A DNA stretch of 64,000 bases from an uncultured Colwellia sp. (GTDB lineage Bacteria > Pseudomonadota > Gammaproteobacteria > Enterobacterales > Alteromonadaceae), in the NCBI GenBank assembly GCA_913058245.1, contig CAJXQJ010000001.1, forward strand, positions 124,001 to 188,000, given 5' to 3'. Position 1 is the stretch's first letter, and every line of letters begins with the position of its first letter. This document shows, in pieces, positions 1 through 64,000 of this stretch. The position numbers and the translations under genes were made by a program. The notes under the pieces were generated by a model. That model had not been told where the DNA came from. It did no database searches and saw only the letters and a list, made by a program, of their open reading frames with translations.

Positions 1-1
1 T

Positions 2-727
2 ATGGGCTTCTTTAATGATGTTCAAAATATCATATCAAAGCTGCCAAAGCGCCGACAAACGCTATTATTTTCAGCCACTATGCCTGCTGAAATAGAGATA
101 CTTGCACAAGCAATATTAACCAAGCCAACAAAAATTGAAATTGCGGCACAAACCGTGACTATCGACTTGGTTAATCAAAGCGTGTACCACCTTGAAAAGT
201 CGAATAAAGTTCCGTTGCTATTTGATATATTGCAAAACTCTGATTTTGAAAAAGTGCTTATTTTTTGTAAAACGAAGTATGGCGCTGACATTATTGTGAA
301 AGCACTAGAAGAATCGTCCATAACTGCTGCGAGTCTTCATAGTGGGAAAACCCAAGCCATGAGAGAAGAAGCCTTACAAAACTTTAAAGATGCTAGTTTA
401 AGAGTGTTAGTTGCAACTGATGTTGCGGCACGTGGTATAGATGTTGATAACATTATGTTGGTTATTAACTATAATCTTCCTGAGGATCCAAGAAACTACA
501 TACACCGTATAGGGCGAACGGCTCGTGCTGGCAAAAGTGGCGTAGCTATTTCGTTTGCAGTAGAAAATGATGTAAGGCAACTTACGAATATTGAAAATAG
601 CATAGGGCAAGCGATTCCTATTGTAACAGAACAGCCTTTTCATAAAGAGTTTTCAAAAGCGCCTAAGCAAGTAAAGAAAAAGAAACCGGTTAAAAAGACA
701 AATAGAGCAAGAAAAAAAAGAAAGTAA
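2..727 (+). CDS. DEAD-box ATP-dependent RNA helicase, C-terminal part (cut by window edge)
   Basis: The reading frame is already open at the left edge, so this is the 3' part of a helicase gene; the Q motif, Walker A and DEAD box lie outside. Visible are motif III (SAT, in LLFSATMP), the second RecA-like domain with RVLVATDVAARGID (motif V), and HRIGRTARAG (motif VI). The protein ends in a lysine-rich tail (KKKKPVKKTNRARKKRK), typical of RhlE-like helicases that bind RNA nonspecifically. Expected role: RNA unwinding in ribosome assembly or mRNA decay. A second, complete DEAD-box gene lies at 57830. The paralogue type cannot be fixed from this fragment. Confidence 0.93.
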   Translation: MGFFNDVQNIISKLPKRRQTLLFSATMPAEIEILAQAILTKPTKIEIAAQTVTIDLVNQSVYHLEKSNKVPLLFDILQNSDFEKVLIFCKTKYGADIIVKALEESSITAASLHSGKTQAMREEALQNFKDASLRVLVATDVAARGIDVDNIMLVINYNLPEDPRNYIHRIGRTARAGKSGVAISFAVENDVRQLTNIENSIGQAIPIVTEQPFHKEFSKAPKQVKKKKPVKKTNRARKKRK

Positions 728-1052
728 GTACAGGGACGTGTTGCCTGAAGGTGGCAATTAAAAGGTGTTTCTAATGCGTTGTTCGCTATTAACATGGAAT
801 GACCATACTGCATACTCTCGCTTTGAACAAACATCTTTTGTTTTGAACAAAATTTAACCTCGTAAGGTCAACCCGCCTTAGCATAAACTCGCTAATTAAT
901 GAGTTTTACTTCAGTGGTTTAGGGATATTTTAGTTAATTACCACGATGGCAACTTCTTCAACAGCCACATAGGTTAATTTATGACTAAACATCATTTTTC
1001 TTAAGTGGCTGTTTTATGGCACTTTTAATTACTGTATATTTTTAACCAATAA
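728..1052. other. Intergenic region between convergent genes
   Basis: No convincing gene here. Two weak stem-loops are visible: AAACTC/GAGTTT at 885-906, followed by TTACTT, which may end the helicase transcript, and ACAGCCAC/GTGGCTGT at 961-1012 with a long loop. Both flanking genes point into the region, so terminators are expected. The short frames here have no ribosome binding site and look random. Confidence 0.4.
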
Positions 1053-1430
1053 TTAAAGTGCAGTAGGTTTTCTCTTAGAACGTTCTTTTGATGGTTCAGT
1101 AACCGTTTCCGATGAAGCAGCTAGAGCTTTGCTTTTGGCTCTTTTTTTCTTTTTGGCATTTTTACTCGCTGAAACAACGGTATTAATAAACTCAGCTGAT
1201 TTTTTACTTGGGTTGTAAGCGACCTTAATTGTTTTACCGTTTAACTCGATAATATCACCGCGGCGAATTTTTTTACGCTTTTGAACGGTAACTTTATTAT
1301 TTACTGAAACATTACCGTCACTGATCATGGTTTTAGCTTCGCCGCCACCTCCAACCATATTGGATATTTTAAGTAGTTTATAAAGCTCTATTGGTTCAAC
1401 ACAAATGTCGAAAGTTGAAGGTTCAGACAT
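1053..1430 (-). CDS. S4-domain RNA-binding protein, YbcJ-like with basic tail
   Basis: The first ~75 residues match the YbcJ-type S4 fold: a glycine-rich turn (MVGGGGEAKTMISDGNVSVN) followed by a KRKKIRRGD segment that in S4 domains contacts structured RNA. YbcJ of E. coli is about 70 residues; this protein is 125 because of a Lys/Arg/Ser-rich C-terminal extension that looks disordered and RNA-binding. It probably acts in the cytoplasm on rRNA or tRNA. It is a single gene, divergent from abgT. The ATG start has only a weak ribosome binding site. The exact RNA target is unknown. Confidence 0.8.
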   Translation of the reverse strand: MSEPSTFDICVEPIELYKLLKISNMVGGGGEAKTMISDGNVSVNNKVTVQKRKKIRRGDIIELNGKTIKVAYNPSKKSAEFINTVVSASKNAKKKKRAKSKALAASSETVTEPSKERSKRKPTAL

Positions 1431-1787
1431 GAAATACGCCTAGTCATCTAAAATAATAATATTGCTAAATTCTAACATATATATACCCTCAAGCCACGTG
1501 AATATGCAGAATTACCAGAGTGATTAACAGTGAGCATTAAGGCATTGATTGAATAAAATAGTTGCACTTACAGTTACATTTAGGTTGCTAATCCAGTAAC
1601 TGTTGCTCTAGGCAAAATTATTGATTCAACTTTACTGTTGTTGCTTATCTATTTGTGTTCATTAAAATTTTCTAAGGTACAGTCAACCAACGCTTTACTC
1701 TGGCATTTCGTCTGTATTCAACTGGAGCAACTGAACTGTCTATGATATCTTGCGCTCTATTGTATTTTTAATATGGACTAAATATTT
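1431..1787. other. Divergent intergenic region, S4 protein / abgT
   Basis: 357 bp between two divergent starts, so it must hold both promoters. It is AT-rich with no coding frame of note. I see no inverted repeat strong enough to call an operator, and no near-consensus -35/-10 pair that I would trust. Confidence 0.4.
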
Positions 1788-3383
1788 ATGAATTCAGTGG
1801 TTACCGATAACGAGCCTAAAACTAAACAACAAAAAGGTTGGTTTAATCGCTTTTTGGCCACCGTGGAATACTTAGGAAACCTATTACCACACCCAATTAC
1901 CTTATTCGCTATGTTTTGTATTGCCATTATTGTTGGTAGTGGCATAGCTGACTTTTTTGACCTAAGTGTTGTTGACCCGCGTCCAGAAGGCGCGAGAGGA
2001 CGAGCACCTGACGGTGTTATTCATGTCGTAAGCCTTATGTCTGTCGATGGTTTACATCGCATTGTGACGAGTTTAGTAACTAACTTTACTGGTTTTGCGC
2101 CGCTAGGTACGGTTTTAGTGGCGATATTAGGTGTCAGCGTTGCTGAGCATTCTGGCTTATTGTCTGCAACAATGCGTAACATGGTGATGGGCGCTTCTAA
2201 GCGCTTTGTAACTTTTGCAATCGTATTAGCTGCAATATTGTCAAACACAGCATCAGAGCTAGGTTATGTGGTTTTAATACCGCTGGCTGCGATGATATTT
2301 CATAGTCTTGGTCGTCATCCGCTAGCCGGGTTAGCCGCCGCTTTTGCAGGTGTTTCTGGTGGTTATAGTGCCAATTTATTACTCGGTACAATTGACCCAT
2401 TACTTGCCGGGATCACAACGCCAGCCGCACAAATGATAGACCCTGATTACGTTGTTGGCCCTGAAGCAAACTGGTATTTCATGGTGATTTCAACCTTTCT
2501 TATTGCCACTTTAGGTACCATCATTACCGAGAAAATTGTTGAACCACGTCTTGGAAAGTATGACCCGAGCGAAGCAAGTATCGATTTGTCAGCAAGTACT
2601 GTTGAACACATAACACCTTTGGAAAAGAAAGGTTTGCGTTGGGCTGGTTTTACTTTCTTACTGATGTGTATTTTACTTGCCCTTAGTATCGTGCCTGAAA
2701 ATGGTATTTTACGAAATCCAGAGACGGGTTTAGTTGCAGGTTCACCATTTCTTAAAGGTATTGTTGCCTTTATCTTTATAACATTTGCGATACCTGGCTT
2801 TGTTTACGGGAAAGTTGTTGGTACGATGAAAAACGATCGTGATGTGATTGATGCGATGTCAAAAAGCATCAGCTCAATGGGGTTGTATATCGTATTGGTA
2901 TTTTTTGCTGCTCAGTTTGTCGCGTTCTTTAAATGGACTAATTTTGGCACTATTATAGCGATTAAAGGCGCTGCGTTGCTGCAAGCAATGAGTCTTACTG
3001 GGCCGGAAGTGTTTATTGGCTTCATTTTGCTATGTGCTTTAATCAATTTAAGTTTAGGTTCGTCTTCGGCGCAATGGGCGGCAACAGCACCTATATTTGT
3101 ACCTATGCTAATGTTAATTGGTTATGCACCAGAAACCATTCAAGCTGCGTACCGAATTGGTGATTCAGTAACTAACTTAATTACCCCAATGATGAGTTAC
3201 TTCGGCTTAATTTTAGCGGTTGCAGCAAAATATAAAAAAGATATGGGTATAGGGACACTTGTTGCGACAATGTTGCCATACAGTATTGTATTCTTTATTG
3301 GTTGGGTAACACTTTTTTATGTTTGGGTGTTTGTCTTTGGTTTACCTGTAGGACCCGAGTCACCAATTTATTATAAACCTTAA
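1788..3383 (+). CDS. abgT: AbgT-family transporter (p-aminobenzoyl-glutamate transporter type)
   Basis: A 531-residue inner-membrane protein with many hydrophobic helices and the AbgT hallmarks: N-terminal YLGNLLPHPITLFAMFC, then GVSVAEHSGLLSATMR, a repeated hairpin region (SNTASELGYVVLIPLAA), and SLGSSSAQWAATAPIFVPML near the C-terminus. Length agrees with the family (about 500-530). Members import p-aminobenzoyl-glutamate or, in MtrF-like members, export sulfonamides; which applies here cannot be told. It is a single gene with its own terminator directly downstream. No AbgA/AbgB hydrolase subunits are adjacent, so a folate-salvage operon is not evident. Confidence 0.93.
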   Translation: MNSVVTDNEPKTKQQKGWFNRFLATVEYLGNLLPHPITLFAMFCIAIIVGSGIADFFDLSVVDPRPEGARGRAPDGVIHVVSLMSVDGLHRIVTSLVTNFTGFAPLGTVLVAILGVSVAEHSGLLSATMRNMVMGASKRFVTFAIVLAAILSNTASELGYVVLIPLAAMIFHSLGRHPLAGLAAAFAGVSGGYSANLLLGTIDPLLAGITTPAAQMIDPDYVVGPEANWYFMVISTFLIATLGTIITEKIVEPRLGKYDPSEASIDLSASTVEHITPLEKKGLRWAGFTFLLMCILLALSIVPENGILRNPETGLVAGSPFLKGIVAFIFITFAIPGFVYGKVVGTMKNDRDVIDAMSKSISSMGLYIVLVFFAAQFVAFFKWTNFGTIIAIKGAALLQAMSLTGPEVFIGFILLCALINLSLGSSSAQWAATAPIFVPMLMLIGYAPETIQAAYRIGDSVTNLITPMMSYFGLILAVAAKYKKDMGIGTLVATMLPYSIVFFIGWVTLFYVWVFVFGLPVGPESPIYYKP

Positions 3384-3396
3384 TAAATTATAATTT

Positions 3397-3420
3397 AAAG
3401 CCGCTTAACAGCGGCTTTTT
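3397..3420 (+). terminator. Rho-independent terminator of abgT
   Basis: A perfect 8-bp stem AAAGCCGC/GCGGCTTT with a 6-nt loop and a following run of T, 13 nt after the abgT stop codon. A classical intrinsic terminator. Confidence 0.9.
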
Positions 3421-3691
3421 TATGGCACTTTACGAGAGGTAAACATCTCTAAGTCATCTTATCTTTGACAAAGTTTATAAAAACATAAACACCAATCAAA
3501 AGGTATTGGCAGTTGAGCTCAGTCCTAAGCAGAAAATTCCCTTTAAATAATAGATATGTAAATTTCACACCTTAAAAAGCGATTATTTGAAGAATAATTG
3601 AAAAAATACGTTCGAATAGGCCCATTTGGGCGCATTAGGTTAGTCATTTTCCCATACTAGGCAACATTGTCGTACAGGAAAGGACCTAATA

Positions 3692-4585
3692 ATGGAAAAT
3701 ACACCTAGTGACGCCTTAAGCTCACAACTAACAATCAATGGCGAGAAAAAAGCAGACTCATACAAATTAGTATCTGCGCATGTTGCTAATAAATCTTTGA
3801 AATACACTACTATGTTTTGGTTTCTTACAACCTTAGTTGGGCAGTGGTTTTTCTTTTATTACATCATAGGCTTTTATGGCTTTTCAGTGATTAATGACAA
3901 CATTGAAATTTGGAATCGTTGGGAACCCATGGGGAGTAAACCTTACCTAATTGGTGACTTTTCAGGAAATCTTGCTTTTGCAGCACATGCTATTGGCGCT
4001 GGAATAGTTGCATTTGGCGGTGCCTTGCAATTGATGCCTAAAGTACGTAATTCATATCCAAAATTTCATAAAGTTAATGGTTATGTTTATTTAATAACCG
4101 TGCTTTGCTTGGCTGTTTCTGGTTTCTACCTAGTGTGGATAAGAGACCCTGAACCGATAAAACTTTCTGGCATTGGCACTACAGTTAATGGCTTTTTGAT
4201 ACTAGCTTTTGCGTATCTTACCGTGCGCTTGGCGATAAAAAAGGACGTTGCTAGCCATAGAAAATGGGCGTTGCGGTTGTTTATGGTGTCAAATGCACAA
4301 TGGACTTTACGACTTGGCGTATTTAGTTATTTAGTCACTGGTAATTTATTAGGACTGAAACCAGCATTTGGTGATCCGTTTTTCGCTATTTGGACATTTG
4401 GTTGTTATCTATTACCGCTTCTTGTATTACAAATATACTTTTATGCAAAAGAAAAGGGTAGTAGCAATATTAAGTTAGCAACGAGTACTGTGATGATTGC
4501 AATAACAATACTTATGATGATCGGCATGGTCGGCTTTACGCCATTTTTACTATCTGTTATGTCAGAAGCACCGATCACCTTGTAA
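3692..4585 (+). CDS. DUF2306 membrane protein
   Basis: A 297-residue protein with about seven predicted membrane helices. The central block (FAAHAIGAGIVAFGGALQLM ... KFHKVNGYVYLITVLCLAVSGFYL ... SHRKWALRLFMVSNA) carries the conserved histidines and arginine of DUF2306. Function is unknown; the pattern of membrane histidines resembles cytochrome b561-like folds, but haem binding is speculation. A good AGGAAAGGA ribosome binding site precedes the ATG. The next gene in the same direction is an AraC-type regulator with a membrane sensor half. Confidence 0.85.
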   Translation: MENTPSDALSSQLTINGEKKADSYKLVSAHVANKSLKYTTMFWFLTTLVGQWFFFYYIIGFYGFSVINDNIEIWNRWEPMGSKPYLIGDFSGNLAFAAHAIGAGIVAFGGALQLMPKVRNSYPKFHKVNGYVYLITVLCLAVSGFYLVWIRDPEPIKLSGIGTTVNGFLILAFAYLTVRLAIKKDVASHRKWALRLFMVSNAQWTLRLGVFSYLVTGNLLGLKPAFGDPFFAIWTFGCYLLPLLVLQIYFYAKEKGSSNIKLATSTVMIAITILMMIGMVGFTPFLLSVMSEAPITL

Positions 4586-4600
4586 ATACTACTCAAACTT

Positions 4601-4653
4601 AAAGAGAGTGAAATGAAGCAACCCCTTTGTTGTGATTGCTTCGTTGTCTCTTT
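4601..4653 (+). terminator. Long imperfect stem-loop after the DUF2306 gene
   Basis: Outer arms AAAGAGA/TCTCTTT enclose an inner stem GAAGCAA/TTGCTTC, followed by TTTATTTATT. The position 16 nt after the stop and the T-rich tail suggest a terminator separating this gene from the AraC gene. Confidence 0.6.
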
Positions 4654-4809
4654 ATTTATTCTTTAGCCGTTAGTTGTCAGCAAAATACAGCCAACTAGCA
4701 GAATTTCTGAATTGACCGCATAGGACTTATTTGAAGACGTGTGGATTCAGCCGCAATTTAAATTTACAATTACTGGGAGGCACAACAAATCTTTTTATCT
4801 GGTAGTTTA

Positions 4810-5949
4810 ATGGTTAACCTTTTTCCGACAATTATTTATTCCTGCATGATGGGAATGACAATACTGGCTTTATTAGATGTTTTTAAAAGGCCGAATGAAA
4901 GGCAAAACGTTTTTTTAAAAGGTTTACTGTTGTTATTGTTGATGCATTTAGCTGGTGAACTTTTTATATATTCTGGTGCGTATGTTTATGCGCCGGCGCT
5001 GGCTGGAGCACAACTGCCTTTTAGGGTTTTACTTGGGCCTGCACTCTATTTTTACGCGCACGCAACTATGTCGCCAGATCACGCTGTAGATAAAAAGGTT
5101 TGGGCATTGGCTTTATCAGGGCCCATTATCGTTGTATTGGCAATGTTGCCTTTTATTTTTATGATAACACCAGCAGAAAAGTTAGCTTTAGCTAATCCAA
5201 CAACTAGAGACCCTGAACTTTGGAAAATAGCGGTATTTACGTGCTTGTTCACAACTTTTGTCTTCATTTTATTTACTGCCTTATTTTTAGTGATGGCCTT
5301 AAAGCTTCACAATACCCATCGCCAACAACTAATGGAGCGCTTTTCAGAAATTGAGCAACGTTCATTAGGCTGGTTTAGCACAGTGTTAATTTTTTGGGGA
5401 GTTGCTTGGTTAATGTATGCCATCGAATTTTCGTTAGGCGCATTGGGTTGGTTCTGGTTTGGCTCTGGCGCTGTGCTGCCAGTATTTGAAGCTATTGTCC
5501 TCGCTGTTTTTATTCAGCGAGCATTAGGCCAAAAAGTACTTAATGAATCTGAAAAAGGCTTACCGCAAACTAGCCAAAAACGAGTCGCACTATTAAGTAC
5601 CGAAAAAATGCAATTAATAGCCTCAAAACTAGAGCGAGCCATGGTTGATGATAAGTTATATTTGCAGGATAACTTATCACTGAATAAGCTTTCAGAATCG
5701 ATATCTGAAACTGAAAACCATATTTCAGAAACACTCTCTCAATTTTTACATACCAAATTTTTCCAGTTTGTTAATAGTTTCAGAGTTGAAGAGGCCAAGA
5801 AAGCGTTACAAGAAAGCGATAAGCTAGTCACTAACATTGCTTTTGATGTAGGTTTTAATTCTAAGTCGACATTTAATACGGCTTTTAAAAAAATGGTGGG
5901 GCATAGTCCATCAGCTTATCGAAATTTATCGCTCGAAAATAAAGACTAA
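4810..5949 (+). CDS. AraC-family regulator with N-terminal membrane domain
   Basis: 379 residues. The first ~240 form six or seven hydrophobic segments; the last ~110 are an AraC/XylS double helix-turn-helix (LSLNKLSESISETENHISETL ... ITNIAFDVGFNSKSTFNTAFKKMVGHSPSAYR), with the family signature GFNSKSTFNTAFKK. Such membrane-tethered AraC proteins sense envelope or small-molecule signals and bind DNA from the membrane. It follows the DUF2306 gene by 224 bp, a pairing that suggests control of that gene. The start is uncertain because the nearest Shine-Dalgarno-like sequence is weak. Confidence 0.9.
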   Translation: MVNLFPTIIYSCMMGMTILALLDVFKRPNERQNVFLKGLLLLLLMHLAGELFIYSGAYVYAPALAGAQLPFRVLLGPALYFYAHATMSPDHAVDKKVWALALSGPIIVVLAMLPFIFMITPAEKLALANPTTRDPELWKIAVFTCLFTTFVFILFTALFLVMALKLHNTHRQQLMERFSEIEQRSLGWFSTVLIFWGVAWLMYAIEFSLGALGWFWFGSGAVLPVFEAIVLAVFIQRALGQKVLNESEKGLPQTSQKRVALLSTEKMQLIASKLERAMVDDKLYLQDNLSLNKLSESISETENHISETLSQFLHTKFFQFVNSFRVEEAKKALQESDKLVTNIAFDVGFNSKSTFNTAFKKMVGHSPSAYRNLSLENKD

Positions 5950-5990
5950 ACGGTATTTGGCTTTTTTATGAAATTAGCAATTTAAAGCAC

Positions 5991-6695
5991 TTATTTAAAA
6001 GCCCCATTTTTGTATGCGGTAGTTACTTTATCAATAAGTTCTTTGTCATTTAAATTTAGTTTGTGGTGTTTGCTAAAACCAAAAAGCGTGACATTATTTC
6101 TGACTTCTTCAAGCTCCATAGGTGATACTTTTAATTTTGCGCTCTTAATTTCCTCAGAAAAAGTTTCTAATATTTCTGGGCTTAGCATTATTAAGTCAAT
6201 GCGGTTTTTAAGTAACATGGAAAAGCCAATACGGTTATTTTGCACTGAAATTTTATCTAATGTGTCGTCACTATCAAATCGAGGAAAATACAATGAACCA
6301 CGAGCAACGCCAATAATTTTTCCTTTGAAGTCGTCATAAGTGTTAATAATAATGCTTTCTTTTGAAATAACTCTTAGTGCATCAGCCGCTTTAAATGGTG
6401 CGTAAAATGCGAATTTAGCTCTTTGCTCGGTTTTGTTTAGCCCTGCAACGACGTCAACATCGCCGTTTTTTAACATAGCAACACATCTGGCAAAATTAGG
6501 TGATTGAATAAAGGTTAGTTTTTTATCTAATACATTAGCAAGTACTTCAAGTGCTGTAATGTGAGTGCCGTGAGGCGTTTCTCCTAAGTATTGATAAGGA
6601 GGGTGGTCATCAATGCAGGCAACTATTAGGTTACTTTGAGCATGTGTTAATGAAGCCCAAAATAGGCTCAGCACAAGCAAACTAATTTTTTTCAT
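5991..6695 (-). CDS. Periplasmic solute-binding protein, family 3 type
   Basis: 234 residues with a clear signal peptide (MKKISLLVLSLFWASLTHA|QS). The mature part follows the bacterial extracellular solute-binding protein family 3 pattern: ACIDDHPPYQYLGE, ITALEVLANVLDKKLTFI, MLKNGDVDVVAGLNKTEQRAKFAFYAPF. No ABC permease or ATPase is adjacent, so it may work as a sensor or with a transporter encoded elsewhere; many Alteromonadales carry such orphan members of unknown ligand. The residues equivalent to the amino-acid-binding arginine are not clear, so an amino-acid ligand is not claimed. Confidence 0.85.
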   Translation of the reverse strand: MKKISLLVLSLFWASLTHAQSNLIVACIDDHPPYQYLGETPHGTHITALEVLANVLDKKLTFIQSPNFARCVAMLKNGDVDVVAGLNKTEQRAKFAFYAPFKAADALRVISKESIIINTYDDFKGKIIGVARGSLYFPRFDSDDTLDKISVQNNRIGFSMLLKNRIDLIMLSPEILETFSEEIKSAKLKVSPMELEEVRNNVTLFGFSKHHKLNLNDKELIDKVTTAYKNGAFK

Positions 6696-6786
6696 AATTT
6701 AGTATCTTAATTCTTTGCCGTATAAGGTTAAGTTTATACCATATTATGGATTTTCAATACAAATGGCGAGACAAGGATGTAAGAAG

Positions 6787-6807
6787 AGGGGCTTGCGAGA
6801 AGCCCCT
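6787..6807 (-). terminator. Stem-loop after the acyltransferase gene
   Basis: A perfect 8-bp stem AGGGGCTT/AAGCCCCT with a 5-nt loop lies 70 nt past the stop of the leftward acyltransferase gene. The U-tract is weak (CTTCTTAC on the minus strand), so efficiency is uncertain. Confidence 0.6.
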
Positions 6808-6876
6808 TTAGGTAATGCTTTAAATGGAAAATTAATGCAAATAATGGTGTAGTTTAATCGCAATAAAAGTTTGCGG

Positions 6877-7749
6877 CTAAACGCTGGTTGATAGATGCAA
6901 GCAGCAGCCTTTCCCTGCAAAAGTAAGTTGGTAACTAGGCTCAGCATTAACTTGAGATGAAGGAACTTTTTCTAACATGCCTTTGGCAATCAAAAAATCT
7001 AACATGTTTGTCGATAGTTCTCCGAGTTTAGCTTTAGCGGTAATTTCCATCTCAGTGGCGACACCTTTAATTGAATACAAGGCCGTAATTATCTTGGCCT
7101 CAGCTTCAGATAAATTTGGCATGCGGCCAGTATATGGTGGGTATTGATCCAAAGGATATTTACCTTGAATACTTTCGTAAGAGGCTTGCATGGCCTTAAT
7201 ATCGTCATCTTTATTACCTGTTAAGGTAAAGCTATGAAAAACACCTGATTCTTTACTAAGGTAATCAACCTTTGCTAAAAATATTGGTAATCCACAGCCT
7301 TGGGCAACATGATAAAAACCAGTTTTCCATTTTGGCACTGTGCCACGGGTACCTTCAGGCGTAAATAAGAAAAACACGCGTTGTAATTTCTGACTATTAA
7401 TGAAATCTTTTATTTGTTGCACTTGCCCTGTGCCTTGCTCTGAACGGTCAATGGGAATTGCGCCAAGATACATTAACCATGTACCTAGTAAAGGTACTCG
7501 ACAAATACTGTCTTTAATGGAAAAGTATATTTTTACATCTTGCTGTATCGCGGCGCCAAGTGCGTAAAAGAAATCCCAATTTGAAGTATGAGGAGCTGCG
7601 ATAGTAACACCTGCACCTTCAGGAACATTTTTACAAAGCTTCCAACCACTAAGTTTGAACCACCAAGTAAATAAAAATTTTAAGAAGTATTTAGCGAAAA
7701 CACCGTCGAATATCGTTTTTTTACGAATAGTAAGTGATTTTTTAGCCAT
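6877..7749 (-). CDS. 1-acyl-sn-glycerol-3-phosphate acyltransferase-like protein (PlsC fold)
   Basis: 290 residues. Acyltransferase motif I is the HX4D box HTSNWD (His54, Asp59); motif II is IPIDRSE and motif III FTPEGTRG (about residue 145), which bind the glycerophosphate. A short hydrophobic segment near the N-terminus fits a membrane-associated enzyme. The ~80 residues after the catalytic domain (EAEAKIITALYSIKGVATEMEITAKAKLGEL) look like a small winged-helix-type appendage, unusual for PlsC itself. The substrate could be a lysophospholipid or another acyl acceptor. It is a single leftward gene with a terminator. Confidence 0.88.
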   Translation of the reverse strand: MAKKSLTIRKKTIFDGVFAKYFLKFLFTWWFKLSGWKLCKNVPEGAGVTIAAPHTSNWDFFYALGAAIQQDVKIYFSIKDSICRVPLLGTWLMYLGAIPIDRSEQGTGQVQQIKDFINSQKLQRVFFLFTPEGTRGTVPKWKTGFYHVAQGCGLPIFLAKVDYLSKESGVFHSFTLTGNKDDDIKAMQASYESIQGKYPLDQYPPYTGRMPNLSEAEAKIITALYSIKGVATEMEITAKAKLGELSTNMLDFLIAKGMLEKVPSSQVNAEPSYQLTFAGKGCCLHLSTSV

Positions 7750-7831
7750 ATGATTGAAGATTATTATTACGATAAATATAGAAAGTATTGTAGCAGATTA
7801 CAGCGATAAAATTATTGATGTAGCGTTTGTT

Positions 7832-8536
7832 TTAGGGTTTTATAGCGCGATAAGCATCAATAATGTTTTGTACGTTGTTGTTCTTGCCTTGCTGAATGCG
7901 TTGATAATGGCTTAAAGTTTTTGTTAAATACTTGTCAACTACTGCAGCTTGGTAATCATCAGTAGCACACCAAATATTATCGCCTATAGGGCTTATGTTG
8001 GCTGTTATATTACTCGTAGATGAAACATGTAATATTTCATAAAAACGTCGATTATCTTCAATCAGTACTTCATTTTTTAAGCTGAAATCCAATTTAATTA
8101 ACTTTTGACGTAGGGCATATTGGTGGTGTACCGGACAAAGTAAAAAATCAATGTTGAGGCGTTTGTGTTGCTGATAAATAGCTTCTATAAACTTAATCAT
8201 TAAATCACCGCCAACACCCGCAATAATGACTAAGTGTTTTCCTTGATACTGCGCTAGTGGTAATTTTGCAACGTCAATACAGTGGCTTTGCCAAGTAAAG
8301 TTTTTGTAGAAACGCTCAAGCTTATTTTTCAGTGTCGCCATAAGCTCTGGCACAATATCGACAAAATGCACTTTGCTATTTTCTTGCTGTGATAGCAATG
8401 ACATACCTAGCAAGCCGTGATCGCAACAACAGTCCCAAATATGGTCGTAATGCGAGGTTACCATGCTTTCAATTTTCTGTATGCGTTTGCTCAGTTTAAA
8501 GTCGTGTTTCAAAGCTGTTTTTTTAATGGGGGACAA
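7832..8536 (-). CDS. trmK: TrmK-like SAM-dependent tRNA (adenine-N1) methyltransferase
   Basis: 234 residues. The N-terminus LSKRIQKIESMV and the SAM-binding loop WDCCCDHGLLGMSLL, with VHFVDIVPEL after it, match the TrmK/DUF633 family, which methylates N1 of A22 in some bacterial tRNAs. A later IIAGVGGDLMIKFIEAI segment corresponds to the conserved AGMGG motif. The gammaproteobacterial members are little studied, so the tRNA target is inferred from family membership. The first codon is a TTG without a clear ribosome binding site; the true start could be slightly downstream. Confidence 0.78.
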   Translation of the reverse strand: MSPIKKTALKHDFKLSKRIQKIESMVTSHYDHIWDCCCDHGLLGMSLLSQQENSKVHFVDIVPELMATLKNKLERFYKNFTWQSHCIDVAKLPLAQYQGKHLVIIAGVGGDLMIKFIEAIYQQHKRLNIDFLLCPVHHQYALRQKLIKLDFSLKNEVLIEDNRRFYEILHVSSTSNITANISPIGDNIWCATDDYQAAVVDKYLTKTLSHYQRIQQGKNNNVQNIIDAYRAIKP

Positions 8537-8714
8537 CGACGCTATTGTATAGTGAATAGGCCCTAATAGACAAATTGTTACTTTGCGTCACGTCATTATT
8601 TGTTGCTATATTTATGCTCCAGTTAACGCGTGTTAAAAAGGTAGCTATACGCACATACCAGCGCATAGCCACTATAAAGTATAGAAAGACTTTTTAGGTG
8701 CTGAATCTATAATG

Positions 8715-9776
8715 TTAGGAGTCAGGCCAAATCATTGACCAAATAGACTTGAGTTCTTTATCTGGTTCAATTGGGTCTTGGTCTGCTTTTGTAGAACTTA
8801 TCTCTAAAAGCTTTTTATTGTTATCAAATTCAAATACGCCAATGAAGAATGATGAAACAGGGTTTGTCACCAAGCCAAATCTCATATCGGTTAATATCAC
8901 TTGTTTATGGCCATTTTCTGATTCTGATAGTTCCGCTCTTAGCAAGTCAGTTGAAAACCAACGAAGAATTTTACCTTGCTCGCTATTTAATGCTTGGTTT
9001 ATCAATTCATTTTCACTGTTTTTATAGAAAGTAAACTCAATCGGCTTTTTAGTAACGGTGCTGAAAAAGCCAACAGCAAAGTGGCCATCTTTGTCTTTTG
9101 CAACAATTCGCCATAAAAGCGTATTGAACATGGTAGGGGAGGATCGTAAGTCTACCGCCTGAAAGTTATGTTGAGTGAGTTGCATATTAGCTTGCTTCTT
9201 TGCCTCAAGAGAATTAGTAAGCCCAAAGCCTAAATAAGCGCTAGAAAAAACTAAGGCAGTAACGGCCCATTTACGATCTTTAATTGGCTTTTTACGAATA
9301 AGCCCGATGATTATCGCTATTAGTAATGGCACAGTGTAAATAGGATCAATAATAGAAACACCATCTAAGGTATAGCGGGCATTACTTAACGGTGTGAAAA
9401 TTTGCGTACCGTATGTAGTAAATAAATCTAGTAATGGATGAGTGATCAACGTTAAAAAACACAGTAAATACCACACGCCAAAATTATTGATATGACTAGG
9501 GACTGGCGTTGCAAGTTGAGCTTTGGGTCGTGTTGCCCATTTCATCGCTAGCCAGGCAATAAACAATGCAATAATGGGCAAAACTAACAGAGAATGACTC
9601 CAACCTCGGTGGGTTTGTAAATAAGTAAAATGATCACTTCCTACACTGAGTAAAACGTCAAAATCAGGTAGTAAGCCACAAACAGTCCCTACTACTAGAG
9701 CTTTTCTGCCAAGTCGTTCACTAAAACCTGCTTGGGCGATACAGGCACCTAATGCGGCCTGGGTTACTGTGTCCAT
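8715..9776 (-). CDS. YdjM-like membrane-bound metal-dependent hydrolase
   Basis: 353 residues. The N-terminal half holds MDTVTQAALGACIAQAGF, GLLPDFDVL and THRGWSHSLL, the conserved D/H metal ligands of the YdjM/DUF457 family, between four or five membrane helices. The C-terminal ~170 residues form a soluble domain likely facing the periplasm. In E. coli the YdjM relative is LexA-controlled; no LexA box was recognised here. The ATAGGATTT ribosome binding site supports this ATG. It sits 33 nt behind the SDR gene and may be the last gene of the leftward unit that begins at 12430. The reaction is unknown. Confidence 0.85.
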   Translation of the reverse strand: MDTVTQAALGACIAQAGFSERLGRKALVVGTVCGLLPDFDVLLSVGSDHFTYLQTHRGWSHSLLVLPIIALFIAWLAMKWATRPKAQLATPVPSHINNFGVWYLLCFLTLITHPLLDLFTTYGTQIFTPLSNARYTLDGVSIIDPIYTVPLLIAIIIGLIRKKPIKDRKWAVTALVFSSAYLGFGLTNSLEAKKQANMQLTQHNFQAVDLRSSPTMFNTLLWRIVAKDKDGHFAVGFFSTVTKKPIEFTFYKNSENELINQALNSEQGKILRWFSTDLLRAELSESENGHKQVILTDMRFGLVTNPVSSFFIGVFEFDNNKKLLEISSTKADQDPIEPDKELKSIWSMIWPDS

Positions 9777-9808
9777 GTAAAAATCCTATGTTAAAAATAT
9801 AAAAGCGA

Positions 9809-10726
9809 TTAGTTTATTTCTGAACTTGTCAACCAAGGCCGGCAAATTGTTTCTAATTCTTGCCATTGCTCATTGGCTTTTACTGGGTTTTTAGCAATAT
9901 CGTCTTCAGGTAAATCAACGATACCAAGCGTATTGTGCCAATATGCACCATTTGGAATGTTTTGAGTCGCGGCAATCAACGCAGCTTGAGCGCCTTCTTC
10001 CTCAGAAATAAGCAGTTTAGTTCTTAACCAGTGATAAAAACCTGATTTTTTAGCGTTGGCAAAGCCACTAGCAATAACGCCAGGGTGGATAGCAATAGCT
10101 TTAAACATTGGGTAATGCTTACTAAGTCCCAATACTTGCCAAAGGTTTGCTAACTTACTGCTTCCATAGGCTTTCATGCCATTGTAAGTGTTGATAGTAG
10201 CTGCAGTGTTACTATGGCTTTGATACGCTTCGCCTGTAGTAATAATTATCCGCGCATTATTATTTAACATTCTCTTATCAATGAGTAAACGATAAAGTAG
10301 GTGATGACCAACGACATTCACAGCGTATGTTCGCTCTAACCCGGAAGGTGTTAACTGGAATGTTTTCGACATAATGCCTGAATTACATATTAAAATATCG
10401 AATTTTTTACTGCTAAGGTAATCAATCACTCTTGATATTGATTCAGGATTAGATAGATCGCAATTTAATGATTCAACATCTTTAACAGACTTATTGCAAT
10501 TTGATATACCTCGAGATAGCGAAGTGACATTTGCGCCTGCAGCATGCAACCCGCGCGAAATAAACTCTCCAATACCTGCCGTTCCACCAGTAATAAGAAT
10601 ATTTTTCCCTGTAAGGTTAATGTTGGTTGGGCACTTTATAAGCTTCGAACGTTGTTTAAAAATACAAGCGAAAATTCTAGAAAAACCGCTTTTTCCTGGT
10701 TTGATTGGGGTTAAATCAAAAGACAT
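9809..10726 (-). CDS. Short-chain dehydrogenase/reductase (SDR)
   Basis: About 305 residues from the ATG at 10726, chosen because a GGAG ribosome binding site lies 8 nt upstream; a TTG 18 nt further out lacks one. The Rossmann motif is TGGTAGIGEFISRG, followed by NSGIM (NNAG equivalent), a catalytic Ser/Thr-Tyr-Lys region in which ITTGEAYQSH and AYGSSKLANLW supply Tyr and Lys, and IHPGV. The ~35 residues before the Rossmann fold are an extra basic segment. It resembles retinol-dehydrogenase/WWOX-type SDRs that act on lipid-like alcohols. Its place after cytochrome b561 and an MBL-fold lipoprotein suggests an operon under the divergent TetR regulator. Confidence 0.88.
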   Translation of the reverse strand: MSFDLTPIKPGKSGFSRIFACIFKQRSKLIKCPTNINLTGKNILITGGTAGIGEFISRGLHAAGANVTSLSRGISNCNKSVKDVESLNCDLSNPESISRVIDYLSSKKFDILICNSGIMSKTFQLTPSGLERTYAVNVVGHHLLYRLLIDKRMLNNNARIIITTGEAYQSHSNTAATINTYNGMKAYGSSKLANLWQVLGLSKHYPMFKAIAIHPGVIASGFANAKKSGFYHWLRTKLLISEEEGAQAALIAATQNIPNGAYWHNTLGIVDLPEDDIAKNPVKANEQWQELETICRPWLTSSEIN

Positions 10727-10785
10727 TAAAATGCTCCAATACAATACGTTAATTGATTATTTGTTATTCACCGAATGTGAGTGTG

Positions 10786-11373
10786 TTATTTACTGCTGGT
10801 CATTTTTAGTAAGGTTCTGTCTCTGACTACCTTGTGGTGATAAAGGGCGGCAAGAGCATGCCCCAGAATTAATAGCCATGCTAACCAAGCACCAAGGACA
10901 TTTTTGTGAATAAAATCAATTGGCTTTTCAAAGGTTTTAAATGTAATTCCAAGTCCATCTTCGATAAGGAACTTGTAAAGCCAAGTATCATCGAATTTTG
11001 TAATATCGAACATAAAATAGAATTCAGTATTTACCGAAGTCCCGATATAGCCAGTAATTGGCATCAAAATCATAATTAAATACAAAGCGACATGACCAGC
11101 ATGTGCAATTTTGTGCTGAAATTTGGAGCCTGGCTCCAAGTCTGGATTTACGTTTAACACTCGCCACAAAATTCTTAGAACAACAAGCACACCAAGACTA
11201 ACGCCAACGGAAAGGTGAATTTGCAAAGCTGTCCAGTTTTCAGATGTTTGTTCTTGAGTGAACCAATGACGATAGTAAACAGATATATACGCAGCTAAAA
11301 AAAGAGCGGCGGTTAACCAATGTAACCACTTGGCAATAGTGCCGTAATCTCGAGTTGTATTTTTAAAATTCAT
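10786..11373 (-). CDS. Cytochrome b561
   Basis: 195 residues from the ATG at 11373 (MNFKNTTRDYGTIAKWLHWL). The longer frame begins with TTG inside the upstream gene and is less likely. Four membrane helices carry the haem-ligating histidines expected of the family: in KWLHWL, LQIHLSVG, HAGHVALYLIM and LGHALAALYHH. It likely moves electrons between quinol and a periplasmic acceptor; the family includes superoxide:ubiquinone oxidoreductase CybB. It lies directly between the MBL-fold lipoprotein and the SDR in the same direction, so the three probably form one transcript. Confidence 0.9.
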   Translation of the reverse strand: MNFKNTTRDYGTIAKWLHWLTAALFLAAYISVYYRHWFTQEQTSENWTALQIHLSVGVSLGVLVVLRILWRVLNVNPDLEPGSKFQHKIAHAGHVALYLIMILMPITGYIGTSVNTEFYFMFDITKFDDTWLYKFLIEDGLGITFKTFEKPIDFIHKNVLGAWLAWLLILGHALAALYHHKVVRDRTLLKMTSSK

Positions 11374-11398
11374 ATCTAATTCCAAGTAGCTAGGCTGA

Positions 11399-12430
11399 CT
11401 ATTGAGCGAGTAAGTTGATCGGTTGCCCGATATCAAGTGTGATGAATTCGGATGCGTGAATATTAGCCGCTTGCTTTGCTTGTTCTAATAATTGCGTTGG
11501 CTCAGTGTAGGGCTCGGCACTTAGTTGAAACGTGCCATAGTGCATGCCGATTGAAAGTTTAGATTTGAGATCTATATGTGCTTGTACTGCTTCACTAGGA
11601 TTTAGATGAATAGGTTTAAAGAATTCTCGTGGTGCGTATGCACCTATGGGTAAAAAGGCAATGTCCATTGCGCCAAACTTTTTGAACGTTCTTTCATAGT
11701 GATCTGCATAACCGCTGTCGCCACCAAAATAAATATTTTTACCGTTAACTTGGATTAAAAAACCACCCCATAATGTGGTATTTCTATCGGTTAAGGTGCG
11801 ACCTGAAAAATGCTGAACATCTAAAAACCATAGTGTTAGATTTTCTTGCACATCAGCCTTTTGCCACCAATCTAACTCTGTTACGTTTTGCTGGTTTTCG
11901 ATACGTTTACCGACACCAAGCCCGAGATAAATTTTTGGATTATCACGCTTAACAAGTGCGTCAATCGAAGAGAGATCTAAATGATCGTAGTGATCATGAC
12001 TAATAATAATGAGATCAATTTTAGGTAAGTTTTCCATAGTTATGCCAGGATTATGGATACGTTTTGGTCCTAAAAAAGATACCGGGCTAGTTCTCTCGGA
12101 GAAAACAGGGTCGGTTAAAATATTATAGCCAGCTGTTTGTATTAGAAATGTCGCGTGGTTCACATATGTAACACGCACAGCATCATTATTTACGGCTTTT
12201 ATTGGAGTGTTATCTGAGTCGGTTTCCAGCCATGTTGGCCAGGTAGCTTGTTCTGTGTCATTGGTGAGTGCTGCCCACGCCATTTCCCAGAAAGTATGAA
12301 ATTTAACGGGATGAGTATTCACAAATACACCGTCTTTAAAATTGACGGAATTTTTCTTGTTATTTTCAACTGTGCCTGAACAGGCAATAACCAAAAGAAA
12401 AACAGCAGCGAAAACGATAACTTTTTTCAT
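11399..12430 (-). CDS. MBL-fold metallohydrolase lipoprotein (NAPE-PLD/UlaG-like)
   Basis: 343 residues. The N-terminus has a lipoprotein signal with lipobox VIAC (Cys17), so the enzyme is attached to the membrane outside the cytoplasm. The metal site is ISHDHYDHLD (HxHxDH), with a following GGDSGY and a C-terminal HYGTFQLS. LTDPVFSERTSPVSFLGPKR is the hallmark of the N-acyl-phosphatidylethanolamine phospholipase D-like branch. A lipid or lactone substrate is plausible, not shown. It is first in the leftward run with cytochrome b561 and SDR, 26 nt apart. The promoter upstream is overlapped by a large palindrome. Confidence 0.9.
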   Translation of the reverse strand: MKKVIVFAAVFLLVIACSGTVENNKKNSVNFKDGVFVNTHPVKFHTFWEMAWAALTNDTEQATWPTWLETDSDNTPIKAVNNDAVRVTYVNHATFLIQTAGYNILTDPVFSERTSPVSFLGPKRIHNPGITMENLPKIDLIIISHDHYDHLDLSSIDALVKRDNPKIYLGLGVGKRIENQQNVTELDWWQKADVQENLTLWFLDVQHFSGRTLTDRNTTLWGGFLIQVNGKNIYFGGDSGYADHYERTFKKFGAMDIAFLPIGAYAPREFFKPIHLNPSEAVQAHIDLKSKLSIGMHYGTFQLSAEPYTEPTQLLEQAKQAANIHASEFITLDIGQPINLLAQ

Positions 12431-12490
12431 CTTTTATTCTCTAATTACTTATTTTCCAGCAGCTTTAAATTATTTACTGGATTAAATTTA

Positions 12491-12528
12491 ATGACGAATG
12501 ACAAAATATGATATTTGTCATTTGTCAT
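12491..12528. promoter_or_regulatory. 38-bp palindromic operator overlapping a leftward promoter
   Basis: Two 15-bp arms (12491-12505 and 12514-12528) match at 14 of 15 positions around an 8-bp centre; each arm repeats the half-site ATGAC/GTCAT twice with a 7-bp period. On the minus strand a near-consensus promoter runs through it: TTGACA at 12531-12536, a 17-bp spacer made of the right arm, and TATCAT at 12508-12513. A protein bound here would block transcription of the MBL-fold lipoprotein gene at 12430. The divergent TetR regulator starting at 12702 is the obvious candidate; that link is inferred. Confidence 0.8.
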
Positions 12529-12701
12529 TGTGTCAAGCAAGTTTACCTTTCGTCAGGTTAGAAAAAACTAAACCAAAGGAGAGTAAAGTGAGCTATTTTT
12601 GTGTATTGCTTAAGTTTCTCTTAAAGTTTTAGGCAACATAATGATATTGTTACGCCTGTATACTCCGAGATGTTTAAAATTGAAAAAATGGCTAAAAATA
12701 A

Positions 12702-13277
12702 ATGCTAACCACTGAACAAATACTGAACTCAGCTGAAGATGTTTTACGTCGCTATGGACCTAAAAAAACCACCGTTGTTGATATAGCGCGAGATTTGAAT
12801 GTTAGCCATGGTACTGTCTATCGTCATTTTAAATCTAAGTCAGATTTACATGCCGCAATTACTAAAAGGTGGTTAGAGCGAGTTACTGCCCCCTTAGCTG
12901 ATATTGCAAATAGTGAGCTAGTTCCGGCAGTAAGGTTGCGGAAGTGGTTTGAAACACTGATGGATATCAAAGTGAAAAAAGCTATTGATGATCCGGAAAT
13001 GTTTGCTTCATACTCGATTCTTGCTCAAGGGCTGCCTGAGCAGGTTGTATATGAACATTTAGAAGTTTTAATTGAGCAAATAGAGCATATTTTAGTAGAA
13101 GGTAAACAAAGCGAAGTATTTGCAGTTGATGATTGTGCGCAAATGGCACAAACATTATTTTTTGCCACCACTCGCTATCACCACCCATTGCATGTAAAAG
13201 AGTGGGGCAGTGCAACTATCAAGGAAGAGTTTAACCACTTATTTGCCTTAATTGAAAAAGCCATTCATAAGCAGTAA
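12702..13277 (+). CDS. TetR/AcrR-family transcriptional regulator
   Basis: 191 residues. The N-terminal TetR helix-turn-helix is classical: RYGPKKTTVVDIARDLNVSHGTVYRHFKSKSDL (given as separate motifs KKTTVVDIA and GTVYRHFKSK). The rest is a helical ligand-binding domain. Divergent to the MBL lipoprotein-cytochrome b561-SDR run, with a palindromic operator in between, so it probably represses that run and relaxes on binding an unknown small molecule. The operator lies 174 bp from its own start, so autoregulation is less certain. Confidence 0.92.
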   Translation: MLTTEQILNSAEDVLRRYGPKKTTVVDIARDLNVSHGTVYRHFKSKSDLHAAITKRWLERVTAPLADIANSELVPAVRLRKWFETLMDIKVKKAIDDPEMFASYSILAQGLPEQVVYEHLEVLIEQIEHILVEGKQSEVFAVDDCAQMAQTLFFATTRYHHPLHVKEWGSATIKEEFNHLFALIEKAIHKQ

Positions 13278-13307
13278 ACGTCGCTTTTCTGTATGTTATA
13301 ACTAACA

Positions 13308-13329
13308 AACGCTGCAGCCTTGCAGCGTT
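13308..13329. terminator. Stem-loop between convergent genes
   Basis: A perfect 9-bp stem AACGCTGCA/TGCAGCGTT with a 4-nt loop, 30 nt after the TetR stop and 35 nt before the end of the leftward gene at 13364. No strong T-run follows on either strand, so it may work as a bidirectional but weak terminator. Confidence 0.55.
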
Positions 13330-13363
13330 ATCGTTTGCTAAACCTGAATTAACAGTGGGGTAT

Positions 13364-14098
13364 TTACTTCCCCGTTATTTCTATCGGCTTTGGCTCCGTA
13401 ATTGGTTGTGGATCAGCACTGCCATCATGAGCATTACCGCCAATTTGATCAGGTACTGCACCGCGCACTAAATCTTGAGATTCGGCCATCCAAGCATATT
13501 GTCCGTCTCCCGCGACTGAATAGGTACCATGCGGCGTTTCGATGTGTCCGTAAATAGCGTGATCGTTTATAGTGATCGTAGTGTTGTATAAATCATCATT
13601 CATCCAAAATTTAGCATTAAGGGTTTTATTCCCTCGACTATCAATTTTAGTGCTTTCAATTTCGACGTTTTGGTACATATCAAAAAAAGGTACGTCGAGT
13701 GCTAAAGTATCACCTGCTTCAAGAGAAGAAATATGCTCATTATCGAGCTCTAAATATACCTCACCCTGTAGATTTTCTCGCAATTTTCCAGAGGCTTGTA
13801 AAACTTGCTCAGCGGTTTCAGAACGGCTAAAAGCTGTTTCTTGTAATTGTTCATCAATTGACTCAATGGTTTTTACGTCGTCACCGGTTGCGGCTGATAA
13901 TTCTTTACTTTTAGGTTGGACATGAAGATGTTGATGAGCAACTAAACGTTCTATGTTTTGAGGTTGTTCTTGTGAGCTTTTTATTGGTTCATTAACGATT
14001 ATTTCTGCTTCATTAGCTTTATTGCTTGTGAAGTTGAACCAAAATGCGAAAAGTAATGTGCCGGCCAATACTGTAGCTATTATTAGAATTTTTTTCAT
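13364..14098 (-). CDS. Membrane-anchored protein, possible CpaB-like chaperone of the adjacent metalloprotease
   Basis: 244 residues: a single N-terminal membrane helix (ILIIATVLAGTLLFAFWF), a long low-complexity stretch to about residue 90, then a compact domain with LQGEVYLELDN and ETPHGTYSVAGDGQYAWMAE, and a proline-rich end. No enzyme motif is seen. Layout and size recall CpaB, the membrane chaperone encoded directly after the type II-secreted protease CpaA of Acinetobacter. Here too it follows a secreted metalloprotease gene, 166 bp apart and in the same direction. The match is by architecture and context only. The ribosome binding site GGAGCTTTT is strong. Confidence 0.6.
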   Translation of the reverse strand: MKKILIIATVLAGTLLFAFWFNFTSNKANEAEIIVNEPIKSSQEQPQNIERLVAHQHLHVQPKSKELSAATGDDVKTIESIDEQLQETAFSRSETAEQVLQASGKLRENLQGEVYLELDNEHISSLEAGDTLALDVPFFDMYQNVEIESTKIDSRGNKTLNAKFWMNDDLYNTTITINDHAIYGHIETPHGTYSVAGDGQYAWMAESQDLVRGAVPDQIGGNAHDGSADPQPITEPKPIEITGK

Positions 14099-14264
14099 AA
14101 AAGCTCCTATTTCGTGATCCTGTTTTATTTGTTTGTAATGTTATTATCAATGGCGCTTATCAAACTATTTCAAATTTAAAGTTTTTGAAAAGTACTTGAT
14201 AAAGCAAAGTTAGCTTTGCATGACTTACTAACTTTGCTTGATTCTAGGGAGTTAAATCATAATT

Positions 14265-15026
14265 CTAACGAAATGCTGCAATTGTATCGGTAACTAACTC
14301 AAGCGCTCTTTGAGAGTCAGCAACATTGTTAACACCAATTGGTTCACCACGTAATGCTAGTCCAGGATTTGAGAAGTACGATAATTGATTTGTGGTATTG
14401 AACTCCTGAGGGTATGCCATAATCGTAGCGAACTGATTATCAACACCGTATCCTACGGCCCAACTGTAAACGCCGCCTTCAGCACCTTGACGTACAGAAT
14501 GACCAAGACCCATGTTATGACCCAATTCATGCATGAATGTTAGTGTAGTATCGCCACAGTCGTTAGCAGTGATATTATAAGCGTAACTGTCATATGCATC
14601 ATGATCAGGGAATACGTCGTCCATACCATAGATTGAACCAGCGATACCACATGTGTAACCACGAGCTGTACGCTCAGCAGTACCTATAACAACGACAAAG
14701 TCAGACTTGTACGAGTTACGCCAGTTACGAATTTGGCTGTTTTTGTAAAAACTTTGAATGTTACTCCATGACGCTACATAGTTAGTGCTAACTTGGTTTT
14801 CACCTTCCCAAGCTAGAACTAAATTTATGTCTAGGCCATTCTTTTTATAGTTTGCGTTAGAATCTGCAATAATATTTGCGATCTCGGCGTGGATATCGAA
14901 ACTACGCGCTTTAGCTGCTGCAGTATAGTAAACGTCTACAACTACATCTTTTGCCATCGCTGATGCGGTCAGTGCTGCAGATACAGATAAACCTAAGATA
15001 GCTTTTGTTGCTAATTTTTTTAACAT
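14265..15026 (-). CDS. Secreted metzincin metalloprotease, M12 (reprolysin-like)
   Basis: 253 residues with a signal peptide (MLKKLATKAILGLSVSAALTASAMA|KD). The zinc site is HELGHNMGLGH (HExxHxxGxxH), and the Met-turn is ATIMAYP about 40 residues later, so it is a metzincin of the M12/reprolysin type. Several cysteines (YTCGIAG, NDCGD) could form a disulfide. There is no recognisable pro-domain or carbohydrate-binding module, unlike the much larger CpaA. It probably leaves the cell through type II secretion. Ribosome binding site GGAGAAATAGC precedes the ATG. The next gene downstream may encode its membrane partner. Confidence 0.9.
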   Translation of the reverse strand: MLKKLATKAILGLSVSAALTASAMAKDVVVDVYYTAAAKARSFDIHAEIANIIADSNANYKKNGLDINLVLAWEGENQVSTNYVASWSNIQSFYKNSQIRNWRNSYKSDFVVVIGTAERTARGYTCGIAGSIYGMDDVFPDHDAYDSYAYNITANDCGDTTLTFMHELGHNMGLGHSVRQGAEGGVYSWAVGYGVDNQFATIMAYPQEFNTTNQLSYFSNPGLALRGEPIGVNNVADSQRALELVTDTIAAFR

Positions 15027-15584
15027 GCTATTTCTCCTTAATTGCTGTTATTTTTATTTGCCTAAATCTTTGAAACCTTGTTTTACCAAATTAGTTGGCT
15101 TACTAAGTTCGTGTTTAAAGCAATGTTCTATATTTCATGTTTGCCATAAAACACTGGCAACTCATTAGAAAGCATAGAGAAATTGTTAAATAGTAATATT
15201 ACGACATTTTTTCGCACTATTCCGAGATAGAAAACTCATAATACCTGACCAAATGGTTATATTAATGTGTCGCATATTTAACAATAATTGTCGTTTATAT
15301 ACGATTTTTAACGCTAATGCTTTGTTTTGTATTGGTAAATATTGAAGGGTGAGCTTGTTTTAGAAATGGAGTGGAATAGCTCTATATATGAGGTTCTAGG
15401 GAGGTCTTAATCGCCAATAAGAATCATGTAGGTGCAGCTAAAAGAAGAAAACTAAGTTTTGTCGTAAATTTACAAGTAATATAGAGCACGAGTTAAAATT
15501 ATGAAGATTTTTTATTAAGCGATAGATTATGAAAGCGGCGATTAATTCAAAGTTACATCGCCGTTAAACTTGTTAACTTACACG
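15027..15584. other. 558-bp intergenic region upstream of the protease gene
   Basis: It holds the promoter region of the protease gene and the 3' flank of the cyclophilin gene. A stem CGGCGAT/ATCGCCG (15536-15563) with a 14-nt loop lies 22 nt past the cyclophilin stop and may end that transcript, though the following CTTTCAT is a poor U-tract. The rest is AT-rich, with no protein-like frame seen. The unusually long leader suggests regulation, but no specific site was recognised. Confidence 0.45.
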
Positions 15585-16187
15585 TTATTCTTCTTCATCA
15601 AGAATAACCACTCGGTAAATGGTGATCATTTTTTTCGGTACTGTGGTGTAACCAAGTTCATTACTAAAACCTACCTCTACCTGGGCAATGGTTTCTAGTA
15701 TATCGTAACCTTCAATTACTTCACCAAACACCGCATAGCCCCATGAGCTACCAGGATCTAAGTTGCTGTTGTCGTTTAGGTTAATAAAAAACTGATTTGT
15801 TGCCGAGTGCGCATCGTTTAGCTGCTTTGCCATCGCGATGGTGCCTTCTTTATTTTTCAAGCCATTACCTGATTCATTAAAGATTGGTTTATCAGGTTCA
15901 ACGTCAGTGTAGTTCGTCATAAAGCCACCCCCTTGAATCAGGTAGCCTTCCTCAACACGATGGATCAGAGTTTTATCGTACTGGCCACGAGTTACATAGC
16001 CTAAAAAGTTATCAACAGTAATTTTAGCTCGATGTCGGTCTAGCTCAATAACCACGTTACCCATTGAGGTTTCAATTCGTACTTTTGGCGATAAGTTATT
16101 CGGTTGAATATATTGGCCTTTAGTATTGGCTGCTAATAGTTGAAACGACATTAAAACCGTTATAATAATAAGAAAAATTCTGTTCAC
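15585..16187 (-). CDS. Exported cyclophilin-type peptidyl-prolyl isomerase
   Basis: 200 residues from the GTG at 16187, chosen because CAAAGG lies 7 nt upstream and a signal peptide (MNRIFLIIITVLMSFQLLA|AN) then starts at once; a TTG 39 nt further out lacks a ribosome binding site. The cyclophilin domain shows TSMGNVVIELDRHRAKITVDNFL, IHRVEEGYLIQGG, NEFFI-like NQFFINL and FGEVIEGYDILETIA. It should assist proline isomerisation in periplasmic protein folding. It follows the omega-amidase gene and may be co-transcribed with it. Confidence 0.92.
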   Translation of the reverse strand: MNRIFLIIITVLMSFQLLAANTKGQYIQPNNLSPKVRIETSMGNVVIELDRHRAKITVDNFLGYVTRGQYDKTLIHRVEEGYLIQGGGFMTNYTDVEPDKPIFNESGNGLKNKEGTIAMAKQLNDAHSATNQFFINLNDNSNLDPGSSWGYAVFGEVIEGYDILETIAQVEVGFSNELGYTTVPKKMITIYRVVILDEEE

Positions 16188-16246
16188 GTTAGTACCTTTG
16201 TCTGAATGTTTTGTTAGAACGTTCAACTAGATTAATAGAATAAATT

Positions 16247-17035
16247 TTATGTTAACTCAAAGTTATCAGCATCTAAAAATGCAGGGAAATCATTTTTAAA
16301 TTTTTTAAGTTTACCAAAGTCGAGTGTGGTGCTAATTATTTGTTCTTGATTGTCTGGCGCAGCAGTTATCAGCTCACCACAAAAATCAATAATTACCGTA
16401 CCACCAGAATGTGCAATACCGTTACCGTCATTACCAATACGGTTTACCCCAACCACATAAGCTTGGTTTTCCATAGCCCGTGCTTTTAATAACGTATCCC
16501 ATATGTGACGACGTGCTGCCGGCCAATTTGCAACATTAATCATGAGATCATAATCTTGGCGATTTCGAGACCACACAGGAAAGCGTAAATCATAACAAAC
16601 CAGTGGTAGTATTTTTATGCCGTTGATAGTGATTATTTTTCTCTCACAGCCTTGTTCAACATAGTTTTGTTCATTACCTAAACGAAATAAATGACGTTTG
16701 TCGTAATGTTCAACTGTGCCATCAGCAAACACCCAATAAAAGCGATTTACTTTCTTATCGCTTTGGCTCACTAATACGCTACCCGCCACTACACAGTTAT
16801 ATTGCTGTGCTATTTTTTTTAACCAAATGAGTGTGCTACCACCGTCTTCAGGTTCTTGTACCTCTTTGTTATTAACGCAAAATCCGGTTGAAAAGGTTTC
16901 TGACAATAGCAATAAATCAACTGCATCATTTTCTTTAAAGTAATTTTCAACTTGCTGTTCAAGTTGGCTGAAATTTGCTGTTTGATCCAGCCATTGAATA
17001 TCGTGTTGTACGGCGGCTATGGTTAAAGTTGACAT
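16247..17035 (-). CDS. yafV: Omega-amidase (carbon-nitrogen hydrolase, YafV/Nit2 type)
   Basis: 262 residues with the nitrilase-family triad: Glu in LLLLSETFSTGF, Lys in HYDKRHLFR, Cys in PLVCYDLRFPVWSR. The sequence closely follows E. coli YafV. Omega-amidases hydrolyse alpha-ketoglutaramate and alpha-ketosuccinamate left by glutamine or asparagine transamination. The start overlaps the end of the aminotransferase gene by 13 nt, so the pair is translated together and the products act in sequence: transaminase first, amidase removing the otherwise accumulating keto-amide. Confidence 0.93.
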   Translation of the reverse strand: MSTLTIAAVQHDIQWLDQTANFSQLEQQVENYFKENDAVDLLLLSETFSTGFCVNNKEVQEPEDGGSTLIWLKKIAQQYNCVVAGSVLVSQSDKKVNRFYWVFADGTVEHYDKRHLFRLGNEQNYVEQGCERKIITINGIKILPLVCYDLRFPVWSRNRQDYDLMINVANWPAARRHIWDTLLKARAMENQAYVVGVNRIGNDGNGIAHSGGTVIIDFCGELITAAPDNQEQIISTTLDFGKLKKFKNDFPAFLDADNFELT

Positions 17036-18210
17036 AATAATGCTGCTGCCTTTAATAGAGTGTCGTCATTTTTGGCAAAACAAAGCCTGATAACTTTATT
17101 GTTTTGCTGATATGTTGATCTTTCACTTACCGGATATAAAGGACTAAGTGGAATAGCCGCAACACCAAGCTCTGCAGTTAACCAATGACAAAACTCTCGA
17201 TCATTGAGTTCAGAAATTGCAGAGTAATCGAGTAGTAAAAAATAGGTACCTTTTGATGGTAACAATGTGAAGCGTGAACCTGCTAATGCCTTAACCAATA
17301 CATCTCTTTTTTGCTGATAAAACCCCGAAAGTTCAGTGATATGCTCTGGTTGCTGCTTTAACATTTCAGCAATGCCGATTTGCGCTGGAGTGAAGGAACA
17401 AAAGGTAACGTATTGGTGAATTTTTCTAAATTCCGCCATTAGCTCATTAGGTGCAGCACAATAGCCCATTTTCCAGCCAGTACAATGAAAGGTTTTACCA
17501 AAACTTGATACCACAAATGCACGTTTAAATAGCTCAGGATAACGCAATACGCTTTCGTGGCGTAAACCATCGAAAGTCATATGTTCGTATACTTCGTCGC
17601 TGATAACATACAAATTATGCTTTTTAGCTAAATTTTCTAAGACGTTTAGATCTTCTTCGCTGAGAATAGAGCCGGTCGGGTTGTGTGGGCTATTAACAAT
17701 AATAGCGCGTGTTTTTTCAGTAATATTTTCTTCTACAAGCGTCCAGTTTATCGCGTAATTCGGTGCATCAAGTGTGATGTGGCGACAGGTACCTCCCGCT
17801 AACTCAACCGCAGGTTCGTACGAGTCGTAAGCAGGATCAAAAATAATTACTTCATCATTCGGGCGCACAAGCGTTTGAATGGCTACCCATAGTGCTTCAG
17901 TAGCACCAGAGGTGATAGTGATGTTACTTAAGCCATCAAGTTTTTGCTCATCAGTTAACTGCGCTTGATACTGTCGATGAATCATTTGTGCTATTTGTAT
18001 TAGTAGCTCAGGTAATCCATTAGATGGTGAATACTGGTTTTTGCCTTCACTAATGGCTTGGTTTATTTTATCTTTTAAAAACTCAGGAGTATCAAATTCC
18101 GGGAAACCTTGAGACAAATTAATGGCCTGGTGTTGATTTGCCAACATCGACATTTCAGTAAAAATGCTGGTTTCTACATTGGCTAACTTACTGGTAAAAA
18201 CAGATGACAC
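17023..18210 (-). CDS. ybdL: PLP-dependent aminotransferase, methionine/glutamine type (YbdL-like)
   Basis: 395 residues, fold type I aminotransferase. NLSQGFPEFDTP marks the N-terminal substrate region, NSPHNPTGS the PLP-phosphate/carboxylate site, VISDEVYEHMTFDG the Asp/Tyr, and SSFGKTFHCTGWKMGY the Schiff-base lysine. It closely resembles E. coli YbdL, which prefers methionine, histidine and phenylalanine, and kynurenine aminotransferase/glutamine transaminase K. The start is GTG with GAGAG upstream. Coupling to the omega-amidase argues for a role in methionine salvage using glutamine as amino donor; this is an inference. Confidence 0.92.
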   Translation of the reverse strand: MSSVFTSKLANVETSIFTEMSMLANQHQAINLSQGFPEFDTPEFLKDKINQAISEGKNQYSPSNGLPELLIQIAQMIHRQYQAQLTDEQKLDGLSNITITSGATEALWVAIQTLVRPNDEVIIFDPAYDSYEPAVELAGGTCRHITLDAPNYAINWTLVEENITEKTRAIIVNSPHNPTGSILSEEDLNVLENLAKKHNLYVISDEVYEHMTFDGLRHESVLRYPELFKRAFVVSSFGKTFHCTGWKMGYCAAPNELMAEFRKIHQYVTFCSFTPAQIGIAEMLKQQPEHITELSGFYQQKRDVLVKALAGSRFTLLPSKGTYFLLLDYSAISELNDREFCHWLTAELGVAAIPLSPLYPVSERSTYQQNNKVIRLCFAKNDDTLLKAAALLCQL

Positions 18211-18263
18211 AAAACTCTCTCTTATATTTTTATATCGTTAATGGTGTGTTGAGATTTCATTTA

Positions 18264-19559
18264 TCAACTTTTGCTATGGCTATACGATAAAGTTGATTTT
18301 ACTTTACTGAATGATGATTTCATTGCTGTGAAAACTTCCTTATTGGGGTAACCGTCAGCTATCAAGTCTTGTTGTAATTGAAATAAACGAATGGCATTTC
18401 TACTTTTCGGGCCCCAAATACCGTCAGGCTCACCGGTATCGAACCCTAGCGAGTTTAGCTGACTTTGTAATACTTTCATTTCTGTAACACTGTAGCGACT
18501 TATTTGATTTTTTTGGCTATTAGCGAACTTTATTCCTTGAGCTCCAACTAATTTATTCGCCAATATTCCCACTGATAACGCGTAACTTTTCGATAAATTC
18601 CAAGTCATGATGACATTAAAATTAGGATACAGGAGAAATGCCGGCCCTTTATGTCCTGAGGGCAGGTAGAGTTCAGCTTGAATGTCGTAACTTGATAAAG
18701 CTCTATTGCTCGTTTGCAATACACCGAGTTGTTTATAATGTTCGAGCGGGTAGTACTTATCAAAGGCGACTTTTTCAAAAGCGAAGTTATCAGGTAATTT
18801 TACTTCTCTTCCCCAGCGTTCTTTAGCTTGCCAGCCTATTTGCTGTAAATAGTTAGCTGCGGTCGTCAACGCGTCAACTTCACTCTTCCAAATGTCAACT
18901 TTACCGTCATTATCACCATCAACTGCATATTTTAAAAATGCTGTTGGCATAAATTGCATATGGCCCATAGCGCCGGCCCAAGAGCCTTGCAGCTGTTCTA
19001 CAACAACTTGCTTACTTTCTATAAGGGTAAATAAGTTTAATAGCTCAAGAGTAAAAAACTCACTACGACGTTGATCACAGGCTAATGTCGCGAGTGAGTT
19101 AAGTACCGACATTTTACCTTTGTGTTTACCGAAAACAGTTTCTAAGCCCCAAAATGACACTAAATATTGACGAGGAATACCGTATCTTTCTTCTAGCTTA
19201 TCAAACAACGCTTTGTGTTCTTTAAGCTTTTCTCGACCGACACGAACGTGGTAACTGGTCACTCGGGCGTTAATATATTGCTCGAAGGTTTGCGTAAATT
19301 CAGGCTGCTTTTTATCTAAGCTGATCACGCGTTTTATTGGGGAAATATTATCGATAACCGATTCAGTAATATAAGTTGAAAACCCAGCCTTTTCAGCTCG
19401 TTCAACTAAATTGGCTTTACACTGAGAGAAGTTTTCATCGGCAATACTAGCATGAGTTAAAAACGGAAAAATTGCGCAGGTAATAACAAGATTTCGAATG
19501 TTAGAGAAATAACCTGATTGTTTGGCAAAGTAGTTATTAAGAAAAGTTGGATAGCTCAC
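18264..19559 (-). CDS. Lytic murein transglycosylase (MltB type) with peptidoglycan-binding domain
   Basis: 431 residues. A signal-like hydrophobic segment near residues 20-38 precedes an SLT-type domain of the MltB group: catalytic Glu in FWGLETVFGKHKG, then LATLACDQRRSEFF, GSWAGAMGHMQFMPTAFLKYAVDGDNDG and ALTTAANYLQQIGW. The last ~65 residues are a PG_binding_1 repeat (LNSLGFDTGEPDGIWGPKSR). It cuts glycan strands to 1,6-anhydromuropeptides in the periplasm during wall growth. GTG start with AAGGAA upstream. No lipobox, so unlike MltB it appears soluble. Confidence 0.92.
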   Translation of the reverse strand: MSYPTFLNNYFAKQSGYFSNIRNLVITCAIFPFLTHASIADENFSQCKANLVERAEKAGFSTYITESVIDNISPIKRVISLDKKQPEFTQTFEQYINARVTSYHVRVGREKLKEHKALFDKLEERYGIPRQYLVSFWGLETVFGKHKGKMSVLNSLATLACDQRRSEFFTLELLNLFTLIESKQVVVEQLQGSWAGAMGHMQFMPTAFLKYAVDGDNDGKVDIWKSEVDALTTAANYLQQIGWQAKERWGREVKLPDNFAFEKVAFDKYYPLEHYKQLGVLQTSNRALSSYDIQAELYLPSGHKGPAFLLYPNFNVIMTWNLSKSYALSVGILANKLVGAQGIKFANSQKNQISRYSVTEMKVLQSQLNSLGFDTGEPDGIWGPKSRNAIRLFQLQQDLIADGYPNKEVFTAMKSSFSKVKSTLSYSHSKS

Positions 19560-19809
19560 AAATAAACATTCCTTGGTTATCGTTGGAAAAAAGAGTTAAT
19601 AGCATGGCGAAATTTGTTGTTGATAACAATTATTAAATTTATATTTTAATAAAATAATTATGGCCTTTATGGCAGGGCATATTTACATTGAAATTTAAGT
19701 GTGCAATTGGTTGTAAATTTAGCCTCTGTTGTTTAGATTTTTGCTAGCATTTTATTTAGCTAAATTGCTTGTTAAAATACGCCTAACCTAACTTGAACAG
19801 TCAAATGAA

Positions 19810-20151
19810 ATGTCAAACACTTTACCAAATTGCCCGAAATGTGACTCTGAGTATGTTTATCAGGATCAATCGTTACTTATTTGTCCGGAATGTAGCTACG
19901 AATGGGACCCTATTGAAATTGCAGCGGAAGAAACTATAACCGTAAAAGATGCCAATGGTGCCTTACTTAGTGATGGCGATAAAGTGACTGTTGTTAAAGA
20001 TTTGAAAATTAAAGCGAGCTCGCAAGTGATCAAAATAGGCACTAAAGCTTTGGTTAGGCGTGTAATGGATAAAAAAGATCACGAACTAGATTGTAAGGTA
20101 GATGGTGTTGGCGAAATGATGGTGACAGCCAAGTTTGTTAAGAAGGCCTAA
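19810..20151 (+). CDS. yjdM: YjdM (PhnA-domain zinc-ribbon protein)
   Basis: 113 residues, matching the usual family length. The N-terminal zinc ribbon has two CxxC knuckles (LPNCPKCDSEYVY and LLICPECSYEW); the PhnA domain follows with VKDANGALLSDGDKVTVVKDLK and KIGTKALVRR. Despite the old name PhnA, the family has no proven phosphonate role. It is a single gene in the cytoplasm, convergent to the radical SAM gene. Confidence 0.93.
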   Translation: MSNTLPNCPKCDSEYVYQDQSLLICPECSYEWDPIEIAAEETITVKDANGALLSDGDKVTVVKDLKIKASSQVIKIGTKALVRRVMDKKDHELDCKVDGVGEMMVTAKFVKKA

Positions 20152-20183
20152 GTTGCTTAACATTAAGTTTTAAAATATTTAAA

Positions 20184-20216
20184 TTAACTGCCGGTAAAAT
20201 ATTTGCCGGCAGTTAA
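20184..20216. terminator. Perfect stem-loop between convergent genes
   Basis: An 11-bp perfect stem TTAACTGCCGG/CCGGCAGTTAA with an 11-nt AT-rich loop lies between the yjdM stop and the radical SAM stop, which is only 9 nt away. No long U-run on either strand; a shared bidirectional terminator is the simplest reading. Confidence 0.6.
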
Positions 20217-20224
20217 ATGAGTAA

Positions 20225-21436
20225 TTAACTTAAGCTATATTTGAGTTTCTCCATAAAGCCTGCTGTTTTTTTCCAAACCCAGTAAACTCCTTTTTCGAGT
20301 TCCTCAGTCGACATGTTCTTTGGCTGATAAACACTATGGCTTCCGTCATACTGCGACCAATCTTTGGTTAATATTCTATTGTCTTTATCTAGCTTGTTAA
20401 ATGTATCTGAGCCAGGAAATGGGATCATAAAGTGCGGAATCACTTTGTCGACTTTTATTTCATTAATAAAATCAACGGTTTCTTGAAAAATATCTGTAGT
20501 GTGCTCATCGAAACCGAAAAGAAAGTCCCCCCATATTTCAATACCGTTTTTACGGATAGTTGCCATGTATTCTTTCATTTTACTTGGCTTAACAAAACCT
20601 TTGTTTTGTGCTTTAAGTGCCTCTTCAGATGGTGTTTCAATGCCAAGCAATAGCGCTTTAACCCCGGCTTTTTTTGCTGCTTTTAGAAGCTCTTCATCGC
20701 GAGCGATTAATACTGTTGTCTCTCCATAAAATTTTAGCCCAGTAGGAGCAATGGCTTTAAAGAGATCAAGTGCATATTCACGATTAAAGGTTAGATTGTC
20801 GGAGTGCAGTTCAACCCACTCAACGCCAAGTGATTTCAAATGCCATAATTCGTCGACAATATGATCAATGGGTCGCATTTGAAATTTATTGAAAAATTGA
20901 TGAACCAAGCAAAACTCACACTTAAATGGACAGCCTCGAGTGATCACAACTGACCACGTATAGTTATATTTTTCCGGTTTAATTATTGATGTTGGATATG
21001 GGTTCAAGCGGCTTAAATCAAGTGGTTTATCACTTTCATACATTGCTTTAAGTTGCCCTTTCTCCATGTCTGATAACATATCCTCCCAGTAATGTTCAAC
21101 TTCCCCAATAATTAAGGCGTGGGCATATTCAGAAGCTTCTTGACGGTTAAACATGGTATGAAGGCCGCCAAGTATTACTGTTTTGTTTTGCTTCATAAAT
21201 TCAGTAGCAATTTCATATGAGCGATAAGCATCAGGTGTGGATGCAAAAATAACAATAAGGTCAGCGTCATGTTTTAAATCTGTTTTCATACCAATAGTTT
21301 CATCAACCATATCGACGTGATATCGACTTGGCGTTGCAGCAGCAGCAGCAAATATATTTTGTGGCGGTCCGCCTGTTTCGGCTTTGTATTTAGAGTAATC
21401 ACTACCGGATGATGCTTTAATTAAATAGATATTCAT
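20225..21436 (-). CDS. B12-binding-domain radical SAM protein
   Basis: 403 residues. The first ~130 form a Rossmann-like cobalamin-binding-type domain (MVDETIGMKTDLKHDADLIVIF, KTVILGGLHTMF) without an obvious DxHxxG His ligand. The radical SAM core starts with TRGCPFKCEFC (CxxxCxxC, three cysteines for the 4Fe-4S cluster) and continues with GIETPSEEALKAQNKGF and IEIWGDFLFGFDEHT. Related enzymes methylate, rearrange or ring-modify unactivated carbons; the substrate here is unknown. GGGAAT precedes the ATG. The two tiny membrane proteins upstream are in the same direction. Confidence 0.88.
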   Translation of the reverse strand: MNIYLIKASSGSDYSKYKAETGGPPQNIFAAAAATPSRYHVDMVDETIGMKTDLKHDADLIVIFASTPDAYRSYEIATEFMKQNKTVILGGLHTMFNRQEASEYAHALIIGEVEHYWEDMLSDMEKGQLKAMYESDKPLDLSRLNPYPTSIIKPEKYNYTWSVVITRGCPFKCEFCLVHQFFNKFQMRPIDHIVDELWHLKSLGVEWVELHSDNLTFNREYALDLFKAIAPTGLKFYGETTVLIARDEELLKAAKKAGVKALLLGIETPSEEALKAQNKGFVKPSKMKEYMATIRKNGIEIWGDFLFGFDEHTTDIFQETVDFINEIKVDKVIPHFMIPFPGSDTFNKLDKDNRILTKDWSQYDGSHSVYQPKNMSTEELEKGVYWVWKKTAGFMEKLKYSLS

Positions 21437-21483
21437 TTTCTATTCCCAATGAATTCAATAACGGTCAAATTAAGATAAGCTTT

Positions 21484-21666
21484 CTAGTGATCTTTCGTAT
21501 AGAAACAGCTTAAACCCAAGATACTCCAAGCCGATATGGTGAACCAGTAGAGTGTTGGATCTTGCTCTTTGTAAATTACGTCGTATAAAAATGTGTAACC
21601 AAAATAGATATCCCAAGCTACCCACAATAGTAGTCCAACACCGATAATACGCCAAAAATTAGTCAT
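21484..21666 (-). CDS. Small membrane protein, function unknown
   Basis: 60 residues with two hydrophobic helices (IIGVGLLLWVAWDIYFGYTF and LYWFTISAWSILGLSCFY). An AGGT-type ribosome binding site precedes the ATG. It lies 20 nt after the next small membrane gene and 47 nt before the radical SAM gene, all leftward, which supports a real short gene in an operon. No family recognised. Confidence 0.7.
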   Translation of the reverse strand: MTNFWRIIGVGLLLWVAWDIYFGYTFLYDVIYKEQDPTLYWFTISAWSILGLSCFYTKDH

Positions 21667-21686
21667 AAAATTAATACCTTAAGCTG

Positions 21687-21908
21687 TTATTTTAAGAGAG
21701 TGACAAGATAAAACTCAAGTGCACCTAATACGATAAACACGGTTAACATATGCCACCATTTAACTGAAGGGTCTTTTGCTATGAGTCCTTCTGACCAGCA
21801 CCAAATAAAAATCAAACCTAACCATAACCAGTTTGATGTAATAGGTAATAGCAAGAATGCCAATAAAATTGCTGCAAAAAAACTATTGACCAATGTTAGT
21901 TTTAACAT
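21687..21908 (-). CDS. Small membrane protein, function unknown
   Basis: 73 residues from the ATG at 21908, preferred because TAAGGA lies 7 nt upstream; a TTG 51 nt further out has no such site. Two or three hydrophobic stretches (LVNSFFAAILLAFLLLP, WLWLGLIFIWCWSEG, MLTVFIVLGALEFYLVTLL). It is the first gene after a well-formed leftward promoter and palindromes at 21966-22029, and probably leads the unit with the 60-residue protein and the radical SAM enzyme. No family recognised. Confidence 0.72.
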   Translation of the reverse strand: MLKLTLVNSFFAAILLAFLLLPITSNWLWLGLIFIWCWSEGLIAKDPSVKWWHMLTVFIVLGALEFYLVTLLK

Positions 21909-21965
21909 TAAAAATTCCTTACGGTAAATATAGTCGATAAATGTCGTGCTATTAGTCAATCTATG

Positions 21966-22029
21966 TGTCTAATGAGACAAGAATATCGTAAACAAAAGTT
22001 AATTGTCAAAGTGACAATTAACTTTTGTT
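21966..22029 (-). promoter_or_regulatory. Promoter with two palindromes upstream of the small membrane proteins
   Basis: On the minus strand TTGACA (22004-22009), a 16-bp spacer and GATATT (21982-21987) form a promoter. The -35 lies in a perfect inverted repeat with 18-bp arms (21991-22008 and 22012-22029) and a 3-bp centre. A second perfect palindrome, TGTCT-AATG-AGACA (21966-21979), sits about at the start site. This layout fits binding of one or two repressors. No regulator gene is adjacent. Confidence 0.65.
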
Positions 22030-22212
22030 AAATAAATTGATCTAGATCCTACTTTTATCTTAAGTGATACGCTGTTTTAGTGTTAGTAGAGCAGAATGAC
22101 TGAGATTTGGTCTTTTCAAGTAAGTAACATTCCAGTGTCACTAACATAAACAAATAGCCCTTCGTATAAGAGCTGAAGTTATTCTTAATGAACTAACACC
22201 GGGGCGAAGTAT

Positions 22213-22650
22213 CAAGCAAGGACCAGACGACTAAATCTACATTGGTATTGATGGCAAGGGTATTTATCGGTTAGTAGCATCGCTGTGAGATTAACTATCC
22301 CACGAGTGTGACTGAATGTGATCTGTCAGGAAATCTATTAATGCCCTTACATGTATGGACTGTGGATGTGCAACAACAAACAAGTTGGAATGTTTGGACG
22401 CAATAGCTAAATGAAGTGGCAAGTTTATCACCAAAAATTGTAGTGTCTGGTCACATGAAAAGCAGCACTAAGCTTGATGCTAAAACCATTGTCTACACAA
22501 AACTACTTGCAAACATTTCAACAGGCTAAAATGGAAAGTGACACCGAGCAGATGCTAATAAATAACATGGAAACAGCATTTCCTAATGCGCAATTAGCGA
22601 TAGCATTACAAATCGATGCTAAAGTACACAAAGGTGAAATGGAATGGTAG
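22213..22650 (+). pseudogene. Decayed MBL-fold metallohydrolase, C-terminal remnant
   Basis: From about 22341 a reading frame resembling the C-terminal part of MBL-fold hydrolases is visible: LMPLHVWTVD, then a TAG stop at 22404 where Trp is likely, then LNEVASLSPKIVVSGHMKSS, then a frameshift near 22503, then YLQTFQQAKMESD and the ending AIALQIDAKVHKGEMEW with stop at 22648. The conserved VVSGH histidine remains. Upstream to about 22213 only fragments (KSTLVLMARVF) can be followed. No metal-site N-terminus is found, so the gene is also truncated. The family label rests on recalled motifs, not on a search. Confidence 0.6.
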
Positions 22651-22668
22651 TTTTTGCTTAAATTGCAA

Positions 22669-22694
22669 TAAAGTAGCAGGGTTCTGCTACTTTA
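22669..22694 (+). terminator. Stem-loop after the pseudogene
   Basis: A perfect 11-bp stem TAAAGTAGCAG/CTGCTACTTTA with a 4-nt loop, 18 nt past the pseudogene stop. Its survival supports the view that this was once an expressed gene. The T-run is short. Confidence 0.6.
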
Positions 22695-23118
22695 TCACTG
22701 TCATTAAGTCTTGGTTGAAGTAAACAGATTAACCCCAATCGAATAGACGATTTTGCCCTTCAGTTTTTAATATTTCTGCGATGTCTTGCGACATTGAAAT
22801 GATTGTTGAATGTTAGTAATTGGTATTGCATCAGAGCTTTTACTAAATGTTATCACTCTCTTATAAACTGAATTCAAGTTGTGGAAAACCAACAAACTAG
22901 CACTGCTTATAAAATAATCATTTAAAAGTGAATTTTAGATAGGGGTCAAGATTTTATTGCTGTATAATGCGCGGCCTTATATAAGCTGGTTGAGTTATTT
23001 TGAGTTTTATTCAGATTACTTAACTAACAAAATTTACAGTATTAACTACCCATTTAAATCTATCCGTTAGCGATTAATAGTTAATGATTTTTAGTTAACG
23101 GAATATAGGAAGACTTCA
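22695..23118. other. Region between the pseudogene and ybiT
   Basis: No coding frame seen. A perfect -10 hexamer TATAAT lies at 22963-22968 with no good -35 at the right distance, giving ybiT a leader of about 145 nt. Near its end the leader has CCGTTA/TAACGG complementary arms (about 23062-23100), which could fold close to the ribosome binding site. Confidence 0.4.
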
Positions 23119-24723
23119 TTGATCACTACATCAAACATTACCATGCAATTTGGCGCTGAGCCTTTATTTGAAAACATTTCAGCTAAATTTGGCAATGGCA
23201 ACCGCTATGGCTTAATTGGCGCAAATGGCTGTGGGAAATCTACATTTATGAAGATACTCAGCGGCGAACTTGCACCAAGCTCAGGTAATGTTTCAGTCAG
23301 TACGGGCAACAAGGTTAGTACCTTAGGTCAAGACCAATTCGCTTTTGAAGAATTCAATGTTATTGATACCGTGATCATGGGTGATATGCCGTTATGGAAA
23401 GTAAAGCAAGAACGTGATGCTATTTACGCTCAAGCGGAAATGAGTGAAGCTGACGGTATGCGCGCTGGTGAATTAGAAAGTGAGTTCGCTGAAATGGACG
23501 GTTATACAGCAGAAAGTCGCGCTGGAGAGGTACTACTTGATGCCGGTATTGAAGAGTCGCTTCATTATGGTTCAATGCAACAAGTTGCACCGGGTTGGAA
23601 GCTGCGTGTATTGCTTGCTCAAGCGCTGTTTGCAAACCCTGATATTTTGTTACTTGATGAACCCACCAACAACTTGGATATTCATACGATTAGCTGGTTA
23701 GAAGGTGAGTTGAATAAACGTAAGTGCACCATGATAATTATTTCGCATGATAGACACTTTTTAAATGCTGTATGTACTCATATGGCTGATATTGATTATG
23801 GTGAATTACGTATATACCCAGGTAATTATGAGTTCTTTTTACAACAATCTTCATTGCTTCGTGAGCAATTATTAGCAGGCAATACCAAGAAAGCAGAGGA
23901 AATTGCTGAACTACAAGATTTTGTAAACCGCTTTGGTGCTAATGCTTCAAAAGCAAAACAAGCCAGTTCACGTGCTAAAAAAATGGATAAAATTAAACTT
24001 GATGAAGTTAAGGCATCAAGCCGTATCACACCCAAAATTGCTTTCGCACCGGGTAAAAAAATGCATCGCCAAGCATTAGAGCTTGAGAACTTAAGCCATG
24101 GTTTTGATGGTGAAGTATTATTTGAAAAAGGTGAACTATTGCTAGAAGCAGGAGCCAAATTAGCGATTATTGGTGAGAATGGTGTCGGTAAAACCACATT
24201 CTTACGTTGTTTAATGAATGAGCTAGAGCACTTAGATGGTGTGGTTAAGTGGTCTGAAAATGCCTCTATTGGCTATTGTCCACAAGATAGTGGCCATTTT
24301 TTCGATAATGACTTAACGTTGATGGAATGGATGTCACAATGGCGTAGACCTTGCCACAATGATTTAAGTGTTCGAGGTATGTTAGGTCGAATGTTATTTA
24401 CTGATGACGATGCCAACAAAAAAGCACGAAACTGTTCAGGTGGAGAGAAAAACCGCTTGTTATTTGGCATGTTAATGATGGGTGATGTCAACGTATTGAT
24501 AATGGATGAGCCGACTAACCATATGGATATTGAAGCCATTGATGCACTAAACAATGCATTAAAAGACTTTGAAGGTACTTTGATATTTGTTAGTCATGAT
24601 CGTGAGTTTGTTTCAAGTTTGGCTAGCCGTATTATTGATATTAAAGATAAGAAATTGGTGAATTTCCATGGCTCTTTAGATGAATATCTTGATAGCCAAG
24701 AAGATGTAAAAAAAATCGCTTAA
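23119..24723 (+). CDS. ybiT: ABC-F ribosome-associated ATPase YbiT
   Basis: 534 residues, no membrane segments. Two ABC ATPase domains: Walker [10 protein letters not shown] (near residue 35) and GENGVGKTT (near 350); LLLDEPTNN and LIMDEPTNH Walker B motifs; second signature CSGGEKNR. The linker ([20 protein letters not shown]) is the ABC-F P-site tRNA interaction motif. The match to E. coli YbiT extends over the full length. ABC-F proteins bind the ribosomal E site and help stalled translation. The start is TTG with AGGAAGA upstream; no ATG fits. A strong terminator follows. Confidence 0.96.
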
Positions 24724-24753
24724 GGCTGATTTACTTAAGCCACTTCTTTTGTT

Positions 24754-24784
24754 AAAGCCAGATACAGTTTTTGTATCTGGCTTT
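24754..24784 (+). terminator. Rho-independent terminator of ybiT
   Basis: A 13-bp perfect stem from AAAGCCAGATACA to its complement, 5-nt loop GTTTT, then a T-run. It begins 31 nt after the stop codon. Confidence 0.93.
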
Positions 24785-24855
24785 TTTATTCATTAACGTG
24801 ATTAACTTAGCAATAACGCTGCTGTAGTATTTTGCTTACCCCTAGCTTAGGTTAA

Positions 24856-27800
24856 TTAATCACTGACAACGGTAAAACCGTTAGCTGTGGCGTTAATCAC
24901 TTTGCCATCACTAAAAGTCACTTGAATTACTTGGCTATCGTAATTGTAAACAACGTAACTAGTAATACCATTTTTCTCAAACGCTAATGCAGCAGGGTGG
25001 TTTGCTGTCAGAGCACCAGTACCCGTTTTTAAATGCCCTAATTTGCTGAAAGTATGAAGCCAGTGATAAGTATGAGCTTTTGTTTCCCCTGCCTCAGCGT
25101 CATAGTTGCTAACACTGGCATAATCAGCAATAGCCAAATCTGCATTGGTCATCGCCCATAGATTCCACCAAATATCGCGCCATTGATCGTCAACTAAACC
25201 TGAAGGTTTACCGTTTGATGATTCGCTTAAACCTAATGTTACGTAGTCTTCCATATAGTCAGCATGCAAACCTACGTGCAGAGTTAATGGGTTTATTGGT
25301 AAGCCTTGAATACCTAAAATATGGGCATGTGCTGCGCTAAACCATGTTGAAAATACCGCACCGTCTCCCCAAATAATTGAGGTAGTTATTTTGTCATAGC
25401 CATCAGGAAAGTTGTTTTCAGTTTCACCAACATTATTGTAATCATCAATATTGTTCCAATACTGCCAATATGCTGCGGTGGTTGAGGCGTGTAAATACAT
25501 ACCACGTTCAACCAAGTCATTATTATCGGTGATCAAGCCATATAAAATAATTGCACCATAGGCGTTAGCTGCTTCAGAAGTGGATTCGTTATTGTTTCCG
25601 CGGGCAAAATTGACTTTACCAGACGCCCATGAAAAACCATTGGCGGGATCAAAGTTACGTAAATAAGGGAACATAGCGTCATCTTTCCCACCAGCATAAT
25701 CACGGATCAGTAATTGGATCATAGGACCGTATTGTTCATCACTACACCAGCTTGCGTCTAGCCGACAAACTTCAGCTGCAGCGCGAATAAAATAGCCATA
25801 ATGGAAGTGATGATCATTAAGCTGTTGATGACTCATAAATGACTCTTCTAATGCCAATAATGTTGACCACTCTTTGTCATAAACGAAGTATTTGTTGATA
25901 TCTAAATTGCTGTCCGTCTCGGCGGTAAACCAGTCTGATAATTCAGTTTTGAGCCAGTTACGTAAAGTTGACGCTTCAGTTGTCATACCAATTGATTCAG
26001 CAATTGCTGTTAATTCAGCAACTTTACTGTAGTTCTTTCCTGACCAGTATGCATCGGTGTGTGTATTCCAAGCATCAACTCCTTGTGCAATGAACTCTGT
26101 GATCATGGTTTCTAATGTTGGCTGCTCAAACGTACCATCAATTGAAGGTAATGTTGGCAGCACGCCAACAAAGGGTATTTGATAGCTAAATTGATCAGTC
26201 TCACTAAACTTAATGGTGCCACGGGCACTTTTAATTTGGTATGTAGAAGTTGTTTGCGGAGAGTTTTTCCAATGTAATGGGTGCATACCTGCAATAGTTT
26301 CGACAGCAGCGCCTTGGCTATTTTTATAACTATGGCTAACCGTCACTGAGTTGGTGGCTTTGTCAACGGTGTAATCTATGGCAACACTAGCAACAACATT
26401 ACGAGCCTTTGTTGCAAAAAAACTTGTTAAAGTATCAGCAGGGGCACCATTTAAGCTAGGAAGGTAGGTAAGTGTAAGTTCATTCGCTGTGTTGTTAACG
26501 GTTATTTCATTGCTAGTAATATTGTCAAACGTAGTTGTGCCTTCGCCAGTAACTAAAAAATTATTAGCATTACCTGCAACACTGGTCCATATACCTAAAC
26601 TGTTATCTTGGTGATAAAAAGTACCTTTTTCGCTGCCGTCATCACGTAAGGTGCGTATGACTATTTTACCATCATACACTTTAAAATATATGTACGGTGA
26701 GCCATGGACAAAAGTTGCTTCCATTACCGCGATATTATTGCTTTGCCATTCAACGGTTACTGAGCCGTCGCTGTGATCTTTTAAATAGCCCTGTAAATTT
26801 GAATGGAGCGAGTTACCAACAGCGATACCGTCAAATACTTCACTGAAAGGGTCTGGAATTGGGTATAAGAAGCCGTCAGTGGTTGTTGTTAAGCCTGAAG
26901 GAATGCCCATTACTCTAACGCCACGTTCAGATATTCGTGCAGTCATTGGATCAGGTGTTATATATGCGGCTGTATTTGCATCACCTATGGTCATTTCCCC
27001 CATAAATGGCACAGAACCCCACCATTTATGAGTTGGTGTCGGCTTTGTTAAAGCAGGGCCAGTTAATTGTGGCTGTAATTTAGTTGGCGTGCCCGTTGGA
27101 ATGCCGGTATTTGTATCACACCCAGCAATTGCAGGCTCAACAATGCCCGCATTGTATATCCAATTACCAAAGTCATAAACACAGCGGTAGCTTTCGGGAT
27201 TAATTGTATCTGAAATAGAGCCTGCACCGTAGTTTGTTATTTGATACGAATCAGGGCTAGTTCCGCCATCGTTGATGCCTGAAAAGTGAATGTTGTCTAA
27301 CTGAAATACTGTGCTGGTTGCATCGGTCGCCCAAATAACAATACCAGTATTAACACTAGCTAGATTCAATCCGGCACTGGCAAGTGTCGCTAAAGAAACC
27401 TCTACAGTTTCCCAGTCTGAGACCCCCTTGTTTCCCAGTGCTTGATCACCTGAAGTACATGGATAAATACAGTCGAGCTTCATGGTGATTTTGCTATCGC
27501 CACTAACTACCTTTATATCGAAAACAAGTTTGCCGTCGGTATGATTGCTAAGGTTTAATACACTGTTCATACTAATAAATAAACCTGCTGCATCACCCGC
27601 TGTAGTATGACTAACTTCTAGTACATCACCGCGTTCGCTATCATTAACGACTTGCCAACCTATACTTGGACAACCAGCGCCGCCATCATTGTTACATTCA
27701 GCCCAACCTATTGCGGAATCAAAGGCGTTTATGCCTTTATCCCAAAGTGCACTTACTGTACCGTTTTCAAATACACTGACAGTATTATTGGTTGTGCTGT

Positions 27801-28620
27801 CTCCGATAATAACTGTTCTGTAGGCTGTTGCTTGGTTACCTGTGTTATCAACCGCGCTATAAGTAATTTCGTATGACGCCGCAATGTTTACATCTATATT
27901 TGCGCCCGTGGTGTTGACGGTAACTGAGCCGTCGACAGAGTCTAATGCGGTAGCGCCAGCATCGTTGTATGGAAGCCCAATAGCTTGTTTTACTTCCGCA
28001 TCGCCAATTATAGTAATAACAGGAGCTGTCGTGTCAGCAACAATAATTGTTCGAGTGAGGGATGCCATATTTCCAGTTAGGTCTGTAGCACTATAAGTGA
28101 GTGTATAACTTCCTGCCTCTGCACTGACGCTGCCTGTAGTAATGATTGAAATAGGCCCATCTACAACATCTATGGCAGAGGCGCCAGCATCAATATACTG
28201 GCTACCTAATTCATGATTAATATGCGCACTTCCGTGTATTGTAATGACTGGTGCTTTGGTATCTGCAACCACTACAATTCGCGTTGTTGATGCTGAATTT
28301 CCAGCATTGTCAGTTGCTGTGTAAGTCAGGGTATAGCTGCCTGCTGATTCTCCGACTGTACCTGATACCATTACTGGAATTGAGCCATCGACATTATCTG
28401 ATGCTGTTGCGCCAGCATCAAGGTATTGTGTACCTTGCTCATGGTTGATATTAGCTAAGCCAATGAGTGTAATTATGGGAGCTGTGGTATCTGGTGGAGT
28501 AATAGTTGGTGGCAAAGGAGTATTATCAGCATCGCTAGTGCTGCTGCCTCCACCACATGCCTGTAGAGCCATTATTGCAAAGATAAAAAAGCTTGAAGTC
28601 TGCCAAAATTTAACCAACAT
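24856..28620 (-). CDS. GH81 endo-beta-1,3-glucanase lipoprotein with Ig-like and carbohydrate-binding-like domains
   Basis: 1254 residues. Lipobox LQAC (Cys22) places it on a membrane, probably the cell surface. Three DUF5011 Ig-like repeats follow (about 47-118, 119-195, 196-272; each with EQGTQYLDAGATA and AGSYTLTYTATD-like ends). Residues ~277-460 are a beta-sandwich carbohydrate-binding-like module (SVFENGTVSALWDKG) related to those in the GH16 and GH3 proteins nearby. The GH81 catalytic part spans ~500-1254 with THKWWGSVPF, DDAMFPYLRNFDPANGFSWASG and NNNESTSEAANAYG, which bears the catalytic acids. It should cut internal bonds of laminarin. It is divergent from the kinase gene. Confidence 0.92.
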   Translation of the reverse strand: MLVKFWQTSSFFIFAIMALQACGGGSSTSDADNTPLPPTITPPDTTAPIITLIGLANINHEQGTQYLDAGATASDNVDGSIPVMVSGTVGESAGSYTLTYTATDNAGNSASTTRIVVVADTKAPVITIHGSAHINHELGSQYIDAGASAIDVVDGPISIITTGSVSAEAGSYTLTYSATDLTGNMASLTRTIIVADTTAPVITIIGDAEVKQAIGLPYNDAGATALDSVDGSVTVNTTGANIDVNIAASYEITYSAVDNTGNQATAYRTVIIGDSTTNNTVSVFENGTVSALWDKGINAFDSAIGWAECNNDGGAGCPSIGWQVVNDSERGDVLEVSHTTAGDAAGLFISMNSVLNLSNHTDGKLVFDIKVVSGDSKITMKLDCIYPCTSGDQALGNKGVSDWETVEVSLATLASAGLNLASVNTGIVIWATDATSTVFQLDNIHFSGINDGGTSPDSYQITNYGAGSISDTINPESYRCVYDFGNWIYNAGIVEPAIAGCDTNTGIPTGTPTKLQPQLTGPALTKPTPTHKWWGSVPFMGEMTIGDANTAAYITPDPMTARISERGVRVMGIPSGLTTTTDGFLYPIPDPFSEVFDGIAVGNSLHSNLQGYLKDHSDGSVTVEWQSNNIAVMEATFVHGSPYIYFKVYDGKIVIRTLRDDGSEKGTFYHQDNSLGIWTSVAGNANNFLVTGEGTTTFDNITSNEITVNNTANELTLTYLPSLNGAPADTLTSFFATKARNVVASVAIDYTVDKATNSVTVSHSYKNSQGAAVETIAGMHPLHWKNSPQTTSTYQIKSARGTIKFSETDQFSYQIPFVGVLPTLPSIDGTFEQPTLETMITEFIAQGVDAWNTHTDAYWSGKNYSKVAELTAIAESIGMTTEASTLRNWLKTELSDWFTAETDSNLDINKYFVYDKEWSTLLALEESFMSHQQLNDHHFHYGYFIRAAAEVCRLDASWCSDEQYGPMIQLLIRDYAGGKDDAMFPYLRNFDPANGFSWASGKVNFARGNNNESTSEAANAYGAIILYGLITDNNDLVERGMYLHASTTAAYWQYWNNIDDYNNVGETENNFPDGYDKITTSIIWGDGAVFSTWFSAAHAHILGIQGLPINPLTLHVGLHADYMEDYVTLGLSESSNGKPSGLVDDQWRDIWWNLWAMTNADLAIADYASVSNYDAEAGETKAHTYHWLHTFSKLGHLKTGTGALTANHPAALAFEKNGITSYVVYNYDSQVIQVTFSDGKVINATANGFTVVSD

Positions 28621-28756
28621 TTAATTTCCTAATTTTAATTATTGTTATGATTTAGGAATAGTTAAAGACTAAATATTGAACAGTTGCAATGAATAATAGG
28701 CAAAACGGTATTACTTGACGTTATGTTGTTCGCATTGTGGTGAAAGCTCATTTTTT

Positions 28757-28783
28757 TTGCGTTCAAGGCGTATTTATTGCGTT
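28757..28783. promoter_or_regulatory. Direct repeats TTGCGTT, candidate LytTR site for GH81
   Basis: TTGCGTT occurs at 28757 and 28777, exactly 20 bp apart, with a related GGCGTAT midway at 28767. Read on the minus strand the repeats are AACGCAA, sharing the CGCA core with the other two clusters of this locus. They lie 137-163 bp upstream of the GH81 start. Confidence 0.45.
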
Positions 28784-28881
28784 AACGTGTCACTGGATTT
28801 TTGATTCTTAAATGGCATAGAGCATATGACGTGTTTGGTACTATGTAGCTAGCGATTATTGCTGTAAATCAATTTAATCAG

Positions 28882-28911
28882 TTGTCGCAGAATTGTCACG
28901 CCTTGTCGCAT
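28882..28911. promoter_or_regulatory. Direct repeats TTGTCGCA, candidate LytTR site for the kinase-regulator operon
   Basis: TTGTCGCA at 28882 and 28903 are 21 bp apart, with a degenerate TTGTCACG at 28893 between them, so copies appear about once per helical turn. LytTR regulators bind imperfect direct repeats with this period. The site is 80-109 bp before the kinase start, suiting autoregulation. Confidence 0.5.
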
Positions 28912-28990
28912 TTGTTGTTCGTTTCATAGTATTTGTTATATCTTAATGATTAATAACTGTAAGTTTACCGTGTGACTTGAAGCGAAATCT

Positions 28991-30097
28991 ATGGAAGCAG
29001 CCAATACTGAAAGTACACTTGAATTAGAGCCACAAGCATTTTCTAAGCAAAGTCACCAATTTTGGACTTTGCAAATTACCGGTTGGCTTGGTTATTCGGT
29101 TGTAGTTTTTATTGCCATTATTCGTCCGCAAATAGGGCAAGAGAGTTTTAACCTCTCTGGGCAACTCATTAATCTTGTTGTTGAAACACTCAGTGGTTTT
29201 CTCTTGTCTTATTTGCAATGGCAAATGATCCGAAAAATTGTCCACTTGCCCTTAAAGAAAACTTTAGTATTAAGCTTCGTTTCGGCAGCGAGTTTAGGAT
29301 TTATATTTAATGTGATAAAACTGAGCTCATATAAAGTTTTGGTTTATCAACAGCAATGGAATGAAGCATGGGACATGCTTGAATTTGGTGGCTGGTTGCT
29401 CTTTTCTTTAACCACCATGTTCGTGTGGACCTCTATTTACTTCATTATGCTTTATAACACTAAGCTACAACGTGAGCATGAAATGTTATTGCGGGCACAA
29501 ACGGCCGCTAAAGACGCACAACTTCAAATGTTACGTTACCAGCTTAATCCGCATTTTATGTTTAATACTATGAATGCCATTTCGACTCTCATTTACAAAA
29601 ACGAAAATGACACTGCCAATGAGATGATTGATAAGCTGTGTGAATTTTTTCGCTACTCGCTTGATAAAAATGATAAAAGTAAAACGACTTTGCAAAGAGA
29701 ACTTGAATTAATTGATCTATATTTATCAATAGAGAAAGTTAGATTTGCTAATCGTCTTAGTGTTGAAATTGATGTAGGTGAAAGTGTTTTAAGTTGCCAA
29801 GTACCGAGTATGTTGTTGCAACCACTAGTAGAAAATGCCATTAAATATGCGATAGAGCTGAGAAAGTCTGGCGGCATAATACGCATTATTGCTAAGCAAG
29901 TTGCTGAGCGCTTAGTAATTCAAGTCGCAGATAATGGTCAAGAGACACCAGTAAAAGTAAGTGATGGCTTTGGTATTGGCATGAGCAACACTAAAGCAAG
30001 GTTGAATGCCATGTTTGGCGGTGATTATCATGTCGATATTACTAATACAAAAGACGGTGGAACTATGGTCTCGATTTCTATTCCATTTGAGAAGTAA
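28991..30097 (+). CDS. Sensor histidine kinase, LytS/YehU (His_kinase) type
   Basis: 368 residues. Four membrane helices in the first ~155 residues, a short coiled linker, then the His_kinase motif LRYQLNPHFMFNTMNA with phosphoacceptor His188, and a HATPase domain with LQPLVENAIKYA (N box), VADNGQ and GFGIGMSNTKARL. No periplasmic sensor domain, so it probably senses through its membrane part. The response regulator gene starts 8 nt after its stop. Position inside the laminarin block suggests it controls glucanase expression; the signal is unknown. Confidence 0.93.
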   Translation: MEAANTESTLELEPQAFSKQSHQFWTLQITGWLGYSVVVFIAIIRPQIGQESFNLSGQLINLVVETLSGFLLSYLQWQMIRKIVHLPLKKTLVLSFVSAASLGFIFNVIKLSSYKVLVYQQQWNEAWDMLEFGGWLLFSLTTMFVWTSIYFIMLYNTKLQREHEMLLRAQTAAKDAQLQMLRYQLNPHFMFNTMNAISTLIYKNENDTANEMIDKLCEFFRYSLDKNDKSKTTLQRELELIDLYLSIEKVRFANRLSVEIDVGESVLSCQVPSMLLQPLVENAIKYAIELRKSGGIIRIIAKQVAERLVIQVADNGQETPVKVSDGFGIGMSNTKARLNAMFGGDYHVDITNTKDGGTMVSISIPFEK

Positions 30098-30105
30098 CTA
30101 GGTAA

Positions 30106-30936
30106 ATGATTAATAAACCACTGACAGCCTTAATTGTTGATGATGAACCTCTAGCCCTAGAAGGTTTGCGTTTAAGGTTAGAAAAAATTCCTGAAATAGA
30201 AGTGATTGCCGAGGCGAGTGATGGTGATCAAGCTATACAGTTATGCCAAACCTTATCGCCTGACGTGTTATTTTTAGACTTACGGTTACCAGGGCTTAAT
30301 GGCATTGAAGTGGTACAAGCATTGCAATCTGATATTCTCCCTATGGTGGTTTTTGTCAGCGCTTATGGTGAATATGCATTAGATGCATTTGAATTAAACG
30401 CCATTGATTATGTTATGAAACCGGCAAACTTGGGGCGTTTACAAAAAACAGTAGAACGTATTTTACAACGAGTTGAGCCTGTCGATTCCGGTAAAGAAAA
30501 ATTTAAGCTATTACGCGCGCTCGGCGAAAGTTCCGGTATTGCTATCTCTGAGCTTGAAGATTGGCTTGAATCTGACTTACCACTACCGAGTCCTTTTATT
30601 CAGGAATTAGTGATTAAAAACAATGACAATGAAAAAGTTTTTTTGCCAATAAAAGATATTAGATGGATTGACGCGGCCGGTGACTACATGTGTGTTCATA
30701 CTCATGATGAAACACATATAGTACGAATTACCATGAAAAAACTAGAGAGCCAGTTAGATCCGAAAATATTTTCTCGTATTCATAAATCCACGCTAGTTAA
30801 CATTCATTGTATTAAGAGTATTAAACCATTACGAAACAGTGAAAGCATTCTTGAATTGGGTGATGAAGTACAGTTAAAAGTGAGTCGAAACTTCAGTTCA
30901 GATATTCAAAAAATTGTTGAAGCGAAGCAAATTTAA
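30106..30936 (+). CDS. LytTR-family response regulator
   Basis: 276 residues. Receiver domain with acidic pair VDDEP, phosphoacceptor Asp58 (LFLDLRLPG), Ser/Thr in FVSAYGEYA and Lys in YVMKPA. An intermediate region of ~35 residues leads to a LytTR DNA-binding domain from about 165 (KVFLPIKDIRWIDAAGDYMCVHT ... RIHKSTLVNIHCIKSI, quoted in part as KVFLPIKDIRWI and HKSTLVN). LytTR domains bind tandem repeats about 21 bp apart; matching repeats sit upstream of this operon and of the GH16 and GH81 genes. Works with the kinase encoded just upstream. Confidence 0.95.
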   Translation: MINKPLTALIVDDEPLALEGLRLRLEKIPEIEVIAEASDGDQAIQLCQTLSPDVLFLDLRLPGLNGIEVVQALQSDILPMVVFVSAYGEYALDAFELNAIDYVMKPANLGRLQKTVERILQRVEPVDSGKEKFKLLRALGESSGIAISELEDWLESDLPLPSPFIQELVIKNNDNEKVFLPIKDIRWIDAAGDYMCVHTHDETHIVRITMKKLESQLDPKIFSRIHKSTLVNIHCIKSIKPLRNSESILELGDEVQLKVSRNFSSDIQKIVEAKQI

Positions 30937-30990
30937 CCACTTGTCGTATTATTAACTCGCCTTATCTTGTTATTTCATTAAAAACCGCCA

Positions 30991-31022
30991 ATACCGCATC
31001 TAGCACCCACCATAGCGCATTT
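30991..31022. promoter_or_regulatory. Direct repeats ATA(C/G)CGCAT(C/T)T, candidate LytTR site for GH16
   Basis: ATACCGCATCT (30991-31001) and ATAGCGCATTT (31012-31022) match at 9 of 11 positions and are exactly 21 bp apart, the usual LytTR spacing. They lie 177-208 bp upstream of the GH16 start, first gene of the rightward glucan operon. Confidence 0.55.
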
Positions 31023-31198
31023 CAATTGTAACTATTTGTAATTTAAACCAGTATTATTTCAGGGGGTAGTCTGTCGTTTTAGTAAATATTTCGATATGGC
31101 TACTGAACTATAGTGCTCAATAATCTCGTATTAAATAATATTAAAATCAAAGCGTTATGTTAGCACATTAAAATAGTTGGGTAACTGGAACATAAATT

Positions 31199-34100
31199 AT
31201 GATAAAAGCTGCAAAGAATATTACACAGTTAATTGCGTTGCTTTCCACAGCAACTTTAATAGGTTGTGGTGGTGGTAGTGTAGAAACTGAAACAAAAGTT
31301 GATGCCGTAGATCCACAACTGCCGGTGACTGACTGGCAACTGGTGTGGAGTGATGAATTTGACGGTTCTTCTATTGATGCTAATAAATGGACGCATGAAG
31401 TTAATTGTGATGGCGGAGGTAACCAAGAAGAGCAATGTTATACCGACTCACCAGAGAACTCTTTTGTTGCCGATGGCATGTTGAATATTGTTGCCTTACC
31501 TGCAGCGGAGGGCTCTGCTAAACCTTATACATCTGCCCGTCTTAATACTAAAGGCAGCCAAAGCTGGACTTATGGTCGCTTTGAAATGCGTGCAAAATTA
31601 CCTGCAGGGCAGGGCGCATGGCCGGCTTTTTGGATGTTACCTACCGATGAAGTGTATGGTGGCTGGCCGCGATCTGGTGAAATCGATATTATTGAGGCGG
31701 TTAACTTAAAAGCTGGCACCAATGAAGGTGGTAGCGAAGCTAATGTTTATGGCACTTTACATTATGGTAAAGAGTGGCCTGATAATAGTTTTTCAGGGCA
31801 ATCATATTTATTACCTGACGATATTAACCCCGCTGATGATTTCCATACGTATGCAATAGAGTGGCAAGAAGGAGAGATTCGTTGGTACGTTGATGATTAC
31901 TTGTATGCTACACAGCGTAAATCGACTGTACGTTATAACAGCAAAGACGAAGCCGTTGGTTTATCTCATCGTGGTTGGTTTACAGAGAACTTCAATATTG
32001 TTTCGGGTGAGCTTGAAACGCAATGGGAAAATGCTCCTTTTGATCAACGATTCCATTTATTGTTAAATTTTGCTGTTGGTGGTAATTGGCCTGCATCAGT
32101 AAATGATACTGGTATTGATGCTAGTGCTTTTGAAAATGGTAACTCTTATATTGTTGATTATGTACGTGTGTATCAATGTCAGCAAGATACCTTAACAGGT
32201 AGAGGCTGTGAAACTGTTCGCCCAGGATACGATAGTTTTGATGATGCTATGGTTGAAGGTAAAGCGCCAATTCCATCGCCGCCATCTACTGGTATCCCTC
32301 AAAACTTAACAATTTTCTCTGGCACTATTAATCCAAATTGGCCAGCGTGGGACTGTTGTGGTGGTTCAACTCCGGGCATAGTTAATGATGCTGAAAAAGG
32401 CGACGTAGTTGAATTTGTTGTTGGTGCGGAACCAACGGTAATGGGCTTTATTTCTCGAGAAGCTTTTATTGATGATCCAGCAGGACAACCATCTCCATTT
32501 GATGCTTCACCATTAATTGACACTGGCACATTAAAGTTTGACATGAAAGTTGTCACCGCGCCAAGCAACGCTGATTCAACTTGGTTAATAAAAGTTGAAA
32601 GCCAAGAAGGCACCACTGCGGTAGAAATGCCTTTAACTAATAGTACAGAAGGTGCTGCGCCCGAAACAGGTACTTGGCAAACACATACTTTTCCTTTGAA
32701 AACACTAGCTGATGCGGGCTTAGATTTAAGTGCTATTGATGTTGTCATGATTTTCCCTGCATGGGGAACGGGTGAAGGTGCGGTTTATCAGGTTACTAAC
32801 TTAACTATTGCAGATGATGCAGTTGCTTCGCCACAGGTAACCATATTTGAAGATGCAGAAAATGCAAGTTGGCCTATGTGGGATTGCTGTGGTGGCTCAA
32901 CACCTACAGTAGAAACAGATGATGCAGAACACGGTGCAGTAGCGCAATTTAGTATTGGCGCTGACCCTACTGTGATGGGCTTTATTTCTCGAGAAGGCAA
33001 TACCGATTCGCCTGCGCCATTTGATGCGACAGGGATCTTAGCCAATGGTGTTGTGCAATTTGATATGAAAGTTGTCACTATGCCAAACGATGCTAGCGCA
33101 ACGTGGTTATTCAAAATTGAAGCGGATAATGCCGAAACAGCGGTTGAGTTACCGTTATCAGACAGTGTTGAAGGTGTGGTGCCAGTAGTCGACCAATGGC
33201 AAACATATACATTCAATTTAGCCGATTTAGCCAATGCTGGTTTAGACGCGAGTGCTATCGACGTATTGATGATATTCCCAGCATGGGGCACAGGTGAAGG
33301 CGCTGTTTATCGTGTTGATAACGTTAAAATGTATGATCCCAATGCTTCTACAGACTTTAATGGTCATGTGCTATTTGCTGACGATGTGAAAGAGCAATGG
33401 AGCATTTGGGATTGTTGTGGTGGTTCGACGCCGACCTTAGAAAATGATGATACTGAGCACGGCATGACGGCAGAATTTGTTATTGGTGCTGCACCGACCG
33501 TGATGGGTTTATTAGCTGATGATGATGTTTATTTAGATGCATCAAGCTTGTTAAGCACTGGCGTTATCCAGTTTGAAATGAAAGTGATTAATACGCCAAA
33601 CGATGCTAGTGCGGTATGGAAATTCAAAATTGAAGCCGGTGATACTGCGTCTGCTGTTGAACTAGATTTAACCGCAAGTCAGGAAGGTGTTGCGCCAGTT
33701 GTTGGTCAATGGCAAACCTATACTTATTCGCTTGAAAGCTTATTTGATGCTGGGTTAGACCTAAGTTCTATCGACGTTGTTATGGTTTTCCCAGCGTGGG
33801 GAACAGGAGAAGGTGCTGTATATCGCCTTGATAATGTGATGATCTTTGATCCAAGCAGCGTCCCAGCTCCGCAAGGTTTAACCTTATACGACAATGCACA
33901 AAATGCCGAATGGCCGATTTGGGATTGCTGTGCTGGTTCAACTCCCACTGAAGAAGAAGATGATGCTGACCACGGTATGGTTGCAGAGTTTGTTATTGGC
34001 GCCTCACCAACGGTAATGGGCTTCTTAGCCAACGACGGTGTTTATTTCGATGCAAGTTCATTATTACAAAATGGTGTAGTGAAATTTGATATGAAAGTCG

Positions 34101-34369
34101 TTAGTGCGCCAAATGATGCTGGTTCAGTATGGAAATTTAAAATTGAATCAGGTGATACAGCAAGTGCGGTTGAATTAGATTTAACCGCTAGCCAAGAAGG
34201 CGCGGCACCAATTGTTGGCGAGTGGCAAACCTACACTTATACACTTTTAGACCTATTTGATGCTGGCTTAGATGTTAGTGAAATTGATGTGATTATGGTT
34301 TTCCCTGCTTGGGGAACGGGTGATGGAGCAGTTTATCGACTTGATAATGTCGCAATAACTGCACCATAG
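31199..34369 (+). CDS. GH16 endo-beta-1,3-glucanase lipoprotein with four tandem binding-like modules
   Basis: 1056 residues. Lipobox LIGC (Cys23). GH16 domain about 40-328 with the catalytic signature SGEIDIIEA (E-x-D-x-x-E) and the C-terminal strand YIVDYVRVYQ. Then four modules of about 165-175 residues begin near 367, 546, 721 and 892, each opening with a W-x-x-WDCCGGSTP motif and ending with VFPAWGTGEGAVYRLDN. They look like beta-sandwich carbohydrate-binding modules; each conserves two adjacent cysteines. The enzyme should cleave laminarin at the cell surface. A TonB receptor gene follows 89 bp later in the same direction. Confidence 0.93.
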   Translation: MIKAAKNITQLIALLSTATLIGCGGGSVETETKVDAVDPQLPVTDWQLVWSDEFDGSSIDANKWTHEVNCDGGGNQEEQCYTDSPENSFVADGMLNIVALPAAEGSAKPYTSARLNTKGSQSWTYGRFEMRAKLPAGQGAWPAFWMLPTDEVYGGWPRSGEIDIIEAVNLKAGTNEGGSEANVYGTLHYGKEWPDNSFSGQSYLLPDDINPADDFHTYAIEWQEGEIRWYVDDYLYATQRKSTVRYNSKDEAVGLSHRGWFTENFNIVSGELETQWENAPFDQRFHLLLNFAVGGNWPASVNDTGIDASAFENGNSYIVDYVRVYQCQQDTLTGRGCETVRPGYDSFDDAMVEGKAPIPSPPSTGIPQNLTIFSGTINPNWPAWDCCGGSTPGIVNDAEKGDVVEFVVGAEPTVMGFISREAFIDDPAGQPSPFDASPLIDTGTLKFDMKVVTAPSNADSTWLIKVESQEGTTAVEMPLTNSTEGAAPETGTWQTHTFPLKTLADAGLDLSAIDVVMIFPAWGTGEGAVYQVTNLTIADDAVASPQVTIFEDAENASWPMWDCCGGSTPTVETDDAEHGAVAQFSIGADPTVMGFISREGNTDSPAPFDATGILANGVVQFDMKVVTMPNDASATWLFKIEADNAETAVELPLSDSVEGVVPVVDQWQTYTFNLADLANAGLDASAIDVLMIFPAWGTGEGAVYRVDNVKMYDPNASTDFNGHVLFADDVKEQWSIWDCCGGSTPTLENDDTEHGMTAEFVIGAAPTVMGLLADDDVYLDASSLLSTGVIQFEMKVINTPNDASAVWKFKIEAGDTASAVELDLTASQEGVAPVVGQWQTYTYSLESLFDAGLDLSSIDVVMVFPAWGTGEGAVYRLDNVMIFDPSSVPAPQGLTLYDNAQNAEWPIWDCCAGSTPTEEEDDADHGMVAEFVIGASPTVMGFLANDGVYFDASSLLQNGVVKFDMKVVSAPNDAGSVWKFKIESGDTASAVELDLTASQEGAAPIVGEWQTYTYTLLDLFDAGLDVSEIDVIMVFPAWGTGDGAVYRLDNVAITAP
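32299..34366 (+). repeat. Four tandem ~520-bp coding repeats in the GH16 gene
   Basis: Units start near 32299, 32836, 33359 and 33872. All four encode the WDCCGGSTP-type block (fourth has WDCCAGSTP), PTVMGF, a DMKV strand and VFPAWGTG. Units 3 and 4 are most alike (same EAGDTASAVELDLTASQEG-type block), pointing to a recent duplication after two older ones. Confidence 0.9.
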
Positions 34370-34400
34370 CACGTAATTCAAAAACCTAATTTAAAAATGT

Positions 34401-34422
34401 GCGGCTGACTTTAAGTAGCCGC
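34401..34422 (+). promoter_or_regulatory. Intercistronic stem-loop between GH16 and the TonB receptor
   Basis: Arms GCGGCT/AGCCGC with a 10-nt loop, 36 nt before the receptor start, with no following T-run. It may stabilise or separate the two messages rather than end transcription. Confidence 0.45.
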
Positions 34423-34458
34423 CATAAATAAAACTAAATTTAACTAAGTAGGGTTAAC

Positions 34459-37400
34459 ATGAAACATTTAACATTCTCAAAAAAACATTTAGCTGTTTGT
34501 ATATCAGCAATTATTGCGACAGGTTTTAGCCAGCAAGTTTTAGCCGCTGAAGAAGAAGCTGCACTAACAGATAATGATGAAAATATTGAAGTTATTGAAG
34601 TAAAGGGCATTCGAGGTTCATTAGTTCGGTCAATGAACATTAAACGCGACATGTCAGGTGTGGTTGATGCCATTTCTGCTGAAGAAATGGGTAAGTTTCC
34701 TGATACAAACTTAGCTGAATCATTACAGCGTATTACTGGGGTTTCCGTAAGTCGTAGTAACGGTGAAGGTAGCCAGATTACGGTGCGTGGTTTCGGTCCT
34801 GAATTTAACTTAGTAACCTTAAATGGTCGGCAAATGGCTGGCACGGGTTTTACTCGCTCGTTTAATTTTGAAAACTTATCATCTGAAGGTGTTAGTTCTC
34901 TCGAAATTATGAAAACTGCACGTGCCGAGGTTCCTACAGGAGGCTTAGGGGCAACAGTAAATATTGTAACGGCTAAACCTTTTCAAAACCCAGGTGAAAA
35001 GTTCTCTTTTATGGCAAAAGGGATTCATGATAGTTCTGTTGAAAATGGCGATGATGTTACACCTGAAATAGCCGGTATTTATAGCAATACCTTTGATGAT
35101 GATCGTTTTGGCGTTTCAGCAAATTTCTCATATCACCGAAGAGATTTTCAACGTCAAGCTGCTAATGTTCGTTCATGGTTAGTGAACCCATCGCTAAGTG
35201 TTGATCCAGAAAATATTATAGATAATCGACCTGTTGATGCAGAAGGAAATGTCGCTAAGCAGTTTTTTGATCCTACTTCTGGCGAAAACGGTGAATATGT
35301 TTCTGCTTCTTTCTTTCCACAAGAGATAAGCTACGCTAGAGAGGATATTCAACGTGAGCGCACCAATGCACAAGTTACCTTTCAATTTGCTGCGACAGAT
35401 GATTTAATTTTTACTGTAGATCACACTGTATCTAATGCCGTTACTGGCAATAATTCCCTTTCTTGGGGCATGTGGAATGGTTCATTCGGAGGTAATGCCA
35501 ATTCTTATGAATTGGATGAAAATGGCACGGCTGTTTATTATAACTCTGCTGGCGACGATGGCTCGTTTACTTCCTTTCGTGAGACCAATGAAGTTGATTC
35601 GAAAGCGACTGGTATTAACATTGAGTGGTTTGCCAGCGATAATTTAAGCTTCACCTTTGACGCTCATACCTCTAAAACAACCACTGATAATGGTAAAGAC
35701 AAAGGCTTAGGTGCTAATGCTCGGGTCATCTTGGGCTCTGCTGACTTGTCTACCAAAGAGTATTTCTTTACCGAGGGCGATATTCCCGGCTTTAACATTA
35801 ACTGGAATAATGGCACTCAAGAAATTAACCCGAACCAAATTGGTTCTAACTTTAGTATTTTTACCCGTACGCCCGGTGAATCGGAAGTGTCACAAGTACA
35901 GTTAGACGGAAAACTATTATTAGATACTGATTTTGGTCTGGAAACCGTTAAATTTGGTACCGCCTACACTAAACAAACATTAAGTGGCTGGGGTGGTTCA
36001 AATAATGCAAATGCACCAGGGTTTAATAACGGTACTTTTGCTGAGATATTCCCAGACGGTATGTTTGAAAGAGTTGATTTAAGTGACTTTCTTGATCAGT
36101 TCTCCTTTGGCTCTGGTGGTGTTTCTCCTGGCTATGCCTACACTTTTAATCTTGACGAAGCATTCACAAGACAAGCCTTATTTTTGACGGAAGATGTGGT
36201 TGGTAGTGATGTTTATCAAATAGGTAGCTTTGATGACTTCCCTGTTAATGAAGTCGAAGAAGAGACTATCAGTTTGTACGTTTCTACTGATTGGCTTTTT
36301 GACGTTAGTGGTTACGATGTACAAGTTAACCTTGGTGTACGTTATGAAGAAACTGATATTGTTAGTCCCGCTAAAAGTCGGGTAGCTGAACTTGTTTATT
36401 GGGCTGGTGGCTCTGAGTGGATCACTCAGTTTGCCAGTGGTGGCGAGTTAGTTGAAGTCGATTATGAAGGGAATTATGATTTATTCCTTCCAATGTTAGA
36501 TATCAAGGTTGATCTCAGTGATGATTTAGTTGCAAGAGCGTCTTGGGGTCAAACTATCACTAGGCCTACATTAGGTGATATGCTTGGAAACCTTAGCTTA
36601 ACATCATCTCCAAAACTTAACTCGAGAAGTGGTAGTCGCGGTAACCCTAATTTGCAGCCATTTAAGTCGACTAATATTGATTTAACTCTTGAATATTACT
36701 ACGACGAAGCTAGCTATGCCGCGATTGGATTATTTTGGAAAGATGTAGACGACTGGATTGATAATGCTGAGGTTAAAACAACATTTGATGGTCTTCATGA
36801 TGTTTATTTAGGTCAGCGTTGGAATGACGCAGTTGCTGCTATTGAAGGGCGTGGTGAACAAGCGACAGACTCAGCAATATACAATGAAATTGTTGCCAAT
36901 GGCGTAGGTATTGGCGAGAACAACCGCGTGTTACCAGACGCAGCAACTGATCCTCTTATCGAATGGACCATAAGCTCTCCAGAGAATGTTGGCTCACGTA
37001 AAGTCAATGGTATTGAGATTGCTATTCAACACTTATTTGGTGAGTCTGGCTTTGGCGCCGGGTTTAATGCCACTTTTGTTGATGGTGATGTTGAATATGA
37101 TAACTATGTACTTGCGTCTCAAGCGGTGTTGTCAGGCTTAAGTGATTCAGCAAACTTACAAGGCTTCTATGAGAAAGATGGTTTATCAGTAAAAATTACG
37201 GGTGCATGGCGTGATGAGTACCTGATTGGCCAAGGTTTACCTGATGCTGCTGGTTCTCCTCCACAATATGCCGAAGAGTACTTGCAGTGGGATCTAAGTG
37301 TTAACTATGAACTTAATGACAATATGACGGTATTTTTTGAAGGTGTGAATTTAACCAACGAAACTGAACGCTCATTTAGCCGTTTTGAAAGTCAGTTCTT

Positions 37401-37461
37401 AAGTGCCGCGCAATACGGCCCAAGATATGCTCTTGGCTTTAGATACACTATGGATAACTAA
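34459..37461 (+). CDS. TonB-dependent outer-membrane receptor for glucan oligosaccharides
   Basis: 1000 residues with a signal peptide ending near FSQQVLA. A TonB-box-like IEVIEVKG precedes the plug (SLVRSMNIKRDMSGVVDAIS, PDTNLAESLQRITGVSVSR, SQITVRGFGPEFNLVTLNGR), then the long barrel ending in YALGFRYTMDN with a terminal aromatic-type strand. Receptors of this IRGSL subclass in Alteromonadales often accompany polysaccharide loci. Its position between GH16 and an MFS sugar porter suggests import of laminarin oligomers. The AGGG ribosome binding site is good. Specificity is from context. Confidence 0.92.
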   Translation: MKHLTFSKKHLAVCISAIIATGFSQQVLAAEEEAALTDNDENIEVIEVKGIRGSLVRSMNIKRDMSGVVDAISAEEMGKFPDTNLAESLQRITGVSVSRSNGEGSQITVRGFGPEFNLVTLNGRQMAGTGFTRSFNFENLSSEGVSSLEIMKTARAEVPTGGLGATVNIVTAKPFQNPGEKFSFMAKGIHDSSVENGDDVTPEIAGIYSNTFDDDRFGVSANFSYHRRDFQRQAANVRSWLVNPSLSVDPENIIDNRPVDAEGNVAKQFFDPTSGENGEYVSASFFPQEISYAREDIQRERTNAQVTFQFAATDDLIFTVDHTVSNAVTGNNSLSWGMWNGSFGGNANSYELDENGTAVYYNSAGDDGSFTSFRETNEVDSKATGINIEWFASDNLSFTFDAHTSKTTTDNGKDKGLGANARVILGSADLSTKEYFFTEGDIPGFNINWNNGTQEINPNQIGSNFSIFTRTPGESEVSQVQLDGKLLLDTDFGLETVKFGTAYTKQTLSGWGGSNNANAPGFNNGTFAEIFPDGMFERVDLSDFLDQFSFGSGGVSPGYAYTFNLDEAFTRQALFLTEDVVGSDVYQIGSFDDFPVNEVEEETISLYVSTDWLFDVSGYDVQVNLGVRYEETDIVSPAKSRVAELVYWAGGSEWITQFASGGELVEVDYEGNYDLFLPMLDIKVDLSDDLVARASWGQTITRPTLGDMLGNLSLTSSPKLNSRSGSRGNPNLQPFKSTNIDLTLEYYYDEASYAAIGLFWKDVDDWIDNAEVKTTFDGLHDVYLGQRWNDAVAAIEGRGEQATDSAIYNEIVANGVGIGENNRVLPDAATDPLIEWTISSPENVGSRKVNGIEIAIQHLFGESGFGAGFNATFVDGDVEYDNYVLASQAVLSGLSDSANLQGFYEKDGLSVKITGAWRDEYLIGQGLPDAAGSPPQYAEEYLQWDLSVNYELNDNMTVFFEGVNLTNETERSFSRFESQFLSAAQYGPRYALGFRYTMDN

Positions 37462-37525
37462 GTGCAACTGACATAAAGCGACTAATTAAAGTCGGTAATG
37501 TTTGATTTTAGATACTTGTAAACCG

Positions 37526-37606
37526 CACTTATTAAACATTATAAGTGTACTTCTTACATCGATATTGCTGTGAGCGAGCTTATATTCGTGTGCAGCAAAT
37601 ATCGAT
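37526..37606 (+). promoter_or_regulatory. Two stem-loops upstream of the MFS porter gene
   Basis: CACTTAT/ATAAGTG (37526-37547) is followed by a larger imperfect hairpin, ATCGATATTGCTG (37558-37570) against CAGCAAATATCGAT (37593-37606), differing by one extra base. A third ATCGATA-like half (CTCGATATA) follows at once. No T-run. It may be an operator with CGATA half-sites or an RNA structure that sets the ratio of receptor to porter. Confidence 0.5.
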
Positions 37607-37630
37607 ACTTCTCGATATAGGAATTTTATT

Positions 37631-38902
37631 ATGGCTGGGAATTCGGTCATTTTAGAGCAAGAACAACGCGTAACTAATGCTGTTTCGCCTAGTCAAAACC
37701 GTTTTGCTCTGATCTCATTAACAACATTGTTTTTTATGTGGGGCTTTATTACCTGCTTAAATGACATTCTTATTCCTCATTTAAAAGCAATATTTGACTT
37801 AACATACACACAGTCAATGTTGGTGCAGTTTTGCTTTTTTGGTGCTTACTTTTTGGTTTCATTACCAGCAGGACAGCTAGTGAAAAAAGTTGGCTATCAA
37901 AAAGGAATTGTAGCTGGACTTGTTGTTGCAGCTTTTGGCTGTTTGATGTTTTATCCTGCTGCGTCAATGCATAGCTACCCGATGTTTTTATCGGCTCTAT
38001 TTGTGTTGGCTAGCGGTATCACTATTTTACAGGTTTCTGCAAATCCTTATGTAACGTTACTGGGATCAAAAGAGTCAGCATCGTCGCGCTTAACTATGAC
38101 TCAAGCCTTTAACTCTTTAGGTACAACGGTTGCTCCTTATTTAGGTGCTTTGTTTATTCTTAATGAAGCGGCACACTCAATGTCAGCGCCTTCTGCTGAT
38201 TCTGTCAAAGTTCCTTATTTGATACTTACTGCTGCGTTACTTTTACTTGCGGCAATTTTTGCTTGGCTAAGGCTTCCTCATATTAGTAGCGCCGAGACCT
38301 CTTCTGATGAGGTGGTATCAGGCTCAGCATGGCAGTATCGTCATTTAGTTTTAGGGGCCGTTGGTATATTTGTTTATGTGGGCGCTGAAGTATCAATTGG
38401 TAGTTTTCTTATTAACTTTTTTGGTGAAGCTAACATTGCTAGTTTAGAAGAATCTGAAGCAGCCAAGTATCTCACATATTATTGGGCTGGAGCTATGGTA
38501 GGACGATTCATTGGTGCAGCAGTTATGCAAAAAGTATCTGCTACTAAGGTTCTTAGTTTTAATGCCTTTTTTGCTGTTCTTTTAGTATCTGTAGCCATTT
38601 TAACCAGTGGCAGTATGGCGATGTGGGCGATACTTTTAGTTGGCTTATGTAATTCGATAATGTTTCCAACTATTTTTAGCTTAGCGCTAAATGGTTTAGA
38701 TAAACATACGAGTCAAGGAGCTGGAATTTTATGTCTGGCTATTGTTGGCGGTGCTATTGTGCCGTTAATTCAAGGTGTATTGGCTGATGTTGTTGGTGTG
38801 CAATTATCATTTGTTATTCCTGTTCTCTGCTATAGCTATATCGTTTATTACGGTTTGAGCGGTGCTACGCCTGTTTTGACAAATAATCAGGAGCAAAGAT
38901 AA
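37631..38902 (+). CDS. Sugar MFS transporter, FucP/glucose-galactose porter type
   Basis: 423 residues, twelve hydrophobic helices. The N-terminal [28 protein letters not shown] region (read as [18 protein letters not shown]) is diagnostic of the GGP/FucP branch, as are [35 protein letters not shown] and [19 protein letters not shown]. It is a proton-coupled inner-membrane importer, here probably of glucose. Its stop overlaps the GH3 start (TAATG), so the two are translationally coupled. AGGAA ribosome binding site. Confidence 0.93.
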
Positions 38903-41481
38903 TGAATAAGTTAACTTGCCTGATGTTTTCAACACTAACTTTACTGGTTACTCAAGGTTGTAATACCGCGATTAAAGAGTCGGATAAAGATAACGAAACT
39001 AGTACTAAATTAGTAAATAATAATTTGTCGATTTGGCCAGAAATAGTGTCTGACGTTAACACTGATACTGCCCTTGAACGCCAAGTTCAACGCTTGTTAT
39101 CTACATTGACTTTAGAACAGAAAGTCGCACAAATGATTCAGCCTGAAATTCGTGATATTACACCTGAAGATATGCGCAAATATGGCTTTGGCTCTTATCT
39201 TAATGGTGGTGGTGCATTTCCAAACAATAATAAGCACTCAACACCGCAAGACTGGATTGCCTTAGCCGAAGAGATGTATCAAGCATCTATTGATGATTCA
39301 ATTGATGGTTCAACAATTCCAACCATGTGGGGCACGGACGCCGTCCACGGTCATAATAATGTTATTGGTGCGACGCTATTTCCACATAATATCGGTTTAG
39401 GCGCCGCTAATAATCCTAAGTTAGTGGAGAAAATAGCTCAAATTACCGCGACCGAAGTCATGGTTACAGGTATTGACTGGGTATTCGCGCCAACGGTGGC
39501 AACGGTTCGAGATGATCGCTGGGGCAGGACTTATGAAGGTTACTCTGAAGATCCTGATATTGTTAAAGATTATGCTGCGGCTGTTGTTAAAGGCTTGCAA
39601 GGTCATGCTGGAGACGACTTTTTAGGTGATGACAGGGTGATCAGCACCGTTAAGCATTTCATTGGTGATGGCGGTACGATTGATGGGGACGACCAAGGTA
39701 ATAATATAGCCTCGGAGCAAGCACTGTTTGATCTTCATGCCCAAGGGTATGTTGGCGGGTTAACTGCAGGCGCTCAGTCCGTAATGGCGTCATTCAATAG
39801 TTGGCATGGCGACAAAATTCACGGTAATCGTTACTTACTAACAGATGTTTTGAAAAATAAAATGGGTTTTGATGGTTTTGTTGTTGGTGATTGGAATGGT
39901 CATGGGCAAATTATTGGTTGTACTAATGAAAATTGCCCACAAGCTGCCAATGCTGGCTTAGATATTTTTATGGTGCCAACGGATGCTTGGAAGCCTTTAA
40001 TGGAAAACACCATTATTCAGGTTAATCAAGGCATCATTCCGTTATCGCGTATTGACGATGCAGTGACTCGCATTCTACGAGTAAAATTACGTGCCGGACT
40101 TTTCAGTAAACCGAGCCCTAAAGACCGAATTTTCTCAGGAAAGACCGAACTTATAGGTAGTGAGCAACACCGCGAAGTAGCAAGGCAAGCCGTAAGAGAG
40201 TCTTTGGTATTGTTAAAGAATAAAAACAATATTTTACCTTTAGCACCAAAATTAGATGTATTAGTCGCTGGTGATGCTGCCAACAACATTGGTAAGCAAT
40301 CTGGTGGTTGGAGTATCACCTGGCAAGGAACAAATAATAGTAATAATGATTTTCCAGGTGGCTCCTCTATTTATGATGGTATTGCGGCACAAGTAACGGC
40401 GGCTGGTGGTAATGTTAGCTTAAGTGAAGATGGTAGTTTTTCGCAAAAACCAGATGTCGCCATCGTTGTTTTTGGTGAAGAACCCTATGCCGAGGGTCAT
40501 GGCGACAAAGACAATCTCGCCTATCAACGCGGGACAAAGACTGACTTAGCATTATTGAAAAAATTGAAGAGCCAAGGCGTTACAGTGGTTAGTATTTTTA
40601 TCAGTGGCAGACCTATGTGGGTAAATGCTGAGCTTAATGCCAGTGATGCTTTCGTTGCTGCTTGGTTACCCGGCTCTGAAGGGAAAGCGGTGGCAGATGT
40701 ACTTTTTAAAGATAAAGAAGATAATATTCAATTTGATTTTAAAGGGAAGTTATCTTTCTCATGGCCAAAAACGGCAAACCAAATTGTCAATCGATTTGAT
40801 AAAAAATACGACCCATTACTGCCTTACGGTTACGGTTTACGTTATGTCACGCAAGGTGGTGAAGCTCAACAGCAGCTTGCTGATAATTTACCCGAACATA
40901 TTGCTAGTGATGCACTCGTTGTTAAAAACACGGTAATATTTTCTGGCAAAGTGGTTAAGCCATGGCGGATGTTTTTAACGTCGACAGCAGAATCATCAGA
41001 ATTGCTTTCTAATAGTAGTGCATTACCCGGAGCGGTTTATAGAACTATTGATAAAGTGGTGCAAGAAGATGCCTTTCGTATCGAAACAAATGGCAGTGAG
41101 AGCGCTGGTATTAACTTTGCCAGTAGCTTTAGAGAAGATTTATCATTTGAACTGGAACAAAAATCAGCATTAGTTATTGCAGTAAAACGTGATAGTGATG
41201 TCTCAGAAGCGGTTAATATTTCGATGAGTTGCGAATCAGAAGGTGACGTAGCGGGTAGTTGTCGATCAAAAGTTGATATTCAAAAACAACTGCAAGCGAT
41301 ACCATCAGGGCAGTGGCAGGAAATAGCGATAGACCTAAGATGTTTTGTGGATAAAGGCGTACAGTTAGATAAAATTGTTTCGCCATTTGAGCTTAAAACT
41401 GGCGGTGCATTAACCTTGTCTATCAGCAGTATTGGCTTTAAAGCGGGTTTACCTAAGCATGACATTATAATGTGCCATTAA
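38902..41481 (+). CDS. GH3 exo-beta-glucanase lipoprotein (ExoP-like)
   Basis: 859 residues with lipobox TQGC (Cys20). GH3 N-domain: QMIQPEIRDITPEDMRKYGFGS, MWGTDAVHGHNN, DDRWGRTYEGYSED, VKHFIGDGGT; nucleophile Asp in GFVVGDWNGH. C-terminal GH3 domain from ~420 (ESLVLLKNKNNILPL). The last ~180 residues are a beta-sandwich like the C-terminal domain of the Pseudoalteromonas exo-1,3/1,4-beta-glucanase ExoP. It should release glucose from the ends of laminarin oligosaccharides in the periplasm or on the surface. It is the last gene of the rightward operon; a strong terminator follows. Confidence 0.94.
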   Translation: MNKLTCLMFSTLTLLVTQGCNTAIKESDKDNETSTKLVNNNLSIWPEIVSDVNTDTALERQVQRLLSTLTLEQKVAQMIQPEIRDITPEDMRKYGFGSYLNGGGAFPNNNKHSTPQDWIALAEEMYQASIDDSIDGSTIPTMWGTDAVHGHNNVIGATLFPHNIGLGAANNPKLVEKIAQITATEVMVTGIDWVFAPTVATVRDDRWGRTYEGYSEDPDIVKDYAAAVVKGLQGHAGDDFLGDDRVISTVKHFIGDGGTIDGDDQGNNIASEQALFDLHAQGYVGGLTAGAQSVMASFNSWHGDKIHGNRYLLTDVLKNKMGFDGFVVGDWNGHGQIIGCTNENCPQAANAGLDIFMVPTDAWKPLMENTIIQVNQGIIPLSRIDDAVTRILRVKLRAGLFSKPSPKDRIFSGKTELIGSEQHREVARQAVRESLVLLKNKNNILPLAPKLDVLVAGDAANNIGKQSGGWSITWQGTNNSNNDFPGGSSIYDGIAAQVTAAGGNVSLSEDGSFSQKPDVAIVVFGEEPYAEGHGDKDNLAYQRGTKTDLALLKKLKSQGVTVVSIFISGRPMWVNAELNASDAFVAAWLPGSEGKAVADVLFKDKEDNIQFDFKGKLSFSWPKTANQIVNRFDKKYDPLLPYGYGLRYVTQGGEAQQQLADNLPEHIASDALVVKNTVIFSGKVVKPWRMFLTSTAESSELLSNSSALPGAVYRTIDKVVQEDAFRIETNGSESAGINFASSFREDLSFELEQKSALVIAVKRDSDVSEAVNISMSCESEGDVAGSCRSKVDIQKQLQAIPSGQWQEIAIDLRCFVDKGVQLDKIVSPFELKTGGALTLSISSIGFKAGLPKHDIIMCH

Positions 41482-41520
41482 TGTTTATTAATACAATGTA
41501 GCTGACGTGTTTTTAGTTAT

Positions 41521-41553
41521 AAAAGGCTAATGGTTGGCACCATTAGCCTTTTT
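41521..41553. terminator. Bidirectional terminator after the GH3 gene
   Basis: A 13-bp perfect stem AAAAGGCTAATGG/CCATTAGCCTTTT with a 6-nt loop, flanked by A and T runs, 40 nt past the GH3 stop and 38 nt past the end of the leftward gene at 41591. Confidence 0.93.
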
Positions 41554-41590
41554 ACTATGTGCTGGCTATTTTACGTAACCTGAACTCGGG

Positions 41591-42436
41591 TTACTTAGTT
41601 AATCGCTGTGATATCTCGTGTAATCTTATAGCTTGCTGAATATGTAATGGCATTAACGTTAGTCGTTCTATGTAGTCAAAAACATACATTAATATAGAAA
41701 ATACAAGTCCGTAGCTAAGCACACCTTCGGCAATTACTGTTAATGGTGTGAATATAAATAACGCAATGACGCCGCACCATACAATAAAGTAATTAACGGT
41801 TTCTAAGTCAGAAAGGGCGATATTCCAACGCATTAATGCATTAAAATGTTGATGGCTTTTACGCTTGTTTTTACTTGATATCGCCTGGACTTGTTGTTCA
41901 AACTCATCATTATATGCTTTGTTTAATTGATAATTTTTCCCACCGGTAGTGGTGTAAATAATCATGATTAAAATGAGCAAAGCAACACAGGCATAAAATA
42001 CTTGCAAATTGAGTGTTGAGATAACAATCGCAATACCAACAATAGCGACAACAGACTCAATTAAATCAGGTAGAGAATTTTCTAAAAACTCAACAAACTC
42101 GGTCATTAATTTGCTGCGTGCCGATATGGCAGAAATTGACTGCTTTTTTTGATGCCCACTTACGATCATTTCGGTTACTGTTTTTAAGTAAATATTTGCA
42201 TAAACACGAGTGTCGTAAAAGCGCCTTAAACTGCCAATGATTAATGATGATACGCCAAGTGCGGTTAACCAATATAAGCCTTGATAACTTTTATCGAGTA
42301 AATCGTTAATTGCAATACCGATCACCAGTGGATAGAAAATACCTATGGTAGATTCAATAATGACCAGCGCTAAGGTGATTGATATTTTCCATTTAAATCG
42401 CAAGAGAATTTCTTTAAAAGTGTGTTTGTACGACAT
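41591..42436 (-). CDS. ABC-exporter-type six-helix membrane domain without ATPase
   Basis: 281 residues, about six membrane helices in the pattern of the type I ABC exporter membrane domain: LALVIIESTIGIFYPLVIGIAIND, GSLRRFYDTRVYANIYLKTVTEMI, then VEFLENSLPDLIESVVAIVGIA and a long cytoplasmic coil (NKAYNDEFEQQVQAISSKNKRKSHQHFNAL, read in part). The ORF ends after helix 6 (LHEISQRLTK), exactly where the nucleotide-binding domain should begin, and no ATPase gene follows before the bidirectional terminator. It may pair with an ATPase encoded elsewhere or have another role. Confidence 0.8.
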   Translation of the reverse strand: MSYKHTFKEILLRFKWKISITLALVIIESTIGIFYPLVIGIAINDLLDKSYQGLYWLTALGVSSLIIGSLRRFYDTRVYANIYLKTVTEMIVSGHQKKQSISAISARSKLMTEFVEFLENSLPDLIESVVAIVGIAIVISTLNLQVFYACVALLILIMIIYTTTGGKNYQLNKAYNDEFEQQVQAISSKNKRKSHQHFNALMRWNIALSDLETVNYFIVWCGVIALFIFTPLTVIAEGVLSYGLVFSILMYVFDYIERLTLMPLHIQQAIRLHEISQRLTK

Positions 42437-42591
42437 ATTCCAACCAGAGAGTAATAATCAGTGATTTTTTGATACAGATGCGTATCATAATGACTGGTTG
42501 GTTATGAGTCAATGGCGTCTCATAGTTTTGCGGGTTGGTGATAAATCTTAGATGAAATAGTTGTTGGTGTGTTTATTTGTCATTAAATTTA

Positions 42592-42676
42592 AGGCAAAAA
42601 AAAGCGTTCACTTAAAAAGTAAACGCATTATAAATAAACATGAAACACTAAGGGAAATAAAGCCTCTCGTATACTA
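42592..42676 (-). ncRNA. Candidate small RNA, copy 1 of a duplicated element
   Basis: 85 nt nearly identical to 43715-43799. On the minus strand: a -10-like TAGTAT (42671-42676), then GAGAGGC as likely RNA 5' end, a conserved pyrimidine-rich body (TTTATTTCCCTTAGTG), and a terminator stem (42604-42613 with 42617-42626, one mismatch) followed by T8. No good -35 is seen. It lies in the 405-bp gap between two divergent genes; nothing upstream on that strand needs a terminator there, which argues for an independent RNA. The stretch between it and mtfA holds nothing else I can name. Confidence 0.55.
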
Positions 42677-42841
42677 AGAGTCGTGAAGTTTTAATTAGTT
42701 CAAATTCTTTTTATATTTTGTTAATTAAGCTGATTTGATTGTAATTGGTTAGCGTAATATTTTGTCCATGACTTGATATTTCACTTTTGCGTACGCACTT
42801 CTTTTAAATAAGCTTAAAGAAACTAGGGTGCTTTATACGTT

Positions 42842-43663
42842 ATGCTATCTTACTTCCTACCAATATTTATTGGTGTGATATTAATTGCCTATTTGGCTGG
42901 AAAACCTTATTGGCAAAACTATAAACGCTCAATGATCAAACGTAAACCTTTTAAAAAATCGTGGCGTAAAATTATTCAGCAACGTATGCCTTATTTTCGC
43001 ATTATGCCAGCAGATTTACAGCTACAGTTAAAACAACATATTCAAGTATTCTTGGCGGAAAAAGAGTTTGTTGGTTGCAATGGTGTTGTTATAACAGATG
43101 AAATTAAAATAACTATTGCTGCACAAGCATGTTTACTGCTTCTTAACCGAGAAACTAATTATTACCCGAAATTAAAAACCATACTGGTATATCCAAGAGC
43201 GTTTGTTAAAGAGCAACAAAATAGAAATGCAGACGGTGTACAGTTTTCTCAAAAAGTTGTTTTAGCGGGTGAGTCATGGGACTTTGGTAAAGTTGTTTTG
43301 TCGTGGCAGGACACTCTAGATGGAGCACAAATTCCTAATGATGGCCGTAATGTTGTTATTCATGAGTTTGCTCATCAACTTGATCAAGAGAATGGCCCTG
43401 CTAATGGAGCACCAATTCTCGATAAACAACAAAGTTATCAATGTTGGTCAGAAGTTTTTTCGGCGCAGTTTGCAATTTTACAACAACAAGCACAAACAGG
43501 CTCGCCATCTTTGTTTGATTATTATGGTGCAACAAATCCTGCTGAATTTTTTGCTGTCGCCAGCGAAGTATTCTTTGAGCAATCTCAACAGCTAGCGAGA
43601 GAATATCCGAAACTTTACCGACAATTAACCCTGTACTACACCATTGATCCATTACATTGGTGA
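42842..43663 (+). CDS. mtfA: MtfA-type zinc metallopeptidase (M90)
   Basis: 273 residues. An N-terminal membrane helix (SYFLPIFIGVILIAYLAG) is followed by the M90 domain: KSWRKIIQQRMPYFRIM, KTILVYPRAFV, GESWDFGKVVLSWQD, and the zinc site VVIHEFAHQLDQENG (HExxH). Late residues AEFFAVASEVFFEQ contribute the third ligand. In E. coli MtfA is an aminopeptidase that binds the glucose regulator Mlc; whether that holds here is unknown. It is a single gene, bracketed by two copies of a small-RNA-like element. Confidence 0.92.
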   Translation: MLSYFLPIFIGVILIAYLAGKPYWQNYKRSMIKRKPFKKSWRKIIQQRMPYFRIMPADLQLQLKQHIQVFLAEKEFVGCNGVVITDEIKITIAAQACLLLLNRETNYYPKLKTILVYPRAFVKEQQNRNADGVQFSQKVVLAGESWDFGKVVLSWQDTLDGAQIPNDGRNVVIHEFAHQLDQENGPANGAPILDKQQSYQCWSEVFSAQFAILQQQAQTGSPSLFDYYGATNPAEFFAVASEVFFEQSQQLAREYPKLYRQLTLYYTIDPLHW

Positions 43664-43714
43664 TATTTTTTGATGCTAAGGTTAGTTATTTTGAGTGAGA
43701 GCCGGCAATAAAAT

Positions 43715-43799
43715 AGGCAAAAAAAAAGCGTTTACTTTAAAAGTAAACGCATTATAAAAACATGAAACACTAAGGGAAATAAAAGCCTCTCATATAGTA
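43715..43799 (-). ncRNA. Candidate small RNA, copy 2; also a possible katG terminator
   Basis: Matches copy 1 over 85 nt with a few substitutions and short indels. Here the stem is perfect, 11 bp (43728-43738 with 43740-43750), followed on the minus strand by T9. A -10-like TACTAT (43794-43799) and GAGAGGC align with copy 1. The element is 121 nt past the katG stop on the same strand, so its hairpin may also end katG mRNA, and the RNA could be a 3'-derived product. No convincing -35 is present. Confidence 0.58.
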
Positions 43800-43919
43800 T
43801 GAACAAGGAATTAACATAAAGTTCCTTAACCATGTATTTATTTATCGATTAAGTAAGGCTATTTATTCATTACTCCTTTCTTTTTAATCTAGAGTAACTC
43901 TAAATTCATTCGCTAGAGC

Positions 43920-46142
43920 TTATTTTAAGTCAAACCTATCAAGCTGCATTACTTTCACCCAAGCCTTAACAAAGTCATTGATGAATTTGTCGCTAGCATC
44001 ATTAGATGCGTAAACTTCGGCAACAGCACGCAATTCAGAGCTAGAGCCAAAAATTAAATCAACCGGAGTTGCTTGCCATTTCATTTTTCCAGAATGACGA
44101 TCAATACCTTGGTAAAGCCCTGGTTGTGAACTGTCTTTCTGCCAGGTTGTTGACATGTCTAGTAAGTTAATAAAAAAGTCATTACTTAACACGCCAGGGG
44201 TTTCGGTAAATATACCTAAAGATGAACCATCATAGTTGGCATTTAATGCTCGCATACCGCCAATGAGTACGGTCATTTCTGGCACATTTAAACCTAAGGT
44301 ATTCGCCTTATCAACTAACATTTCTGCCGGCGACATATAACTGTCATTGCTGTAGAAATTTCTAAAGCCATCGGCTGTAGGTTGTAAATAATTAAATGAC
44401 TTGATATCGGTCTGCGCTTGAGTTGCATCAGTACGACCAGGTGCGAATGGCACATTGATATTATAGCCAGCCTTTTTAGCAGAGCTTTCAATCGCTGTTG
44501 CGCCAGCAAGAACGATAACGTCAGCAAGAGATACCTTATTATTTGCTGATTTTCGGTTGAACTGTTCCTGAATATTTTTTAGCGTTGAGAGTACTTTCTT
44601 TAACTTTTTAGGATTATTTACTGTCCAACTATTTTGTGGGGCGAGGTTAATACGCGCGCCATTAGCACCACCACGCATATCTGTAACTCGATGGCTTGAT
44701 GCTGCTGCCCATGCAACTTTAACAAGTTCGGCATTTGATATCCCTGAACTAATGATTTGCTTTTTAAGTTTATTAATATCGCGTTCATTAATTAGTGAGT
44801 AATCTACTGCTGGAATTGGGTCTTGCCACAATAAAACTTCTGCTGGTATTTCTGAGCCTACATATCGTGCCCGTGGCCCCATATCGCGGTGGGTTAATTT
44901 AAACCAAGCTTTAGCAAATGCTGTATCGAATTCTCTAGGATCTGCTCTGAAACGTTGAACTATTTTTAAAAACTCGGCATCTTCTTTTAGTGCCAAGTCA
45001 GTGGTAAACATAATAGGTGCATGACGTTTATTTGGAATGTGGGCATCGGGTACTAAATTTGCCGCAGCTTTATCTTTAGGTATCCACTGAATTGCGCCAG
45101 CAGGGCTTGTTGTGATAATCCAATCGAAATTCATTAAGTTATCTAAATAGTTAGAAGACCATTGTGTTGGTGTTGTAGTCCAAGCTCCTTCTAAACCACT
45201 GCTAGTGGTGTCAGCACCAACGCCTGTTCCACATTTGTTTTTCCAACCTAAGCCTTGTTGTTCAATGTCAGCTGCAGCAGGCTCGGCTTCAACACATTGC
45301 TCTGGTTTTTTAGCGCCGTGGGCTTTACCTAAAGTATGTCCACCGGCAATAAGCGCGACAATTTCTTCATCATTCATCGCCATACGGCCAAATGACATTC
45401 TAATATCTTTTGCTGCTAAAAGAGGATCAGGCTTACCATGTGGGCCAACAGGGTTGACATAAATTAAGCCCATTTCAACAGCAGCCAGTGGCCCTTTGAG
45501 TTTGCCTTTTTTGTCTCGGCGCTTATCATCAAGCATGGCTGTTTCGGGTCCCCAATATACTAAGTCGGGTTCCCAATCATCGCTTCTGCCGCCGGCAAAG
45601 CCAAAGGTTTTAAAGCCCATAGATTCTAAGGCTACATTGCCGGAAAGTACCATTAAATCAGCCCATGATATTTTGCGACCATATTTTTGTTTCACCGGCC
45701 AGAGTAAGCGACGTGCCTTATCTAAATTAACATTATCTGGCCAACTATTAAGTGGATCAAAACGTTGTTGCCCACCTGATGCGCCGCCTCGACCATCGTT
45801 TACACGATAAACGCCAGCACTATGCCATGCCATACGGATCATTAACGGACCATAATGTCCCCAGTCAGCTGGCCACCATGATTTTGAATCAGTAAGAGTT
45901 ACTTCAATATCTTTTTTGAGTTGTTGTAAATCGACCGTGGCAAATTCTTTGGCATAGTTAAAGTTTTCACCGTAAGGGTTTGATTCTGCGCCGTGTTGGC
46001 GCAAAGGGCTTAAGTTGAGTTGTTCAGGCCACCAGAATTGGTTGGTTTTTGCTTCACCTACAGCGAGTGCTGAAGTTGATAAAGTCATTGATGAAATGGC
46101 TACACCTATTGCTGTGGCAAGCGGTAGTGCTTTTTTTAACAT
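43920..46142 (-). CDS. katG: Exported catalase-peroxidase
   Basis: 740 residues from the ATG at 46142, which has GGGGAAT 6 nt upstream; a GTG 21 nt earlier has none. A signal peptide ([29 protein letters not shown], read in two parts) sends it to the periplasm. The N-domain has the active site [19 protein letters not shown] (distal Arg, Trp, His), [12 protein letters not shown] (cross-link Tyr) and proximal His in [11 protein letters not shown]. The C-domain is the usual haem-less duplicate. It destroys hydrogen peroxide outside the cytoplasm. OxyR lies divergent, the expected regulator. Confidence 0.96.
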
Positions 46143-46441
46143 GTTATTCCCCAGTAGTAACACTGACTTATTCGTTGATGATAAGCCCTAGTTATTCAAG
46201 CGTAGAACTGGTGAGTTAGTTTTTATAATTGATTGATTGAAAGATATTATTCTGTTTTTTTAATGATGATTTAATTTTCTTTATAAACAGATGCTTATGA
46301 TTTTATTGTGAAGGTTTGACATAAAGAGCAGTTAACCTAGGCTGGTATAATCAAATAAACTAATTAAACTGGCTTTTATGTTCACTAATAACTATGGATA
46401 GAGCTTTGTCCGTAGTTTTATTTGTATAGGTAGCCAGATTT
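46143..46441. other. katG-oxyR divergent intergenic region
   Basis: About 300 bp with both promoters. OxyR sites are degenerate (spaced ATAG/CTAT elements); CTATGGATAG near 46390-46400 is suggestive, but I could not place a full four-part site. AT-rich, no frame. Confidence 0.4.
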
Positions 46442-47344
46442 ATGATTTCATTGAAGCAACTCCACTATGCTTTAGCTGTTGAAAAAACGTTGCACTTTAA
46501 AAAAGCAGCAGACGCATGTCATGTGTCACAATCAGCATTAAGTACAGCAATAATCGAGCTGGAGAAGCAACTTGGTACGACAATATTCGAGCGTAATAAT
46601 AAGCAAGTGTTAATTACTAGCCAAGGTCAGCTTATTTTAAATAAAGCGAAAACGGTTAAGTTAGAGCTAGATGGCTTAATGCAGATATCGCAATCCGATA
46701 ACCAACCATTTAGCAATGCTATGACACTTGGAGTGATTCCAACCATTGGTCCATACCTGTTGCCAAAAGTATTACCTGAAGTGAGAAAACGCTTTCCTGA
46801 GTTTAAAATGAAAATTATTGAAGAGCAGTCTCACGTGCTGGTTGATATGGTGAGAAATGGTGAAATAGATGCCGCTATTTTAGCATTACCTTATCCAATT
46901 GAGGGCTTAATGAGTTTTGATTTTTGGCAAGAGGACTTTTATTGGGTTAGCCATAAAGATGAATGCCCAAGCCAACTCAAAGAAATCACCAGTGAAGAGC
47001 TTGAGATTGAAAAGTTGATGTTATTGAAAGATGGTCATTGTTTAAAAGATCACGCCTTAGCGGCTTGTAGTTTGCAAAATGACAAACAAGATTCTGATTT
47101 TGACTCAGCAAGTTTACATACACTTATTCAAATGGTTGCAGGTAAGCTTGGTACAACATTGGTGCCTCAAATGGCTTTAGATCAGTTGATTTATAATGAG
47201 TCAGAAATTAGGGCTGTGCATTTAAACGAACCTGGCCCGCATCGTACAATTGCTTTAATTATCCGCCCTAATTATGTTCGCACCAATGAACTGACTACCT
47301 TAAAAGAAATATTTACTGAGCAGTTAAACGCAAAGTGTTGTTAG
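46442..47344 (+). CDS. oxyR: Peroxide-sensing LysR-family regulator OxyR
   Basis: 300 residues. N-terminal LysR helix-turn-helix (LKQLHYALAVEKTLHFKKAA, CHVSQSALSTAI). The regulatory domain has the redox pair in the right context: Cys200 in LLKDGHCLKDHA and Cys209 in AACSL, equivalent to Cys199 and Cys208 of E. coli OxyR, which form a disulfide on peroxide exposure. GKLGTTLVPQMA is the conserved late segment. It sits divergent from katG and should activate it under peroxide stress. Confidence 0.95.
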   Translation: MISLKQLHYALAVEKTLHFKKAADACHVSQSALSTAIIELEKQLGTTIFERNNKQVLITSQGQLILNKAKTVKLELDGLMQISQSDNQPFSNAMTLGVIPTIGPYLLPKVLPEVRKRFPEFKMKIIEEQSHVLVDMVRNGEIDAAILALPYPIEGLMSFDFWQEDFYWVSHKDECPSQLKEITSEELEIEKLMLLKDGHCLKDHALAACSLQNDKQDSDFDSASLHTLIQMVAGKLGTTLVPQMALDQLIYNESEIRAVHLNEPGPHRTIALIIRPNYVRTNELTTLKEIFTEQLNAKCC

Positions 47345-47459
47345 ATTTTTAATCTGTTTTTTAGGATAACTTTATTAATTTTATTAAATTTACTGAATTA
47401 TCAACTTAGATAATAATAACTCTATCGATAATGACTTAAACGAAATAAGGAATAAAGTA

Positions 47460-47594
47460 ATGAAAAACATAACCAAATATATAAAAGCGTTAGTTACTTT
47501 TACAACAAAGAGCGATAACGCAAATAAACAAAATTCAATAGAATGTAATTATGCCGATAATTATTATGGCGATCAGAAGTGTCAAACCAGCTAA
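47460..47594 (+). CDS. Small hypothetical protein, 44 residues
   Basis: ATG at 47460 preceded by AAGGA about 8 nt upstream. It reads MKNITKYIKALVTFTTKS, then a polar part with NKQNSIECNYADNYYGDQKC and a TS end. The basic amphipathic start and the two cysteines near the end are noteworthy. It lies 115 nt after oxyR in the same direction. No family recognised; could be chance, but start context and composition look genuine. Confidence 0.5.
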   Translation: MKNITKYIKALVTFTTKSDNANKQNSIECNYADNYYGDQKCQTS

Positions 47595-47618
47595 TTAATT
47601 TGTACTCACTAGAGCATA

Positions 47619-48227
47619 TTAAGGTTGTGAGGATATTTGGTATTGCTTTAATAATCTAACGATACTGCTTTTAAACATAGTATTAGGGGTATTGATTGCA
47701 ACACTATGTTGGGTAATAGCGTGGCCTAAATACAAACTATAAAGCTCGTAAGCAACAGCGACACTATCGGTATTTTCTTTGAGTCTTCCGTGCTCAACAC
47801 AACGATTAATACGATGTGTTAAATAGTCGATTAAGCGATTTTGCTGGCTAACGGTAAAGGTACGAACTTTAGAATCTGGACGGTTTTGAAATTCAACAAC
47901 AGCTTTAATAAATGGGCAGCTGACTTGGTGTTCGGTAAACATTTCTCGAACCCAGTCAGCCCAATTTTCAAGTAACGCAATAACATGATTTAACGGATCT
48001 TCACGCCAAGCAGGTTGAATCACACGTTTTTTAAATAACTCTTCACCATATTCTAATATTGCAATTTGCATGTCTTCTTTATTTTCAAAATGAGAAATAA
48101 CGCCAGTACGAGACATATTGCAAAGTTTAGATATAGTACCTATGGTAATATCTGCTAGACCATATTGACTGCTATGTATGATGCTTTGCTTTAAAATTTC
48201 ATTACGGGTGCGTTCGCCTTTATTCAT
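47619..48227 (-). CDS. TetR-family transcriptional regulator
   Basis: 202 residues. Helix-turn-helix at the N-terminus (ADITIGTISKLCNMSRTGVISHFENKEDM, in part), with a helical effector domain after it. The start overlaps the stop of the alpha/beta hydrolase gene by one base (TAATG), so the two are co-translated. The palindromic operators at 49111-49178, in the promoter of this two-gene unit, make self-repression likely. The ligand may be the substrate or product of the hydrolase. Confidence 0.9.
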   Translation of the reverse strand: MNKGERTRNEILKQSIIHSSQYGLADITIGTISKLCNMSRTGVISHFENKEDMQIAILEYGEELFKKRVIQPAWREDPLNHVIALLENWADWVREMFTEHQVSCPFIKAVVEFQNRPDSKVRTFTVSQQNRLIDYLTHRINRCVEHGRLKENTDSVAVAYELYSLYLGHAITQHSVAINTPNTMFKSSIVRLLKQYQISSQP

Positions 48228-49090
48228 TAAGAAGCTAAAACCTGACTAATATTTTCAATTACCTTAGTATCACCTAAAATTTTTCTATGACCAAGTCCTT
48301 CAGTGGTAATTAAGGTGTTTTTTTCTTGATTTAAAAAATGCTTAACGTCGTCAAATGGAGCAAATCTGTCATTGCGATCATGGATGAAAGTAACATTTAA
48401 ATCTAATTTTTCTCTATGATGCTCTGCTGTTAATTGTTGCCAATTTTTACCGTATTTATAGCTGATGCTTTCTAATACACGTTTCAATAGCTTCCGCGAA
48501 ATTCCTACTTGTTCTACTTTTTGAAACATAAGCTCAAAGAATTTTATCGGTGATGAAATCAGTATGATTTTTTTATTGCTTAGCAGGTTATAAGGTAAGT
48601 TAAGGGTGGCAATCGCCCCCATTGAGTGGCCAATAATTGCTTGTACCGGCGTTCTTTCTTCATTGAAATGCTCTACGAGCAAGTTCATTGTTTCGATAAA
48701 ACTTAATAAGTGAGATTTCTTTCCTGCGGACTTGCCATGACCAATATGATCAATTGCGGCAACAAGGTATCCCTGCTCAGTTAGTGACAAAATCATATGT
48801 TGAAAACTTTGGCTATTGTCTTCCCAGCCATGGCTAACAACTATCACATTATTGCCAGAGCCAAATATATTGACATGCACAATGCCTAACGAAGTTAGTA
48901 TCTTTAGTTCGTTATCAGGCTGAATTAACTCACTATTATATGAACGTCGCCCATAAGGTCGCATTAATATTTTCTGGCCCAAGAATGCACTTAACCGTGG
49001 TGTGAGCATGCTAAAAGCACTGGTGAGCCCACGTCCTATTGTTGCTAAACCAAACTTATTAGCGCTGTTGTTAAAATAGCTAAATTTCAT
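48227..49090 (-). CDS. Alpha/beta hydrolase (lysophospholipase-like)
   Basis: 287 residues, no signal peptide. NVIVVSHGWEDNSQSFQHMI holds the oxyanion-hole HGW, AIIGHSMGAIATLN is the nucleophile elbow (GHSMG), FIHDRNDRFAPFDDV gives the acid Asp, and TEGLGHRKIL the catalytic His. The triad is complete. The substrate is unknown; lipids or esters are common for this branch. First gene of an operon with a TetR regulator under a palindrome-covered promoter. Confidence 0.9.
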   Translation of the reverse strand: MKFSYFNNSANKFGLATIGRGLTSAFSMLTPRLSAFLGQKILMRPYGRRSYNSELIQPDNELKILTSLGIVHVNIFGSGNNVIVVSHGWEDNSQSFQHMILSLTEQGYLVAAIDHIGHGKSAGKKSHLLSFIETMNLLVEHFNEERTPVQAIIGHSMGAIATLNLPYNLLSNKKIILISSPIKFFELMFQKVEQVGISRKLLKRVLESISYKYGKNWQQLTAEHHREKLDLNVTFIHDRNDRFAPFDDVKHFLNQEKNTLITTEGLGHRKILGDTKVIENISQVLAS

Positions 49091-49110
49091 GTTATCAATC
49101 CATTAATATG

Positions 49111-49178
49111 TAAAAGTACGGTTGTTCTTTTATAATAGTTCGACTGTTCTATTTTGTAAATAGTACACTCGAACTATT
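49111..49178 (-). promoter_or_regulatory. Promoter with tandem palindromic operators, hydrolase-tetR operon
   Basis: Two 21-bp arms at 49134-49154 and 49158-49178 match at 19 of 21 positions around TGT. Within the palindrome runs a minus-strand promoter: TTTACA (49155-49160), a 17-bp spacer, TATTAT (49132-49137). A second palindrome, TAAAAGTAC/GTTCTTTTA (49111-49132, 8 of 9), sits at the likely start site and shares the half-site (A)GTAC/GTTCT. Together they look like two operators of one repressor, probably the TetR protein of this operon. Confidence 0.75.
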
Positions 49179-49310
49179 TTTAATGATAAAAGGTGTAAGA
49201 AAATTATTGTTATTTGGTGAATCACTAATAAAAATATATGCTTAAGCAGGTGTTTATTGATCGTTTACATGTTTTAATAGCCAAGTTAATTAACTTAAGC
49301 CTTTGAACAA

Positions 49311-50465
49311 ATGGATATGTCACAAACCTTTCAACTTACTGAATCTGTCAATAACTTGCTTCAGCAAAGTGAATTACCTGCCTCTTTAACGATTGAGCAA
49401 TGTGCCAAGGCGCTTGCCATGAGTATGACTTCATTTCGCCGTAAACTAGCACAAGAAGAAACTAGCTTTAAACTGATCCAAAGTAAGTTTTTGAATGAAC
49501 TGTGTGTACAAGCACTGTTAACTAAGCACGCTAATATTGAGCAATTGTCGACTAGATTAGGTTATTCTGAACGTGCCACCTTTGAACGAGCTTTTCGACA
49601 AAAGTTTGGAACGACGCCGTCACAATTTCGTGAACTTTCGTTAGTTAATAATGCTCAAGCTAGCTACCAAAAACTGACGCAAATAGCACAAGATATTCCT
49701 CCTATGCCTGATAGTTGCAAGCAGCTTGTTGCAGAGAAAGATCAAGGAAATTTGGATTTACAACGTGTTATCGAAATAGTGAATAAAGATGCTATTTTTT
49801 CTGGCCGTATTATTGGGCAGGCAAGCAAAGCTATTTATGGCAGAACCCCGAAAAACTTGCAAGAAGCGGTAAGTCGAAATTTAGGTATTGGTACTGTGGT
49901 TAATTTTGCGATAATTTTTGCTATGAAAGATGCGTTGCAAGACCAAGTAGAGCAAAAAATTATCGAACAATATAGCCAAGCATTTTTGCTTGCGCCTAAG
50001 TTATTTCAGCGGTTACGTAAATCTATCGCAGCTGAAATTAAGTTTGATATAGCGTTAACGGAGCAAACATTAGTATTTGCCTTGTTAGGTGTTTTTTTAC
50101 TTAGCCACAAAGCCACATATAAACATGAACTTATGCTGCATTCTTTGCAAGGTATAGATGATTTACAATCGTTAAATCGTCATATTAAGCAAGCAATGGG
50201 TATTAGTATTTATTCTGCATCATCATTAATGTTATCGCTATGGCATATCGACGCTAAATTAGTTAAACAGTTAACGCACCTAGAAAAGGTTAGCCAACAA
50301 CAAGTAAAAGGTAATGCCCAAGATGAGTTACTTATTTTTATGTTGTCATGTTTATATACATCAGCCAGACAAAGTAATGATTACAATTCCTTAGCGCAGA
50401 AAGCAGAGCTATTGCATATTGAAAACTTTAGTGATTTACAAGCAATTATTGCTACGAGTGAGTAA
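49311..50465 (+). CDS. AraC-type helix-turn-helix fused to an HDOD domain
   Basis: 384 residues. The N-terminal ~105 are an AraC/XylS DNA-binding domain (IEQCAKALAMSMTSFRRKL, IEQLSTRLGYSERATFERAFRQKFGTTPSQFRE, the latter quoted in part). From ~120 to ~330 the sequence follows HDOD: IPPMPDSCKQLVAEK, VIEIVNKDAIFSGRIIGQASKAIYG, LQEAVSRNLGIGTVVNFAI. HDOD proteins lack the HD metal ligands and act in signalling. HDOD usually sits with GGDEF, EAL or receiver domains; joining it to an AraC domain at the N-terminus is unusual. Target genes unknown; the divergent hydrolase operon is nearby. Confidence 0.82.
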   Translation: MDMSQTFQLTESVNNLLQQSELPASLTIEQCAKALAMSMTSFRRKLAQEETSFKLIQSKFLNELCVQALLTKHANIEQLSTRLGYSERATFERAFRQKFGTTPSQFRELSLVNNAQASYQKLTQIAQDIPPMPDSCKQLVAEKDQGNLDLQRVIEIVNKDAIFSGRIIGQASKAIYGRTPKNLQEAVSRNLGIGTVVNFAIIFAMKDALQDQVEQKIIEQYSQAFLLAPKLFQRLRKSIAAEIKFDIALTEQTLVFALLGVFLLSHKATYKHELMLHSLQGIDDLQSLNRHIKQAMGISIYSASSLMLSLWHIDAKLVKQLTHLEKVSQQQVKGNAQDELLIFMLSCLYTSARQSNDYNSLAQKAELLHIENFSDLQAIIATSE

Positions 50466-50499
50466 CGGTACGAGTAGAGTTTTACTCTTTGATATGAAC

Positions 50500-50545
50500 T
50501 TTCTCGGCCGCAAACAAAATTAGGGGCTGGTTATTAGCCGAGAAA
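50500..50545. terminator. Stem-loop between convergent genes
   Basis: Arms TTTCTCGGC/GCCGAGAAA, 9 bp, around a 28-nt loop, between the AraC-HDOD stop and the end of the leftward PEP-CTERM gene. No strong T-run; a weak terminator. Confidence 0.45.
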
Positions 50546-50575
50546 GCCATAAATTAGGTTGTTAAGTTGAATTCC

Positions 50576-51316
50576 TTAGTGAATCCACGTACGTTGTCTT
50601 GCTGCAAGAAAACCTAAAGCGATAAGAAATAAAACTAACATTGATGGCTCCGGAACTGTTGTTGCGTTTTTTGATGCCACTTGTGTAAGTGATACGTTGT
50701 CTATTAAGCCACCTAAGGTATTTTGTCTACCGAATGAGCCAAAGCTTAAATCCATTGATTGCGCTTGTGCAGTGAACATTACCGACTGTAAAGCCCAGTT
50801 CGGAGTCAAATTTCGGGTACTATCTGTGCTAAAGTCAGCTAACATGTTGATATGAAAGTTGATGGCTGAGTCATACCAAAATACGTTAATGCCATTGTCG
50901 TTGGTGTTATTTGTACGTGGCTTGTAATAAAACTCTAGTAAATAATTAGCACCAACAGAAAGTGAATCTAAAGTTTGCGTCATCACAGTGTTCGATGCGC
51001 CACGAGGGTGCGAGTCTAGTTCTATGTGATGCGAACCATCTTGAGAGCGAGTAACCACATTCTTCTGTAACTCAATACCATTACCGAAACTAGTTTCCCA
51101 GCCGGGTAAGGTAGAAAAAACATCCCAAGCGCGATTTTTACTATTAAAATTATGCAAGTTTGTATTGTGAACAACACCTGATGATTGTGTGCCATCACTA
51201 AATATTAACTGTTCAAAACTGCCATTAGTTATTAATGATGCATTACTGAAGGTGCTTAATGTTACTGAGGTGATTAAAGCACCTGGTAAGGTAATTTTCT
51301 TTATTAAATTCAACAT
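50576..51316 (-). CDS. PEP-CTERM-sorted exported protein
   Basis: 246 residues from the ATG at 51316, with GGAGG 8 nt upstream; an earlier TTG in frame has none. Signal peptide (KKITLPGALITSVTLSTFSNAS region), then a beta-sandwich-like domain (LITNGSFEQL, GNGIELQKNV, NYLLEFYYKPRTNN, GLIDNVSLTQ), and a C-terminal VPEPSMLVLFLIALGFLAARQR signal: PEP, hydrophobic helix, basic end. Such proteins are processed by exosortase and displayed in the extracellular matrix. The domain resembles DUF642/choice-of-anchor types. No exosortase in the window. Confidence 0.85.
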   Translation of the reverse strand: MLNLIKKITLPGALITSVTLSTFSNASLITNGSFEQLIFSDGTQSSGVVHNTNLHNFNSKNRAWDVFSTLPGWETSFGNGIELQKNVVTRSQDGSHHIELDSHPRGASNTVMTQTLDSLSVGANYLLEFYYKPRTNNTNDNGINVFWYDSAINFHINMLADFSTDSTRNLTPNWALQSVMFTAQAQSMDLSFGSFGRQNTLGGLIDNVSLTQVASKNATTVPEPSMLVLFLIALGFLAARQRTWIH

Positions 51317-51459
51317 ATGACAACCTCCAACACAATCTCTAATATGCTGATGAGTATACGAAAAGCGAATAGATGAAAATATGGCTAAACTGTCCAATTT
51401 AAATAAATTGAACAGTTCATCGAAGGATTATTTTTGCCTATTAGATAAGAATGATTAGC

Positions 51460-52845
51460 TTAGCTTAGCTGAGGTGAGGGTATTGCTAGTACGTCCTCTG
51501 TTAAACGTTTTTTAAATTCACGACGCAAGAAGGTAAAACTAATCAATGCCTGTAAACAAACGGTAGCAACCGAAATATACCAAAGTTTTTCAATTGTAAA
51601 ATCGCTTTGTTGTGATAGCCAAAGTGCAGGAAATATAAATGTTAACAGGCGTGTTGCCGTGCTTAATAGCGCCGGCCAGGTATTTCCTAACGATTGAAAC
51701 ATGCCGGAGCAAGTAAATACCAAGCCAGATGGCACAAAATTCCAACATATAATTTGCAAAAACGCCGCGCTGATCACTATAACTTGTTTATCGCTTGAAA
51801 AGCCTTGTAGTAACATTTCCGCTTGCCACAAACAAATTAGCGTTAGCATTGTCATTAAAGAACAGGTCATGATGGCTGACCATTTGAATGTCTCTTTTAC
51901 TCGTTGATAATTTTTTGCACCAAAATTTTGTCCAGCAATGGCTGGGGCGGCAAAGGCAATCGCCATTGCCGGTAAAAATAATGACTGCATAACTCTTGAG
52001 CCTAAACCAAATGCAGCTTGTGCATCAGGACCAAATTGCTGAATGAGCCAGTAAATCGTTGCCATATACAAAAACATCAGCAAGAACTCGCCACCGGCAG
52101 GTAAACCTATAGCCAATAGTTTCTTTAAACACTGGGGGTCTAATCGCCATAGCGAAAAATCAACACTGACATATTTTTCTGAGGTTTTAAAATAGTAGGC
52201 TAATAACCCAACAGCAAAAATAACGGAAATAGAACTAGCAAGTCCAGCGCCAGCAATACCCATGGCATAACCTGTTCCCCAACCGGCAATTAAGATGGGT
52301 GATAAAATAATGTTGACTAAAATAGACAGCATTTGGATCATCATTGTTGGTTTAACAATACCGGTACCGCGTAGAGCAGCACTAATTGAAACCATTAAAA
52401 ATTGTAATGCCATACAAGGGATAAACCAATGTAGGTAATCAAGCCCCATAGCAACGGTCCCTGAGTCTTGAGATACGATATTTAGGTAGTTTTCAGCTCC
52501 TAAATAACCAATAACACAAACCACAATACCGATAACGCTTGAGATCATCATTGATTGATTAAAAATGTTATTAGCTTTGTCCTGTTCTTTTTCTCCAACC
52601 GCATGAGAAATAAGTGTAGCTGTACCGACATTAATAATTTGTGTTAGGGCAAAAATTAAAAACATGGCATTTCCAGCCAAACTTAGACCAGCTAATGCAG
52701 TTGCTCCTAATTTACCAACAAAATAAAGATCAACAAGAAAATATAGTGTTTGTACAAACATGCCAAACATCATTGGTAAGGCCATAGTAATTAAGTGCTT
52801 AGGTATTGAACCCTGTGTTAAATCTTTCATGTGCTGGAAATCCAT
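51460..52845 (-). CDS. MATE-family efflux transporter
   Basis: 461 residues, twelve hydrophobic helices. The N-terminal IPKHLITMALPMMFGMFVQTLYFLVDLYFVGKLGATALAG (read in part) is the MatE pattern, repeated in the second half (LLAIGLPAGGEFLLMFLYMATIYWLI, FGLGSRVMQ). MATE pumps exchange sodium or protons for organic cations or drugs. A second ATG at residue 6 is an alternative start. A single leftward gene. Confidence 0.93.
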   Translation of the reverse strand: MDFQHMKDLTQGSIPKHLITMALPMMFGMFVQTLYFLVDLYFVGKLGATALAGLSLAGNAMFLIFALTQIINVGTATLISHAVGEKEQDKANNIFNQSMMISSVIGIVVCVIGYLGAENYLNIVSQDSGTVAMGLDYLHWFIPCMALQFLMVSISAALRGTGIVKPTMMIQMLSILVNIILSPILIAGWGTGYAMGIAGAGLASSISVIFAVGLLAYYFKTSEKYVSVDFSLWRLDPQCLKKLLAIGLPAGGEFLLMFLYMATIYWLIQQFGPDAQAAFGLGSRVMQSLFLPAMAIAFAAPAIAGQNFGAKNYQRVKETFKWSAIMTCSLMTMLTLICLWQAEMLLQGFSSDKQVIVISAAFLQIICWNFVPSGLVFTCSGMFQSLGNTWPALLSTATRLLTFIFPALWLSQQSDFTIEKLWYISVATVCLQALISFTFLRREFKKRLTEDVLAIPSPQLS

Positions 52846-53084
52846 TTGATACGAAACGAGATGTAAATTATTCGTTGTTTTTAACCACGCTATTTAAGCC
52901 GGTTAGCATAACTTATTTACCTTGGTAGGTAACTCGTTTTTACCCATTGCATTTGAAGCATTTGTAAAAAAATGATCGGTAGATGTAAGTGGCTCTTACA
53001 TTATCAACACACTTTGTAAATATTAATAATTTAAGGAGAACTTACAATAGCTTTAATTAAACGATTTACTTAACAGGAAATAAT

Positions 53085-53447
53085 ATGAAAACACTATTCG
53101 CAATGATCTTGGTAACAACATTAGCTGCATGCTCTTCTGTTGCTGTTCAGCCTCAAGCAACTGGCGTAAGATTAACTCACAACGAACCGGGTAAAGAGTG
53201 TACATTTTTAGGTGATGTTACTGGCAGCCAAGGCGACTTTTTTACTGGAGCCTTCACTTCTAATGCAGACTTAGAAACGGGTGCACGCAATGACATAAAA
53301 AATAAGGCTAAGCAACTTGGTGGTGATACTGTTTATCTTTTAACTCAACGTGCCGGACAAACAGGGCATTTCGATGATGACTTTGGTGGTGGTAGTCAGC
53401 AAACAAACGTTACGCTATCCGGCAATGTTTATAAATGTGCTAATTAG
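53085..53447 (+). CDS. DUF4156 lipoprotein
   Basis: 120 residues. Lipoprotein signal with LAAC (Cys16). The DUF4156 pattern GVRLTHNEPGKECTFLGDVTGSQG and GARNDIKNKAKQLGGDTVYL, then a C-terminal NVYKCAN with a cysteine that may pair with the one in ECTFLG. Gammaproteobacterial envelope protein family of unknown function. Strong AGGAAA ribosome binding site. Confidence 0.9.
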   Translation: MKTLFAMILVTTLAACSSVAVQPQATGVRLTHNEPGKECTFLGDVTGSQGDFFTGAFTSNADLETGARNDIKNKAKQLGGDTVYLLTQRAGQTGHFDDDFGGGSQQTNVTLSGNVYKCAN

Positions 53448-53564
53448 TTTCGCATTTCCATTGAAGCCAGTGACTAGGTCATACCGAGTTATTGGCTTTT
53501 TCGTATCTCACCGATAAACTGAAATAGCTAAATATTAAACGCTTGTCGCTATTAGCTAAATAGA

Positions 53565-54659
53565 TTAAATACGATGGACTATGTCACTTAATTGTTGGCG
53601 TTGTTGCTTGAGAAGCTTAAACAATTGAAATTGGTTTTTAGCTCTTACCAAGTTATGCTCTGAATGTTGAACATGAAAATATTTGTCACCATCAAGGTAA
53701 TCTGTTAAAAATCGCACCGCCATCATAAACGGTATTAGTAAAGCGCCAACAACTAAACTGTCTATTTCAGCTTTGCTAATTGTACTATTAAGCGTTGTTA
53801 TATAGCCTTTTGCTAAAGCTTCGAAAATATCTAATCTTATGCTCATTTGTGCTATTTCAATACCGTCTTCAGGTAAGCTTGAGCAACAAGTGCGCACCAT
53901 ATCGCCAAAGTCATGCATTAAATAGCCAGGCATACAGGTATCAAGGTCGATTACGGCTATAGCTTGGTGTGTTTCGGTGTTAAAAAGTAAATTATTAATT
54001 TTTGTATCATTGTGAGTTACTTTCATCGGCAGGGTTGTCACCAACTCCGACACTTCATTAATAAAATGTTGCTGAGTTAAACAGTCGTCGATGATAGTCT
54101 GACAAGATGAACCTCGTTGCTGACTATCATTATTTGTCGCATAAGCTAATTGTTGTAATCTATGGGCTAAGTGATGAAAATCTGGAATGATTTCAGCTAA
54201 GTTTTGTGTTGGAAAGTCGCTTAATGCAGCACTAAATTGCGCAAACGCCGTGGCAGCTTTTTCTGCTTGTTCACAAGTTTCTACCACGTCAATTGAACAG
54301 CTATTAGGAATAAATGCTATTGCGCGCCAATAGTCGCTATCAAGTTGTAAAAGCGTACTGTTTTCTTTATTAGTTAACTGGCCAATTGTTGCTAACGGAT
54401 ACTCATCAAGTGCTTTTTTTGCAATTAAATGTTGGTTAATTAAGTCTGCGTTTTGCGTTACTTGTTTAGGGTTTTGAAATACATGGCTATTTATACGCTG
54501 TAATACAAAGCGCTTATTATTTGATGTTATTAAGTAAGTGTCATTAATTAAGCCATTCCCTAGAGGAGATATTGAATAATCCGATGGAGAAACCTGGTAA
54601 TGTTCTACTACTTTATCGATAACCTGATTTTGCTTGTTAGTCAGTAAACTGTTGTTCAT
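53565..54659 (-). CDS. Aminoglycoside-phosphotransferase-fold sugar kinase, NahK-like
   Basis: 364 residues. ISPLGNGLINDTYLITSN and KRFVLQRINSHVFQNPKQVTQN match the N-acetylhexosamine 1-kinase (NahK) type; the catalytic loop is VTHNDTKINNLLF (HxDxxxxN variant) and the metal-binding Asp is in VIDLDTCMPGYLMHDFGDMVRT. NahK phosphorylates GlcNAc or GalNAc at C1. It lies 9 nt behind the nucleotidyltransferase gene and, with GH109 upstream, suggests release of GalNAc, phosphorylation and activation. The substrate is inferred from family and neighbours. Confidence 0.86.
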   Translation of the reverse strand: MNNSLLTNKQNQVIDKVVEHYQVSPSDYSISPLGNGLINDTYLITSNNKRFVLQRINSHVFQNPKQVTQNADLINQHLIAKKALDEYPLATIGQLTNKENSTLLQLDSDYWRAIAFIPNSCSIDVVETCEQAEKAATAFAQFSAALSDFPTQNLAEIIPDFHHLAHRLQQLAYATNNDSQQRGSSCQTIIDDCLTQQHFINEVSELVTTLPMKVTHNDTKINNLLFNTETHQAIAVIDLDTCMPGYLMHDFGDMVRTCCSSLPEDGIEIAQMSIRLDIFEALAKGYITTLNSTISKAEIDSLVVGALLIPFMMAVRFLTDYLDGDKYFHVQHSEHNLVRAKNQFQLFKLLKQQRQQLSDIVHRI

Positions 54660-54668
54660 AAATTGTAC

Positions 54669-55592
54669 TTAATGAGTTTGTAAAGATGAAATAGAAGAAG
54701 GAAAGAGCTGATCAATTTTACTATTAACCCAAGCAGAATCATCGGCATAAGTAACTCCAAACCAGTCATCGTCAGATGTTAATATATCAACACTTATCTG
54801 ATGTTGATTTAGCTGGCTCATCACGACATTTGGCAAATAACATTCAATTTTCTCGTGAGATATTGCCGTTAATGTTTTGATGAGCTCTTGCTCGATTGCA
54901 GAAAATATACTGGTGTCGAAAGCCCAAAGATTCATCGAAACTAGTGAGTTTTCAGATAAATTGATTGATTGATTTTTGTTGGAGTCATGTCCAGATATAA
55001 TGAAATTATTATGACTGTTCTTGGTGTGAATATTTTCAATTTCTGTTACTTGGGTCAATTGCATGTTTTGATTGTATTCACAAAGCCCTCGGTTAACACC
55101 GCCATGATTAGAAAGAGTTTTTTGAACTAGATATGCGACCATAGCGTATCGTGGGAGTTGACTTTTAGCGCAGGCAGCGTGATGTTGTGTCAGTAAATTA
55201 AAAGCCTTTTCACCATAGTAGTCATCGGCATTAATAACCACAAAATGGTTTTTAATAAAATCTTTGGCGCACCAAAGTGCATGTGCAGTGCCTAGCGGCT
55301 TTTTTCTTGCCGTGGATATGGTGCATTTCTCTGGCAACGCACTTAAGGTTTGGATTGCAATATCTACTTTTAATGATTTTGGTAATCGTGCTATTACCTT
55401 TTGTTCTAATTGCAGTTTTTGTTGAGCCTGAGTAATAAAAACCACATGATTAAAACCAGCCGCTACAGCGTGGACTAAATTATATTCCATTAAAGTTTTC
55501 GCCTGCGCACCAAAACAAGCGAATTGTTTAGCACCGCCAAAACGACTGCCATTACCTGCAGCTAAAATAACTAGAGTTTTCAATTGTGTCAT
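54669..55592 (-). CDS. Nucleotidyltransferase (NDP-sugar pyrophosphorylase type)
   Basis: 307 residues. N-terminal LVILAAGNGSRFGGAKQF is the nucleotide-binding signature of sugar-nucleotide transferases; VINADDYYG supplies the metal-binding Asp. It likely joins a sugar-1-phosphate to UTP or another NTP. Between GH109 (28 nt) and NahK-like kinase (9 nt) in one operon, so its substrate is probably the kinase product. An N-acetylhexosamine-1-phosphate is the likeliest, but not proven. Confidence 0.86.
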   Translation of the reverse strand: MTQLKTLVILAAGNGSRFGGAKQFACFGAQAKTLMEYNLVHAVAAGFNHVVFITQAQQKLQLEQKVIARLPKSLKVDIAIQTLSALPEKCTISTARKKPLGTAHALWCAKDFIKNHFVVINADDYYGEKAFNLLTQHHAACAKSQLPRYAMVAYLVQKTLSNHGGVNRGLCEYNQNMQLTQVTEIENIHTKNSHNNFIISGHDSNKNQSINLSENSLVSMNLWAFDTSIFSAIEQELIKTLTAISHEKIECYLPNVVMSQLNQHQISVDILTSDDDWFGVTYADDSAWVNSKIDQLFPSSISSLQTH

Positions 55593-55620
55593 ATTAACGT
55601 TTGTTCTCGACTACTATCTA

Positions 55621-57078
55621 CTAAGATATAATTCCCAGTGGCTTGGCTGTTTTCCATACGCCTCGAGTAAAGTCAGGAATATCCTTTGAGTTACTTCTAT
55701 CGGTTACTGAATCAGCACTCAGTGGTGTAATGACAGACCATGCAGCAGCATCGTAAACGTCTTGATCAAGTGCTTCACCATTTCTTAAACAGTAAATCAT
55801 GCGCCAAAGCATAAGAAAGTCCATACCGCCATGGCCGCCATTACGCTGGGCTTCTTGTCCCATAGCTAGCCAAAGTGGGTGGTCAAACTCTGCTTGCCAC
55901 TTAGTTATATCTTTATCCCAACGATGAAAACTTGGCGCTCTAGGTTTTGTGCCTTGCTTTCCTGTTGCTTGCCATGCTTTAAGATGTTCTTGATAGCTTT
56001 GCTCATTTTGCATGGCAATATGACTTGGTACATTTTCTAAGGCAATACGATTAGGGAAACCAGAAAAAACCCCGTTGGTACCTTGAATATAGTTATGTCG
56101 AGAATAAGGGCGTGGTGTGGTGGTATCATGTTGAACCATAATACTGCGACCGAGTTTTGTTTTGATTAAAGTCGTATTCATATCGCCAGCGATATAGTTT
56201 AGCTGATTTCTTTCGTGATCTGCTGGAAACTCGCGATTAGCGTACGCTTGTCGTCCGAGTGCTGGTGAACTGGTTGACGTTAAATAATCAAAACGATCGC
56301 CACGGTTTATATTCATATACTGTGAAACTGGCCCTAAACCATGTGTTGGGTATAAATTACCGTTAGTTTTGGTATGCCAGTATGTTCGCCATGAACCTGT
56401 TTTATATTCAATTTCTTTCATTTGCCAGCGCAACTCATGAATATATGCTGCTTCTCCGTGCAATAATTCACCAAATAAGCCTTGGCGTACCATGTTCAGC
56501 ACCATCAGCTCATCACGACCATAGCAAACATTTTCCATCATCATGCAATTTTTTTGCGTACGTTCAGCGGTGTTGACTAATTGCCAACACTCTTCAACAG
56601 TGGTTGCGGCAGGCACTTCTACAAACGCATGCTTGCCACTTTCCATGGTTTCCACACACATAGGGGTATGCCAAGCCCAAGGTGTCGAGATAATAACAAT
56701 ATCAATATCTTGACGATTTAACATTTCTCGATAGGCATGATCTGAACCCGTATAGCGATCAGGGCGAGGTAAGTTTTTCTCAACCACATCGTTAATAGAA
56801 CGGTCTAATACCAGCGGGTTAGTATCACAAATAGCTTTTATTTCTACACCATCGATATGACAATAGTGTTTAACATGGCCGGAGCCGCGCTCACCTACAC
56901 CAATAAAACCGATACGTACAACGTCCATTTTTGGAACGATTAAGCCCATTACAGATTTGCCCTGAGCTTTTAACGTTGTAGAATTTTGTGAATTTGATGT
57001 CGCACAACCGCTTGCAACTCCTGCGGCTGTGACGGCTGCAACCGACTTTAAAAAATTACGGCGATCATTGCTGCTCAT
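55621..57078 (-). CDS. GH109-type alpha-N-acetylgalactosaminidase (Gfo/Idh/MocA fold), Tat-exported
   Basis: 485 residues. The N-terminus has a twin-arginine motif (NDRRNFLKS) followed by a hydrophobic stretch and a lipobox-like ASGCAT, so it is probably a Tat-exported lipoprotein. The dinucleotide fold is [16 protein letters not shown]109 hallmarks include [29 protein letters not shown] and [14 protein letters not shown]109 enzymes use NAD in an oxidation-elimination mechanism to remove terminal alpha-GalNAc. First gene of an operon with a nucleotidyltransferase and NahK-like kinase. Specificity within the family varies. Confidence 0.9.
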
Positions 57079-57198
57079 TAAAACTTACCCTGTCTATTAT
57101 TTTTATGACTAATAATTTACGTGACAGCGTTGTCAGATGCAAGCTTAGGTAATTAGCACATCATAACTTCTTTAAAAAAGGGATGTTATCTACAAGTA

Positions 57199-57531
57199 TT
57201 AACTTGCGTTGAGAATGGGGATTCTTAAGGTTTCTCTTTTCAATAAGCTTTCTGCAACTTCAGCAGGCACTTGGTAGAATTCATTAACGTACTCTTGAGC
57301 ATTCAAATACTCACGAATTTGCTTTTTCACTTTACATGGATTCATACACTTTAATGAAAATACAACAGAATAATCACCGGGTGTGTTTTGAGATATTTGC
57401 TTGGCATAATCTTCAGGATCTTTAGGTGTACAGCCAATTCTTACTACATCACTAAAAAACGAGTGCGTCATCACGTAGACGTTGCCATAGGAAATATCGT
57501 TGCTTTGAGAGTCTTGTTCAGTATTTTCCAT
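57199..57531 (-). CDS. GIY-YIG (T5orf172-like) domain protein
   Basis: 110 residues. GNVYVMTHSFFSDVVRIGCTPKDPEDYAKQIS fits the GIY-YIG/T5orf172 nuclease fold (GNVYVM and VRIGCT as the two strands), with a later KQIREYL ... YVNEFYQVPAEVAESLL. The catalytic Arg of canonical members and the late Glu are not obvious, so nuclease activity is doubtful. A stand-alone domain, no phage context. Confidence 0.72.
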   Translation of the reverse strand: MENTEQDSQSNDISYGNVYVMTHSFFSDVVRIGCTPKDPEDYAKQISQNTPGDYSVVFSLKCMNPCKVKKQIREYLNAQEYVNEFYQVPAEVAESLLKRETLRIPILNAS

Positions 57532-57754
57532 TACGTAATAACCTAAGTTAATGATTAATTTAGCTGTTTTATAAGTATTGCAAAATCCGACTATAATGCA
57601 ACAGTGCCGTTATTATACTAAAAACAATAAAAAAAACAGTATTATGATTTAACTGATAACAATAGGTAACCATTCTGGATATTCATTCCACTACTTGTAT
57701 CTGCGCACTATGATGTTTTCTCGTTATGTTCGACTGCATGAACATGATAATTGG

Positions 57755-57823
57755 TGCTATAATCGCGCTCTTGTTTTGACTAGGCTATTTGAGCCTAATC
57801 CTCCTTGTAAAAACCTATAGAGG
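57755..57823 (+). promoter_or_regulatory. Extended -10 promoter and structured leader of the DEAD-box gene
   Basis: TG-C-TATAAT (57755-57763) is a consensus extended -10. The ~60-nt leader has a hairpin TAGGCT/AGCCTA (57781-57797) and CCTC (57800-57803) that can pair with the GAGG of the ribosome binding site (57820-57823). This could make translation temperature- or helicase-sensitive. Confidence 0.5.
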
Positions 57824-57829
57824 TAGTTA

Positions 57830-59029
57830 ATGCCGTTTTCTAGACTTGGATTGTCTTCACCGATAGTCAATGCACTTACAGAATTAGAATATACAACGCC
57901 AACAGAGATTCAAAAGCAGGCAATACCTGTAGTGTTGTCGGGTAAAAATGTAATTGCGGCAGCGCAAACGGGTACCGGAAAAACGGCAAGTTTTGTGTTA
58001 CCACTGTTGGAAAAGCTGTGTGCCATTGAAAAAGATGAAGAGCGAAAGCTACGCGGTAAACGTATTCGAGCTTTGATATTAACGCCAACGCGTGAGCTGG
58101 CAATGCAAGTTGAAGCAAGTATTGCTCAGTATGGCAAATATTTAAATTTAACATCAATGGCAATGTATGGCGGTACTGAAATTGGGCCGCAAAAGCAGCA
58201 GTTAATTTGGGGAGTCGATATTCTCGTAGCAACGCCAGGGCGATTGCTTGATATGACGCACCAACGTGCCGTAAATTTTGACCAACTTGAAGCCTTTGTG
58301 CTAGATGAAGCCGATAGAATGTTAGACATGGGCTTTATTGATGATATTAATAAAATTATTGAGCGTTTGCCATCGCAGCGTCAAAACCTACTATTTTCGG
58401 CAACGATATCTAACGATGTAAGGGCACTTGCCAAACGAACGATCTCTCATGCAGAAGAGCTCTCTGTTGTTAAAAACAGCGCATCTAAACCTAAAATTGA
58501 GCAATGGTTAGTAACCGTCGATAAAACTAATAAGTCGGCGCTATTAAGCTTTCTAATTAAAGAGCAGCAATGGCAACAAGCGTTAATTTTTATCGAAACC
58601 AAGCACGGAGCTGCAAAACTGGTTAGCCAATTGGAAAAGCGAGGCATTAAAGCTGAATCAATTCATAGTGGGAGAACGCAAACTGTGAGAGAACAAATAT
58701 TGGCCGACTTTAAATCAGGGAAAATAAACTTTCTTGTTGCAACAGGTATTGCTGCTCGTGGTATTGATATTGGTGAATTGTCACGGGTTGTAAATTACGA
58801 CTTACCTGATAAAGCTGATGACTATATTCACCGTATTGGCAGAACCGGTCGAGCAGGGCAAAGTGGTGTGGCAGTGTCACTTGTAGCAAAAGATAATTTT
58901 AGAAACTTGTGTGCGATAGAAAGCCGCTTAGGGCATATTATCGAGCGAAAAGTTTTTGAGGAATTCCCTGTTAAGAAAGTCGTGCCAGTGTCCATTTTGA
59001 ATTATGTGCCTAAGAATAAACGACCATAA
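57830..59029 (+). CDS. DEAD-box ATP-dependent RNA helicase (RhlE-like)
   Basis: 399 residues with all motifs: Q motif (FSRLGLSSPIVNAL ... TPTEIQKQAIP), Walker A AAQTGTGKT, PTRELAMQ, TPGRLLD, VLDEADRMLDMGF (DEAD), SATIS, then domain 2 with FIETKHGA, HSGRTQTVRE, ATGIAARGIDIGE and HRIGRTGRAG. Short C-terminal tail without the Lys-rich region seen in the helicase at the left end of the window. It probably acts in ribosome biogenesis or mRNA turnover, often at low temperature. It has an extended -10 promoter. Confidence 0.95.
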   Translation: MPFSRLGLSSPIVNALTELEYTTPTEIQKQAIPVVLSGKNVIAAAQTGTGKTASFVLPLLEKLCAIEKDEERKLRGKRIRALILTPTRELAMQVEASIAQYGKYLNLTSMAMYGGTEIGPQKQQLIWGVDILVATPGRLLDMTHQRAVNFDQLEAFVLDEADRMLDMGFIDDINKIIERLPSQRQNLLFSATISNDVRALAKRTISHAEELSVVKNSASKPKIEQWLVTVDKTNKSALLSFLIKEQQWQQALIFIETKHGAAKLVSQLEKRGIKAESIHSGRTQTVREQILADFKSGKINFLVATGIAARGIDIGELSRVVNYDLPDKADDYIHRIGRTGRAGQSGVAVSLVAKDNFRNLCAIESRLGHIIERKVFEEFPVKKVVPVSILNYVPKNKRP

Positions 59030-59146
59030 TTTAATTCAATATAAATAAGCGCGTGTTTTTAAATCTATGTCAGCAATGTTAGAATATTTGCTGATGTTTG
59101 CGCTAGTAGTACGCATAAACAAGTTAATAAATTAATAGGAATGTAG

Positions 59147-59398
59147 ATGAATCCAATTATTGCAATTTTAAAAGAACATAACGTTAGCGATGAACAAACC
59201 AAAGAAGTATTTCAAGCGTTGACAGAAAATCCATTGATGGCAATGGCGACAGTGCAACAGTTAGGTATTCCGCAAGAAAAACTGCAATCAATGATGATGT
59301 TATTAATGCAAAACCCAGCATTAATTAAAGAAGCAGTCGATGAATTAGGTTTAGATTTTAGCAAGGTTGAAGCTGCTAAGGCTGCTTTAAATAAGTAA
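59147..59398 (+). CDS. DUF2999 family protein
   Basis: 83 residues, all helical, matching DUF2999 along its length (MNPIIAILKEHNVSDEQTKEVF, LTENPLMAMATVQQLGIPQEK, PALIKEAVDELGLDFSKVEAAK, quoted in parts). The family is small, mainly marine gammaproteobacteria, function unknown. AGGA 6 nt before the ATG. Cytoplasmic. Confidence 0.9.
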   Translation: MNPIIAILKEHNVSDEQTKEVFQALTENPLMAMATVQQLGIPQEKLQSMMMLLMQNPALIKEAVDELGLDFSKVEAAKAALNK

Positions 59399-59472
59399 TC
59401 AGGAATACTGTAATGCGTAATTTTTTGCGTAGCTGCAGCCAATTAAGCCTATTTTTCTTAGGCTCTCAGTAG

Positions 59473-59976
59473 TTAGGGTGTATAGCTATAGGTTGTACAT
59501 CCGAATTTCCCGCCGTTTAATGCTAAAAAGTTAGCCTGATAAGATTGAATCTTAAAACCTTGCTTTTTTAGTACTGCTGCAGAAGCTGGGTTGTTATCCA
59601 AAACTAGTGCGTTTAACTCGCTGAGTGAGTAGGTGTTGCTTGCTATATTCATCAATTCTGTAAGACAAAAGCTAGCATAACCTTTACCAGTGCTGTTTTT
59701 TGCAACACGATAACCAACACTGCCTTTATTCTCTGCAGTACATATATCTTTTAAGTTGCCACGTGCGACAATGGCTCCGTTCTCAATAAGCACCCCTGAA
59801 TAACTAATGCCTAGTTTTGCATTAGCAATACATTCGAAGATATGCTTCTTAATATTGCTAAGTGTATAAAAATCATCACCCCTTGAAGCGATCAAAGATT
59901 CAAACCAAGCTCTATTTTCCAACTCAAATTGAAATAGTAAATTTAAATGTTGGCTTGATAACGTTTCAAATTTCAT
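59473..59976 (-). CDS. GNAT-family N-acetyltransferase (RimJ/RimL-like)
   Basis: 167 residues. LLFQFELENRAWFESLIASR and the acetyl-CoA-binding segment VGYRVAKNSTGKGYASFCLTEL (RxxGxG/A) are typical of the RimJ/RimL branch; LNALVLDNNPASAAVLKKQGF is the conserved C-terminal region. It likely acetylates a protein N-terminus or a small amine. A single leftward gene. Confidence 0.88.
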   Translation of the reverse strand: MKFETLSSQHLNLLFQFELENRAWFESLIASRGDDFYTLSNIKKHIFECIANAKLGISYSGVLIENGAIVARGNLKDICTAENKGSVGYRVAKNSTGKGYASFCLTELMNIASNTYSLSELNALVLDNNPASAAVLKKQGFKIQSYQANFLALNGGKFGCTTYSYTP

Positions 59977-60134
59977 TGATTTAGCCTGAGGACTGTCTTG
60001 TTGTATTAATGTTCTTTGTGAATATTAACATTGAGCCACTAACTTTGCTGATAGCTTTCTGAACTTTTATTCATTTCCCAAACCTAAATATTAGTCATTT
60101 AAGATGCAATTAATTCTTGTCTGATTTAAAAGGT

Positions 60135-60166
60135 CAAAAAAATCCGCGATAAACGCGGATTTTTTT
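60135..60166. terminator. Bidirectional intrinsic terminator
   Basis: A stem AATCCGCG/CGCGGATT with a 5-nt loop, flanked by A and T runs that extend the pairing. It lies 30 nt after the stop of the leftward tricorn-like protease gene and serves mainly that gene. Confidence 0.93.
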
Positions 60167-60195
60167 GCTTAGCTATTGCCTTGAAGTCAGTGGTA

Positions 60196-63100
60196 TTATT
60201 TTACTTTTTTAAGTAATACTTCAACCGCTTTCTCAATTTGCTTATCTTGACCTTGTGATGACGATTCAGGGTCATTTTTCACCATATGATCAGGCATAGT
60301 TTGGCTATTTTCTAGGTAATTGCCTTTGGTATCTTTCATACCTACTTGTGGCACACCTGCGCGGAAGTCACCTGAGATACCTGTTTCCCACCAAACAGCA
60401 GTCATAGTGCCTGGCACTGGCATACCAACCATTTCACCTAGGTCTAATTCATCGTAGGTGTAAGAGAACGCGTGCGCGTCACTATAGTTACCTTCGTTAA
60501 TTAATAGAACAGATGGCTTGTTCCATTGATCAAGTGGATCACCTGCATATTTGCGGCCTCGAACATGCATAGTGAAGTACTCGTTACCACTAAGAAGCTT
60601 AGCTAAGTCATTGTGTAACCAACCGCCGCCATTAAAACGAGTATCAACCACTACTGCTTTTTTATCGAAGTGCTTACCTAATAGGCGAGAATAAACAGTT
60701 CTAAAGCTTGAGTCATTCATGCTGCGAACGTGAACATAAGCCAGTTGACCGTTTGATAATTCATCAACCAATGCTTCACGAGAGCTAACCCAGCGATCAT
60801 ATAATAAGTTACCTAGTGCACGTGCTGATGTTGGTTTGATCACTTCATCAAAGCTTTTACCTTTTGCATCTTCAAAAGTAAATCTTACGCGTTTACCCGC
60901 CTTATGATTAAGCAATTGGTATAAGTTTTGATACTTATCTAATTCAACACCGTTAACAGCGATAAGTTTAACCCCAGCTTTAACTTTACTATTGGCGTTA
61001 TCAAACGGACCTTTTGCCAATACTTCTTCAACTTCTAAGCCATTGCTGTAGTCAAAAAACAATCCCAATCGGCCAGTCTTATCATCAGTTTTAGTTGATT
61101 TTGGTCTGTAAGACGAGCCAATATGTGAAGCGTTTAATTCGCCGGTCATTTCTGCAAACATGTTGGCAAAGTCACGCCCATGAGCAATTGAAGGTAATTT
61201 CTTACGGTAAGATTCACCCACGTCATCCCAATCTATTCCGTGGAAATCGTCACGATAAAACTTGTCTTTAATTACTCTCCAGCTGTGATCGAACATGAAC
61301 TCACGCTCAGAGGCTGCTTTCAATTGCATCACTGGGTTTGCACTAATTGGCTTCAAGGTAACTTTTTTACCTAAATCACCTTGTTTTAGCTGACCGTCAG
61401 CAAGAATAAAGATTTTCTTACCATCTTCACTAAATGACATATCCACTGATCTAGCATTTAATTTAGCGACTAGTTCAGTTTTCTTATCACGAATAGACTG
61501 ACGCCATAAGTCATAACCTTTTTCAAAGCGTGCTAAGTAATATAATTCTTTAGCATCTTTAGTTAAGTACGCTTGGCTTAAATTTGAAGAGTGAGCAGTA
61601 AGACGAACGGTACGACGTTCAATGTTGTCCCATTCAATATCAACAGGTTTTATTTCTTCTGCCTTTTCTTTATCTTTCTTTTCATCTTTTGAATCATCAG
61701 TTTTCTTGTCTTTTTTAACTACTTCTTCTTCCGCTTTCTCTAGCTCTTTTTGTAGCTCATACTCTTCTTTTGACATACTGAACTTGTCATAACTATCTTG
61801 GGTTAAAAACGCTGCTAGTACATCGCCCTCGCGCCCCCAGCTACCATGAGCACGTTTACCAAAACGAGCGCTCCACCATAGAACGGCTTTGCCATCCGTA
61901 TGCCAAGTTGGCGCGTCGTCACTATAACCAGATAAGCTAATGTCTTTTGGCTTTTCTGAGCCATCAGACGGGAAAACGCCAACATTGTTGACGAATAAAC
62001 GTCCTCGAGGAGAGAAGCTTGCTGTCATCCAGTAACTATCAGGTGCCCACGCAAATGAAATATCACCGTCAGCGTAAGAATAGTTATTCTCTTTTCCTAA
62101 CGCTACGTTAACTTTCTTGCTTTCGCGATCAATCACTTGAATTTCATCACGGTTTGATAAGAAAGCAACCTTTTTACCGTCAGGTGAATAAACCGGTTGG
62201 AAGCTGTCTGTATCAGCTAAGTGAACCACTTCTTCTTTTAGCGTAGTTGCAGCAAAGAAGTATGGTTCTGAGTCATTTTTAATACTGGTTTCGTATAAAC
62301 CCCAATGACCTTCGCGCTCAGCTGCGTATAAAATGGTTTTACCGTCTTTATGGAAAGACACTGAGCGTTCTTGCTGCGGTGTATTCGTAATAGCACGTGT
62401 CGTTTTAAACTCTGTGCTGGCAACAAATACTTCACCACGGGCAATAAATGCAACTTCTTTACCATCAGGCGATACTGAATACTCTGAAATTTTGCCACCT
62501 AATGAAACAGGCAGTAATTCATCTTCTTGAATATCATTCGCAATAGTTATGTCAACATGCTTAGGCGAGCCTTTTTTACTGATGTAAACACTACCGTGAT
62601 GAACAAAAGCTAAAGTACCGTTATCACTGATTGATAAACTACGAACAGGATGCTCTTTAAATTTAGTAACTTGTTTTTTGTTACTACCGTCTAGGTCAGT
62701 TTGGAATACGTTAAATGCGCCTGTCTTTTCTTCAGACGTATAATAAAAGGTGTTTTTGTCTTTCCAAACAGGGTTGTGATCACCACCTTTAAACGTGGTT
62801 AACTGAGTATGCTTGCCAGATTTAATGTCGTGTACCCAAATATCACGAGCAAACGCTGAAACATCGTGCTTTCTGAATTGGTTTTCATACGCCTTTTCAT
62901 CACGATAAAGTACCTTCTTACCATTTGGGGAGTACTGAAGCTCAGATGCTGGAATAGTGGCAAACATTTCAGGTGTCCCACCTTTAACAGAAACGGTATA
63001 GCTTTCTGATAAGCGAAAAGTAGGGAATATGGTTGAATTTTTAGAATCCATTCGGCTTGATGTAAACAGTACATCTTTTCCGTTTTTACTGAAATCTTGT

Positions 63101-63441
63101 GGAATATCGTGCGATGAATGGTACGTTAATCGTTTCGCTTTTCCGCCTTTTGCAGGCATTACGTAAACGTCTAAATTACCGTTTCTGTCACTGGCAAAGG
63201 CAATGCTTTTGCCATCACGAGACCAAACAGGGTGGCCGTCCCAATCATTATGAATAGTTAGCGGGCGTGCAGTGCCACCTTTTGATGGAACGGTATAAAT
63301 ATCACCTTTGTATGAAAATGCAATCGTTTTACTATCGGGTGAAATACTAGTGTGCAAAAACCATTCTTCGTTTTTATCAGCCGCAGTTGCAGCAGTGGCG
63401 AAAATAGCCAATGCCGACAATGCATACTTTGACTTGTGCAT
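60196..63441 (-). CDS. Exported tricorn-like S41 peptidase
   Basis: 1081 residues from the ATG at 63441, which has AAAGGA 7 nt upstream; a TTG 18 nt earlier lacks it. Signal peptide (HKSKYALSALAIFATAATA|AD). The N-terminal half is WD40/TolB-like beta-propeller repeats (SPDSKTIAFSYKGDIYTV, VWSRDGKSIAFASDRNGN, PVYSPDGKKVAFLSNRDE). A highly charged Lys/Glu stretch near 560-600 leads to the C-terminal half: tricorn C1 region, PDZ (about 790-860), and the S41 core with VVDTRFNGGG and the catalytic Ser in NEGNYSDAHAF (~985). It should degrade peptides in the periplasm. A single gene with terminator. Confidence 0.92.
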   Translation of the reverse strand: MHKSKYALSALAIFATAATAADKNEEWFLHTSISPDSKTIAFSYKGDIYTVPSKGGTARPLTIHNDWDGHPVWSRDGKSIAFASDRNGNLDVYVMPAKGGKAKRLTYHSSHDIPQDFSKNGKDVLFTSSRMDSKNSTIFPTFRLSESYTVSVKGGTPEMFATIPASELQYSPNGKKVLYRDEKAYENQFRKHDVSAFARDIWVHDIKSGKHTQLTTFKGGDHNPVWKDKNTFYYTSEEKTGAFNVFQTDLDGSNKKQVTKFKEHPVRSLSISDNGTLAFVHHGSVYISKKGSPKHVDITIANDIQEDELLPVSLGGKISEYSVSPDGKEVAFIARGEVFVASTEFKTTRAITNTPQQERSVSFHKDGKTILYAAEREGHWGLYETSIKNDSEPYFFAATTLKEEVVHLADTDSFQPVYSPDGKKVAFLSNRDEIQVIDRESKKVNVALGKENNYSYADGDISFAWAPDSYWMTASFSPRGRLFVNNVGVFPSDGSEKPKDISLSGYSDDAPTWHTDGKAVLWWSARFGKRAHGSWGREGDVLAAFLTQDSYDKFSMSKEEYELQKELEKAEEEVVKKDKKTDDSKDEKKDKEKAEEIKPVDIEWDNIERRTVRLTAHSSNLSQAYLTKDAKELYYLARFEKGYDLWRQSIRDKKTELVAKLNARSVDMSFSEDGKKIFILADGQLKQGDLGKKVTLKPISANPVMQLKAASEREFMFDHSWRVIKDKFYRDDFHGIDWDDVGESYRKKLPSIAHGRDFANMFAEMTGELNASHIGSSYRPKSTKTDDKTGRLGLFFDYSNGLEVEEVLAKGPFDNANSKVKAGVKLIAVNGVELDKYQNLYQLLNHKAGKRVRFTFEDAKGKSFDEVIKPTSARALGNLLYDRWVSSREALVDELSNGQLAYVHVRSMNDSSFRTVYSRLLGKHFDKKAVVVDTRFNGGGWLHNDLAKLLSGNEYFTMHVRGRKYAGDPLDQWNKPSVLLINEGNYSDAHAFSYTYDELDLGEMVGMPVPGTMTAVWWETGISGDFRAGVPQVGMKDTKGNYLENSQTMPDHMVKNDPESSSQGQDKQIEKAVEVLLKKVK

Positions 63442-64000
63442 TATTATGTCCTTTAACAACGTGAGGTGTTGCCATTATTTTTATTATTAAATGCTCTACG
63501 AGCAGTTATGTGATGTTATAACAACTAGGGAGTAATGCCAACTACCCAAATATGTACAAGAAAGGAAAGTTTAGTTCTTTACAAGGTACTAATAAGTTGA
63601 TTAAACAAGCTTAAACGACAAAGTACTTAGCTAATATTTATTAATATTAAAGCTTATATAAACTGATAAAACATAGCCTACAGAGTGTTTTTTACTCTAT
63701 GATTTGAGCTAGTAATATAGAACATTAGTTATAGATCTTAGGCAACAAGGTATGAAGTGTTTTAACCCGACCTACAGAAAACTGAAATGACTACTTACAA
63801 TTTATATAGTCGCTTATAGGGGGGGCTGATCTTTTAAAGTTGAATTTTGTTCAAACTCAGCTTTGCTCAATTATTTACTAATTACTGTAAAAATAACCTC
63901 GAAAAAACAACAACCCTCTTGTAAGTCTAGATGATTTATCGATACTTTGCAGAGGTAATAAATTCGCCAAAAGCCTCGCACCAAACAATAATAGTGTTAA
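63442..64000. other. Upstream region of the tricorn-like gene, to the window edge
   Basis: 559 bp, AT-rich, with the leftward promoter of the protease gene. A G7 run stands out at 63819-63825. On the minus strand an open frame enters from the right edge and stops at 63936-63938, reading NTIIVWCEAFGEFITSAKYR; it could be the C-terminus of a gene lying mostly outside, but 21 codons is too little to decide. Nothing else is recognised. Confidence 0.35.

Follow-up and report, generated by a model that had tools for sequence, protein, structure and literature searches.

The window analysed here, a 64,000-nt stretch of the genome of an uncultured Colwellia sp., carries two near-identical elements on its minus strand, at 42592-42676 and 43715-43799, which align over 85 nt with 91% identity and flank a single gene, mtfA, recognized by its match to Peptidase_M90 (Table 1). 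As the preliminary description of this DNA had noticed, both elements face the same way and end in an intrinsic terminator; a terminator scan found the two, each a 10-bp stem followed by 8 T in copy 1 and 9 T in copy 2. Within the 2.96-Mb assembly, which is 66.9% complete, copies 1 and 2 are the only strong copies. BLAST returned one additional weak partial match (E=0.0026), and a covariance model search located a third, diverged copy on contig 8.

Table 1. Features of the two-copy locus and of the predicted target site, in window coordinates
Feature	Position	Strand	Basis
Small RNA copy 1, predicted 73 nt, 5' GAGAGGC through the last T of the run	42596..42668	-	Promoter geometry and terminator; ends inferred
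Sigma-E-type promoter of copy 1, GAACT-N17-TCTTA	42675..42701	-	Motif
Conserved 22-nt core of copy 1, TTTCCCTTAGTGTTTCATGTTT; proposed pairing region	42636..42657	-	Conservation
Intrinsic terminator of copy 1, 10-bp stem and 8 T	42596..42626	-	Terminator scan
Small RNA copy 2, predicted 73 nt	43719..43791	-	Promoter geometry and terminator; ends inferred
Sigma-E-type promoter of copy 2, GAACT-N17-TCATA	43798..43824	-	Motif
Conserved 22-nt core of copy 2	43758..43779	-	Conservation
Intrinsic terminator of copy 2, 10-bp stem and 9 T	43719..43750	-	Terminator scan
mtfA (Peptidase_M90), between the copies; neighbour with no presumed functional tie	42842..43663	+	Domain match, neighbourhood comparison
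katG, catalase/peroxidase, upstream neighbour of copy 2	43920..46163	-	Model match
LysR regulator, divergent from katG; best NCBIfam match OxyR, 220.8 bits, below the cut-off of 329	46442..47344	+	
Predicted target site AACATGAAACA, spanning a TonB-dependent receptor start codon (ORF 34459-37461)	34456..34466	+	11 contiguous Watson-Crick pairs with the core

Both copies are preceded by GAACT-N17-TC(T/A)TA, a promoter of the sigma-E type. The TA(G/C)TAT motif that had earlier been taken for the -10 box is displaced by this assignment, as it sits downstream of the real -10 (TCTTA in copy 1, TCATA in copy 2) and before the RNA start. Likewise, the -35 boxes that had seemed weak enough to call for an activator or for processing read GAACTA and GAACTT and belong to another sigma class. 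The arrangement is shared across relatives: GAACT-N17-TCNNA ends 13-18 nt upstream of 47 of 48 exact 22-nt cores (46 from 40 named stretches and 2 from the window, none dropped), compared with a mean of 0.03 and a maximum of 2 such placements in mononucleotide shuffles, and the spacer between the two boxes varies in sequence across cores. The sole exception, in L062, retains GAACTT and has a changed -10. Published sigma-E boxes include GGAACTTTT and GTCAAA (PMC1804206) as well as GGAACTT and TCAAA (PMC12153292). The upstream region of rpoE served as a control and contained GAACT-N17-TCNNA in all 16 same-genus loci, with TCCTA as the -10 in 15, at a distance of 91-125 nt from the start of the model match; among nine loci from other families of the order, four had the motif with 17-nt spacing, one had it farther away with 15 nt, and four had none.

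Genome-wide, GAACT-N17-TCWTA is not enriched (10 sites versus 7 for the reversed control), and open frames of 166-630 codons contain six of the ten sites. Each of the remaining four stands ahead of an sRNA-like terminated unit: copy 1, copy 2, the third copy and a unit on contig 3. In the last of these (L107, about 1500-1600), an intergenic GAACT-N17-TCATA leads into C-rich sequence and then a strong terminator; the unit is possibly a further sigma-E-type small RNA that does without the core of the present RNAs, which we call type A. We hold control of the small RNAs by sigma-E to be quite likely.

How widespread are these units? A search for homologues in related genomes, suggested in the preliminary description, gave BLAST matches at E<=0.01, some of them weak, in 48 of the 147 genomes of the family, more than chance would give. 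The earlier notion that the two elements are homologous small RNAs, probably acting in trans, is supported. At least two matches were present in 31 of the 48 positive genomes, and up to seven in some; these copy numbers are counts of BLAST matches at that threshold, with few candidates scored per genome. Among GTDB genomes, 40 stretches contain the exact core; their titles read Colwellia, Cognaticolwellia, Thalassotalea, Thalassomonas, Alteromonadaceae or Colwelliaceae bacterium, and in one case Gammaproteobacteria bacterium. A covariance model was built from 41 of 53 relatives (the 12 omitted being variants, partial, duplicate or badly placed) and matched, under strict filters, 10 of 394 genomes of the order, all from the same family. 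One relative, G119, also has two copies 1.1 kb apart. No Rfam family reached its gathering score in the window, the weak scores lying far below gathering (mmgR 27.3 bits, anti-hemB 23, ErsA 20.9), and a literature search among open-licence papers found none on such an RNA in Colwelliaceae. By sequence, the elements represent an uncatalogued family of predicted small RNAs, found only in Colwellia-type genomes among those searched.

The core is the best conserved part of the RNA and is largely unpaired; the preliminary description had judged the unpaired body to be as conserved as the stem, and the core proves to be conserved even better than the terminator sequence. Every one of the 48 cores is followed within 75 nt by a run of at least six T. 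In the alignment, three of the four consensus pairs of the terminator stem show pair-keeping changes on both sides. A 5' hairpin pairs in 92.8% of cells and is weakly supported because six of its seven pairs vary on one side only. Both helices together have four pairs with two-sided changes, a number reached by 59 of 500 shuffles.

We surveyed the neighbourhood of the core in 39 of the 40 named stretches, omitting L046, which is another piece of the L036 contig. Within 3 kb of the core, gshA was seen in at least 12 and a transglycosylase gene in at least 10, while mtfA and katG were each seen in at least 2 (L053 and L069); these counts are minima because the stretches end at 8 kb or less. The gshA and transglycosylase clusters were each identified from one member, and gshA of this genome and the L053 pair of mtfA and katG were identified separately. 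At the gshA loci, the core is in 12 of 12 cases 3' of gshA and encoded on the other strand, with another gene in between in L047. Copies 1 and 2 are not beside gshA. The diverged copy on contig 8 of the same genome is likewise 3' of gshA on the opposite strand, and this locus is perhaps the ancestral site of the family. The position beside mtfA and katG seems to reflect later dispersal inside a single genus. Arrays linked to gshA often comprise a second, hairpin RNA, type C, which contains CUCCCUGGA and is represented by 20 distinct sequences; wherever types A and C were both seen, type C is nearest to gshA, and a type B is sometimes present. On contig 8 (L130, 1503-1845), the diverged type A copy precedes a type C hairpin unit. 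The two units, each with GAACT-N17-TCNNA, lie between a gene of the transglycosylase cluster and gshA. Type B units, characterized by UUUCCC(C)UUGGA or a near variant, were observed in L055 (7037-7640), L064 (6757-7110) and L065 (5700-6233); since they share the promoter motif of types A and C and are arranged in tandem with them, the arrays hold three kinds of small RNA.

Which messages might such RNAs recognize? The preliminary description had suggested that a C-rich segment could pair with Shine-Dalgarno sequences, and some Shine-Dalgarno regions do show complementarity to the core. The 10-nt sequence that would pair perfectly with the 5' half of the core, ACTAAGGGAA, is confined in this genome to the two sRNA genes and has further sites in G119 and G007. 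The complement of its 3' half, ACATGAAACA, has 10 sites, is not over-represented genome-wide (12 for the reversed control) and coincides in two cases with the sRNA genes themselves; among the other eight sites are two convincing start codons, both of outer-membrane protein genes, a TonB-dependent receptor (34459-37461, TIGR01782) and a Porin_4 porin. In G119, none of the 11 sites outside its sRNA genes resembles a start codon.

In this genome, start windows (-30 to +25) of TonB-dependent receptors are enriched for long matches: at least nine contiguous Watson-Crick pairs with the core were found in 6 of 26 receptors versus 5 of 319 other genes (p=3.7e-5). The excess concerns the tail only, and both the longer core and the threshold were chosen once a first test had been run. 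That test was unthresholded and showed no shift in run length across 29 receptor windows (p=0.42, or 0.10 with G-U pairs; one of 30 windows, with no ATG, was dropped). The receptor set is every plug-domain gene detected in the genome (26), the background was drawn from the window and 400 kb of sampled stretches after removal of genes similar to the receptors and porins that had been fetched, and start codons were picked by a heuristic. Compared with signal-peptide-like genes (2 of 137), the excess persists (p=2.2e-4), and decoy cores matched 1 of 26 receptors when reversed and 0 of 26 in the sense orientation (p of 0.066 or more). The corresponding excess in G119 is weak: 5 of 41 receptors reach nine pairs (p=0.0041, the background being 242 genes of mixed origin; 2 of 43 matches, below the family cut-off, were not included), with p=0.04 and 0.056 at eight and ten pairs, and shuffled cores attain it in 15%, 3% and 11% of cases at 8, 9 and 10 pairs. 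The match is retained in three pairs of receptors that appear to be orthologous, in one over 12 bp from the Shine-Dalgarno sequence to the start codon (L239/L259) and in two over 9 bp (L223/L238 and L237/L257).

For copies 1 and 2, predicted duplexes with outer-membrane protein starts had unremarkable energies, the lowest background fraction among 13 loci being 0.107. With the diverged core of the third copy, receptors of this genome showed no excess (p 0.26-0.37). The third copy is predicted to form strong duplexes with an OmpW gene in three genomes (L138-L140; background fraction 0.004-0.029), strong in its own genome and weaker in two relatives, a candidate that was set aside because the paired letters change between the genomes. 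The porin was found in 30 of 30 sRNA-bearing genomes and in 15 of 30 genomes that were negative for the sRNA in the BLAST or the covariance model search. It opens with ATGAAAC in 19 of the 30 (third codon His, Leu or Arg) versus 2 of the 15, and a run of at least nine contiguous pairs is present in 11 of 30 versus 1 of 15, a comparison confounded by phylogeny. We regard repression of outer-membrane proteins by the small RNAs as likely. A weak Porin_4 match was also seen in G119 (L171; contig 24, 82368-83267), about 0.9 kb downstream of an sRNA copy on the same strand; it is a possible cis neighbour or target.

Probably, then, the two elements encode paralogous RNAs of about 73 nt that are driven by sigma-E and act in trans to repress outer-membrane proteins. 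At the level of sequence, this reading has at its disposal the units, their promoter class and its likeness to the rpoE promoter, the family, its multiplicity and the excess of receptor complementarity; transcription, sigma-E dependence, the RNA ends, the use of Hfq and repression are what we infer. We envision a scenario whereby misfolding of outer-membrane proteins or another disturbance of the envelope frees sigma-E, and RpoE polymerase would then act on promoters of one kind to transcribe both rpoE and the sRNA genes, the latter yielding intrinsically terminated, trans-acting RNAs. Their nearly invariant, largely single-stranded core, UUUCCCUUAGUGUUUCAUGUUU, would target the translation-initiation region of messages for outer-membrane proteins in either of two ways, the 5' half pairing with Shine-Dalgarno stretches (AAGGGAAA) or the 3' half with start codons (AACAUGAAAC). 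Such pairing might block ribosome entry and thereby lower the synthesis of TonB-dependent receptors and a porin.

Several alternatives have to be weighed against this. The same kind of RNA might obey another ECF sigma factor and act on other mRNAs, a notion that draws on the 12 matches to the RpoE sigma model in this genome (E<=0.001, one above the cut-off), which represent several ECF sigma factors, and on the -10 of the sRNA genes, mostly TCTTA or TCATA and so slightly unlike the TCCTA of rpoE. We consider this unlikely, however, given that the rpoE promoter has the same -35, the same spacing and TCNTA in 15 of 16 same-genus loci and that the E. coli micA promoter has identical geometry. A smaller chance still attaches to a peroxide response, in which OxyS-like RNAs would be tied to katG and the OxyR-like regulator; a link to peroxide stress through katG had been proposed earlier. 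Although both genes adjoin copy 2, and L053 and L069 also have the sRNA beside mtfA and katG, neither katG nor mtfA lies within 3 kb of the core in the other 37 of the 39 stretches (some neighbours being out of view at the 8-kb limit), and the unlinked copies share the ECF-type promoter. An OxyS identity is disfavoured, as the RNAs have no Rfam match and a promoter of the ECF type.

Could the elements instead serve the genes next to them, as cis-acting leaders or mere terminators? Both have strong terminators, copy 1 points toward an ABC-transporter gene (41591-42436) and copy 2 lies behind katG, yet neighbours vary between loci, each unit has its own promoter, and a bare terminator would have no use for a conserved unpaired core, so that this explanation appears very improbable. 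For copy 2, one part of the earlier idea that it terminates katG may hold: it has the only minus-strand terminator-like site found between the katG stop codon and mtfA, and could catch katG read-through at the present locus. The orientation, however, is not conserved; it is kept in L069, and because katG lies on the opposite strand in L053 (C. mytili), such a role is not general. The remaining alternative, a mobile or inert repeat, might be suspected from two near-identical copies here and as many as seven elsewhere. It is extremely improbable, as this genome has only two strong copies, blastn found no match in phages or plasmids, the exact core was absent from the viral contigs searched, and promoter, core and terminator are kept while the flanks differ.

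The proposed sigma-E-driven circuit has well-studied counterparts. RybB (PMC1804206), VrrA (PMC2628432, PMC7602753) and MicV (PMC7602753) are described as sigma-E-promoted small RNAs that lower the synthesis of outer-membrane proteins by pairing at the 5' region of mRNAs, and the logic envisioned here, from envelope stress through a small RNA to a stop in outer-membrane protein synthesis, equals that reported for RybB, MicA and VrrA, the last of which was tested in a Salmonella rpoE mutant (PMC2628432). The present RNAs differ from RybB, VrrA and MicV in using a proposed internal core of other sequence and in having several copies per genome, and the Rfam searches made gave no RybB or VrrA match. 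Sibling sRNA sets under other regulators, such as Qrr1-5 and OmrA/OmrB, likewise consist of near-identical paralogues retained alongside one another.

The closest likeness is to MicA, which we take to be Rfam RF00078. The E. coli micA promoter, GAACT-N17-TCTGA-GTATAT-GAAAG, compares with GAACT-N17-TCTTA-GTATAC-GAGAGG in copy 1, so that MicA and the present RNAs have in common GAACT-N17-TCNNA-N6-GA(A/G)AG, a length, predicted for the present RNAs, of about 70 nt and an intrinsic terminator. Moreover, micA of E. coli lies 3' of gshA on the opposite strand (PMC4618604), like the related cluster in Colwelliaceae. Unlike MicA, the present family is multicopy, and the copies in the window lie away from gshA. 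Identity with MicA by sequence was rejected: four Rfam searches, loose ones included, gave no MicA match, and shuffles scored as high in 88-89% of cases for copies 1 and 2 and in 11-44% for eight type C RNAs. Because the RNA bodies cannot be aligned with MicA beyond shuffles, common descent from a gshA-linked sigma-E locus is a hypothesis. In its full form, which we put forward tentatively and hold to be rather less likely than its negation, that locus gave rise to micA in enterobacteria and in Colwelliaceae was duplicated and dispersed into as many as seven type A RNAs beside the conserved hairpin type C, with the two-headed 22-nt core (Shine-Dalgarno and AUG) shutting down TonB-dependent receptors and a conserved porin. 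As part of the same doubtful whole, the type A set would be tunable by dosage, and TonB-dependent receptors plausibly the main load of the outer membrane.

If the proposed regulation is true, marine Colwellia-type bacteria gain an RNA arm of the envelope stress response directed against TonB-dependent receptors, sigma-E small RNAs beside gshA extend well outside Enterobacteriaceae, and the age of MicA-type regulation can be tested against its sequence conservation. The variation in copy number among relatives constitutes a natural test of why sibling small RNAs persist.

The predicted target receptor in the window appears to reside in a polysaccharide-use cluster (31199-41481), in which a glucanase-like lipoprotein, the receptor, an MFS transporter and a GH3-like glucosidase were assigned by eye, the receptor alone having been checked.
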